This document shows positions 1 through 44,115 of a stretch of DNA of 44,115 nucleotides, piece by piece (within the stretch, counting starts at the first letter, position 1; every line of letters begins with the position of its first letter). Both the position numbers and the translations under genes were made by a program. The stretch is from assembly GCA_013215655.1 (NCBI GenBank), contig JABSOX010000048.1, positions 1-44,115 on the forward strand, written 5' to 3'. Below the pieces are notes generated by a model that saw only the letters and a list, made by a program, of their open reading frames with translations, did no database searches and was not told the DNA's origin. The stretch comes from Colwellia sp. (lineage in GTDB: Bacteria > Pseudomonadota > Gammaproteobacteria > Enterobacterales > Alteromonadaceae).

Positions 1-24
1 TTAGTTCCAGACAAAAGTTAAGTA

Positions 25-109
25 CCTGCGTCCATGCAGGCAATGTCAAAATTGCAGGAGCATAATTTTGTGTATGTTCATGGATGAAATGTAGGTAGAG
101 GTTTACCTC
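25..109 (+). repeat. Intergenic GGA-hairpin repeat, copy 1
   Basis: A mosaic of short inverted repeats lies before the first gene. CCTGC/GCAGG (25-29/36-40) comes first. Next is an 8-bp stem at 47-54/63-70 enclosing the loop CAGGAGCA. Then TTCATGGATGAA (77-88) and GAGGT/ACCTC (98-102/105-109). The 47-70 hairpin recurs at 6747-6770 with an identical loop and a compensatory stem change, so this is a dispersed structured repeat and not chance. The GGA triplets lie on the plus strand. The gene upstream is outside the window. Function unknown. Confidence 0.7.
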
Positions 110-132
110 GACAATAAATTAAGTTGGAATAC

Positions 133-558
133 ATGGTCGAACAACAATTAAAAAAATTATTTGAAGGTTATATACTTGCTTTTAAACACTATGATTTAAA
201 AGCAGTACAAGCTTGTTACCACTTACCTTGTACACTACATACGCCAGATAAAATCGCTTATTTAGATAATAACGAAAGCTTTGCCCAAGAATTTAAAGAT
301 ATTTTCACTGTATTACAGCATGCTAATACCAAGAGAATTATCGTTACAAAAGCAAGTTATAGTCTTTCGATAAATTCATCGTTAGATGTTTGCATTGATT
401 GGGCATTTATTGATAATAAAAAGGAAGTGTTTGCTGATTTTACTGCTTTTTATTATGTAGTAGAAATAGAACAACAACTTAAAATAATAAATGTTGTTTC
501 ACATGACTTGTCCAACAGTGTTGAATTGTCATTAAGTTTAGAACTAAAAAATCATTAA
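133..558 (+). CDS. Small NTF2/SnoaL-like protein of unknown function
   Basis: A protein of about 142 residues with no signal peptide or membrane segment. The opening helix (LKKLFEGYILAFKHYDLKAV) is followed by a run of predicted beta-strands ending in FADFTAFYYVVEIEQQLKI. This looks like the cone-shaped NTF2/SnoaL fold used by many small enzymes and binding proteins; the fold call is by eye. An in-frame TTG lies nine bases upstream (124), but the ATG is preferred because neither has a strong ribosome binding site. It sits 20 bp before dapB on the same strand and may be cotranscribed with it. Nothing indicates a substrate. Confidence 0.7.
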   Translation: MVEQQLKKLFEGYILAFKHYDLKAVQACYHLPCTLHTPDKIAYLDNNESFAQEFKDIFTVLQHANTKRIIVTKASYSLSINSSLDVCIDWAFIDNKKEVFADFTAFYYVVEIEQQLKIINVVSHDLSNSVELSLSLELKNH

Positions 559-578
559 AGAACTAATAGAGAATTAAT

Positions 579-1382
579 ATGAAAGTAAAAGTAGCTATTT
601 TAGGATGTAGCGGCCGTATGGGGCGCAATTTAATTCAAGCGGCAGTTGAACATCAATCTATTAAATTGGTTGGCGGTAGTGTGCGTGAATCATCATCTTT
701 TGTTAACTTTGATTTAGGTGAACTTGCGGGTATTGGCGCTATCGGTCAAAAAACGTCAACCCAACTAAATGATTTACTTGATGCTGATGTTTTTATCGAC
801 TTCACCTCTATTGAAACAACGCTTGAAAATATAAATTGGTGTCAGCAACATAATAAAGCATTGGTTATTGGTACTACAGGCTTTAGTGCTGAACAAGTAA
901 AGGTTATTGAACAAGCAAGTAATAATATGCCGGTAATTTTAGCGCCTAATACCAGCGTTGGTGTTAACTTGATGTTTAAATTATTGGAAATTACCGCTAA
1001 AGCAATTGGCGACTATACTGATATAGAAATATTTGAAGCACATCATCGATTTAAAAAAGATGCACCTTCAGGTACCGCTGTAAAAATGGGGCAAGTGATC
1101 GCTGATACCTTAGGTCGAGATTTAAATAAAGTCGCTGTTTATGGTCGAGAAGGTATCACTGGCGAGCGGAAAAAAGAAACCATAGGGTTTGCTACGGTTC
1201 GTGCTGGGGATATTGTTGGTGAACATACGGCATTTTTTGCTGACATTGGTGAAAGGTTAGAAATTACCCATCGAGCCAGCTCAAGAATGACTTTTGCACT
1301 GGGGGCGATGAGAGCCGCATTTTGGTTGAGTGAAGCTGATAATGGCTATTATGATATGCAAGATGTTTTAGGGTTAAAATAG
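579..1382 (+). CDS. dapB: 4-hydroxy-tetrahydrodipicolinate reductase
   Basis: DapB reduces hydroxytetrahydrodipicolinate with NAD(P)H in the cytoplasm, the second committed step of diaminopimelate and lysine synthesis. The N-terminal nucleotide-binding loop GCSGRMGR is at residues 9-16. The family catalytic and substrate-binding segment [15 protein letters not shown] is at about 153-167, with the paired histidines and the lysine in place. At 267 residues it is of normal length. It is followed by 284 bp without a gene before carA, the order dapB-carA-carB seen in many gammaproteobacteria. dapD, another gene of the pathway, lies at 24.8 kb on the other strand. Confidence 0.97.
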
Positions 1383-1501
1383 ACTGCGTATCATAGGAAA
1401 TAGCTACTTTTAGCTGTTTTAGATAAATATTGAATTGAACGCTTGTTTTTTACAGTTATCACTAGACGAAAAGGTGATACAAGCGTAAAATAAGTGGATT
1501 T

Positions 1502-1547
1502 TGTCAAAAATTTAGTAATTCAGTTAGCAATAACGAAATTTTTGACA
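1502..1547. promoter_or_regulatory. 12-bp perfect inverted repeat in the dapB-carA gap
   Basis: TGTCAAAAATTT (1502-1513) is exactly mirrored by AAATTTTTGACA (1536-1547) across 22 bases, followed by a T-rich stretch. As RNA it would be a weak, AT-rich dapB terminator or a carAB leader structure. As DNA it could be an operator. It does not match the arginine-repressor box pattern. A possible -10 for carA, TATACT (1603-1608), lies downstream without a convincing -35. Confidence 0.5.
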
Positions 1548-1666
1548 TTTTTTGTGGGTGTTTCTCTAGCAAATAAATTAAGAGAACAAGCCGCGTGTAA
1601 TTTATACTTAATGATGTTTTTTTAGTTGTACATCGTTAAGCTTCTTTCTTCTTTACGGAGGTTAAA

Positions 1667-2818
1667 TTGACTAAATCTGCCATTTTAGTGCTTGAAGACG
1701 GCACTGTATTTAAAGGCACCGCTATCGGTGCAGACGGAGCGGCTGTTGGTGAAGTAGTATTTAATACTTCAATGACTGGTTACCAAGAAATTCTTACCGA
1801 CCCATCTTATGCAGAGCAAATTATTACGCTAACGTATCCTCATATTGGTAACACAGGTACCAATAGCGAAGATGAAGAATCTAATACTATTTGGGCAAAA
1901 GGTTTAGTTATTCGCGACTTACCGCTATTAGCGAGTAATTTTCGTAATGAACAGAGTTTAAGCGACTACTTAAAAGCGAATAATATTCTAGGTATTGCTG
2001 ATATAGACACCCGTAAGCTGACGCGTATTTTACGTGAGAAAGGTGCGCAAAACGGATGTATCATGACGGTTGATACCATTGACGAAAACGTAGAAACAAA
2101 CGCTTTAGCGCAAGCAAAAGCATTTCCGGGTCTTAAGGGTATGGATCTAGCAAAAGTTGTTTCAACCAAAGAACAATACCAGTGGACAGAAGGAAGTTGG
2201 GAACTAGGTAAAGGGCACGTCACTCCTACAAACAGTCAGTTTCACGTAGTTGCTTACGATTTTGGTGCGAAACGCAATATTCTACGTATGTTAGTAGACC
2301 GAGGTTGTAAAGTAACAGTAGTGCCAGCGCAAACTTCTGCTGCTGATGCATTAGCAATGAACCCTGATGGTATTTTCTTATCAAATGGACCGGGCGACCC
2401 AGAGCCATGTGATTACGCCATTTCTGCTATTCAATCGTTTTTAGAAACAGATATTCCAGTATTTGGCATTTGTTTAGGGCATCAATTACTTGGTTTAGCC
2501 AGTGGCGCAGGTACCATAAAAATGAAGTTTGGTCATCACGGTGGCAATCATCCAGTAAAAGATTTTGAACGTAATGTGGTAATGATCACCGCGCAAAATC
2601 ATGGTTTTGCTATTGATGAAAATAACATGCCTGACAATTTAAAAATAACACATGTATCGTTATTTGATAATTCAATTCAAGGTGTTCATCGTACTGATAA
2701 ACCTGCATTTAGTTTCCAAGGTCATCCAGAAGCAAGCCCTGGACCTGCCGATGCAGCACCATTATTTGATCATTTCATTGATTTGATGAACGCATCACCT
2801 TTAAATAAACAAGCTTAG
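1667..2818 (+). CDS. carA: Carbamoyl-phosphate synthase small (glutaminase) subunit
   Basis: CarA hydrolyses glutamine and passes ammonia to CarB for carbamoyl phosphate, the precursor of pyrimidines and arginine. The 383-residue protein has the CarA-specific N-terminal domain and a C-terminal class I amidotransferase domain. The nucleophile is Cys269 in GICLGHQ, and His353 and Glu355 lie in [11 protein letters not shown], the same numbering as in E. coli. The start is TTG, chosen because ACGGAGG (1655-1661) sits five bases before it and no in-frame ATG fits. carB follows after 30 bp, so the two subunits form an operon. Confidence 0.97.
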
Positions 2819-2848
2819 CCTTTAACAAGATATAAGAGAGATTTGAAA

Positions 2849-5800
2849 ATGGGAAAACGTACTGATTTAAAAAGTATCTTGATTTTAGGTGCGGGTCCAA
2901 TTGTTATTGGTCAAGCCTGTGAATTTGATTATTCTGGCGCACAAGCATGTAAAGCACTTCGTGAAGAAGGCTACCGAGTTATTTTAGTTAACTCAAATCC
3001 TGCAACAATTATGACTGACCCTGAAATGGCTGATGCGACTTACATCGAGCCTATTCATTGGGAAGTAGTTCGTAAAATTATAGAAAAAGAACGTCCATGT
3101 GCAGTATTACCCACTATGGGTGGTCAAACCGCATTGAACTGTGCTTTAGAGCTTGAAGCCAAAGGCGTATTAAAAGAATTTAATGTTGAAATGATCGGCG
3201 CAACCGCTGATGCCATTGATAAAGCAGAAAACAGAAGCCGTTTTGATAAAGCGATGAAAGCGATTGGTTTAGATACCCCGCGTGCTGAAATTGTCCATAC
3301 CATTGCTGAGGCACATGAAGCCGTTAAACATTTAGGCTTTCCATGTATTATTCGCCCATCATTTACCATGGGTGGCACGGGTGGTGGTATTGCTTATAAC
3401 ACCGAAGAATTTGATGAAATTTGTACCCGTGGATTAGATCTTTCTCCAACCACTGAATTATTAATTGATGAATCTTTAATTGGTTGGAAAGAGTATGAAA
3501 TGGAAGTGGTGCGCGACAAAAATGATAACTGTATCATTATTTGTTCGATTGAAAACTTCGACCCTATGGGTATTCATACCGGAGATTCAATCACTGTTGC
3601 TCCGGCGCAAACGCTAACCGATAAAGAATACCAAATCATGCGTAATGCATCGATTGCGGTATTACGTGAAATTGGCGTTGAAACCGGTGGTTCAAACGTA
3701 CAGTTTGGTATTTGTCCAGATACCGGTCGTATGGTGATTATAGAGATGAACCCACGTGTTTCTCGTTCATCAGCACTAGCGTCAAAAGCGACGGGTTTCC
3801 CTATAGCTAAAATTGCTGCGAAATTAGCGGTAGGTTATACCCTTGACGAATTAACTAATGATATTACGGGTGGTAAAACACCCGCATCATTTGAACCGAC
3901 AATCGATTATGTGGTAACTAAAATTCCACGTTTTAACTTTGAAAAATTTGCTGGCTGTGAAGACCGTTTAACCACGCAAATGAAATCAGTTGGCGAAGTG
4001 ATGTCAATTGGTCGTAACCAGCAAGAGTCACTGCAAAAAGCATTACGTGGCTTGGAAGTGGGTGTGAATGGTTTTGACCCCATGGTTGATGTAACACAAC
4101 CTGGCGCAAAAACTAAAATTATGCATGAACTGCAAGAAGCAGGTTCAGACCGTATTTGGTATATTGCTGATGCCTTCCGTTTAGGTTTATCTGTTGATGA
4201 TGTGTATCGTTTAACTAAAGTTGACCGTTGGTTCCTCATTCAGATTGAAGATATTGTTTTAGAAGAGAAAAAAGTAAGTACAGGTGGTATGGCGAGTTTA
4301 ACGCCAGAGTACTTACGCAAATTAAAACGCAAAGGTTTTGCTGATGCTCGTTTAGCTGATGTTATTGGTGTTAACGAGTCTGAAATTCGCAAGAAACGTC
4401 ATAACGCTAACATTTTCCCGGTATACAAACGTGTTGATACTTGTGCTGCTGAATTTAGTTCAGACACCGCGTACATGTATTCAACCTATGATGAAGAATG
4501 TGAAGCTAACCCTACGACAAAAGATTCAATTATGATCTTAGGTGGCGGCCCAAACCGTATCGGTCAAGGTATTGAATTTGATTATTGTTGTGTGCACGCG
4601 GCAATAGCCCTGCGTGAAGACGGTTATGAAACAATAATGGTGAACTGTAACCCTGAAACGGTTTCAACGGATTACGATACTTCTGATAGATTATATTTTG
4701 AATCAATTACTTTTGAAGATGTATTAGAAATTGTGCGCATTGAAAAACCTAAAGGCGTAATCGTGCAATATGGTGGTCAAACACCACTTAAATTAGCGCG
4801 TGCTTTGGAAGCTGCTGGTGTACCTATTATTGGTACTTCGCCAGATGCGATTGACCGCGCAGAAGACAGAGAACGTTTCCAACAAGCGGTTGACCGTTTA
4901 GGTTTATTACAACCTGAAAATGCGACAGTAACCTCTTTAGAAGAAGCGATGGCAAAAGCTGAAGGTATTGGCTTTCCATTAGTTGTTCGTCCGTCTTATG
5001 TATTAGGTGGTCGTGCCATGGAAATTGTTTATGACCTAGATGATTTACGTCGTTACATGACGGAAGCGGTAAGTGTTTCCAATGATTCACCAGTATTACT
5101 AGACCGTTTTCTTGATGATGCCATTGAAGTTGATATTGACCTTATTTGTGACGGTACTGATGTGGTTATTGGCGGTATTATGCAACATATTGAGCAGGCT
5201 GGTGTTCATTCTGGTGATTCTGCCTGTTCATTGCCAGCGTACAGTTTAAGTCAAGAAATACAAGATGTGATGCGCAAACAAGTAACCGCTTTAGCTTTTG
5301 AACTCGGCGTTATTGGTTTAATGAATACACAAATGGCGGTTAAAGATGGCGAAGTTTACTTAATCGAAGTTAACCCTCGCGCTGCTCGTACTGTACCGTT
5401 TGTTTCAAAAGCTACCGCAGTACCGATAGCTAAAATTGGTGCTCGGGTAATGGCGGGTAAGTCATTGAAAGAGCAAGGAGTCACTAAAGAAGTTATTCCA
5501 CCATATTTTTCTGTTAAAGAAGTGGTTATACCTTTTGACAAGTTCCATGGTAGTGATCCGCTAGTTGGCCCAGAAATGCGTTCAACGGGTGAAGTCATGG
5601 GGGTAGGTAAAACCTTTGAAGAGGCTTATGCTAAAGCTAACCTAGGAGCCGGTGTTTCTGTGCCTAAATCAGGTCGAGCGTTAATCTCTGTACGTAATAG
5701 TGATAAAGAGCGTGTCGTTGATTTAGCGAGAAAAATGGTTGAGTTAGGTTATGAACTGGATGCAACCCATGGTACGGCGGTTGTTTTAGGTGAAGCCAAT

Positions 5801-6067
5801 GTTCCTGTACGTTTAGTTAATAAAGTGCATGAAGGTCGTCCACATATTCTCGATAGAATTAAAAACAGTGAATATAGCTATATTATTAATACCACGGAAG
5901 GTCGTAAAGCGATTGAAGATTCTAAAGTATTGCGTGGCGGCGCATTGCGTTATAAAGTAGCTTATACAACAACACTTAATGCTGCATTTGCTGTATGTCA
6001 ATCGCATGCTGCTGATGATAGAAATACGGTAACGTCTATACAAGAATTACATAAACAGTGTAGTTAA
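2849..6067 (+). CDS. carB: Carbamoyl-phosphate synthase large subunit
   Basis: CarB makes carbamoyl phosphate from ammonia (delivered by CarA), bicarbonate and two ATP. The 1072-residue protein has the duplicated architecture of the family. The first ATP-grasp half opens with [14 protein letters not shown] near residue 12 and the second with [14 protein letters not shown] near 560. The C-terminal MGS-like allosteric domain includes [16 protein letters not shown]. Sequence agreement with E. coli CarB is very high throughout. The ATG was chosen over an in-frame TTG six bases upstream because it aligns with the E. coli start and has AGAGAG eight bases before it. Confidence 0.98.
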
Positions 6068-6079
6068 TATTGGTTGGCG

Positions 6080-6113
6080 TAAGCTATTTATTTATGATTA
6101 AGTAAATAGCTTA
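6080..6113 (+). terminator. 11-bp hairpin after carB
   Basis: TAAGCTATTTA (6080-6090) pairs perfectly with TAAATAGCTTA (6103-6113) around a 12-base loop, 13 bp past the carB stop codon. There is no clean T-run behind it, so it may stabilise the 3' end or terminate weakly. Confidence 0.45.
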
Positions 6114-6131
6114 TTAAAAATTATTTTATAG

Positions 6132-6165
6132 AGGTGGTTATACTTTTTAAGTAAACCACCTTTAT
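6132..6165 (+). terminator. Second hairpin, terminator or greA leader structure
   Basis: AGGTGGTT (6132-6139) pairs with AACCACCT (6154-6161), followed by TTTAT. It lies 25 bp before the greA start. It could end carAB transcription, or sit in the greA leader. E. coli greA is known to have a leader that is terminated early to give the small RNA GraL; similarity here is positional only. Confidence 0.5.
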
Positions 6166-6186
6166 CATTAGAAAAAGAAGAGAATA

Positions 6187-6663
6187 ATGACAAAATATCC
6201 AATGACACTTCTAGGTGCTGAACAACTAAGAGAAGAGCTTAGAATTTTAAAACAAGAAAAACGCCCACGCATTGTTAAAGATATTGCCACTGCTCGTGAA
6301 CATGGCGACTTAAAAGAGAATGCTGAATACCATGCAGCCAAAGAGGAACAAGGCTTTTGTGAAGGTCGTATACAAGATATTGAAGGTCGACTTTGTAATG
6401 CGCAAGTTATTGATATTACTTCAATACCAAATCGCGGCAAAGTAATTTTTGGCGTCACAGTTAAGCTGTTTAATATTGAAACTGAAGCCGAAGTGACTTA
6501 TAAAATTGTTGGTGATGATGAAGCTGATTTTAAAAATGGCTGTATCTCTCTTAATTCTCCGATTGCCCGTGGCTTAATCGGCAAAGAGGTTGATTCTGAA
6601 GTGGAAATTAAAACTCCAGGTGGTGTTGTTGAATATGAAATCATTACGGTAGAACATATTTAG
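6187..6663 (+). CDS. greA: Transcription elongation factor GreA
   Basis: GreA enters the secondary channel of RNA polymerase and stimulates cleavage of backtracked RNA. The 158-residue protein has the N-terminal coiled-coil (residues 1-75) with the conserved tip [13 protein letters not shown]. Its acidic Asp41 and Glu44 are the catalytic residues in the family. A C-terminal FKBP-like globular domain (80-158) follows. Length and sequence are typical. It lies downstream of carB, a common arrangement in gammaproteobacteria, and ends in a clear terminator at 6689. Confidence 0.97.
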
Positions 6664-6688
6664 ATTCATTGCTTTTCGGTTAGATACT

Positions 6689-6715
6689 AAAAAAGGTGCT
6701 TAAGGCACCTTTTTT
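6689..6715 (+). terminator. greA intrinsic terminator
   Basis: GGTGC (6695-6699) and GCACC (6705-6709) form a stem extended by flanking A and T runs, closed by TTAAG and followed by six T residues. It lies 26 bp past the greA stop codon. Confidence 0.85.
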
Positions 6716-6718
6716 ATG

Positions 6719-6820
6719 TACAGGATGTACAGGATGTACGGTATGTCGAAATTGCAGGAGCACAATTTCGTGTATATACAGGATGTACGGTATGTCGCGC
6801 TCACATGGATGTGAACGAGT
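6719..6820 (+). repeat. Intergenic GGA-hairpin repeat, copy 2
   Basis: Directly after the greA terminator are three copies of TACAGGATGTA (6719-6729, 6728-6738, 6777-6787). A perfect 8-bp hairpin with loop CAGGAGCA follows at 6747-6770, and CACATGGATGTG at 6802-6813. The hairpin matches 47-70. The TACAGGATGTA...CACATGGATGTG part matches, inverted, the 51-bp tandem repeat at 10753-10872. Every small palindrome has GGA near its tip on the plus strand. A 68-codon reading frame through the repeat is not a believable gene. Confidence 0.75.
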
Positions 6821-6953
6821 GTTTTTTTTAATAAAATGTTACGAACTAATGTGCAAACCGTTTATTTATTACACCTTAATCAATCCTAGAGAAATCAATT
6901 AGGTCATAATCCACTTTGCGCTATATCCTTAACTATAAAAGTTAAATTACCGT

Positions 6954-7232
6954 TTATTCTGCTACTAAGCTTGATTTGCTGATAGTCATTTCTTTACCAT
7001 TCATACGCTTTGCATTTTGAGCAATTAATAATATTTCAGCTGATGCTTCAACGTTAATTGCAGTAATTTGCATTGATTTTACCGATTGAGCTAAATCAAG
7101 TTGTAAAAGGTTAGAAAACTCTACTTTGTTTACTGGTTCAACTTTAACAAGTTCTACGGCTTGCACGGAAGCTGTAATGGTAAAGAGAGCAGCGGTTAGT
7201 ACTTTGGTTAATATTGTATTTGCTAATTTCAT
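6954..7232 (-). CDS. Small secreted protein of unknown function
   Basis: A 92-residue protein with a Sec signal peptide: a basic start (MKLANTILTK), a hydrophobic core (VLTAALFTITASV) and a likely cleavage after VQA near residue 25. The mature part is about 67 residues, without cysteines, and mixes hydrophobic and charged segments (LLQLDLAQSVKSMQITAINV). I recognise no family. It is transcribed away from gcvA from its own promoter region and has the GGA repeat copy 2 beyond its 3' end. The signal peptide makes a real gene likely. Confidence 0.65.
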   Translation of the reverse strand: MKLANTILTKVLTAALFTITASVQAVELVKVEPVNKVEFSNLLQLDLAQSVKSMQITAINVEASAEILLIAQNAKRMNGKEMTISKSSLVAE

Positions 7233-7528
7233 AATGGTACCTTAATAAAAATATTTATATCCTTATAGAATTTTTAGGACCTTTTTTCTCATTAATGAAT
7301 ATGGGTTGGGAGTCACATTCTATTTCTTACCCATCAAATTATGGGGCTGAGATGAAGTCCTTCATCTACGGCGCAAATAATACGATAAATATAAAAATAG
7401 TAACACTGACTATTTTTAATGTTATTCATTAGAAAAACTAATGCTTAAGTGGTATGCTGCATGCAATAAGTTTATTTCATAAAAACAATATAAAAATTGT
7501 TTTTTAATGCTTAGTAAGGAATTATTTA
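7233..7528. promoter_or_regulatory. Divergent promoter region, gcvA and small secreted protein
   Basis: 296 bp between divergent genes, strongly AT-rich, so it should hold both promoters. A small palindrome, GATGAA-GTCC-TTCATC, lies around 7351-7366. The divergent small RNA GcvB, which adjoins gcvA in enterobacteria, is not visible here. Confidence 0.4.
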
Positions 7529-8422
7529 ATGGCAGGTAGGCTCCCACCTTTAAACGCTTTGCGAGCTTTTGAAGCCTCTGCAAGACAACTGAGTTTCACT
7601 AAAGCCGCAGAAGAGCTTTTTGTAACGCAAGCCGCTATTAGTCATCAAATAAAGTCTCTCGAAGAGTTTCTTGGGATTAAGTTATTTATGCGAAAAAACC
7701 GTTCTTTATTATTATCTGAAGAAGGTCAGTCATATTACTTAGATATAAAAGATGTTTTTAATTTATTACATGATGCAACTGAAAAACTGCTCGCAAGAGG
7801 AGCAAAAGGGGCTATTACCGTAAGTTTGCAGCCGAGTTTTGCTATTCAATGGTTAGTGCCACGATTAAATGCGTTTAATTTACTACACCCTGATATTGAT
7901 GTTCGTATTAAAGCGGTAGATCAACCTGATAACTCGTTGACTGAGGATGTCGATGTTGCCATTTATTATGGCCGTGGTCGTTGGCCAAACCTACAGGCTG
8001 ATAGATTGCAACAAGGATATTTGGTGCCAGTATGTTCACCACTGCTTTTAGCCGGAAATAAAAAACTGGAGAAGTTAAGTGATCTAACTAATCACACTTT
8101 ACTTCATGATACTTCACGCCGTGATTGGAAGCGCTGGTTTAAAGAAATTGGTGTAAAAGGTACCAATGTAAACCATGGTCCTATCTTTAGTCATTCTTCT
8201 ATGGTGGTACAAGCTGCTGTTCATGGGCAAGGTATTGCTTTAGCACATAATGTATTGGCTAAACCTGATATTGATAGCGGACGATTGATAAAACCCTTTG
8301 AAGAAGTCTTAAGAAGTAAGAACTCTTATTATGTTGTCTGTCGTGAACATCAAGCTGATATTGGTAAAATATCAGCTTTTCGTGATTGGGTACTTGATAC
8401 CGTTGCTGATGAAGAAGAATAG
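7529..8422 (+). CDS. gcvA: LysR-type regulator GcvA
   Basis: A 297-residue LysR-type regulator. In enterobacteria GcvA controls the glycine cleavage operon in response to glycine and purines. The winged helix-turn-helix is at residues 7-66, starting RLPPLNALRAFEASARQLSF, with ELFVTQAAISHQIKSLE as the recognition region. The effector domain retains GcvA-like stretches such as HTLLHDTSRRDW and GPIFSHSSMV. The name rests on the close match to E. coli GcvA and on the shared neighbours ygdD and rlmM. AAGGA precedes the ATG. No gcv genes are in the window. Confidence 0.9.
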   Translation: MAGRLPPLNALRAFEASARQLSFTKAAEELFVTQAAISHQIKSLEEFLGIKLFMRKNRSLLLSEEGQSYYLDIKDVFNLLHDATEKLLARGAKGAITVSLQPSFAIQWLVPRLNAFNLLHPDIDVRIKAVDQPDNSLTEDVDVAIYYGRGRWPNLQADRLQQGYLVPVCSPLLLAGNKKLEKLSDLTNHTLLHDTSRRDWKRWFKEIGVKGTNVNHGPIFSHSSMVVQAAVHGQGIALAHNVLAKPDIDSGRLIKPFEEVLRSKNSYYVVCREHQADIGKISAFRDWVLDTVADEEE

Positions 8423-8433
8423 GAAGGCTACTA

Positions 8434-9060
8434 ATGATAAGTCAGTTAAAATGTTATGTTGAATCACCAAAGGCTTTGCTCATATTTGCTCATGGTGCGG
8501 GAGCAAATATGCACCACCCCTTTTTAGAAAAGATTACTCATTTATTAAATGAACAGAATATCAATGTATTGCGTTTCAATTTTCCATATATGGATAAAAG
8601 AGAATTAGATGGAAAAAAGTATCCACCTAATAGAATGCCTATTTTACTTGAATGTTATCAAGAGGTGCTTGTTGCTACTGATAATGTCTTACCTGTATTT
8701 ATTGGAGGTAAATCTATGGGTGGAAGGGTCGCTGCGACATTAGCCAAAAGCGAAAAAACAGAGGTGAAAGGTGTGATTTGTTTAGGTTACCCTTTTCATC
8801 CGGCAAAAAAACCTGAAAAATTACGTTTAGAGCCCTTACAGGATACTAAAAAATCAATCCTCATTTTACAAGGCGACCGTGATCTTCTTGGTTGTAAGGG
8901 TGAAATTGAAAACTATGAAATATCTAACCTTTGTCAGTTACAATATTTTGAAGATGGTGACCATGATTTGAAACCTAGAGTTAAGTCTGGCTTCACCCAT
9001 CAGCAACATATTGAGCAAGCTGTACATGCCATTGTGAGGTTTATAGATGAAAAGTGTTAA
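8434..9060 (+). CDS. Alpha/beta hydrolase, KANL3/Tex30-like
   Basis: A 208-residue cytoplasmic serine hydrolase of the compact dienelactone-hydrolase type. The oxyanion region is LLIFAHGAGANMHHP (residues 15-29). The nucleophile is Ser94 in GGKSMGG, the acid is Asp148 or Asp150 in QGDRDLLG, and the base is His177 in DGDHDLKP. All triad residues are present, so it should be active; the substrate is unknown. It is 11 bp after gcvA and overlaps the next gene by 14 bp, so it lies inside a gcvA-ygdD-rlmM run where E. coli, as I remember it, has no such gene. Confidence 0.85.
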   Translation: MISQLKCYVESPKALLIFAHGAGANMHHPFLEKITHLLNEQNINVLRFNFPYMDKRELDGKKYPPNRMPILLECYQEVLVATDNVLPVFIGGKSMGGRVAATLAKSEKTEVKGVICLGYPFHPAKKPEKLRLEPLQDTKKSILILQGDRDLLGCKGEIENYEISNLCQLQYFEDGDHDLKPRVKSGFTHQQHIEQAVHAIVRFIDEKC

Positions 9061-9448
9061 CTTAATGCGTATTTATGTTCTTTTTGTTGGAATCAGTGGC
9101 TGTTTTTCAGTATTATTCGGCGCTTGGTTTGCACATGCTGGCCAAGGATTACCTGAGAGTGTTCAGTTTCGACTGATGAATGCTCAGCAATATCAATTTA
9201 TTCATACACTTGCATTGCTGTCTGTGATTGCTTTATATCGATATCATCCTTCTAAATGGTTATTTGCATCGGCTAGCTGTTTTTTTGTGGGGATTTTGTT
9301 TTTTAGTGGCAGCTTATATATCAAAACATTTTTAGGTTTTGCAGCTATTGGAAAAATAACGCCGCTAGGTGGAATGTTACTGGCTCTTGGCTGGTTACTG
9401 ACTATATTTGTAAGTAACAAATTGTTTAATAAAGAAAGAATTCAATAA
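9047..9448 (+). CDS. ygdD: DUF423 inner-membrane protein YgdD
   Basis: A 133-residue membrane protein with about four predicted helices: residues 8-30, 50-65, 70-90 and 105-125. The conserved family features are FGAWFAHAG near the start and FSGSLY in the third helix. The gene overlaps the 3' end of the hydrolase gene by 14 bp, suggesting translational coupling, and is followed 16 bp later by rlmM, the same neighbour as in E. coli. Molecular function is unknown. Confidence 0.85.
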   Translation: MKSVNLMRIYVLFVGISGCFSVLFGAWFAHAGQGLPESVQFRLMNAQQYQFIHTLALLSVIALYRYHPSKWLFASASCFFVGILFFSGSLYIKTFLGFAAIGKITPLGGMLLALGWLLTIFVSNKLFNKERIQ

Positions 9449-9464
9449 ACATTAAGAAACTATT

Positions 9465-10553
9465 ATGACCGCTATCGTATTATATTGTCGTCCAGGCTTT
9501 GAAAAAGAGTGTGGAGCCGAAATTCAAGAAAAAGCTTCATGGAATGAAGTTTATGGCTACTTAGAGCTGAAAAAAAATCAAGGTATTGTTTATTTCCATT
9601 TAAATAATGCCGATGAAGGTGATGCACTTATTAAAAAAATGCCATTAAATCGTTTGATTTTTGCTCGTCAATGGTTTTTAACTTTAACGGAAAAAATTGA
9701 ATTGCCTGATTATAACCGTGTTGAGGCTATAATTGAGGTTTTGGGTAATGAATGGCAATATGCCGAGTTACGCATGGAAACAGCAGATACTAATGATGGT
9801 AAGTCGTTATCAAAATTCTGTCGAAAACTTGCCGTACCTTTAAGGCAAGCATTACGAAAATCAAAGTCTTTAACTGAAAAGGGTGATAATGAAGGCGCTA
9901 TTTTACACGCTCTATTTTTAAGTGGTCAGGAAGTTATTTTAGGTTACTCTGTAGCTCATAATAGTTCACCTCATGTAATGGGGATACCACGTTTAAAATT
10001 TCCTAATAAATCGCCAAGTCGTTCAACCTTAAAACTTGATGAAGCCTTTTTATATTTTATCCCAAGAGATGAGTGGGATACTCGTTTAACCTCTGGTATG
10101 AACGCTGTTGATTTAGGTGCAGCACCTGGCGGGTGGACATATCAGCTAGTACGCCGCGGTATGATGGTGACAGCTATTGATAATGGGGCTATGGCCGAGT
10201 CTTTAATGGAAACAGGTCAAGTTAAGCATAAAATGATGGATGGCTTTAAGTATATTCCAATGAAACAAAATGTTTATTGGCTTGTTTGTGACATGATAGA
10301 AAAGCCACAACGTGTAGCAAAATTAATGGCTGAATGGTTATTACATGGTTATTGTAAAGAAGCTATATTTAACCTTAAACTGCCAATGAAAGGGCGTTAT
10401 CAACAAGTTAATAATGATTTACAAGCGATGAAAGATGCTTTTTCTCAGTATAAAGTTAAATATGAGTTATTTGCTAAGCATTTATATTATGATCGTGAAG
10501 AAATTACGGTGCATGCGCGTTTATTGTCGCCATTACCTGATTTTGATAAGTAG
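9465..10553 (+). CDS. rlmM: 23S rRNA (cytidine-2498-2'-O)-methyltransferase
   Basis: RlmM methylates the ribose of C2498 in 23S rRNA using S-adenosylmethionine. The 362-residue protein has an N-terminal THUMP-like RNA-binding half and a C-terminal Rossmann methyltransferase. Its AdoMet motif AVDLGAAPGGWTYQLVRRG starts near residue 214, and NLKLPMKGRY carries the conserved catalytic lysine. It closes the gcvA-hydrolase-ygdD-rlmM run. Transcription from here converges with the isocitrate dehydrogenase gene. Confidence 0.95.
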   Translation: MTAIVLYCRPGFEKECGAEIQEKASWNEVYGYLELKKNQGIVYFHLNNADEGDALIKKMPLNRLIFARQWFLTLTEKIELPDYNRVEAIIEVLGNEWQYAELRMETADTNDGKSLSKFCRKLAVPLRQALRKSKSLTEKGDNEGAILHALFLSGQEVILGYSVAHNSSPHVMGIPRLKFPNKSPSRSTLKLDEAFLYFIPRDEWDTRLTSGMNAVDLGAAPGGWTYQLVRRGMMVTAIDNGAMAESLMETGQVKHKMMDGFKYIPMKQNVYWLVCDMIEKPQRVAKLMAEWLLHGYCKEAIFNLKLPMKGRYQQVNNDLQAMKDAFSQYKVKYELFAKHLYYDREEITVHARLLSPLPDFDK

Positions 10554-10752
10554 TTCGACATATAGCGGGTTATGTAGATGGATTGTAAAGTGTAGATGTC
10601 CATAGAAAGGTATAGTGTTTAATGTAGGTCGACACGAGTGTAGCTAGGTTCGACAAAAAGAATGTAAGCATTTGTCTAGGCACTGTTTATCAATTCCCGA
10701 CATAAACGAAGTACTTACATTCGTGTAAGCAAACCATCGACTACACAAACTG
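10554..10752. other. Repeat-rich convergent intergenic segment, no gene
   Basis: First half of the 371-bp gap between rlmM and idh. There is no credible reading frame. It contains short inverted fragments, including CTTACA-TTCG-TGTAAG (10714-10729, a perfect 6-bp stem with TTCG loop) and several variants of GTAGGTCGAC/GTTCGAC. It looks like decayed copies of short palindromic repeats. Confidence 0.5.
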
Positions 10753-10872
10753 ACCATACATCCTGTATATTGACACTCTTTCACATCTATGTGATCGTGT
10801 CATACCATACATCCTGTATTTCGACACTCTTTCACATCCATGTGATCGTGTCATACCATACATCCTGTATAT
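10753..10872. repeat. 51-bp tandem repeat (about 2.4 copies), GGA-hairpin family copy 3
   Basis: Unit 1 is 10753-10803, unit 2 is 10804-10854, and a partial third is 10855-10872. The two full units differ at only three positions. Each holds TACATCCTGTA (10757-10767, 10808-10818, 10859-10869) and the palindrome CACATCyATGTG (10782-10793, 10833-10844). Read on the minus strand these are TACAGGATGTA and CACATrGATGTG, the same parts as in copy 2 after greA. Confidence 0.9.
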
Positions 10873-10898
10873 AAAAACCGACATAATGTCGGTTTTTT
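10873..10898. terminator. Bidirectional terminator between rlmM and idh
   Basis: ACCGACA (10877-10883) pairs with TGTCGGT (10887-10893) around TAA. It has an A-run before and a T-run after, so it can stop transcription on either strand for these convergent genes. The 51-bp repeats lie on the rlmM side of it. Confidence 0.85.
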
Positions 10899-10924
10899 AT
10901 CATTAGCTTCTGAGCGTATTTATA

Positions 10925-11932
10925 TTACAAACGTTCAAGTAAAGCTTCAGTAAAATCGGTCGTGCCGTGTGTGCCACCTAAATCACGAGTTGTTCTATCT
11001 CCTGATGCTATAACATCGGTGATTGCTTGACGGATGTTGTCAGCTTTATCACTCATATCCAAATATTCAAGCATTTGAATTGCAGCTAAAATAACTGAGG
11101 TTGGGTTTGCAATGTTTTTGCCTGCGATATCAGGAGCACTGCCATGAACAGCTTCAAAAATAGCGCAGTCTTCACCAATGTTTGCGCCCGGAGCCATGCC
11201 TAATCCACCAACAAGGCCTGCGCATAAATCAGATAAAATATCTCCAAACAAGTTAGTAGTGACAATCACATCAAACTGATCAGGGTTCATCACCAGTTGC
11301 ATACAACAGTTATCAACGATCATTTCTGTTGATTCAATATCAGGGTAACGAGCAGCAACTTCGCGAGCTACTTTCAAAAACAACCCTGATGTTGATTTTA
11401 ATATATTTGCTTTATGCACCGCGGTAACTTTTTTACGACCTTCTTTACGAGCTGTTTCATAGGCGAACGTTAATATGCGCTCAGCACCTTCGCGTGTTAT
11501 TACGCTCATCGCTTCAGCTGTTTCACCATCTTCAGAGACTTTTTGCCCAAGACCTGAATACATTCCTTGCGTATTTTCTCTAACGGTTAAAATATCGATA
11601 TTTTCGTAACGTGCTTTAGTACCTTTAAATGACAATACCGGACGAAGGTTGGCGTAAAGTTTAAAATGTTTACGTAAAGTAACGTTAATTGAAGTAAAAC
11701 CTTCTCCAACGGGTGTTGTTAATGGACCTTTGAGGGTAACTTTATTTTTTTTGATAAGTTCTAATGTTTCTTCTGGAACTAATTCACCATGTTTTTCTAA
11801 TGCAGTAAGGCCAGCATCTGCGTATTCATATTCAAAATCACAACCTGCTTTATCTAATACTTTTATGGTTGCATCGATGATATCTGGGCCGATGCCGTCT
11901 CCGGGAATAACTGTTATGGTTTGCTTAGCCAT
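10925..11932 (-). CDS. Isocitrate dehydrogenase, NAD-dependent type
   Basis: A 335-residue beta-decarboxylating dehydrogenase of the isocitrate/isopropylmalate family. The nucleotide-site start VIPGDGIGPD (residues 8-17) and the substrate loop VGEGFTSINVTLRK with Ser81 are present. Also present are the catalytic Tyr in ENTQGMYSG and Lys in VHKANILK, and metal-binding aspartates in TTNLFGDILSD. After HGSAP (263-267) come Asp268-Ile269, where NADP-dependent E. coli Icd has Lys-Tyr. Acidic plus hydrophobic there is the NAD-type signature. The short length and the TPVG substrate loop resemble mitochondrial IDH3. Isopropylmalate or homoisocitrate activity is less likely. Confidence 0.85.
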   Translation of the reverse strand: MAKQTITVIPGDGIGPDIIDATIKVLDKAGCDFEYEYADAGLTALEKHGELVPEETLELIKKNKVTLKGPLTTPVGEGFTSINVTLRKHFKLYANLRPVLSFKGTKARYENIDILTVRENTQGMYSGLGQKVSEDGETAEAMSVITREGAERILTFAYETARKEGRKKVTAVHKANILKSTSGLFLKVAREVAARYPDIESTEMIVDNCCMQLVMNPDQFDVIVTTNLFGDILSDLCAGLVGGLGMAPGANIGEDCAIFEAVHGSAPDIAGKNIANPTSVILAAIQMLEYLDMSDKADNIRQAITDVIASGDRTTRDLGGTHGTTDFTEALLERL

Positions 11933-12191
11933 TATTTTGCCTTTTGAATAAGTCTGAATAGTAAGTTTAGTCTAAGTCACCATTTTGTCACTTAGAAGTT
12001 GCTTAGTAGAATTAGGCAGCGTTATACCATGGGGATGTGCTGTAAGCTAGCTTGAAAGGTTTACAAATACCTACCATAAATGACAATAAGGATTTAGAAA
12101 TGAGCTTAGCTTTCTGTATTCTACCTAAGATAATGATGTTACTGAAGTGAGTGTAAACGTAAGTAAGGTAATGAAAATTGATTTAACGCAA

Positions 12192-12569
12192 TTATAGTTG
12201 CTTAAATCTCTCATACGCACTTTTACCTATGGCAAAGAGTGCATCATTTTTAAATAATAAAGCTGTACACTCTTCTTGTGTGGTTATGCCATCAGATTTC
12301 ATATGCTGTGTTCGGTAGAACATTACTTGAAATCTATCACCTGCTACTTTTTTTGCTTCAGTAATATCTGGGTTGCCTAATTGCTGAAGTGCTTGTTCAA
12401 AATTAAACTGATCAATTTGCAATTCTGCTATAAATTGGCGGTTATAAGATTCTCTATCTTCCCACTTCATGTTGGCGGGACTGTCATCATAAAAATTCAT
12501 CACTAGGGCGACAAATATACCGTATGCCGTTAATGCAATTAAAATACGACCGATGACTGTTTTACTCAT
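12192..12569 (-). CDS. DUF3192 protein, membrane-anchored
   Basis: A 125-residue protein with one N-terminal membrane helix (about 7-27, IGRILIALTAYGIFVALVMNF) and a soluble, probably periplasmic, part. The stretch VMFYRTQHMKSDGITTQEEC is the conserved DUF3192 core, and nearly the same sequence occurs in the lipoprotein gene at 18832. There is no lipobox here. AAGGAT precedes the start. It stands alone between idh and xni. Function unknown. Confidence 0.8.
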   Translation of the reverse strand: MSKTVIGRILIALTAYGIFVALVMNFYDDSPANMKWEDRESYNRQFIAELQIDQFNFEQALQQLGNPDITEAKKVAGDRFQVMFYRTQHMKSDGITTQEECTALLFKNDALFAIGKSAYERFKQL

Positions 12570-12728
12570 TATGATCCTTGATGCTTTATTAATAGAGCGA
12601 TATCAATTTGCCTGATTTTATTATCAACATACTGTAAATGCTCTCGTAGTCTTACTATATGTGAAATATTATTTATGTGAAGGTAGTTAATCGCAATAAT
12701 ATGCAATTTAGACGCATTCGGTGGTAGC

Positions 12729-13550
12729 TTAGCTTAAATTGGCGTGTTCTTCTTCATGTAGAAGTTTATCTTTAAGGTTAAAGCCAATGGGAATATCGGT
12801 TTTAAGTGTTAATAGTTTTTTTCCTATGGTCATTGTCTCAGCACTTTCAAATAACTTATTTCTAATGGTTGCTTTTAAATCTGTTGCCGATAACAAAGCG
12901 GTTAGAGAGCCATGCTCTTTTAATAGCGCTGATGCTGTTACTTGACCAATGCCGGGGACTCCGGGGATTTTATTGGTTGAGTCTCCGGTGAGTGTCCATA
13001 AATCCATTAATAAATCAGGTTTTACACAAAATTTTTCTTGTACGTAATGTTCATCAAGATAGCGTCGATTAAAATAATCATAGACATGTATGTTTTGATT
13101 AAGTAATGATAAAAAACATTTGTCGGTTGAAATAATCGTTACTTTTTGGTTTCGTAATGCCACTTTTATAGCCAAAGTGGCAATTAAATCATCGGCTTCG
13201 TCTTGGTCTGATACTAAGGAGTCGACATGTTGTTTCATAAATTCGTCTTGAATATCACCAAGCTTATTGCCGAGGTGTTCAGGCATTTTTTTTCGACCTT
13301 TTTTATAATCAGGGTATAGCTGATAACGCCAACAGGGTGCTTGACTATCAAAAACGGCTAAAATGTGGGTTGGATTAGTTTGTTCAATTATTTTACCCAA
13401 TGCCAAAGCACATGCCTGCTGAGTATTAAATAAAACTTGCTTTTTTGTATTCTCAGCAAGCTCGTTATTTAATAGAAACGGCCTTTCTTGCACGGCATAT
13501 ATGCGTCGAATTAAATTTAAAGCATCAATAAGAACAAGATGTACGCCCAT
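12729..13550 (-). CDS. xni: Flap endonuclease Xni (ExoIX)
   Basis: A 273-residue protein of the 5'-3' exonuclease/FEN family, related to the N-terminal domain of DNA polymerase I. The start HLVLIDALNLIRRIYAV carries the first metal-site aspartate. DQDEADDLIATLA holds the central acidic cluster, and the helix-hairpin-helix IPGVPGIGQVTASALL binds DNA. The start lies three bases past the ppnN stop codon. Its Shine-Dalgarno GGAGGG is formed by the last codons of ppnN, so the two are coupled. It is about 20 residues longer than E. coli Xni. Confidence 0.93.
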   Translation of the reverse strand: MGVHLVLIDALNLIRRIYAVQERPFLLNNELAENTKKQVLFNTQQACALALGKIIEQTNPTHILAVFDSQAPCWRYQLYPDYKKGRKKMPEHLGNKLGDIQDEFMKQHVDSLVSDQDEADDLIATLAIKVALRNQKVTIISTDKCFLSLLNQNIHVYDYFNRRYLDEHYVQEKFCVKPDLLMDLWTLTGDSTNKIPGVPGIGQVTASALLKEHGSLTALLSATDLKATIRNKLFESAETMTIGKKLLTLKTDIPIGFNLKDKLLHEEEHANLS

Positions 13551-13553
13551 TCA

Positions 13554-14900
13554 TTACCCTCCAATAACTTCATAGCAAGGTTGGTATTTTGTGCCGGGTA
13601 ACTTCATTCGTTGTTGAGCAACAAAAGATTTTAATAATTTATCCATAAGCGCCATTATATGACTATCTCCTGATATTTTAAAAGGACCTTTTTCTCGAAC
13701 AGCTTTAATGCCATGTGATTTTACATTCCCTGAAACAATGCCAGAGAAAACTCGTCGAAGATTTGCTGCTAATGTTGCCGTGTCTTGATCGAAGCTAATG
13801 TTTTGATTTGACATGTTTTCATGAGTCGGTTCAAAAGGGTGCTGAAAATCAGGTTCAATGACAAGAGACCAATTGTAATGATAAGCATCACCAATTTGTT
13901 TTCTATAGGTTAATACATCTACTAACCCAGCTTTTAATGTTTGTGCAACCTTTTGAGCGTCACCCACAATGATGGTGTATAAATTCTGTGCTTTTTCCCC
14001 TAGCGTGGCACCGATAAATGCATCAATACCTTGAAAGTATTCTGCACTTTCCGCTGGGCCAGTGAGGATGATAGGAAGCTTTTGAGCTTGGTTTTTACTG
14101 TTAAGCATTATACCTAAAATATATAATAACTCTTCAGCAGTACCTGCACCACCGGGGAAAATAATGATGCCATGTGAGATACGAACAAACGCCTCTAAAC
14201 GCTTTTCTATATCAGGCATAATAACCAATTCATTAACGATTGGGTTTGGTGGCTCGGCGGCAATAATACTCGGCTCAGTTAATCCTATATAACGACCTTG
14301 GTTATTACGTTGTTTGGCATGACCGATTGTTGCACCTTTCATTGGCCCCTTCATTGCGCCGGGGCCACAGCCAGTGCAAATATTGAAGTTACGTAAGCCA
14401 AGTTGATAACCCACTTCTTTTGTATACTTATATTCTAAATGATTTATTGAGTGTCCGCCCCAACACGTTATTAAGTTAGGATCAGTTTCAGGCCTAATAA
14501 TATCTGCGTTACGTAAAATATCAAATGTTATATGAGTAATTTGTTCGGAAATATCCGTCATGTCTTTATAACGACTACTAGTAAACAATATATCGCGTAG
14601 TACTACGGATAAATGTTCTTGAATGCCTTTAATTATTTTTCCATCAACAAATGCGTGCAAAGGTGGGTTTTGTAAGTCTATTTTGACACCACGTTCACGT
14701 CGGAGAACTTGTATTTGAAAATCGGTAAACTGCTGATAAATTTGCTCCGCATCATCGGTATGACTTCCTGCATTTAAAACGGCGAGAGAACAATTTCGAT
14801 AGAGGTTATATAATTCACTGGTTGCTGATTGATGCAGTTGATCGACTTCAACTTGTGAAAGCATATTCATACTGCCGACGGGATTTAGTTGAGAATGCAT
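13554..14900 (-). CDS. ppnN: Pyrimidine/purine nucleotide 5'-monophosphate nucleosidase
   Basis: PpnN (YgdH) splits nucleoside monophosphates into base and ribose-5-phosphate; in E. coli it is an alarmone target. The 448-residue protein has a central LOG-type Rossmann domain with [12 protein letters not shown] at 248-259, preceded by [16 protein letters not shown]. Family N- and C-terminal extensions flank it. It matches E. coli YgdH along its full length, and AAGGAG precedes the ATG. It leads the ppnN-xni pair. Confidence 0.95.
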
Positions 14901-15007
14901 TTAATGCTCCTTATGTTCGATGAGGTGAGTAAACAAAGGAGAGTTTATGCCATTAATTGATAGTGATATAAATGTCACCTTTGATAAATGATTTACTCAT
15001 ATTAATG

Positions 15008-16606
15008 TTATATATAGACTACTTGATTCTTTCCTTGGGCTTTTGCTTGATATAATGCAGTATCTGCACGTTCGAATGCAATATGGATATTATCATCTTC
15101 TTTAACATGACTTACACCAATTGAAACCGTAATGTTTACCTTATTATCTTTAAACTTAAAAGGCAATCGAGCAACTTGTTTTCTAAGTGTATCTAGCTTC
15201 TTGAGTGTTTTTTCTTTATTAAAGTTTGAAAAAATCAGTACAAACTCTTCTCCGCCATAGCGTGCGATAAATGCATCTTCACCGATATGTTTTTGTAATG
15301 TATTAGCTATCACCTGTAAGGTTTTATCGCCAGCAGTATGTCCGTAGGTATCATTAATGCGTTTAAAGTCATCTAAATCAAGTACCACTATAGCGAGTTC
15401 AAAATTACTGTGGTGATAATGAACCATCTTTTTAGTAAAGTATTCGTCAAATGCAGCTCTGTTGGAAAGCTTTGTTAGTGCATCTTGCATGCTTTTAGCT
15501 TGTTGTTCTTGAATACGCTTTTCAAAAGTCTTACTTTGTTTTTCAAGTTGGTCTACTTTCTTTGCCATATCGGTCATTTGTAATCTAAGGCTTAGTTGTT
15601 GCTCGTATTCCAAAGTTGACTTTTTCTTGAGTGTGCCAGCTATCAGTTGTAATTTTTCGTTAATATCAACTTTAATGTCTGCTAGAGATGTCGCTTTATT
15701 TAATCCACAAGCCATATCACTGACTTGCTTTTGCAGAAGTACATTTAGTTTGTCGTGTTTAGCTGCTGATTGATTTTGCGTTGATAGTGTCGTTTTTACT
15801 GCAGATTGTACGGTAGATAGTGCTTCACTAAGTGTCGATAAAAATATTTTTGCTGTATTTCTTTCTTGTTTTAAGTCATCAACGATTACATCAAATACTT
15901 CAAAGAAGTGATTGAATAAATGATCATTAGTCATCTCTTTTGATAACTTTAATTTGATTGATGAAATATGTTTTGTATGAATGTCAGATAAAACAAGGTC
16001 GTTTAAAATGGAGGAAAATTTGTCAATAAATTGTTTATCTACAGGTTGAGATTTAGGAGAGTCATCATCACCAATACGTTGTTGCTGATTACTTAATAGT
16101 CCGTTAGTCGAATCATCAATTTTTGCTTTTATAGCCTCGTCATAAAATGCTAATAGTTCACTTAAAGAGGGAATATATTGAATAAGTGCGTCTTTTACTT
16201 CATCGCTTTCTTTTATAAGAACTCTTAGTTTTCGTCTTAATGGAGCAGGTAAACCGTTTGTTTTTTGTAGAGATTGGCCCGCCGAATGAAATTTGTCGTG
16301 TAACAAACGGATATTTGTATTATTTTTTGATGAATATTGTTGCAGCAACTGAGATATTTTGTTTATTTGTGTTTCTATCTCAGTTAAGGGCGCTGATTTT
16401 TTTAGGAGAGATCTTAGATTACCTAAACGATTATCTAATGTTACATCTAAGCCTTTGCATGTTTGAGATAACTTTGCGATGAATGGGATAAAAATCGATG
16501 CTTGTGATTTTAGGTCATTCTCTATGAGTGTTTTTGAAGATATCGCCGCATCAAGCTTACGCTTTATAATAACTATTTCTTTATCGGTAGCTAATTTATC
16601 GTTCAT
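15008..16606 (-). CDS. GGDEF-domain diguanylate cyclase with long helical N-terminus
   Basis: A 532-residue cytoplasmic protein, predicted to make cyclic di-GMP. Residues 1-365 are mostly helical, with no membrane segment or signal peptide. They end in a coiled coil (about 330-370, QLEKQSKTFEKRIQEQQAK) that should mediate dimerisation. The GGDEF domain follows, with the active loop RYGGEEF (GGEEF at 451-455), FDEYF and DLDDFKRINDTYGH, all consistent with activity. The inhibitory-site RxxD four residues before RYGG is absent (GEDAFIA), so product feedback is probably weak. The sensory input is unknown. It lies between ppnN and queF, each with its own gap. Confidence 0.88.
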   Translation of the reverse strand: MNDKLATDKEIVIIKRKLDAAISSKTLIENDLKSQASIFIPFIAKLSQTCKGLDVTLDNRLGNLRSLLKKSAPLTEIETQINKISQLLQQYSSKNNTNIRLLHDKFHSAGQSLQKTNGLPAPLRRKLRVLIKESDEVKDALIQYIPSLSELLAFYDEAIKAKIDDSTNGLLSNQQQRIGDDDSPKSQPVDKQFIDKFSSILNDLVLSDIHTKHISSIKLKLSKEMTNDHLFNHFFEVFDVIVDDLKQERNTAKIFLSTLSEALSTVQSAVKTTLSTQNQSAAKHDKLNVLLQKQVSDMACGLNKATSLADIKVDINEKLQLIAGTLKKKSTLEYEQQLSLRLQMTDMAKKVDQLEKQSKTFEKRIQEQQAKSMQDALTKLSNRAAFDEYFTKKMVHYHHSNFELAIVVLDLDDFKRINDTYGHTAGDKTLQVIANTLQKHIGEDAFIARYGGEEFVLIFSNFNKEKTLKKLDTLRKQVARLPFKFKDNKVNITVSIGVSHVKEDDNIHIAFERADTALYQAKAQGKNQVVYI

Positions 16607-16806
16607 AAAACTTAAGGTTTCCTAAAATAGTATTGTGAAATACAGTGCATTTTCTTAATATTTATCAATTTAATCTCAATAACTATTATATGTTAAATTT
16701 TACAACAACATATAAAATATCCATAATAATTTAAATTTATCGTTGATTTCTAGCGTATTTTGCCAGATATACCTAAAATGCTATTTTAAATATCACTAAA
16801 TTATCA

Positions 16807-17667
16807 TTATTGTCTTAATGTTCTCGCAAGTGGTGCTTGCTTTATTAACGTAGAGCGAAATGGGTTAATATCTAAGCCGCCTCTTCTAGTGTAGCGTGCA
16901 TATACCGTAAGTTCAGAAATGTCACAATGTTTTTTTAGATCACAGAAAATTCTTTCTACGCACTGCTCATGAAATTCATTATGTTGTCTAAAGGAAACCA
17001 GGTATTTTAGTAGCGATGAATGGTTTATTGCTCTTCCTGTGTAGGATATGTAAATACTGGCCCAATCAGGTTGGTTGGTTATTAAACAGTTTGACTTAAG
17101 TAAATGACTTACCAAAGATTCTGTTACCTTTTTCTCATCTGCTAAATGGCAATTTTTTAGCAGATCTGAGTTGAGTTTATAATTGTCTATATCAATATCT
17201 AGCTCATCTAAGCAAGTAGCGGGTGAGTTATTAATCGTTAGTGCTGGGCATAAATCAACGGGAAAAAGTGTTACTTGTGTTATCATTCCTGAGGTTCTAG
17301 AGAGATCTTTAATTAAATGTTCTTCGACTTGCTGCCATGAGCTAAATTTACTTTGATTAAAACTATTCAAGTATAATTTGAATGATTTAGACTCTACAAT
17401 CGCAGGGCTTTGGCAAGGAAACCTAAACTCAGCGACGGCTACAACGGGTTTTCCCTTAGCGTTGAGCCAAGAGAGTTCATAACCGTACCAGACATCTTCA
17501 CCGATAAAGGGTAAGTTTTTGTCGGTTATATTTAATGCATCTCTATTAAGTGTTCTTGGTACAGCTTGTAATAATTCTGGGTTATATTCACTACTATAAT
17601 TGGTGGGCTTTCCAAGTGTTAATTTACTAAGCTCGCTAGATTTTTTATATGTTGTCATTAATGTCAT
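16807..17667 (-). CDS. queF: NADPH-dependent 7-cyano-7-deazaguanine reductase
   Basis: QueF reduces preQ0 to preQ1 for queuosine in tRNA. This is the long, two-domain form. The N-terminal half has the substrate motif ESKSFKLYLNSFNQ, and the C-terminal half has the catalytic cysteine (about residue 194) in LKSNCLITNQPDW. The tail YARYTRRGGLDINPFR is as in E. coli. The start is uncertain: ATG at 17667 is given, ATG at 17658 aligns best with E. coli, and a TTG lies at 17673. It is divergent from syd, a neighbour of queF in enterobacteria too. Confidence 0.94.
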   Translation of the reverse strand: MTLMTTYKKSSELSKLTLGKPTNYSSEYNPELLQAVPRTLNRDALNITDKNLPFIGEDVWYGYELSWLNAKGKPVVAVAEFRFPCQSPAIVESKSFKLYLNSFNQSKFSSWQQVEEHLIKDLSRTSGMITQVTLFPVDLCPALTINNSPATCLDELDIDIDNYKLNSDLLKNCHLADEKKVTESLVSHLLKSNCLITNQPDWASIYISYTGRAINHSSLLKYLVSFRQHNEFHEQCVERIFCDLKKHCDISELTVYARYTRRGGLDINPFRSTLIKQAPLARTLRQ

Positions 17668-17728
17668 CACCAACTGTTGTTATTACTTATCTTTCATTAT
17701 CTACTATTTTAAAGGATTTCTTTGTTAT

Positions 17729-18286
17729 ATGAAATTATCCGCAAGCTCTTTACCTGAAATTATGGAACAGTTTATGGACTGTTATATTGAACTATATCAA
17801 GAGAAACATGAGCAGTTACCAATAATTGACATCGATGCTGACTGGCCGTCACCCTGCTTACAACACCTTCATAATGATAAAGAAGTCTTCTGGCAACCGA
17901 CAAAAAACAATGACTCTTTAAGTTTTGATAATGTTGAACAAGCACTTGAAATAAATTTACATGATGATATTCAAACCTATTTTACAACATATTTTAGTGA
18001 ATCTATTAATGCTAAATGTAGTGAAGGCGAGCTTTCTCTGTTATTGCCTTGGAGCATAGAGGATTTTAAACGTCTTCAAGAGAATATTATTGGCCACATA
18101 ATGATGAAAAAACGTCTAAAACAGCCCATAACTATCTTTTTTGCGGTAACCGATGATGAAGAAAATATCTTATCTATTGATAATGATAGTGGTGAGGTAT
18201 GGGTTGAGAGTGTTGGGTGCTTACCACATAAGAAATTAGCAGATTCACTCATTGAGTTTTTTAAACAAATAAGCCCCAAAGTTTAA
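17729..18286 (+). CDS. syd: SecY-interacting protein Syd
   Basis: Syd is a peripheral protein on the cytoplasmic face of the inner membrane that binds SecY and helps monitor translocon integrity. The 185-residue protein matches E. coli Syd in length and key stretches: WPSPCL, FWQPTK, the helix DFKRLQENIIGHIMMKKRLK and the SGEVWVES segment near the end. ATG at 17729 is chosen because translation upstream gives an unrelated hydrophobic extension. The gene marks the queF-syd-csrB neighbourhood shared with E. coli. Confidence 0.92.
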   Translation: MKLSASSLPEIMEQFMDCYIELYQEKHEQLPIIDIDADWPSPCLQHLHNDKEVFWQPTKNNDSLSFDNVEQALEINLHDDIQTYFTTYFSESINAKCSEGELSLLLPWSIEDFKRLQENIIGHIMMKKRLKQPITIFFAVTDDEENILSIDNDSGEVWVESVGCLPHKKLADSLIEFFKQISPKV

Positions 18287-18334
18287 ATCTTCAGCTAATG
18301 GCAAGTTAAAGTATATCCTTGTTTTACTTTTACT

Positions 18335-18658
18335 TTAAGACTTTTGATTACTTGCGATTAATAATGCTAACTGAGACTTGATATCATCCAATTCTGCTTT
18401 AATCGGCAGCAAAGCTTCTTCGATTATTAATTTGATTTCTTGTGTCTCTTTTACTGTTGTTAGCAACTCTTTTTCGCTGGTTTGTTGATTACTTATATTT
18501 ATGAATTCAGGATCATGTTGCCATGATTTCAATACCTTTATTATTGTGGGTAGAGGAAATGAAGTTGCCAACCGAGATTTTATAAGGGCGACTGTTGGCT
18601 TCTTTCCTTGGTTAGCTAATTGATTTGCAATGATTAATATTTCATCAAAGGTAGTCAT
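18335..18658 (-). CDS. Small KfrA_N-like DNA-binding protein (predicted)
   Basis: A 107-residue protein. Residues 1-48 (ILIIANQLANQGKKPTVALI, then KVLKSWQHDP) follow the pattern of the KfrA N-terminal helix-turn-helix: aliphatic helix, GKxPT, then a tryptophan in the last helix. Residues 65-105 are a likely coiled coil (EIKLIIEEALLPIKAELDDI). KfrA proteins of plasmids have a much longer coiled coil; this is a short chromosomal form. It converges with syd and is divergent from the DUF3192 lipoprotein. The target is unknown, and the family call is by pattern only. Confidence 0.65.
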   Translation of the reverse strand: MTTFDEILIIANQLANQGKKPTVALIKSRLATSFPLPTIIKVLKSWQHDPEFINISNQQTSEKELLTTVKETQEIKLIIEEALLPIKAELDDIKSQLALLIASNQKS

Positions 18659-18831
18659 TTATAAAAATCCTGATGTTAATGTCACTAAATTATGGTGGAT
18701 TATACTAACAAAATATTAATGTTTAGCATATTTTATCGTAAAGGTTAATAAAATCAACAGTATGCGAATGTGGTTTGTATGTTGCTATAAACATAACTAA
18801 ATATGATTAATTAAAAACAAGAGATATATTC

Positions 18832-19212
18832 ATGAAAAAAACTTTATTAACACTTGCCATTGCTATTCCATTATCACTTACCTTATCAGGCTGCGTTATT
18901 TCCGTTGGTGGAGAAGACGGACATGGGTTTAGTACTAGTTTTGAAGATAGAGAATATGATAACCGTAAGGCTATAGCTCGAATTCAACTGAACAGTTCTT
19001 ATTCTAGCGCCTATAATTCACTAGGTGTAGCCGATTTCACTGAAACATATCAGCGCAATGGTGCTGTTGTTAAAGTGCTTTATTACCGTACTCATAGAAA
19101 ACAAAAAGATGGTGTAACAACAAAGGATGAATGTACTTACCTTAATTTTGTTGACGATGTTTTGACTGAAACGGGCAACGGTCAAGATTATGTTAGAAAT
19201 ATTGGACAGTAA
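18832..19212 (+). CDS. DUF3192 lipoprotein
   Basis: A 126-residue lipoprotein. The signal peptide MKKTLLTLAIAIPLSLTLSG is followed by the lipid-carrying Cys21 (lipobox LSGC). Residue +2 is Val, so outer-membrane sorting is expected. The mature part has the DUF3192 core (VLYYRTHRKQKDGVTTKDEC), clearly paralogous to the membrane-anchored protein at 12192. Both keep a cysteine in the xxxEC motif. Function unknown. It has its own upstream gap and ends 106 bp before the GNAT gene. Confidence 0.85.
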   Translation: MKKTLLTLAIAIPLSLTLSGCVISVGGEDGHGFSTSFEDREYDNRKAIARIQLNSSYSSAYNSLGVADFTETYQRNGAVVKVLYYRTHRKQKDGVTTKDECTYLNFVDDVLTETGNGQDYVRNIGQ

Positions 19213-19318
19213 TTTTTTGGATGATTAATTAAGACATACAATTGTGTTTGACCTTATTTCAATAACCCTGATAAGGTGGTTAGATAATAACTAAAAAATA
19301 AATACTTGGAGTGTTTTA

Positions 19319-19954
19319 ATGAGTGATATGGTTTCTGAAGAACAAGACTTAGATATTAAAGTTGCATATTTATCTGCGGAAGACCTAAAAATCGCCGCAT
19401 CTTTGTTGTATCAGGCTTATCACGATGACCCTGTTTTTTTAGATATATTTAATAGTGAAAAAACAGATTATGAACAGCGCTTACGTACTTCTATAAGAGA
19501 AGAACTAAGCGCTTTTTGGCATGCTAAACAGCCTATGGTTGGTTTATATTTAGGTGAAACCATGGTGGGTGTTGCATGTTTAAATAACCCTAATGAAGGT
19601 TGTACATCTGAGCGTTTTTGGCATTGGCGATTAAAAATGTTGTTGGGCGCTGGCTATTTTAGTACCAAACAAATGATTGAAAAAGAAAAAACTGTTTTGG
19701 CTGAAGTACCCATGAAAAAATTTCATATGTTATCTTTTATTGCTATACATCCTCTACATCAACATCATGGCTTTGGTCACTATCTAATGGCTGCGGTAAA
19801 TACTATTTTAGAGGAAAACAAAGAAAGTGAAGGTGTAGCCGTTTTTGCAACTACTAGTAAATATAAAGATTTTTTCAAAGATGTTGATTATGACTTTATT
19901 AAAGAGGTTAGTGTTGGTAAAGTTTCTGGCTCACTGATGGTTCATTTTAGGTAG
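19319..19954 (+). CDS. GNAT-family N-acetyltransferase
   Basis: A 211-residue protein with the GCN5-related acetyltransferase fold. Motif A, which binds the acetyl-CoA pyrophosphate, is IHPLHQHHGFGHYLMAAV at about 142-159. A C-terminal strand-helix pair (EGVAVFATTSKYKDFFKDVD) shapes the end of the active site. GGAG precedes the ATG. It is the last protein gene before the CsrB-type RNAs. The substrate is unknown; the AYHDDPVF segment is common in GNATs acting on small amines or resistance substrates, but this does not identify one. Confidence 0.85.
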   Translation: MSDMVSEEQDLDIKVAYLSAEDLKIAASLLYQAYHDDPVFLDIFNSEKTDYEQRLRTSIREELSAFWHAKQPMVGLYLGETMVGVACLNNPNEGCTSERFWHWRLKMLLGAGYFSTKQMIEKEKTVLAEVPMKKFHMLSFIAIHPLHQHHGFGHYLMAAVNTILEENKESEGVAVFATTSKYKDFFKDVDYDFIKEVSVGKVSGSLMVHFR

Positions 19955-20334
19955 GCTATGTTTAGGTTTTGTAATATCTTTATAACCTAATATTTAAATA
20001 ACACCATGTAAATGCCTCATTTTTATTGATAAACTAATTTGAGGCCACTTTCCAATTTTTTCTTGACATATACCTCTACGTTTCACTTTTTTAAAATAGT
20101 TGTCGCTAATAAAATATCAAATGAAAATTCCTTATTATCACCTTTCGTTGTAGGACATATCTTACATATTCGTAAGATATGCTGGTTAATAGATGCTGTT
20201 TTTGCTAAGGAATTTATTTACTTTATTGAATTTAATGGAGTTTTTTGTCTTTATATCGTTTTTTCATTAACAGTAAGTAATCTTTTAAATTTTAGCTGAT
20301 ACTAAAAATTTACTAAAAGAGTAATATTAATCAT
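19955..20334 (+). promoter_or_regulatory. Upstream regulatory region of CsrB-type RNA 1
   Basis: 380 bp without a convincing gene; an 86-codon frame here overlaps the control elements and has no family features. It contains a perfect 10-bp inverted repeat, CATATCTTAC (20156-20165) and GTAAGATATG (20172-20181), around ATATTC. A -10 box TAATAT (20322-20327) places the start near G20335. The inverted repeat is centred about 166 bp before it. GacA/UvrY-type activators act far upstream of csrB in other bacteria, and the half-sites contain the same CTTAC/GTAAG, but in reverse order to the textbook TGTAAG-N6-CTTACA. Confidence 0.65.
20322..20327 (+). promoter_or_regulatory. -10 element of CsrB-type RNA 1
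   Basis: TAATAT eight bases before G20335, where similarity with the second RNA begins (GTCAGGACGAC). No good -35 is visible, as expected for an activator-dependent promoter. Confidence 0.6.
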
Positions 20335-20644
20335 GTCAGGACGACAAAGGTTAGGAAAACCATTTTAAATGGATGTTGAACAAGGAGCCTTTAGATTAAG
20401 GTAGGAAATAGGGATATTACACACGGATTTTTTATAGGGATATTTTCAAGGATGTTGTCTACATGGATGTAACATCAGGATGATGAAAGGATAGACTTAG
20501 TTTAGGAAGAACTATTTAGAGGGACTGCTTTAAGGGATTATGGCATTGTTTAAGGATAAACATTCACGGATGAATTGATAGCTAAGTATGCAGGATGCAT
20601 AAATCTAGTTGAAAAAAAGCGACTCTTAAGAGGCGCTTTTTTTT
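20335..20644 (+). ncRNA. csrB1: CsrB-family CsrA-sequestering RNA, copy 1
   Basis: A non-coding RNA of about 310 nt predicted to bind many copies of the translational regulator CsrA and keep it off mRNAs. I count 18 GGA triplets, nearly all as AGGA, TGGA or GGGA. Several sit in hairpin tips: GTCAGGACGAC at the 5' end (20335-20345), CATCAGGATGATG (20473-20485, identical to a repeat in E. coli CsrB) and TATGCAGGATGCATA (20587-20601). It ends in an intrinsic terminator. It lies in the syd-truC interval, as csrB does in E. coli. No open frame fits. The symbol is provisional. Confidence 0.92.
20612..20644 (+). terminator. Terminator of CsrB-type RNA 1
   Basis: The stem AGCG-A-CTC / GAG-G-CGCT has a single A-G mismatch and a TTAA loop. 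Seven A residues precede it and eight T residues follow. Confidence 0.88.
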
Positions 20645-20701
20645 CGTCTAAAGAAAAGTAAAAAAAATGTTAACAGTACATATCACTATTTGTTTGTGAG
20701 A

Positions 20702-20727
20702 TATATCGCACATCATCGTAAGATATA
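20702..20727 (+). promoter_or_regulatory. Inverted repeat upstream of CsrB-type RNA 2
   Basis: TATATCGCAC (20702-20711) and GTAAGATATA (20718-20727) around ATCATC, pairing at eight of ten positions. The right arm and the 6-base spacer repeat the element at 20156-20181. Its centre is about 166 bp before the inferred start G20880, the same distance as in copy 1, so it is probably the binding site of a shared activator. Confidence 0.6.
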
Positions 20728-20866
20728 CGACTATTTTTCTAAAGGAATTACTGTCACTTATCTTTAATGTAATGAATTTGTTAATAAAATACAAATTAAA
20801 GCAATATCGCTTTAATTACTGCTAATATTTTTTTTAAAGCTGTCTTCAATTAATATTATCGAAGAG

Positions 20867-20872
20867 TATTAT
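20867..20872 (+). promoter_or_regulatory. -10 element of CsrB-type RNA 2
   Basis: TATTAT eight bases before G20880. The surrounding GAGTATTATTAA matches GAGTAATATTAA of copy 1. Confidence 0.6.
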
Positions 20873-20879
20873 TAACACT

Positions 20880-21205
20880 GTCAGGACGACACAAGTAAGG
20901 GATGCACAAGTAAGGGATGACAACTGAACAGGATTTCAATTAGGATGAAGTAAGGATACTTTAAAGGATTATATAAGGATATATTTTCATGGATAGGCAA
21001 GTATGGATACTTTCATCAGGATGATGAACAATATTTTTAATAACTCAGGATGAGTTGTTGCTATGGATAGTAAGATGGAAAATAAAAGGAATTATTAGGA
21101 TGTACTATGGATAGTTCTTTATGGATGAAGCGGGATCACTAAAATGTGCAGGATGCATAAAAGCTAGTAAAAAAAATGCGACTCGAATGAGTCGCATTTT
21201 TTATT
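20880..21205 (+). ncRNA. csrB2: CsrB-family CsrA-sequestering RNA, copy 2
   Basis: A second RNA of about 325 nt, with 20 GGA triplets by my count. It shares the 5' end TGTCAGGACGACA and the 3' end GCAGGATGCATAA with copy 1, while the middle differs. Clear hairpins with GGA at the tip are TTCATCAGGATGATGAA (21012-21028) and AACTCAGGATGAGTT (21042-21056), both of the E. coli CsrB type. A 15-bp direct repeat, ACAAGTAAGGGATG (20891-20904 and 20906-20919), has multiplied one site. Its own promoter and terminator make it an independent gene. It probably arose by tandem duplication. The symbol is provisional. Confidence 0.92.
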
Positions 21206-21207
21206 TG
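21171..21207. terminator. Terminator of CsrB-type RNA 2, probably bidirectional
   Basis: ATGCGACTC (21176-21184) pairs perfectly with GAGTCGCAT (21189-21197) around GAAT. A-run and T-run flanks mean it can also stop the convergent gene ending at 21255. Confidence 0.92.
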
Positions 21208-21237
21208 TGAATTTTATTTCTCTAAAATTAAATTAAC

Positions 21238-21270
21238 ATTCAATTAACACTCAATTAATACTCAATTAAT
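21238..21270. repeat. 11-bp tandem repeat across a stop codon
   Basis: Three units, ATTCAATTAAC, ACTCAATTAAT and ACTCAATTAAT, run through the stop codon of the minus-strand membrane-protein gene (stop at 21255-21257). It looks like replication slippage. Loss or gain of a unit would alter the last residues or the reading frame end. Confidence 0.8.
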
Positions 21271-22337
21271 TCTGAATAAATCTTATGTTTTCCTAGTACC
21301 GCTTGACTGCCTTTGAGAGAAAAAGAGTATCCACATAAGGTGAATTTCCCACGAAATGCGATGTTATTTAAAATTACTCTTGTATCGAGAGGTGAAAATG
21401 TTGCATAAAATTTTTCTGCTCCTTCATTTATCACCGAGAGTGTTCGTACATCGTCCCCATTATTAAATGTAATGTTTTGGCAGCTTGAATCACCCTGAAT
21501 ACTTGTTTGATCCCAAATTGGAGAAGTTTGCTTAGTATCACCATGCCAACTAATAATGACACCATTAAAAGGTGATAACATGAGTGAAAAATTGTCAGGT
21601 AGGGTGACAGCATGAAGGCGTATTGTAGTTTCCTGTTTTTTATCTATTTGTTTGCTTGAAGGTAACCCTTGTTTATCTTGAGAGAAGATTAACCCAAGGA
21701 TTATCATTGTGAAAATAATAGTAACTACTGCAGCGAAATATTTTTTATTTTCCAATACAGCAATTCGTATTTTTTCACCAATATCCTGTTTATTATTATG
21801 TATAGCATTTTCATTTTTTGCAGTGGAGGAGGCTGTCGCTAGTACTTCTGAATATATTTCTGTTGATAGCAGTTCGTTGTGAACAATCGTCGGCTCTACT
21901 CTATTTGCTCTGCGTTGCTGGTAGGTTTCTTTAGAATTGCTGTTGTCTATATTAATTGGTCCATTATAGCCATACGAATACGGAATATCTTTGTTACTTG
22001 GATAAGTGAGTAAGAAAAATGAGAATATTGCAGATAAGAGCAGTAACCAATAAAATAAATTAAGTTCGGTAATTATGATCAGTAAACCAATGATTAAAAA
22101 TGATATGACAGGCATGAAAAGCCATTTTTGTTTTAAAACTGCATCATTTAATCGACGTAAGGTGGTTAGTGCACTAAGTGCTATCGATATTAATAAGAAA
22201 AGAATTAATAAAAAGGTAATATTAGAAAATAATATACTTGCAATAACAAAGCTAACATAAGAAGTTGTGTTGATTATCGCATACCTACTTCTGTTATCTT
22301 TACCTTTTTGACAAAATAATGATTTCAATAATGTCAC
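21255..22337 (-). CDS. DUF805-like membrane protein with C-terminal extracytoplasmic domain
   Basis: A 360-residue protein. Residues 18-115 hold about four membrane helices, with LRRLNDAVLKQKWLF between the second and third. This resembles the RLHD motif of DUF805 proteins, with Asn for His. A polar linker (120-200) leads to another helix (about 203-222, YFAAVVTIIFTMIILGLIF) and a C-terminal domain of about 135 residues, rich in beta-strand. The domain has two cysteines (CQNITF, LCGYSF) that could pair if periplasmic. I know no function. It is third in a minus-strand run after DUF3549 and DUF3301 and converges on the csrB2 terminator. Confidence 0.75.
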   Translation of the reverse strand: MTLLKSLFCQKGKDNRSRYAIINTTSYVSFVIASILFSNITFLLILFLLISIALSALTTLRRLNDAVLKQKWLFMPVISFLIIGLLIIITELNLFYWLLLLSAIFSFFLLTYPSNKDIPYSYGYNGPINIDNSNSKETYQQRRANRVEPTIVHNELLSTEIYSEVLATASSTAKNENAIHNNKQDIGEKIRIAVLENKKYFAAVVTIIFTMIILGLIFSQDKQGLPSSKQIDKKQETTIRLHAVTLPDNFSLMLSPFNGVIISWHGDTKQTSPIWDQTSIQGDSSCQNITFNNGDDVRTLSVINEGAEKFYATFSPLDTRVILNNIAFRGKFTLCGYSFSLKGSQAVLGKHKIYSELIEY

Positions 22338-22394
22338 AAAACCTCCACTACAATTCTTTATTGGTTGTATTAATTTTTTTGTATAGTTGTTACA

Positions 22395-22697
22395 TTAATG
22401 AATGCGATATGCAGGCGTATTAATGTCATCTAACCGATAGCCTCGCAAAGTCATAAGTCCTTGGTATGATGATTCACCATCACCACTAAATTCGAATTCA
22501 AAAATACTTAACCAATGAGGGCCTAACTTTCGATTAAATCTAATTCTGCTTGAACGACGAGCAATAGAAATAAATTGTAATCGTTCACTTTCACAGTATT
22601 TATTTATATGACTACGAGCAAACTCGGCAACTTTACGTAAATAGATGAAGTACCAAAAAATTAAGCCAATAATGAGTAAGTAATATATGTTTTCCAT
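22395..22697 (-). CDS. DUF3301 small membrane-anchored protein
   Basis: A 100-residue protein with an N-terminal membrane helix (about 4-21, IYYLLIIGLIFWYFIYLR) and a conserved soluble part. The stretch CESERLQFISIARRSSRIRF is followed by FEFEFSGDGESSYQG and LRGYRL. This arrangement is the DUF3301 family as I know it from Vibrio and Shewanella, where it follows a DUF3549 gene, as here (9-bp gap). Function unknown. Confidence 0.8.
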   Translation of the reverse strand: MENIYYLLIIGLIFWYFIYLRKVAEFARSHINKYCESERLQFISIARRSSRIRFNRKLGPHWLSIFEFEFSGDGESSYQGLMTLRGYRLDDINTPAYRIH

Positions 22698-22706
22698 CTG
22701 ATGCCT

Positions 22707-23741
22707 TTATTTAGTTGCTTGGAAAAGCAAACCAATTGCTTTTATTAGTTGCACACTGCGATTATTACTTCGAATGGACTGAAATAATATGGGGCGGATT
22801 AATGGAATTGCAATTAAATCCCTAAAAATAGCATTAAATAATTGTTGCTCATTATTTTCAACCATTAATTCTAAAAAGCGCAACATACGTTGTTGATCTT
22901 CCAATATACGCCAACATTTTCCGGCAAGTACAATCAGAAAGTCTGCCGACGCCGTTTTTTCTGACATAAGTTGTTCCATTAACTCTATGACATGTAAATG
23001 ATCGGTACTAGAGGCTAAACTTCTCACTAAATGCAGTCTTATTGTTTCAGAGTTATTTGACGGATCATTTTCTATTCTATGGATAATCGCTGCTATTAAA
23101 TTAAATGATAACGTATGGTTTTCCAATGCTGAGCATAATGGAATCAATACTTGCTCTGGTAAATGAGGTAAAGCATTAACTAAGTATTCATTATTTTTCT
23201 CTTCTGACAATAAAACAACAAAATCGGTGATCCCTTGTACACCGATTTGTTGCCAGTCAGCCCACGTAGTTTGTTTTGAGAAATACGCTTTACAATGATC
23301 TAAATGAACACTCATTTTTTGTTTTAATTCATGACAAATAATACTATTAAGAGAAGCCAACTTGTATTGTGAAGGGGTAAAATGATACGGATTGCTCTTT
23401 AATAGTTCTTCTTGGTGTTCATTAGGGTTAATAGTTAAATTAGACCCTAAAGCTTCAACGATTATAGCGATAAAGTGGTTGCGAGCGCCTTGATTTAATA
23501 GGCCTCGTTCATCAATCGGTAACTTTATAAACCATAAATAGGGCTGTGTATTTTTATTTTGCCAAAATGCAACCGCAATAAATGCGTGTCCCTGTGAGGG
23601 CGATGGATAGGGCACTTGGTTTAATTCAATTTGAGTAAAGTCTTTTTTAGATATTTTGTCTATTTTTCTACCAATATCATAAATTCGATATTGTGAATTG
23701 GAGAGTAATAATAACTCTGAAATTGAAGTGATTGCGGTCAT
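22707..23741 (-). CDS. DUF3549 protein
   Basis: A 344-residue cytoplasmic protein, recognised as DUF3549 by its start (ISELLLLSNSQYRIYDIGRK), the segment HAFIAVAFWQ, the segment LWFIKLPIDERGLL, and its pairing with DUF3301. The C-terminal 180 residues are a series of helices that look like an alpha-solenoid. No catalytic motif is visible. It leads the DUF3549-DUF3301-DUF805 run and is divergent from truC. Function unknown. Confidence 0.8.
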   Translation of the reverse strand: MTAITSISELLLLSNSQYRIYDIGRKIDKISKKDFTQIELNQVPYPSPSQGHAFIAVAFWQNKNTQPYLWFIKLPIDERGLLNQGARNHFIAIIVEALGSNLTINPNEHQEELLKSNPYHFTPSQYKLASLNSIICHELKQKMSVHLDHCKAYFSKQTTWADWQQIGVQGITDFVVLLSEEKNNEYLVNALPHLPEQVLIPLCSALENHTLSFNLIAAIIHRIENDPSNNSETIRLHLVRSLASSTDHLHVIELMEQLMSEKTASADFLIVLAGKCWRILEDQQRMLRFLELMVENNEQQLFNAIFRDLIAIPLIRPILFQSIRSNNRSVQLIKAIGLLFQATK

Positions 23742-23932
23742 AAGTAAAAAATCTGTCGAATAATATCGGCATTATAGGGATAATAGTCCTGCAACTCCAA
23801 TGTAAACGACTAATGACGATACTTTTATTAAATCACTCATATCTCAATACAAACATTGAAAAGGTTCGTCGCGTAATGGCCAAGTAAACTGATGGTCTTA
23901 AGCCTTAATAATTAAGTGAAGATTAAGTGAAA

Positions 23933-24727
23933 ATGACAAATGAAATAATGAACACCGATATAGAAGAAACAACTACTGACATTATTATCCCCGATGAGAA
24001 GCCTTTTTTAAAAATACTATATCAAGATGAGTATTTTGTTGCGGTTGATAAACCAGCAGGGCTTTTTGTGCATAGAAGTTATATGGACAAAGATGAAATC
24101 TATTTTGCATTACAGTTAGTACGAGACCAAATTGGGCAGTATGTTTATCCATTACATCGGATAGATAGACCTACGTCAGGTGTACTATTATTTGCACTAA
24201 GTAAAGATGTGGCTCGTGTCATGGGACAAGCGTTTACAGATAGAACAATACAAAAAACATACTATGCATTAACGCGTGGTCATTTAGTTTCAAATGGTAT
24301 CATAGATTATGCGTTAAAAGAAAAACTTGATAAATTAGGTGATAAAGATGTGAGCACAAATAAAGAACCTCAACAGGCGCAAACTGTTTATCAGTCTTTA
24401 CATACCGCTTCCTTACCAATTGCGTTAGGAAAGTTTCCAAGTGTACGTTACTCATTGATTAAATTGATGCCTCAAACAGGTCGTCGCCATCAAATTAGAC
24501 GCCATCTAGCTCATTTACGCCATCCTATTATCGGTGATATAAATTATGGTGATAATAAACAAAACCCTTTTTTTACGACGCACTTCGGCTTTAAACGTTT
24601 AATGTTAATAGCTAAGTCCTTGGCGTTTATTCATCCTATATCAAAAAAAGACGTTTTGATCGAAGCTTCATTTGATCATCAATGGCAAAGCGTATTTGAA
24701 AAGTTGTCTTGGCAGGTGGAGTCTTAA
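23933..24727 (+). CDS. truC: tRNA pseudouridine(65) synthase TruC
   Basis: TruC converts U65 of certain tRNAs to pseudouridine. The 264-residue protein has the RluA-type catalytic motif HRIDRPTSGVLL, with the nucleophilic aspartate, and the further family motifs LMPQTGRRHQIRRHLAHL and HPIIGDINYGD. An N-terminal tail of about 20 acidic residues is absent from E. coli TruC. ATG at 23933 is used; GTG at 23927 is also possible. truC also lies near csrB and syd in E. coli. Confidence 0.93.
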   Translation: MTNEIMNTDIEETTTDIIIPDEKPFLKILYQDEYFVAVDKPAGLFVHRSYMDKDEIYFALQLVRDQIGQYVYPLHRIDRPTSGVLLFALSKDVARVMGQAFTDRTIQKTYYALTRGHLVSNGIIDYALKEKLDKLGDKDVSTNKEPQQAQTVYQSLHTASLPIALGKFPSVRYSLIKLMPQTGRRHQIRRHLAHLRHPIIGDINYGDNKQNPFFTTHFGFKRLMLIAKSLAFIHPISKKDVLIEASFDHQWQSVFEKLSWQVES

Positions 24728-24747
24728 CATTTCTTGTGAAGAGAAAG

Positions 24748-24781
24748 ACAAAGGCTTCGTATCAAAAAATGAAGCCTTTGT
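24748..24781. terminator. Bidirectional terminator between truC and dapD
   Basis: ACAAAGGCTTC (24748-24758) pairs exactly with GAAGCCTTTGT (24771-24781). It serves two convergent genes. The T-run is weak on both strands, but the stem is strong. Confidence 0.8.
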
Positions 24782-24798
24782 ATTAATTTATCGACTAT

Positions 24799-25629
24799 TT
24801 ATTCTTCCGATATAGAACGAAGTAAAGCGTTAATTCCCACTTTTGCGCGAGTTTTGGCATCTACTTTTTTAACGATAATTGCAGCATATAAACTATATGT
24901 ACCGCACTTAGAAGGTAAATTACCTGGTACAACAACAGAGCCAGCAGGCACTCGACCATAGTGTATTTCACCAGTCTCGCGGTCAAAAATACGGGTGCTT
25001 TGGCCAATATAAACGCCCATAGATATTACCGCGCCTTCTTCTACCACCACACCTTCAACAATTTCGGAACGTGCACCAATAAAACAATTATCTTCGATAA
25101 TGGTTGGACCAGCCTGTAATGGCTCCAATACGCCACCTATGCCAACACCGCCAGATAAATGCACGTTTTTACCTATCTGCGCACAAGATCCTACCGTAGC
25201 CCATGCATCAACCATACAACCTTCATCAACATAGGCGCCGAAGTTAACGAAGCTTGGCATAACAACTACATTCTTGCCGATATAGCTGCCAGTACGTACG
25301 GAAGCTCCAGGAACAATACGTACACCGTCGGCTTCAAAATCAGCTTGTTGATAACCCGTGTATTTCATTGGAACTTTGTCAAAGAAAGTGCTCTCTGCGC
25401 CGTCAATAACCTCGTTTTCCCAGATACGAAAAGATAATAAAACCGCTTTTTTCAGCCATTGATGTACAACCCATTCACCTGCAATCTTCTCGGCAACACG
25501 AGCTGAACCATTATTAAGTGCGGCTAATGAATCAAGCACCGCTTTTTTTACATCATTAGAAACAGTAGCAGGTGTAATGTTCATACGATCTTCAAATGCT
25601 TGTTCTATGAGTTTTTGTAAATATGACAT
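24799..25629 (-). CDS. dapD: Tetrahydrodipicolinate N-succinyltransferase
   Basis: DapD transfers succinyl from succinyl-CoA to tetrahydrodipicolinate in the diaminopimelate pathway. The 276-residue protein has a helical N-terminal domain and a left-handed beta-helix of hexapeptide repeats (about 105-235, for example [20 protein letters not shown]). Length and sequence match E. coli DapD. The start [12 protein letters not shown] is preceded by AGGA at six bases; translation further upstream (to 25680) is possible but non-homologous. It follows glnD by 34 bp, and glnD follows map, the same trio as in E. coli. Confidence 0.96.
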
Positions 25630-25663
25630 ATTATTTCCTAGAAATTTTAAATTTATTTTATGA

Positions 25664-28285
25664 TTACTTATTATCTTCACACAATATTGCTGTTAATTTT
25701 TGCTGCTCGTCATCATTTAGTGCTAAGTTTTCTGCATTTGAAACAGTGAAAACATCTTCAACTTTTTCACCAAAAGTCGTTATTTTAGCTGAATGTATAT
25801 GGATGTTACATATTTGAAAAGTCTGAGCAATATTGGCGAGTAGACCAGGGTGATCAAGCGCGACAATTTCTAGCATCGTCCGATTCTTAGCACTCGTCGC
25901 AATAAAACTAACTTGAGTGGGAATTCTAAACTGTTCTAGTTTTTTAGCTAATGGTTTAGCTTTTGCAGCGCAATATGAATCAGATAATGACGCGATTAAG
26001 GCCTGTGATATAGCCAAAGCTCGATAACTGTCATTAATTACTTTGCCTTTTTTATCTAAAACTACAAAGGTATTCGCAGTATAACCATCTTTAGTTGTTG
26101 TTACTTTTGCATCATGAATTGATAACATTTTAGAACCCAACAAAGAAACAATATTGAAAAATATGTTAGCTTTATCTTTAGTATAAACAAATACTTCTGT
26201 TCCACCTCGGTAAGGCTTTGGACTGATTAAGACTAAAGGCATATTTTTATCATGCTTTAATATATGTGTACTATGCCATGCAATTTGTTTTGGCGTATAT
26301 CGTAAAAAATAGTCCGCTTTAAACTCTCGCCACATTGCATTTAATTTTTCTGAGTCGATAACTTCAGTATTTATAATTTCAAGCGCTTGCTCTTGGTTTT
26401 CTCTTATTTTTGCGCGTAAATCAACTGGTTTTTCTAAACCTCTGCGAAAGGCGCGCTTAGTATTAAAGTAAAGTTCTTCTAACAAGTTAGCTTTCCAGCT
26501 ATTCCATAAACTTTCGTTAGTAGCCCGCATATCAGCGACGGTTAGGCAATATAAATAATCAAGATGATCTTCATCTCTGACTATTTCGGCAAAACGTTTT
26601 ATAACGTCTGGATCTGAAATATCTCTGCGTTGTGCGGTAACTGACATCAACAGGTGATGTTTAACCAACCAAGCGATCATTCTGCCATCATGATCACTAA
26701 ACTGATGAACTTTACTGAAATTTAATGCGTCAATAGCACCAAGTTCTGCATGATCTCCGCCGCGGCCTTTGGCTATGTCGTGAAATATTCCCGCGATATA
26801 AAGCAATTCCGGCTTACGAATACGCTGCACTATTTTACTACATAGCGGAAAGTCGTCATTGTATTTTTCTAAGCTAAAGCGATATAGATTTTTTATCAAA
26901 CGATAACTATGTTCGTCAACAGAATACGCATGAAATAAATCAAATTGCATTTGTCCAACAATATTTCGCCATTCGGGGAGATAAGCCCCTATAATTGAAT
27001 GGCGATGCATCAGCGTAAACGCTAACCCTAATCCTTGAGGATGCTTGATTATTTCGATGAATATTTCTCGACATCTTGCATAATCCATCATTCCTGAAAC
27101 TAATCGGCGGCGAGCATTGCGCATTAAACGTAATGTATGGGGATGTAAATTGATAATTTCATCGTGTTGAGCAATGAGGAGAAACATTTCCATGATTTTG
27201 GTTGAACGAGTAAATACACGTTTGTTTCTTGCTTTTATATGCCCGTCGATAATGACAAAGTCATCGTTGATGGTTATTTCTGTTTGCTGTTTTTTTTCTT
27301 TTATAATGGCATAGTCAAAATATTGTAATAACATTTTGTTTAATTCAGAGATACGCGCAATAATACGGAAAAAACGTTTCATCATACGTTCAATGGCAAG
27401 TTTTCCGCCATCACCAAAGCCCATCATTTGAGCTACATCGGCTTGATAATCAAATAATAACCTATTCTCATTTCGACCTGCGATAAAATGTAAAGCAGCA
27501 CGCATTCGCCATAAATAATCTTGACACTCCATTAACTCGAAAAATTCATTACTGGTTAGGTAATTATGTTCGACCAGCTCCTCAATAGAGTCGGCAACAA
27601 AGTGACGTTTTGCCACCCAGCCAATAGTTTGAATATCTCGTAAGCCGCCGGGGTTTGCTTTTAAGTTTGGTTCTAGGGTATATGAAGCACCGTGATATTG
27701 TTGGTGACGTTGATATTGCTCATCTCGTTTGGCAATAAAGAATTTTTTGGATGTCCAAAATACATCTTCGTGTAGTAATGGTTGCAAGTGCTCAGTCAAC
27801 GCTTTATTACCACAAACTTGGCGCATCTCCATTAAATTAGTCGCAACGGTGACATCGTTGACAGCCTGTTTTAAACATTCTTTGATACTTCTAACACTGT
27901 GACCAATATCTAGTTTTACATCCCACAGTTGTGTGATAAATGCCGATATCTTTTCTTCAAGCTCTCTATCCGTTTTTTCTTGGGTTAATAGCAGTATATC
28001 TACATCAGAATAGGGGTGAAGCTCTGCTCGACCATAACCACCAACGGCAATTAGACTAATTTGAAATTCATCTAAATTATGCTGGCACCAAAGCTTTATT
28101 AATACCTGATCAACAAATTCAGCTCGGCTAGCGACCAGTGCTGTTATATTTTCGTGTGGAAAAATTTCTTTCTGCCATAAATGAAAACACCGACTTAACG
28201 TGCATATTTCAGCACTATTTATAAACGGTGAACTGATAGCTAATGCTTCAGTATACTCTTTAGGAATATTAACATCTGTATTCAA
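25664..28285 (-). CDS. glnD: Bifunctional PII uridylyltransferase/uridylyl-removing enzyme
   Basis: GlnD senses glutamine and adds or removes UMP on PII proteins, controlling nitrogen assimilation. The 873-residue protein has all four domains. The nucleotidyltransferase domain has [19 protein letters not shown] near residue 83. A PII-uridylyltransferase helical region is followed by an HD hydrolase domain with [19 protein letters not shown] near 505. Two C-terminal ACT domains, near 695 and 805, bind glutamine. Key residues are present in both catalytic sites. It sits between map and dapD on the minus strand. Confidence 0.97.
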
Positions 28286-28355
28286 AAGGGAGCTTCTCTG
28301 TATTTTTGTTAGGGCTTATTGAGTTAACAATATTAGTTATTAGTAATAACAATTA

Positions 28356-29144
28356 TTAGTTATGTAAAATTCGAGGTAAAGATTCTTCTTTTCGTAGTGT
28401 TAGAATTTCACAGCCTGTTTTAGTTACCACTAGTGTATGCTCCCACTGAGCAGATCTTTTGCTATCAATGGTATATACGGTCCAGTTATCTTCTTTATCT
28501 AGTATGGTATTTGCACGGCCTAAATTGATCATTGGTTCAATGGTAAAACACATGCCTTCTTGCATTTTTTCTTTATCATTGTTTTTGTAATGAACAATTT
28601 GTGGTTCTTCATGAAATTCTTTACCAATACCGTGACCGCAATATTCTTTAACGATACTGTAACGACCAGATTTTTTGATGAATTTTTGAATTGCCGTACC
28701 AATTTCACCAAAAGCAACACCCGGCTTTACTTTTTTCAAACCTAAATACAGTGCTTCTTGGGTAAGACGACAGAGGCGGCTATCTTCAGGTGAGGTATCA
28801 CCGATCAAAAACATTTTACTAGTATCCCCATGATAACCATCTTTGATCACGGTTATATCAATATTAATAATATCGCCATTCTTTAAGGTTGTTGAATCAG
28901 GAATACCGTGACAAACCACGTGATTAACGGAAGTACAAATTGATTTTGGAAAGTTATGGTAATTTAATGGAGCAGAGATGGCTTGTTGTTGATGTTCAGT
29001 ATAGTCTGCACAAAGCGTATCTAACTCGTCCGTTGTTATACCTGCTTTTACATGAGGTTCGATCATTACTAATACGTCAGCAGCCAACTTTCCTGCAATG
29101 CGCATTTTTTCTATTTCATCCTGACTTTTAATTACAATTCCCAT
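28356..29144 (-). CDS. map: Methionine aminopeptidase, type I
   Basis: Map removes the initiator methionine from nascent proteins. The five metal ligands are all present: Asp96 and Asp107 (NIDITVIKDGYHGDTS), His171 (CGHGIGKEFHEEP), Glu203 (FTIEPMIN) and Glu235 (QWEHTLVV). At 262 residues it is a typical short bacterial type I enzyme. It is transcribed away from rpsB, as in E. coli, but a DsbA-fold gene is inserted between the two here. glnD follows 70 bp downstream on the same strand. Confidence 0.97.
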   Translation of the reverse strand: MGIVIKSQDEIEKMRIAGKLAADVLVMIEPHVKAGITTDELDTLCADYTEHQQQAISAPLNYHNFPKSICTSVNHVVCHGIPDSTTLKNGDIINIDITVIKDGYHGDTSKMFLIGDTSPEDSRLCRLTQEALYLGLKKVKPGVAFGEIGTAIQKFIKKSGRYSIVKEYCGHGIGKEFHEEPQIVHYKNNDKEKMQEGMCFTIEPMINLGRANTILDKEDNWTVYTIDSKRSAQWEHTLVVTKTGCEILTLRKEESLPRILHN

Positions 29145-29261
29145 TTATGCCTCAATCTTATGTTTTTTATATTGCTTATTATTCTAAGCTATTTATTAAT
29201 GTGTATCTCAACATGATATATACAAGTTTATTCTGCTGTATTTTGTTACAGCGTTAATTCG

Positions 29262-29864
29262 TTATTTAAGCTCTAGTTTAACTGCGTCAACAATAGCACT
29301 TGGGTCTTTGAGGTAAAAATTGTGACTTAATAGAATTAAGTTATCATCAACGGCTAACAATAATGCAGGAATTGCTTGAGTATTAATGAGCTCTTGCAAA
29401 TCAATAATATCATGCATAATTATTTCGGCATCTTTTGTTAATTTTTTTTGAGTAAATACTTTTTGTGGAGGTGATAATTTAAACTCACTAATAATGTCTT
29501 CAACATCTTCAAAACTTGCTAGTTCATTTGCTTGTTCAAAATGAGCTTTATAGAGTGCATTTAATATTGGTAATGCCTGTTGTGGAATTTTATGCTCAAT
29601 CCAAGCCATTAAATTAGCCGCAAGGGTTGACTCTTTTGCATGCTTTAATTGTGCTAAGTAGTCTTGATTAAAAACACAATTGCTATCATTGCTGACATTT
29701 TCAATGGTTTGTTTAGCAATGTTTTCATCACCTTCATATCTCGCCGCATGCCATAAATGCAGGGTTATTTCTGGAAATTCACTTTTAATTGCGTTGACTA
29801 AAGGTAAAGTGGCATAACTCCATGGGCAATGGGTATCGTAAATAAAAAAAAGTTCAGTTGACAT
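29262..29864 (-). CDS. DsbA-fold thioredoxin-like protein with CPWS motif
   Basis: A 200-residue protein without a signal peptide, so probably cytoplasmic. LFFIYDTHCPWSYATLPLV at the N-terminus carries the CxxC position as Cys13-Pro-Trp-Ser16, with a single cysteine. A helical insertion (about 65-150) and the cis-proline segment AIPALLL near 165-171 complete the DsbA/FrnE fold. CPWS-type members include glutathione-dependent isomerases and oxidoreductases; the exact reaction is unclear. It is divergent from rpsB and follows no operon partner. Confidence 0.8.
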   Translation of the reverse strand: MSTELFFIYDTHCPWSYATLPLVNAIKSEFPEITLHLWHAARYEGDENIAKQTIENVSNDSNCVFNQDYLAQLKHAKESTLAANLMAWIEHKIPQQALPILNALYKAHFEQANELASFEDVEDIISEFKLSPPQKVFTQKKLTKDAEIIMHDIIDLQELINTQAIPALLLAVDDNLILLSHNFYLKDPSAIVDAVKLELK

Positions 29865-30016
29865 GTCTATTCAAGTTTAGGTTATTAGTAGCGTAATTTT
29901 AACGTGAGGTGATGAATTATCATAGGATATTTTTTCATTAAGAGGTAATTCGTCTATTTTAATTGGCGAAATAGACAAAAATGGTAAAAATATTAATTTG
30001 TGTTATTATATGCGCC
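29865..30016. promoter_or_regulatory. Divergent control region and rpsB promoter
   Basis: Gap between the DsbA-like gene and the rpsB transcript. It has a perfect 8-bp inverted repeat, GTCTATTT (29952-29959) and AAATAGAC (29969-29976). A strong -10-like TATTAT (30004-30009) is followed directly by the GC-rich discriminator GCGCCGCC. That combination is typical of stringently controlled promoters for ribosomal genes. The -35 is poor. Transcription should begin near 30015-30018. Confidence 0.6.
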
Positions 30017-30226
30017 GCCTAATGGCACGTCTTTTTTAGAAGTCTATTATTAGATGTCTATTATGGCAAAAAAACGGTACATCATAATATTATGATGACC
30101 ACAACATAAACTCACATACATCTAGCGAAGGTATACCGGGGTGCTCAGCTTTTTTCTGCAAGAAAATCAAGCGTAAGAGTCGTGTATATTGGATGTATGA
30201 ACGCTTAACCCCATAAAGGAAAGAAC
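30017..30226 (+). promoter_or_regulatory. rpsB mRNA leader, structured
   Basis: An untranslated leader of about 210 nt. An 18-base perfect palindrome, CATCATAAT/ATTATGATG, lies at 30080-30097. Nearer the start codon, AAGCGT (30169-30174) pairs with ACGCTT (30201-30206), and GGGGT (30138-30142) can pair with ACCCC (30208-30212), just before the ribosome binding site AAAGGA (30215-30220). In E. coli S2 represses rpsB-tsf through its leader, and the small RNA t44/tff maps there, so an S2-binding role is likely by position. Confidence 0.6.
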
Positions 30227-30955
30227 ATGGCAAACGTTTCAATGCGCGATATGCTTAAAGCTGGCGTACATTTCGGTCACAAAACTCGTTACTGGAATCC
30301 AAAAATGAAACCTTACATTTTTGGTTCACGCGATAAAGTTCATATCATCAACCTTGAGCAAACAGTTCCAATGTTTAACGAAGCACTTGCTTTCTTAAAC
30401 AATGTTTCTTCAAAAAAGGGTAAGATTTTATTTGTAGGTACTAAACGTGCTGCAAGTGATGCGATTAAAGAATCTGCAATTAAATGTGAGCAGTTTTATG
30501 TAAATCACCGTTGGTTAGGTGGTATGTTGACTAACTGGAAAACAGTTCGTCAATCAATCAAACGTTTAAAAGACCTTGAAGCGCAAAGCTCTGATGGTAC
30601 TTTTGAAGCTTTAACTAAAAAAGAAGCTTTAATGCGTACACGTGAAATGGAAAAGCTTGAAAAAAGTCTTGGTGGTATTAAAAATATGGGTGGTTTACCT
30701 GATGTTTTATTTATCATTGATGCTGACCATGAACATATTGCAATTAAAGAAGCTAACAACTTAGGCATTCCTGTTATTTCTGTTGTTGATACTAACTCAA
30801 ATCCAGATAACATCGATTACATCATTCCTGGTAATGATGATGCTATCCGTGCTGTTACCTTATACACTGATACAGTTGCAAATGCTGTATTAGAAGGTCG
30901 TGAACAAAATATTGTTGTTCAAGCAGAAAAAGATGGCTTTGTTGAAGCTGAATAA
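30227..30955 (+). CDS. rpsB: 30S ribosomal protein S2
   Basis: S2 binds at the head-body junction of the 30S subunit. The 242-residue protein starts [20 protein letters not shown] and keeps the signatures [13 protein letters not shown] and [14 protein letters not shown], as well as PDVLFIID. Length is normal. AAAGGA lies six bases before the ATG. It opens the long plus-strand translation/envelope cluster and is followed by a strong hairpin before tsf. Confidence 0.98.
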
Positions 30956-30980
30956 ACGCTAAGTAAGGTTTGTTGCATTT

Positions 30981-31009
30981 TTGCCACAAAAGATTTTCTT
31001 TTGTGGCAA
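30981..31009 (+). terminator. 13-bp hairpin between rpsB and tsf (partial terminator)
   Basis: TTGCCACAAAAGA (30981-30993) pairs perfectly with TCTTTTGTGGCAA (30997-31009) around three T residues. The T-run behind it is broken (CTTATTTAATA), so it may attenuate or protect mRNA ends and not fully block readthrough into tsf. Confidence 0.75.
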
Positions 31010-31090
31010 CTTATTTAATACATATCCCTAAATCTTATTTAATATAGGTATCTAGGGGGTATTTGAAAGAATTAATAGAGGATTTAACTT

Positions 31091-31963
31091 ATGACAGTTA
31101 CAGCTGCTATGGTTAAAGAACTTCGTGCACGCACGGCTGCGGGCATGATGGATTGTAAAAATGCGTTACAAGAAGCTGAAGGCGACATGGAACTTGCGAT
31201 TGAGAATATGCGTAAGAACGGTCAAGCTAAGGCGGCTAAAAAAGCAGGTAACATCGCTGCTGAAGGCGCAATTATCATTAAAGTATCAGGAAACACAGCT
31301 GCATTAGTTGAAGTTAACTGTCAAACTGATTTTGTCGCGATGGATGAAAACTTTTTAGGTTTTGCTAATAGCGTTGCAGATGCTGCACTTGAGTCAAAAG
31401 TGTCAATTGCTGATTTACAAACTCAGTTTGAAGAAAAGCGTATTGCCTTAGTGACTAAAATTGGTGAAAACATCAATGTACGTCGTGTTGAATATATTGA
31501 AGGTGTTAACTTAGCTTCTTATACTCACGGTGCTAAAATTGGTGTTGTTGTTGCGGGTGAAGGTGATGTTGAATCACTTAAGCACATTGCTATGCACGTT
31601 GCTGCTAGCAAGCCAGAATTCATCAATCCTGAAGATGTATCGGCTGATGTTGTAAGCAATGAAAAACGTATTCAGCTAGATATATTAAAAGCTGAAAACG
31701 ATGCGCTTGATGAAAAGAAGAAAAAGCCAGTTGAATTACTTGAAAAAATCATCATTGGTCGTATGAAGAAATTTACAGGTGAGATTTCTTTAACAGGTCA
31801 AGCTTTCATCATGGAGCCTAAAAAGTCTGTTGGTGTAGTACTTAAAGAAAAAGGTATTACAGTTTCTTCTTTTGTTCGCTTGGAAGTTGGCGAAGGCATC
31901 GAAAAGAAATCAGAAGATTTTGCTGCTGAAGTTGAAGCACAACTTGCTGCTGCTAAAGCCTAA
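31091..31963 (+). CDS. tsf: Elongation factor Ts
   Basis: EF-Ts is the nucleotide exchange factor for EF-Tu. The 290-residue protein has the N-terminal UBA-like module ([20 protein letters not shown]), the core with the EF-Tu contact CQTDFVA near residue 78, and the C-terminal module. AGAGGA lies before the ATG. It is cotranscribed with rpsB in other bacteria; here 135 bp and a strong hairpin separate them. A terminator follows. Confidence 0.98.
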
Positions 31964-32023
31964 TTCGTCCTATTTGATGTTCTAGCTTCATTGCTATAAT
32001 CATCAACTATTTTGAATTATCAT

Positions 32024-32063
32024 AAAAACGTCTTGCTTGCTTTGTCAGGTTAGGCGTTTTTTT
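32024..32063 (+). terminator. tsf terminator
   Basis: AACGTCT (32027-32033) pairs with AGGCGTT (32052-32058), including one T-G wobble. An A-run precedes it and a T-run follows. Confidence 0.75.
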
Positions 32064-32161
32064 ATGCATATTTTTTAGGTTTTGCATAAATATGGAATAA
32101 TAATAGTGCTTTTTTCAGTTTAGCCTTTCGATAGTTAGCTAAACGTACTAAAATGGCCGCG

Positions 32162-32173
32162 GTCAAATTTGAC
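32162..32173. promoter_or_regulatory. 12-bp palindrome before pyrH
   Basis: GTCAAATTTGAC is a perfect palindrome between the tsf terminator and pyrH. It could be an operator or chance. The 260-bp gap must contain the pyrH promoter; I cannot place it with confidence. Confidence 0.35.
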
Positions 32174-32224
32174 TACGACTATTATTTCCGTCCAATTTTA
32201 GACAAATACAGGAATGTTTTTCAT

Positions 32225-32965
32225 ATGAGCACTAACCCCAAACCAACATATCGTCGTATTCTTTTAAAATTAAGTGGTGAAGCCTTAATGGGCGCTGAAG
32301 GCTTTGGTATTGACCCTAAAGTACTTGACCGTATGGCTCAAGAAATCAAAGAGCTTATTGAAATGGGTATTCAAGTTGGTTTAGTCATCGGTGGTGGTAA
32401 TTTATTTCGTGGTAAGGGTTTAGCTGATGCCGGTATGAACCGTGTTGTTGGTGACCAAATGGGCATGTTAGCAACGGTTATGAATGGCTTAGCTATGCGT
32501 GATGCTCTTCATCGTGCCTTTGTTAATACACGTTTAATGTCTGCGATTGATTTAGCTGGTGTATGTGATCGCTATAATTGGGCAGAAGCGATTAGTTTAT
32601 TAAAATCAGGTCGTGTCGTTATTTTTAGTGCTGGTACGGGTAATCCCTTTTTTACAACAGATTCAGCAGCATGTCTACGTGGTATTGAAATTGAAGCTGA
32701 TGTTGTATTAAAAGCAACTAAAGTTGATGGTATATATTCTGAAGACCCAGTGAAAAATCCTGATGCTACCTTGTATAAACATTTAACGTATCAAGAAGTC
32801 TTAGAGAAAGAACTACAAGTGATGGACCTTGCTGCCTTTACCTTGGCACGTGACCACAGTATGCCAATTCGAGTATTCAATATGAATAAACCGGGTTCTT
32901 TAAAAGCTGTTATTATGGGGGATGATGAAGGTACTATCATCGACCACGCTGAAAATTTAGTTTAG
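32225..32965 (+). CDS. pyrH: UMP kinase
   Basis: PyrH phosphorylates UMP to UDP as a hexamer. The 246-residue protein starts [20 protein letters not shown], with the phosphate-binding lysines, followed by [28 protein letters not shown], and [19 protein letters not shown]. The ATG at 32225 aligns with the E. coli start; an in-frame extension to 32153 adds 24 unrelated residues. AGGAA lies upstream. It belongs with frr in a pair downstream of tsf. Confidence 0.96.
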
Positions 32966-32987
32966 ATTGTTTTAAGGAAGTTCAAAA

Positions 32988-33545
32988 GTGATAAATGAAA
33001 TTAAGCAAGATGCTCAAGAACGTATGGGTAAAAGTGTTGAAGCATTAAAAGGCAGTCTTACTAAAATAAGAACAGGACGTGCACATGCTTCATTACTTGA
33101 TAATATTTCAGTAGATTATTACGGCATGGCGACACCACTGAACCAAGTGGGTAATATCTCTGTTCCCGATGCGCGTACAATAGCGATTACTGTTTTTGAT
33201 AAAGGTATGATCGGCGCAGTAGAAAAAGCTATTTTAAAATCTGATTTAGGTTTAAACCCGCAATCAAACGGTACACTTATTCGCATTCCATTACCGCCTT
33301 TAACTGAAGAACGTCGTAAAGACTTAGTTAAGGTCGTTCGTGGTGAAGCTGAAAGTGGTAAAGTAGCAGTTCGTAATATTCGTCGTGATGCAAATTCTGA
33401 TTATAAAAGTTTATTAAAAGAAAAAGAAATTAGTGAAGATGAGCATCATCAAGCGGAAGATGCTATTCAAAAAATAACTGATACATTCATTAAACTAATT
33501 GATGATATATTAGCAATTAAAGAAGCTGAACTGATGGAAATCTAA
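32988..33545 (+). CDS. frr: Ribosome recycling factor
   Basis: RRF, with EF-G, splits the post-termination ribosome. The 185-residue protein starts with GTG, preceded by AAGGAAG at eight bases. The tRNA-like shape is given by a three-helix domain ([20 protein letters not shown], and the C-terminal helices) and a small beta domain (about 30-105), with [18 protein letters not shown] at the hinge. It follows pyrH by 22 bp and ends before a perfect hairpin terminator. Confidence 0.97.
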
Positions 33546-33565
33546 GTTCTTATTATTTATTGATT

Positions 33566-33597
33566 AACGCCGTAGATAAATTCCTACGGCGTTTTCA
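33566..33597 (+). terminator. 10-bp hairpin terminator after frr
   Basis: AACGCCGTAG (33566-33575) pairs perfectly with CTACGGCGTT (33584-33593) and is followed by TTTTC. The next start codon is only about 35 bp away, so some readthrough must feed uppS unless its promoter overlaps. Confidence 0.8.
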
Positions 33598-33628
33598 TAA
33601 TATCATTTTGTATAAATGTGGAGAGTAT

Positions 33629-34381
33629 GTGAGTAGTACGGATACAAATAATAATGATCTACAAAAGATACCGCAACATATTGCTATTATTATGGATGGC
33701 AATGGACGTTGGGCTCAACAACGAGGTAAAACACGTGTTGCAGGTCATAAATCTGGCGTTGAATCAGTTCGTTCATCCGTCACAACTGCACGTAAACGTG
33801 GTGTTAAAGCGTTAACTTTATTTGCTTTTAGCAGTGAAAACTGGCTACGTCCTGAAAAAGAAGTTAGTGTTTTAATGGATTTATTTATGTTTGTCTTAAC
33901 GCGTGAAGTTAAGCGCTTACATAAAAATGATATTAAATTTCAAGTCATTGGTGATATCAATCGATTTTCTGGTAAATTACAGAAAAAAATAGCGGATGCA
34001 GAATCTTTAACAGAAAACAATACCGGAATGGTTTTATCGGTAGCTGCAAATTATGGTGGCCGTTGGGATATAACCCAGGCGGCTAAAAGCATAGCGATAA
34101 AAGTAAAAGAGCAAACACTTGATATTGAAGATATCAATGAAAATATGTTAAATCAACATACCAGTTTGGCTAACTTACCGGAGTTAGACATGTTGATCCG
34201 TACCGGTGGTGATTATCGAATAAGTAATTTTTTACTTTGGCAAGCAGCCTATGCAGAACTTTATTTTACTGATATTTTATGGCCTGATTTTAACGAAGAA
34301 CAATTTAATATTGCCATTGATTCATTTGATCAAAGAGAACGACGATTTGGTCTAACTGGCGAACAAGTAGAAAAGAAGTAA
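33629..34381 (+). CDS. uppS: Undecaprenyl diphosphate synthase
   Basis: UppS extends farnesyl diphosphate with isopentenyl units to the C55 carrier lipid for peptidoglycan and lipopolysaccharide. The 250-residue protein has the catalytic-aspartate motif [17 protein letters not shown] (near residues 17-33), [13 protein letters not shown], and [20 protein letters not shown] near the end. GTG at 33629 is chosen because GGAG sits five bases before it and the length then equals the family norm. The order frr-uppS-cdsA-dxr differs from E. coli, where dxr precedes uppS. Confidence 0.95.
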
Positions 34382-34493
34382 CAACAACGAATTGTTGTTT
34401 GCTTTATTGATAACAAATATAAATTAAGAACAAGTAAATAAACCAAAATTAAAAAGATAATAAAAATAAAAAAAGTAACTAAAAGGGTCTAAC

Positions 34494-35360
34494 TTGTTAA
34501 AACAACGGATTATAACGGCAGTAGTATTAGCGCCAGCAGTCATTGCGGCAATATTTTATTTGCCACTTGCTTATTTTGCAGCCTTGCTTTTAATTATAAT
34601 GGCAATTGGCGCGTGGGAATGGGGGCCTTTAATGGGGTTCGCTAATATTAAACGTCGTTTATCTTTTGTGTTTGTAACCGTCTGTTTAATTGCTACTCTG
34701 TGGCATTATTTCCCGCTAGAGCATTTATGGCTTAGCGTATCAACATTACAGCAATCAATTGTCTATATCTTATGGGGAGCTGTTGCATGGTGGCTTCTTT
34801 CTGCGGTACTTACCTTTTTATATCCTCGCTATAGCAAGTTTTGGTCAAGTCATCGCTCGGTAAGAGGTTTATTTGGTTGGTTAACGTTAGTGCCTACTTG
34901 GCTTGCATTTATCGTTTTACGAAGTAATGAATATTCTTCCGATACATATCACGGTGCGCAGCTATTAATGTTCTTGTTTTTAATGGTTTGGAGCGCAGAT
35001 GTTGGTGCCTATTTTGTCGGTAAAGCGATTGGGAAACACAAATTATTGCCCAATGTAAGCCCTGGGAAAACAATGGAAGGCTTTATTGGTGGAGTCATTT
35101 GTGCTTGTTTCTTGGTCAGTATTGCGGGCTTCATTATGGACTGGAAGAGTGAACAATTTATGTTGGTTTTACCAGTGACCATATTGATTACTACCGTATC
35201 AGTGTTAGGTGATTTAAATGAAAGTATGTTTAAAAGGCAAGCGGGTATAAAAGATAGTGGTTCAATATTACCGGGTCATGGTGGAATATTAGATAGAATT
35301 GACAGCTTAACCGCCACCGCGCCAATATATGCACTTTGTTATGCATTGATAGGCTGGTGA
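34494..35360 (+). CDS. cdsA: Phosphatidate cytidylyltransferase
   Basis: CdsA makes CDP-diacylglycerol, the precursor of all phospholipids, in the inner membrane. The 288-residue protein has about eight membrane helices and the conserved C-terminal blocks SADVGAYFVGKAIGKHKL, SPGKTMEGFIGG, and the signature GSILPGHGGILDRIDSL with its catalytic aspartate. The start is TTG, with AGGGT six to ten bases upstream. Its stop codon overlaps the dxr start by one base (TGATG), so translation is coupled. Confidence 0.95.
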   Translation: MLKQRIITAVVLAPAVIAAIFYLPLAYFAALLLIIMAIGAWEWGPLMGFANIKRRLSFVFVTVCLIATLWHYFPLEHLWLSVSTLQQSIVYILWGAVAWWLLSAVLTFLYPRYSKFWSSHRSVRGLFGWLTLVPTWLAFIVLRSNEYSSDTYHGAQLLMFLFLMVWSADVGAYFVGKAIGKHKLLPNVSPGKTMEGFIGGVICACFLVSIAGFIMDWKSEQFMLVLPVTILITTVSVLGDLNESMFKRQAGIKDSGSILPGHGGILDRIDSLTATAPIYALCYALIGW

Positions 35361-36610
35361 TGGTAAATAGTAAACATCACTCAGTGAAAAAATTGTGCAT
35401 TCTCGGTTCAACAGGCTCAATTGGACAAAGTACACTTGATGTTGTTCGCCTTCATCCTTCGCGCTTCAAGGTTATTAGTTTATCGGCTAATGCTAGCGTT
35501 GACTGTATGTTTAAGCAATGTGAAGAGTTTGTACCTGAAAAAGTAGTGATGGTATCTTCGTTACACGCAGAGCAGTTAGCAAAGTTACTTATAGACGCGG
35601 GTCATGAACAGATACTTGTTCTTTCTGGTAAAGCTGCTTTAGATGATATTGCCCAGTGTCCATCTAGTGATACTGTTATGGCGGCAATTGTTGGATTTTC
35701 TGGCTTAATGCCGACGTTGTCTGCGGTTAAAGCGGGTAAACGTGTGCTATTAGCCAATAAAGAAGCTTTGGTGACATCAGGTCAAATTTTTATTGATGCG
35801 GTTAAAGACTCAGGCGCGCAATTACTGCCGATTGATAGTGAACATAATGCCATATTTCAATGTCTACCACCGCAAGCACAGCAAGAGGTAGGTTATTGTC
35901 ATTTAAATAATAGTGGCATAAGCAAACTGTTATTGACAGGATCTGGTGGACCTTTTAGAACTTTAGATATTAACGCTTTGGATAACGTCACACCAGAGCA
36001 AGCGTGTGCTCATCCAAATTGGGATATGGGTCGAAAAATATCAGTTGATTCTGCCACTATGATGAATAAAGGTCTCGAGTTTATTGAGGCTAAATGGCTT
36101 TTTAATATTGACCCTGATGATATTCAAATTGTATTACATCCACAAAGTACGATTCATTCTATGGTGCAATATAAGGATGGTTCTGTTATTGCGCAAATGG
36201 GCAATCCGGATATGCGTACACCCATAGCCCATGCATTAACTTTTCCCGAACGAATTGAATCAGGTGTTGCTCCTTTAGATTTTTTCAAAACCAAATCTTT
36301 TGAATTTCAAGACGTTGATTTTAAAAAATATCCTAATTTAAAACTCGCTATTGACGCTTGTAAAATTGGACAAGGTGCTTGTACTGCACTAAATGCTGCA
36401 AATGAAATAGCAGTAGACGCTTTTTTGAACAATACAATTAAATTTACTGATATATTTAAAATAAATGAAACTTCTATGAATAAATTTGTCTCAGAAGAGG
36501 TGACATCTATAGATGATGTGATCGCATTAGACAAACGAGTGAGGAATTTTTCCTTGTCGTTAATTATTAATCATCAAAAGCCTGATATTGAGGAATGTTG
36601 TAAGTGTTAG
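35360..36610 (+). CDS. dxr: 1-deoxy-D-xylulose-5-phosphate reductoisomerase
   Basis: Dxr makes methylerythritol phosphate, the committed step of the MEP isoprenoid pathway. The 416-residue protein has the NADPH motif ILGSTGSIGQSTL, ANKEALVTSG, and the metal/substrate site PIDSEHNAIFQ. DSATMMNKGLEFIEA and the catalytic-loop region TGSGGPFR are also present. It overlaps cdsA by one base and rseP by seven. A run of about ten extra residues precedes the homologous start. Placing it next to uppS and cdsA groups isoprenoid and lipid precursor synthesis. Confidence 0.96.
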   Translation: MVNSKHHSVKKLCILGSTGSIGQSTLDVVRLHPSRFKVISLSANASVDCMFKQCEEFVPEKVVMVSSLHAEQLAKLLIDAGHEQILVLSGKAALDDIAQCPSSDTVMAAIVGFSGLMPTLSAVKAGKRVLLANKEALVTSGQIFIDAVKDSGAQLLPIDSEHNAIFQCLPPQAQQEVGYCHLNNSGISKLLLTGSGGPFRTLDINALDNVTPEQACAHPNWDMGRKISVDSATMMNKGLEFIEAKWLFNIDPDDIQIVLHPQSTIHSMVQYKDGSVIAQMGNPDMRTPIAHALTFPERIESGVAPLDFFKTKSFEFQDVDFKKYPNLKLAIDACKIGQGACTALNAANEIAVDAFLNNTIKFTDIFKINETSMNKFVSEEVTSIDDVIALDKRVRNFSLSLIINHQKPDIEECCKC

Positions 36611-37959
36611 ACTTTTTATGGAATTTATCTTCTTTTATTGTTGCCCTTGGCATACTGATCACTGTTCATGAATATGGACACTTTTGGGTAGCTAGGAAAA
36701 ATGGTGTGAAAGTTGAACGCTTTTCTATTGGTTTTGGTACGCCATTGTGGCGGAAAACTGACAAGCATGGTACTGAATACGTTATTGCGTTAATACCATT
36801 AGGTGGTTACGTAAAAATGCTTGATGAACGTGTTGATGATGTTGCACCTGAAGACGCAGATAAGACCTTTAATTGTAAGTCTGTATATCAACGAATTGCC
36901 ATTATAGCTGCGGGGCCCTTGGCAAATTTTGCTTTTGCTATTTTCGCTTTTTATCTGATGTTTTTAATCGGTTTACCTAGTGTTAAACCGGTTATTGGTA
37001 ATATACTTCCCAACTCTATTGCTGCCCAAGCACAACTTCCTGATAATGTTGAAATAGTCAGTGTTGCCAATAAAGCAACCTCTGATTGGCAGGATGTAAA
37101 TTTAGCACTCATTGGCGAAATAGGTAGTAAAACGATTGATATCCAAACAAAATCATCGGATAGCCAAAGAATAAATAAATTAACGTTAAATACTCAAGGT
37201 TGGAAGTTTTCTCCTGAGAAAATGTCAGCAATGGAAAGTCTAGGCATCAAACCTTTTTCTCCTCAGGTATATAGCGAATTGGCACATGTTGCCAAAGACA
37301 GCCCCGCAGAGCGTGCGGGATTATTGATTGGTGATGTTTTGATTGCACTCAATGGACAATCAATTGATGGTAACTGGCAGCAGTTTTCAGATGAGATTAA
37401 AAAATTTCCGAATCAGCAAGTCAACGTCACTATTACAAGAGATAACGTTATTAATACATTAACGGTTACTCCAGATGCGATTGAGCGTAACGGTGTTCGT
37501 ATGGGGTACTTAGGTGTTTCTCCGAAAGTGGATAAATGGCCAAATGAATATTTAATTGATATTTCTTATGGACCCATTGATGCTATTGGACAAAGTATTA
37601 CTCGTACATGGAATTTAGTGACTCTAAGTCTGAATATGATCGGTAAATTACTTACGGGTGATGTATCGGTTAAAAATTTAAGTGGACCTATTTCTATAGC
37701 ACAAGGGGCAGGAAATAGTGCCGGTTATGGTTTAGTCTACTTTTTAGGCTTTTTAGCGCTTATTAGTATAAATTTGGGCATAATTAACCTTTTACCATTA
37801 CCAGTACTTGATGGCGGGCACTTACTCTATTACATTATAGAGCTTTTAACGGGTAAGCCAGTGCCTGAAAAAATTCAAGAAGTAGGATTTAAGTTTGGCG
37901 CAATGGCGCTTTTAGGATTAATGAGTATCGCTATCTTTAATGATATATCTCGGCTTTAA
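36604..37959 (+). CDS. rseP: Site-2 intramembrane protease RseP
   Basis: RseP cuts the anti-sigma factor RseA within the membrane after DegS, releasing sigma-E. The 451-residue protein has the zinc motif HEYGH at 22-26 in the first helix, the second ligand LDGGH near 402, and two periplasmic PDZ domains. The second includes AERAGLLIGDVLIALNG. The start is GTG inside the end of dxr, coupling the two. It is followed 61 bp later by bamA, whose product's failure is a sigma-E signal. Confidence 0.96.
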   Translation: MLDFLWNLSSFIVALGILITVHEYGHFWVARKNGVKVERFSIGFGTPLWRKTDKHGTEYVIALIPLGGYVKMLDERVDDVAPEDADKTFNCKSVYQRIAIIAAGPLANFAFAIFAFYLMFLIGLPSVKPVIGNILPNSIAAQAQLPDNVEIVSVANKATSDWQDVNLALIGEIGSKTIDIQTKSSDSQRINKLTLNTQGWKFSPEKMSAMESLGIKPFSPQVYSELAHVAKDSPAERAGLLIGDVLIALNGQSIDGNWQQFSDEIKKFPNQQVNVTITRDNVINTLTVTPDAIERNGVRMGYLGVSPKVDKWPNEYLIDISYGPIDAIGQSITRTWNLVTLSLNMIGKLLTGDVSVKNLSGPISIAQGAGNSAGYGLVYFLGFLALISINLGIINLLPLPVLDGGHLLYYIIELLTGKPVPEKIQEVGFKFGAMALLGLMSIAIFNDISRL

Positions 37960-38020
37960 CGAAATATCAATACTGACTATTTGAAAAATTTAAAAAATAA
38001 GTGAATAAAGTTAACTATTT

Positions 38021-40492
38021 ATGATAATTAAAAAACTTGCCCTTGCTGTCTTATTAGGCGCAATCGGAACAACAGTTCATGCATCTGATGCATTTCAAGT
38101 CGAAGATATTCAGATCAAAGGATTACAACGTGTCGCTATCGGTGCTGCGTTAACACATATCCCGTTTAATATTGGTGATACCCTTAATGAATTCCGTATT
38201 TCTCAATCGATAAAAGCGTTATATAAATCTGGGCACTTTAACGACATTGTGGTATCTCGAGACGGTAATCGCATTATTTACCGTGTGCATGAGCGTGAAA
38301 CCATCAGTGAAATTACTTTTGATGGTAATGATGATCTTAAAGATGAACAGCTAACAGAAAGCCTTGATAGCAGCGATATACGTGTTGGTGAAACATTAGA
38401 TAGAACGGTTATTTCAGGTATAGAAACAGGGTTAGAAGATTTTTATCATAGTGTCGGTAAATATAATGCCGATGTTAAAGCTGAAATAACACATTTACCA
38501 CGTAATCGCGTTAATTTAAAATTCGTTTTTACTGAGGGTGATGCAGCGGCAATTGAGCAAATAAATATTGTTGGTAACGAAATCTTTAGTGACGAAGAGT
38601 TATTAGAAAAAGCCGAGTTAACGTTTGATTCTCCTTGGTGGGATTTTATGGCGCAAGACCGCTATCAAAAACAAACCTTACAAGGTGATATGGAAACCAT
38701 TAAAAGTCATTACCTTGACCGTGGTTATTTAAAATTTAAAGTCGACTCTACCCAAGTTTCGATGACACCAGACAAAAAAGCGGTGTATATTGCACTTAAT
38801 ATTACTGAGGGTGAGCAATACACGGTCAGTGAAGTGGACTTTGTTGGTGATATGGCAGGGTTTGAAAAAACGATTAGAGCCATTAACCCACTAAAAGCAG
38901 ATAAGCTTTATAATGGCGCTGAAGTAACTTATACCGAAGAAATGATCAGCAAGTTTCTCGGACGTTTTGGTTATGCTTATCCTAAAGTTTCAACTATCCC
39001 TGAAATCAATGAAGAAGACAAAACTGTAAAATTATCAATATCCGTTGACCCCGGTAAACGAATTTATGTTAATCGCATAAATTTTGAAGGAAATAGCGTT
39101 ACTGCTGATCGTGTTTTACGACGTGAAATGCGTCAAATGGAAGGCGCATGGTTATCAAATAATAACGTTGAATCATCAAAAGCTTGGGTACAGCGCTTGC
39201 CTTATATGGAAGAAGTAGAGTTTGAAACTAAACAAATTCCAGGAGAAGACGACCTCGTTGATATCGACTTTACGGTAAAGGAACAACCTTCAGGTTCATT
39301 TACCGCTGGCGTTGGTTATGGTTCAACAACAAAATTAAGTTTGAACGCAGGTATTCAGCAAAATAACTTTTTAGGTACAGGTAATCGTTTGGGTTTTAGT
39401 ATCAATACGGTAAGTTATTCACAAAGTGTTAATGTTTCTTATACGGATCCCTATTTTACTACTGATGCGGTATCTCTTGGTGGACAGCTGTTTTATAGTG
39501 AGTTTGATGCGGGTAGTGCCAACTTAGAGCAGTATAAAAAGAAAACCTATGGTTTTGGTATTAGCATGGGCTTTCCTATTAATGAATATGTACGTTTGAA
39601 TTTTGCGACGGGCTATAAGCACGATACAATCACACGTCTACAAACCTATGAACAAATTCAGAATTTTTATGATTTATATGCCGATCCGGATGATCCTGGC
39701 GCTGGCTTAACATTCGAAACCTTTGATGTTACTGCTGCAATATCACGTACGACATTAAACCGGGGTACTTTTCCTACTGCTGGTTCACAACAAAGCTTGT
39801 CGTTTAAAATGACAACACCAAACTCTGATTTAAATTACTTTAAAATTAATTTAAATACTAAGTGGTATTTTCCATTGTCACGTAATCAACGTTGGAGTTT
39901 CTTGACGAGATTTCAAGCAGGTTATGGTAACGGTTATGGTACCGTGAATGGTCATGATCAAGTATTTCCATTCCAAGAGAATTTCAGAGCGGGTGGTTCT
40001 GATACCCTGCGCGGTTTTGAAACTAACATCGTTGGTCCAAGAGCTGTATTTCGTAGTTCTACACCGGTCTTAAGTACCCCTAATCTCGATGGTAGTGCCG
40101 GATGTTGTTTAGGAGTTGACCATGATTTTGTTACCGTTTCGCAACGCTCTGTTGGCGGTAATGCTATGGTATTAGGTGGATTAGAGCTGATTGTGCCAAC
40201 GCCATTTCTTGATGAAGGATATTCAAACAGTGTACGTAGTAGCTTTTTTGTTGATGTGGGTAATGTTTGGGATACAGAGTTTAATATTGATGACTACCGT
40301 GATTTAGCTCCGGTTGAATTTGCAAAAATAAATGATTTTTCTGATATTAATGGTTATCGTGCGTCAGCAGGGCTTTCTATTCAATGGTTATCACCAATGG
40401 GACCGATGATCTTTAGTTTTGCCAAAACATTGAAGAAAGAAGAGGGTGATGATACTAAATTCTTTAGCTTTAACATTGGCAGTACCTTTTAA
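38021..40492 (+). CDS. bamA: Outer membrane protein assembly factor BamA
   Basis: BamA is the core of the machine inserting beta-barrels into the outer membrane. The 823-residue protein has a signal peptide (cut after VHA, residue 22), five POTRA domains (about 23-425) and a C-terminal 16-strand barrel ending in Phe. The loop-6 motif is present as DTLRGFE near residue 668. Where E. coli loop 6 has two separated cysteines, this protein has adjacent ones, Cys695-Cys696. It leads into skp and the lipid A genes. Confidence 0.96.
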   Translation: MIIKKLALAVLLGAIGTTVHASDAFQVEDIQIKGLQRVAIGAALTHIPFNIGDTLNEFRISQSIKALYKSGHFNDIVVSRDGNRIIYRVHERETISEITFDGNDDLKDEQLTESLDSSDIRVGETLDRTVISGIETGLEDFYHSVGKYNADVKAEITHLPRNRVNLKFVFTEGDAAAIEQINIVGNEIFSDEELLEKAELTFDSPWWDFMAQDRYQKQTLQGDMETIKSHYLDRGYLKFKVDSTQVSMTPDKKAVYIALNITEGEQYTVSEVDFVGDMAGFEKTIRAINPLKADKLYNGAEVTYTEEMISKFLGRFGYAYPKVSTIPEINEEDKTVKLSISVDPGKRIYVNRINFEGNSVTADRVLRREMRQMEGAWLSNNNVESSKAWVQRLPYMEEVEFETKQIPGEDDLVDIDFTVKEQPSGSFTAGVGYGSTTKLSLNAGIQQNNFLGTGNRLGFSINTVSYSQSVNVSYTDPYFTTDAVSLGGQLFYSEFDAGSANLEQYKKKTYGFGISMGFPINEYVRLNFATGYKHDTITRLQTYEQIQNFYDLYADPDDPGAGLTFETFDVTAAISRTTLNRGTFPTAGSQQSLSFKMTTPNSDLNYFKINLNTKWYFPLSRNQRWSFLTRFQAGYGNGYGTVNGHDQVFPFQENFRAGGSDTLRGFETNIVGPRAVFRSSTPVLSTPNLDGSAGCCLGVDHDFVTVSQRSVGGNAMVLGGLELIVPTPFLDEGYSNSVRSSFFVDVGNVWDTEFNIDDYRDLAPVEFAKINDFSDINGYRASAGLSIQWLSPMGPMIFSFAKTLKKEEGDDTKFFSFNIGSTF

Positions 40493-40588
40493 AATAAAAT
40501 CTGATCCCAATATAGTTAATATAAGTAAAGTATAAGTAAAATAAGAACAGTTAATTAAATATTTAAAAAAAAATTTAGGAGCAAAAAA

Positions 40589-41107
40589 TTGAATAAATTT
40601 ATTAAATCTATCGTAATGACAACAGCCGCATCAGGTATGCTATTAGCAAGTTCAGCTATGGCGGCAAATCAAAAAATTGCGGTAGTGAATTTTCAAGAAA
40701 TTATGGGAAAAATTCCACAAACAGCTGCAATAATGCAAGTATTAGAAGCGGAGTTTAAAGACGAAAGAGCAGCGCTTTCTCAATTAGAAAAAGATATTAA
40801 ATACTATCAAGAAAAAAAGAAGCGTGATGGCTCTTTAATGAGTAAAAAAGAGAAAGAAGACCTTGATCTGCAAATCGGTACTTTATATCAAGATTATCAA
40901 GCAAAAGGTAAAGCTTTCCAACAAAAAACCAGTATTCGTCAAAACGAAGAAACAAATAAAATTATTGCTTTAGTTCGTCAAGCGGTTGATAACATCGCAG
41001 CTAAAGGTAAATACGATTTAGTTATCGAACAAAAAGCAGTCGTATTTTCTAAACCTGATACAAGCATTACCGATCAAGTTGTTGAGCAAGTTAGCAAATT
41101 AAAGTAG
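40589..41107 (+). CDS. skp: Periplasmic chaperone Skp/OmpH
   Basis: Skp holds unfolded outer-membrane proteins in the periplasm on their way to BamA. The 172-residue protein has a signal peptide cut after AMA near residue 25. A short trimerisation core (IAVVNFQEIMGKIPQ) comes next, then two long charged helices (about 45-135) that form the jellyfish arms, and the closing core strand DLVIEQKAVVF. The start is TTG, with AGGAG seven bases before it. It has 96 bp of AT-rich sequence upstream and 12 bp to lpxD. Confidence 0.93.
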   Translation: MNKFIKSIVMTTAASGMLLASSAMAANQKIAVVNFQEIMGKIPQTAAIMQVLEAEFKDERAALSQLEKDIKYYQEKKKRDGSLMSKKEKEDLDLQIGTLYQDYQAKGKAFQQKTSIRQNEETNKIIALVRQAVDNIAAKGKYDLVIEQKAVVFSKPDTSITDQVVEQVSKLK

Positions 41108-41119
41108 TCGATAAAATTA

Positions 41120-42142
41120 ATGAGTTATACGCTTGAAGAGCTAGCCAAAAAGATTGGCGCAACTGTTGTTTATGCAAATAGTCAAATAGATGAACATTGC
41201 ATAATCAGCAGTTTGGCAACATTAAAATCGGCTAAAGAAGGGCAAGTTGCTTTTTTAGCCAATAGTAAATATAGCCAGCAACTAGAATCGACTAAAGCAA
41301 GTGTTGTTATACTTTCAGAAGATTGCTTAGAAAATAGTCCATGCCATTCTCTCGTGATGGAAAATCCCTATATGGGATACGCGTTGACTGCGCAGTTATT
41401 AGATACCACTCCAAAAACGTCACAAAATGTTCACCCGTCAGCTGTTGTACATGCATCCGTTAAGTTAGGCGAAAATGTTACCATAGGTGCAAATAGCGTT
41501 ATTGAAGCAGGTGTTGTTCTTGCTAATAATGTGGCTATTGGTGCAGGCTGTTTTCTTGGTGAAAATGTCAGCATTGGTGAAAATACTTCACTTTGGTCAA
41601 ATATCAGTATCTATCACCGTGTAGTCATAGGCAGTGATTGTTTAATCCAAGCCAATACTGTGATAGGTGCAGACGGATTTGGTTATGCTAATGAAAAAGG
41701 CAAGTGGTTAAAAATACCACAGTTAGGCACGGTTGTAATTGGTAATAAGGTTGAAATTGGCGCCAGTACCTCTATTGATCGTGGTGCATTAGACGATACC
41801 ATTATTAAAGACGGTGTTATTTTAGATAACCAAGTACAAATTGCCCATAACGTTATTATTGGTGAAAATACTGCCATCGCAGGTTGTAGTGTTATCGCAG
41901 GAAGTACGACCATTGGAAAAAATTGTACCATTGCTGGTATGGTTGCCATTAATGGTCATCTTAGCATCGCTGATGGTTGCGTTTTCACAGGTTGTGCTAT
42001 GGTAATAAAATCAATAACAGAAGCGGGAATCTATTCATCAGGAATACCGGTATTAAGCAATAAAGAATGGCGTAAGGCCAGTGTTCATATACGTAATCTA
42101 AATACCATGTCAAAACGTATCCGTGCGTTAGAAAAAAAATAA
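41120..42142 (+). CDS. lpxD: UDP-3-O-acylglucosamine N-acyltransferase
   Basis: LpxD adds the second hydroxyacyl chain in lipid A synthesis. The 340-residue protein has the N-terminal uridine-binding domain (1-95), a left-handed beta-helix of hexapeptide repeats (about 100-290) with the catalytic histidine in QIAHNVIIGENTAIAG, and a C-terminal helix. It lies 12 bp after skp and 50 bp before fabZ, the standard order. Confidence 0.97.
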   Translation: MSYTLEELAKKIGATVVYANSQIDEHCIISSLATLKSAKEGQVAFLANSKYSQQLESTKASVVILSEDCLENSPCHSLVMENPYMGYALTAQLLDTTPKTSQNVHPSAVVHASVKLGENVTIGANSVIEAGVVLANNVAIGAGCFLGENVSIGENTSLWSNISIYHRVVIGSDCLIQANTVIGADGFGYANEKGKWLKIPQLGTVVIGNKVEIGASTSIDRGALDDTIIKDGVILDNQVQIAHNVIIGENTAIAGCSVIAGSTTIGKNCTIAGMVAINGHLSIADGCVFTGCAMVIKSITEAGIYSSGIPVLSNKEWRKASVHIRNLNTMSKRIRALEKK

Positions 42143-42192
42143 GCTATTGTTAAACGTAGTCTTTTAATCTCTTCATCAAAAGGAACTATGTC

Positions 42193-42645
42193 TTGGAATC
42201 TCAAAAAAATGAGTTAGACGTTCATGAAATTCAAAAATTAATACCGCATCGCTATCCAATGTTATTGGTTGACCGTGTGCTCGATTACGAAGCGGGTAAG
42301 TGGCTACATGCCATAAAAAACGTTACCTTTAATGAACCTGTTTTTATGGGGCACTTTCCTGATTTAGCCATATTTCCAGGGGTGATGATCCTTGAAGCGC
42401 TTGCACAAGCAACGGGTATTCTTGGTTTTAAAACAACCGATGGACGTGAAGACGGCGAGCTTTATTTATTTGCTTCTATAGATAATGCTAAATTTAAAAA
42501 GCCAGTAGTTCCCGGCGATACTATGCATTTACATGTAGAATTCTTAAAAGAGCGCCGTGGTATGTGGAAATTTTATGGTGAAGCTAAAGTAGATGGCAAA
42601 GTAGTTTGTTCTGCTAATCTAATGTGTGCTCGACGTAAACTTTAG
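42193..42645 (+). CDS. fabZ: 3-hydroxyacyl-[ACP] dehydratase FabZ
   Basis: FabZ dehydrates 3-hydroxyacyl-ACP in fatty acid synthesis and competes with LpxA and LpxD for the same substrate, which fits its place between them. The 150-residue hot-dog-fold protein has [14 protein letters not shown] and the catalytic pair in [20 protein letters not shown] (His in GHFP, Glu in LEAL). The start is TTG, with AGGA eight bases upstream. The ATG five bases earlier is out of frame. Confidence 0.97.
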
Positions 42646-42711
42646 GTCGTCTAAATTGAACTATTACTTCTATTGTTATAGTCCCTATAACCTATAAAAT
42701 TGGCGTGAAAA

Positions 42712-43482
42712 ATGATACATAAACAAGCAATAATCGAAGAAGGCGCCATCATAGGTCAAAACGTTAAAATTGGCCCATGGACATATATTAGCAAAAATGT
42801 AGTGATTGGTGACAACTGTGAAATAAGTTCACATGTCGTTATCAACGGACCAACCAAAATAGGTAAAAACAATCGGATTTTTCAGTTCGCCAGTATTGGT
42901 GAAGATTGCCAAGATTTAAAATATGCAGGTGAACCTACCGAATTAATTATTGGTGACAATAATGTTTTTCGTGAGTGCTGTACAATTCACCGCGGCACAA
43001 TTCAAGATAATAGTTTAACGAAAATTGGGTGTAATAATTTGTTTATGGCTTATACCCATGTAGCACATGATTGCATGGTGGGTGATAACTGTATACTTGC
43101 CAATAGTGCCTCTATCGCAGGTCATGTACATGTTGGCGATTATGCTATTTTAGGCGGTATGTGTGGTGTACATCAATTTTGTCATATTGGTGCCCACAGT
43201 TTTATTGCTGCTAACGCACTGGTTTTAAAAGATGTTCCTCCTTATGTGATGGCTTCTGGACAACCCACTAAACCTTATGGCTTAAATTCGGAAGGCTTAA
43301 AACGTCGTGGTTTTGATAAGGACGTTATCTTAAATATTAAGCGTGCTTATAAAGAAGTTTATCGTAAAAGCCTTTCTGTTGAAGATGCTTTAGTTGCAAT
43401 AAATAAGCTTGCTGGTGATATGCCTGAAGTTAAAATATTTTCAGACTTTATCGAAAGCTCAAGTCGTGGAATAATTAGATAA
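42712..43482 (+). CDS. lpxA: UDP-N-acetylglucosamine acyltransferase
   Basis: LpxA starts lipid A synthesis by acylating UDP-GlcNAc. The 256-residue protein is a hexapeptide beta-helix (1-185) with the catalytic histidine in THVAHDCMVGDN, then the helical C-terminal domain starting GLNSEGLKRRGFDKDVI. It follows fabZ by 66 bp and precedes lpxB by 32 bp. Confidence 0.97.
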   Translation: MIHKQAIIEEGAIIGQNVKIGPWTYISKNVVIGDNCEISSHVVINGPTKIGKNNRIFQFASIGEDCQDLKYAGEPTELIIGDNNVFRECCTIHRGTIQDNSLTKIGCNNLFMAYTHVAHDCMVGDNCILANSASIAGHVHVGDYAILGGMCGVHQFCHIGAHSFIAANALVLKDVPPYVMASGQPTKPYGLNSEGLKRRGFDKDVILNIKRAYKEVYRKSLSVEDALVAINKLAGDMPEVKIFSDFIESSSRGIIR

Positions 43483-43514
43483 TAATTTACTATTAATAAC
43501 AAAAGACTTTAACC

Positions 43515-44115
43515 GTGAAACCATCTCCTTCAAATCTAGCTGCTGAGCTCGATAATAATGCTGAAAACTCCGTACCTGTTTTTGCCATTGTTGTTGGTGA
43601 ACACTCAGGTGATACTTTAGGGGCAGGTTTAATTTCTGCACTTTTAAAATATCACCCAGATGCTAAATTTATTGGTATTGGCGGACCTAAAATGGAAGCT
43701 TTAGGCTTTAAAAGCTTATTTGCTATGGACGAGCTTTCAGTGATGGGCATCGTCGAAGTTTTAGGGCGAATTAGACGCTTAATGTATGTGCGAAAATCTG
43801 TGGTTGAATATTTTAGTGAACATCAACCCGATGTCTTTATTGGCATAGATGCGCCTGATTTTAATTTAACCTTAGAAGAAAAGCTCAAATCAAAGGGCAT
43901 TAAAACGGTTCAATATGTTAGTCCATCTGTTTGGGCATGGCGTGAAAAGCGTATTTTTAAAATAGCAAAAGCAACACACTTAGTACTTTCCTTACTTCCT
44001 TTTGAAAAATCATTTTATGATAAATACCAAGTGCCATGTACTTTTGTTGGTCATTCACTTGCCGATGATATTCCACTAACGTCAGATAAAACTAAAGCTC
44101 GTGAACAATTATCTT
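43515..44115 (+). CDS. lpxB: Lipid-A-disaccharide synthase, 3' end outside the window
   Basis: LpxB joins two acylated glucosamines to the lipid A disaccharide. About 200 N-terminal residues are present and the frame is open to the last base. Recognisable are [42 protein letters not shown] and [13 protein letters not shown], all matching E. coli LpxB. The GTG start gives an N-terminal extension of about ten residues. GEHSGD replaces the E. coli GETSGD. Confidence 0.95.

Follow-up and report, generated by a model that had tools for sequence, protein, structure and literature searches.

The window, that is, the whole stretch of 44,115 nucleotides of Colwellia sp. analysed here, carries two head-to-tail units on the + strand, both non-coding and rich in GGA, which are very probably CsrB-type small RNAs that sequester CsrA. 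This identity is proposed from sequence because the GGA motifs are dense and accessible, UvrY boxes lie at about –185, the genome holds genes for CsrA, UvrY and a BarA-type domain, and the gene order is that of the csrB locus of E. coli; the CsrB-type reading of an earlier note on this DNA is supported by the same evidence. The features referred to below are as follows, where A and B denote the two RNA slots that relatives have on either side of the mem360 gene.

17600–18286, + strand: syd, a synteny marker and neighbour of csrB in E. coli
20149–20166, + strand: predicted UvrY/GacA box (TGTAGGACATATCTTACA) that precedes the inferred start of unit 1 by 186 nt and has no mismatch to the pattern
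20171–20180, + strand: extra half-site-like element (CGTAAGATAT), 4 nt after box 1, in the A-type promoter form
20322–20327, + strand: –10-like box TAATAT of unit 1, by direct reading
20335–20648, + strand: unit 1, putative CsrB-type small RNA of about 310 nt with 18 GGA, its start placed from the –10 spacing
20473–20485, + strand: hairpin CATCAGGATGATG of unit 1 with GGA in the loop, by folding
20587–20609, + strand: A-type 3' module of unit 1, the TATGCAGGATGCATA hairpin and then CTAGT
20612–20648, + strand: predicted intrinsic terminator of unit 1, arms 20612–20627 and 20628–20643, –14 kcal/mol
20695–20712, + strand: predicted UvrY/GacA box (TGTGAGATATATCGCACA) that precedes the inferred start of unit 2 by 185 nt
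20717–20726, + strand: extra half-site-like element (CGTAAGATAT), 4 nt after box 2
20867–20872, + strand: –10-like box TATTAT of unit 2, by direct reading
20880–21207, + strand: unit 2, putative CsrB-type small RNA of about 325 nt with 20 GGA
21014–21026, + strand: hairpin CATCAGGATGATG of unit 2 with GGA in the loop, by folding
21145–21168, + strand: A-type 3' module of unit 2, the GCAGGATGC hairpin and then GCTAGT
21171–21205, + strand: predicted intrinsic terminator of unit 2, arms 21171–21184 and 21189–21202, –19 kcal/mol, z –8.3
21255–22337, – strand: mem360, a 360-aa protein without Pfam match, which separates the A and B RNA slots in relatives
22338–22394, no strand: empty B slot, which holds a second RNA in many relatives; here mem360 and the DUF3301 gene are about 58 bp apart

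Exact counting gives 18 GGA motifs in unit 1 and 20 in unit 2, and neither number was reached in any of 2000 dinucleotide shuffles of the respective unit (means 10.5 and 9.9, maxima 17 and 16). By comparison, the + strand of the window holds on average 2.4 GGA per 318-nt stretch, with a top count of 8 in stretches clear of both units, and the top count on the – strand is 6. The two units begin with a common 5' end, GTCAGGACGACA, placed 7 nt after the –10-like box in both, and are separated by about 230 bp. They have in common a 5' stretch of 39 nt and a 3' stretch of 55 nt, each with 82% identity, and their middles are unlike, just as the earlier note had described. Both terminator hairpins are followed by a T run; the stem of unit 1, AAAAGCGAC, has one mismatch and is weaker than that of unit 2. 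No ORF of at least 60 aa was found on either strand of 20299–21255, and the longest ATG ORFs within the units have at most 30 aa. A simple consensus scan of 19900–21300 returned no terminator-like site and five promoter-like sites (8.4 expected in shuffles), none of them at the unit starts; its –35/–10 rule is ill-suited to activator-dependent promoters. The promoter and terminator assignments therefore rest on direct reading, on folding and on recurrence in relatives. The GGA numbers, –10 boxes, hairpins and terminators claimed earlier agree with the exact counts and the folding.

The many GGA motifs of both units are largely accessible or placed in hairpin loops. Their mean unpaired probability is 0.64 in unit 1 and 0.72 in unit 2, and the G's within them are unpaired with a probability of 0.64 and 0.73, respectively, as compared with 0.38 for the other G's outside the terminators. 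In the minimum-energy fold, 4 of the 18 motifs of unit 1 and 9 of the 20 motifs of unit 2 lie in hairpin loops, and the median GGA spacing is 14 nt. The whole fold of unit 2 is better than that of shuffled sequences (z –2.75; none of 100 shuffles as good), and the minimum free energy of the whole fold of unit 1 is ordinary (z –1.0; 17 of 100 shuffles as good).

Predicted regulatory sequences, which the earlier note does not mention, precede both units. The UvrY/GacA pattern has two matches in the window, as against 0.03 expected by chance, and seven matches at six sites over the entire genome of 5.56 Mb. The two window boxes alone precede 18–20 GGA; 1–6 GGA follow the other matches, and no further unit was found there. 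The same genome encodes CsrA (65 aa), a UvrY-family regulator (392 bits versus a curated cut-off of 280) and an sCache_4 domain, a domain found in BarA, within a 936-aa open frame. The upstream UvrY/GacA boxes thus coexist with genes for CsrA, UvrY and a candidate BarA, the last assigned solely by this domain and the frame length; an ORF of 700 aa sought in the stretch around the sCache_4 match was not found.

The position of the units is that of csrB. In the window, the order is queF, syd, a 107-aa ORF, DUF3192, GNAT, unit 1, unit 2, mem360, DUF3301, DUF3549 and truC, the last being a pseudouridine synthase by Pfam, and in E. coli K-12 it is truC, yqcC, csrB, syd and queF. Since the gene orders match, the two units, which lie between syd and truC, occupy the csrB position, in agreement with the earlier statement that E. 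coli csrB sits in the same neighbourhood near syd.

The Rfam CsrB model, the check proposed in the earlier note, gave matches to both units, and both stay below the gathering cut-off of 71 bits. RF00018 scores 33.9 bits against unit 2 (E 2.3e-7) and 19.7 bits against unit 1 (20453–20647; E 0.0045), with 13.2 bits for the 5' part of unit 1 (20314–20436); under stricter filters, unit 2 is its only match in the own genome. At gathering cut-offs, no Rfam family matched anywhere in the window, and weak matches there to STnc100 and other families were rejected as below cut-off. Of the refuting condition set in the earlier note, a missing CsrB match combined with a missing transcript, the first half holds at this cut-off. 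Across 59 genomes, RF00018 has some match in 31, false ones included, and 9 pass the cut-off, all of them outside the family of the window, of which 35 genomes were searched. As controls, the GGA-rich units at the same locus in Shewanella gelidii (L168), Pseudoalteromonas phenolica (L173) and P. fuliginea (L179) also fall below the cut-off, as do those of three Colwellia-like loci (L107, L111 and L138). For both Shewanella and P. fuliginea, tests on Csr RNAs from other strains have been published (PMC3171408, PMC9927453, PMC11882849). Because the cut-off misses the same-locus units of Shewanella and Pseudoalteromonas, we regard failure to reach it as uninformative, and because the window units fall below it, they are filed under the functional class and not as members of RF00018. 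At least two weak RF00018 matches in same-genus genomes were rejected as Csr units: the one in G002 falls within a short tandem repeat, where GGA number 7 or fewer per 250 nt, and the one in G001 within a stretch of repeated TCAGGATGACGGAGATGGTA-like units that lacks a UvrY box.

Units of this kind recur within the family. A pattern made of the –10 box and the 5' end matched in 47 of 196 family genomes, as against 1 for the reversed control, and 28 of the 30 loci fetched with it hold a UvrY box (up to two mismatches allowed) and a GGA-rich unit, the exceptions being L097 and L102. In the own genome, the pattern has two matches, both at the window units, and thus revealed no further copy; a BLAST search with unit 2 gave a best E of 0.13 beyond unit 1 and the terminator palindrome of unit 2 itself, although such copy searches could miss a diverged copy without the pattern, BLAST or GGA features. 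A plasmid search gave no match. In another genome (G069), nine identical copies of TATTATGTGGGTTGTCAGGAAGA occur and are probably a dispersed repeat or insertion element; the copy at L102 is accompanied by no unit.

Among 37 loci around the DUF3549 gene (best matches, L107–L143), some of which are on short contigs, at least one unit is present in 26, two in 9 and, by the criteria used, none in 11, counting a unit on the other strand in L133 and one 8.5 kb away in L128. Part of the 11 loci are without a unit because their RNAs sit elsewhere together with mem360 (L109, L119). All nine two-unit loci have the same arrangement, with A beyond mem360, B between mem360 and DUF3301, and both in the same direction. 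The gap between A and B is 1467–4513 bp in these loci, as compared with the short spacer of the window units. In each of the five further genomes of the genus that were searched (G001–G005), mem360 has a GGA-rich unit on either side, and in three of them (G001–G003) the block of RNAs and mem360 is no longer beside DUF3549. The mem360 protein recurs beside csr RNAs in relatives with 29–43% identity, and in these three genomes its gene has moved with them.

The two RNA types are told apart by motif patterns, which were written after inspecting the rows. The 3' module GC[AT]GGA[AT]GC...CTAG is present in all 18 A-type rows and in none of the 10 B-type rows; it also marks the A-side unit in G001, G002 and G003, and both window units carry it. 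The element GT[AG][ACG]GA[TCG]A after the UvrY box is likewise found in 18/18 A-type and 0/10 B-type rows. For 16 A rows, C. hornerae (B) and G001 (B), the labels fit the side of mem360 on which the units lie; that of GY13 (B) comes only from adjacency to DUF3301, and those of G018_third and MAG91, both counted as A, come from tree and sequence. In MAG91 (L142), the A-type sequence directly adjoins DUF3301, and mem360 was not found, which speaks against the loss of B and duplication of A proposed below. Seen in the aligned promoters, a third half-site-like element (GTRAGATAT-like) lies 4–5 nt past the UvrY box in all 18 A-type promoters, and 9 of 10 B-type promoters have GTCAG at this position, a difference that may give each RNA its own tuning of UvrY binding. 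In addition, GCTAG stands between the last GGA hairpin and the terminator (20605–20609 and 21163–21168 in the window) in 18 of 18 A-type rows, unit 1 having only CTAG, and is perhaps a site for an RNase or another protein.

Multiple units also occur outside the family. Tight pairs are seen in S. gelidii (L168), where the units are about 300 bp apart, and in P. phenolica (L173), where the distance is about 800 bp. A locus from the same order (L056, G042:C1:4532500-4538500) holds a row of five CsrB-type units spaced at about 700 bp; four of them have similar GGA spans (344–369 nt) and almost identical terminators. In L066 (G035:C1:593500-597500), the 700 nt at 1512–2211 contain 55 GGA, and the Pseudoalteromonas loci L146, L147 and L159 have stretches of about 870 nt with 68–69 GGA. 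These long stretches may be unusually long Csr-type RNAs or fused units.

We propose that each unit has an activator-dependent promoter with a –10 box only, which would be turned on when UvrY, phosphorylated by a BarA-type sensor, occupies the box some 185 nt ahead of the start. The two RNAs, presumably transcribed separately, would each present many GGA motifs over about 310–325 nt, a good part of them unpaired or in small hairpin loops. As expected from the family, each would bind several CsrA dimers and so free CsrA-repressed mRNAs. We consider it improbable that one unit is a decaying pseudogene and activity is confined to the other: unit 1 scores lower than unit 2 on RF00018 and has a weaker fold and a weaker, mismatched terminator, but it keeps its 18 GGA, a UvrY box free of mismatches, a –10 box and a terminator. 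A GGA-rich repeat or short coding region without RNA function is scarcely credible, given that no ORF runs over the units and that UvrY boxes, synteny and recurrence in relatives all argue for regulatory RNAs, despite some tandem repetition (two 15-nt copies from 20890 in unit 2) and the Rfam scores below cut-off.

With regard to the origin of the pair, the B-type RNA was probably lost and the A-type RNA duplicated in tandem. The B-type RNA beyond mem360 would have disappeared, and the A-type RNA that neighbours GNAT would have been copied and then have diverged, the 5' end of unit 1 perhaps being converted from B. Both window units lie on the A side of mem360, with promoter and 3' modules of the A type, and the B slot measures about 58 bp. 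A less likely reading is that the ancestral B-type RNA left its place beyond mem360 and became unit 1, upstream of the A-type RNA, so that the pair is an old A+B pair reordered. The first 40 nt of unit 1 have their best match in the B unit of Colwellia DT_20 (90% identity), its terminator stem is B-like, the full-length tree groups it with B on a weak branch (78/90), and the B slot of the window is empty. Against this, none of the 10 B rows has the A-type upstream element or the A-type 3' module, and unit 1 carries both. In the RNA tree, these rows are split from the two window units (98/96), although a grouping of unit 1 with B is not rejected by the AU test (p 0.276, RNA alone). The same holds for unit 2 grouped with B (p 0.096 and 0.402) and for the window units as one clade (p 0.083 and 0.118), a clade that the trees do not recover. 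The duplication followed by divergence put forward earlier thus stands as likely in the form of A duplicated and B lost, by the A-type modules and the empty B slot, and the trees leave the relation of the copies undecided.

From the same sequence comparisons, the loss of B and duplication of A would fit into a wider history, which on balance we favour. Colwellia and its relatives would ancestrally have had diverged CsrB-type RNAs A and B flanking one gene, with type-specific half-sites after the UvrY boxes and scores below the Rfam cut-off. Alone among six genomes of the genus, the present one would have lost B and acquired a tandem A duplicate instead, the first 40 nt of which were perhaps converted from B. 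If so, this A+A genome is a natural test of whether the two RNAs have different jobs or serve dosage only.

Literature searches for Csr RNAs in Colwelliaceae, in their Colwellia/CsrA/CsrB part among the matches listed, and for CsrB, tandem and Colwellia found no paper, and a search for Thalassotalea, CsrA and sRNA gave PMC11882849 as the one match. The main text of PMC5568370 does not mention Colwellia, and the available sections of PMC5471319 use C. psychrerythraea 34H as a comparison species and name no Colwellia Csr RNA. The pair most likely consists of CsrA-sponge RNAs of a known kind, and the way in which it may have arisen is mildly new. The analysis places Csr sponge RNAs, by sequence, at the csrB locus of marine Colwellia-type bacteria, in a family where none of the 35 genomes searched passes the Rfam CsrB cut-off. 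It also offers a small comparative series (A+B in relatives, A+A in this genome) with which to address why several copies persist in bacteria. Our understanding of the Csr system is unchanged by the pair.

Comparison with known systems reveals both shared and distinct features. E. coli CsrB (RF00018), for which UvrY control is expected, has the same neighbourhood (truC, syd and queF) and GGA in hairpin loops; only one csrB is present at its locus, whereas the window has two units, which score below the RF00018 cut-off. In Vibrio tasmaniensis, as far as the accessible text of PMC6262261 describes, csrB is likewise duplicated, with copies under different control, but these fall in different synteny groups, while those of the window are adjacent. 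The units also resemble the GGA-bearing CsrA antagonists Pf1, Pf2 and Pf3, which were tested in the marine relative Pseudoalteromonas fuliginea and are reported with 9–25 GGA in the sections consulted of PMC9927453 and PMC11882849. In the latter, Pf1–Pf3 were expressed in E. coli K-12 and glycogen was stained with iodine. Pf1 has 25 GGA in PMC11882849 and around 21 in the earlier PMC9927453, and the portion available of PMC11882849 (2025) states that Pf1 and Pf2 have no significant match outside Pseudoalteromonas. A unit with 25 GGA lies beside DUF3549 in P. fuliginea KMM 216 (L179), and the equal GGA number suggests that it may be Pf1.

The Shewanella RNAs CsrB1 and CsrB2, predicted at 420 and 421 bp, resemble the window pair in being two neighbouring GGA-rich RNAs with a UvrY box upstream of each, according to the available part of PMC3171408. 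In the same source, csrB1 and csrB2 are adjacent in species such as S. putrefaciens CN-32, and in S. oneidensis they are separated by a transposase gene and both depend on UvrY. The earlier surmise that such a pair may already be known in relatives is thereby borne out for Shewanella. S. gelidii (L168) resembles the window in having two units beside DUF3549. Unlike CsrB1 and CsrB2 as described there, the window units are shorter, at about 310–325 nt, and the mem360 gene lies beyond the pair.
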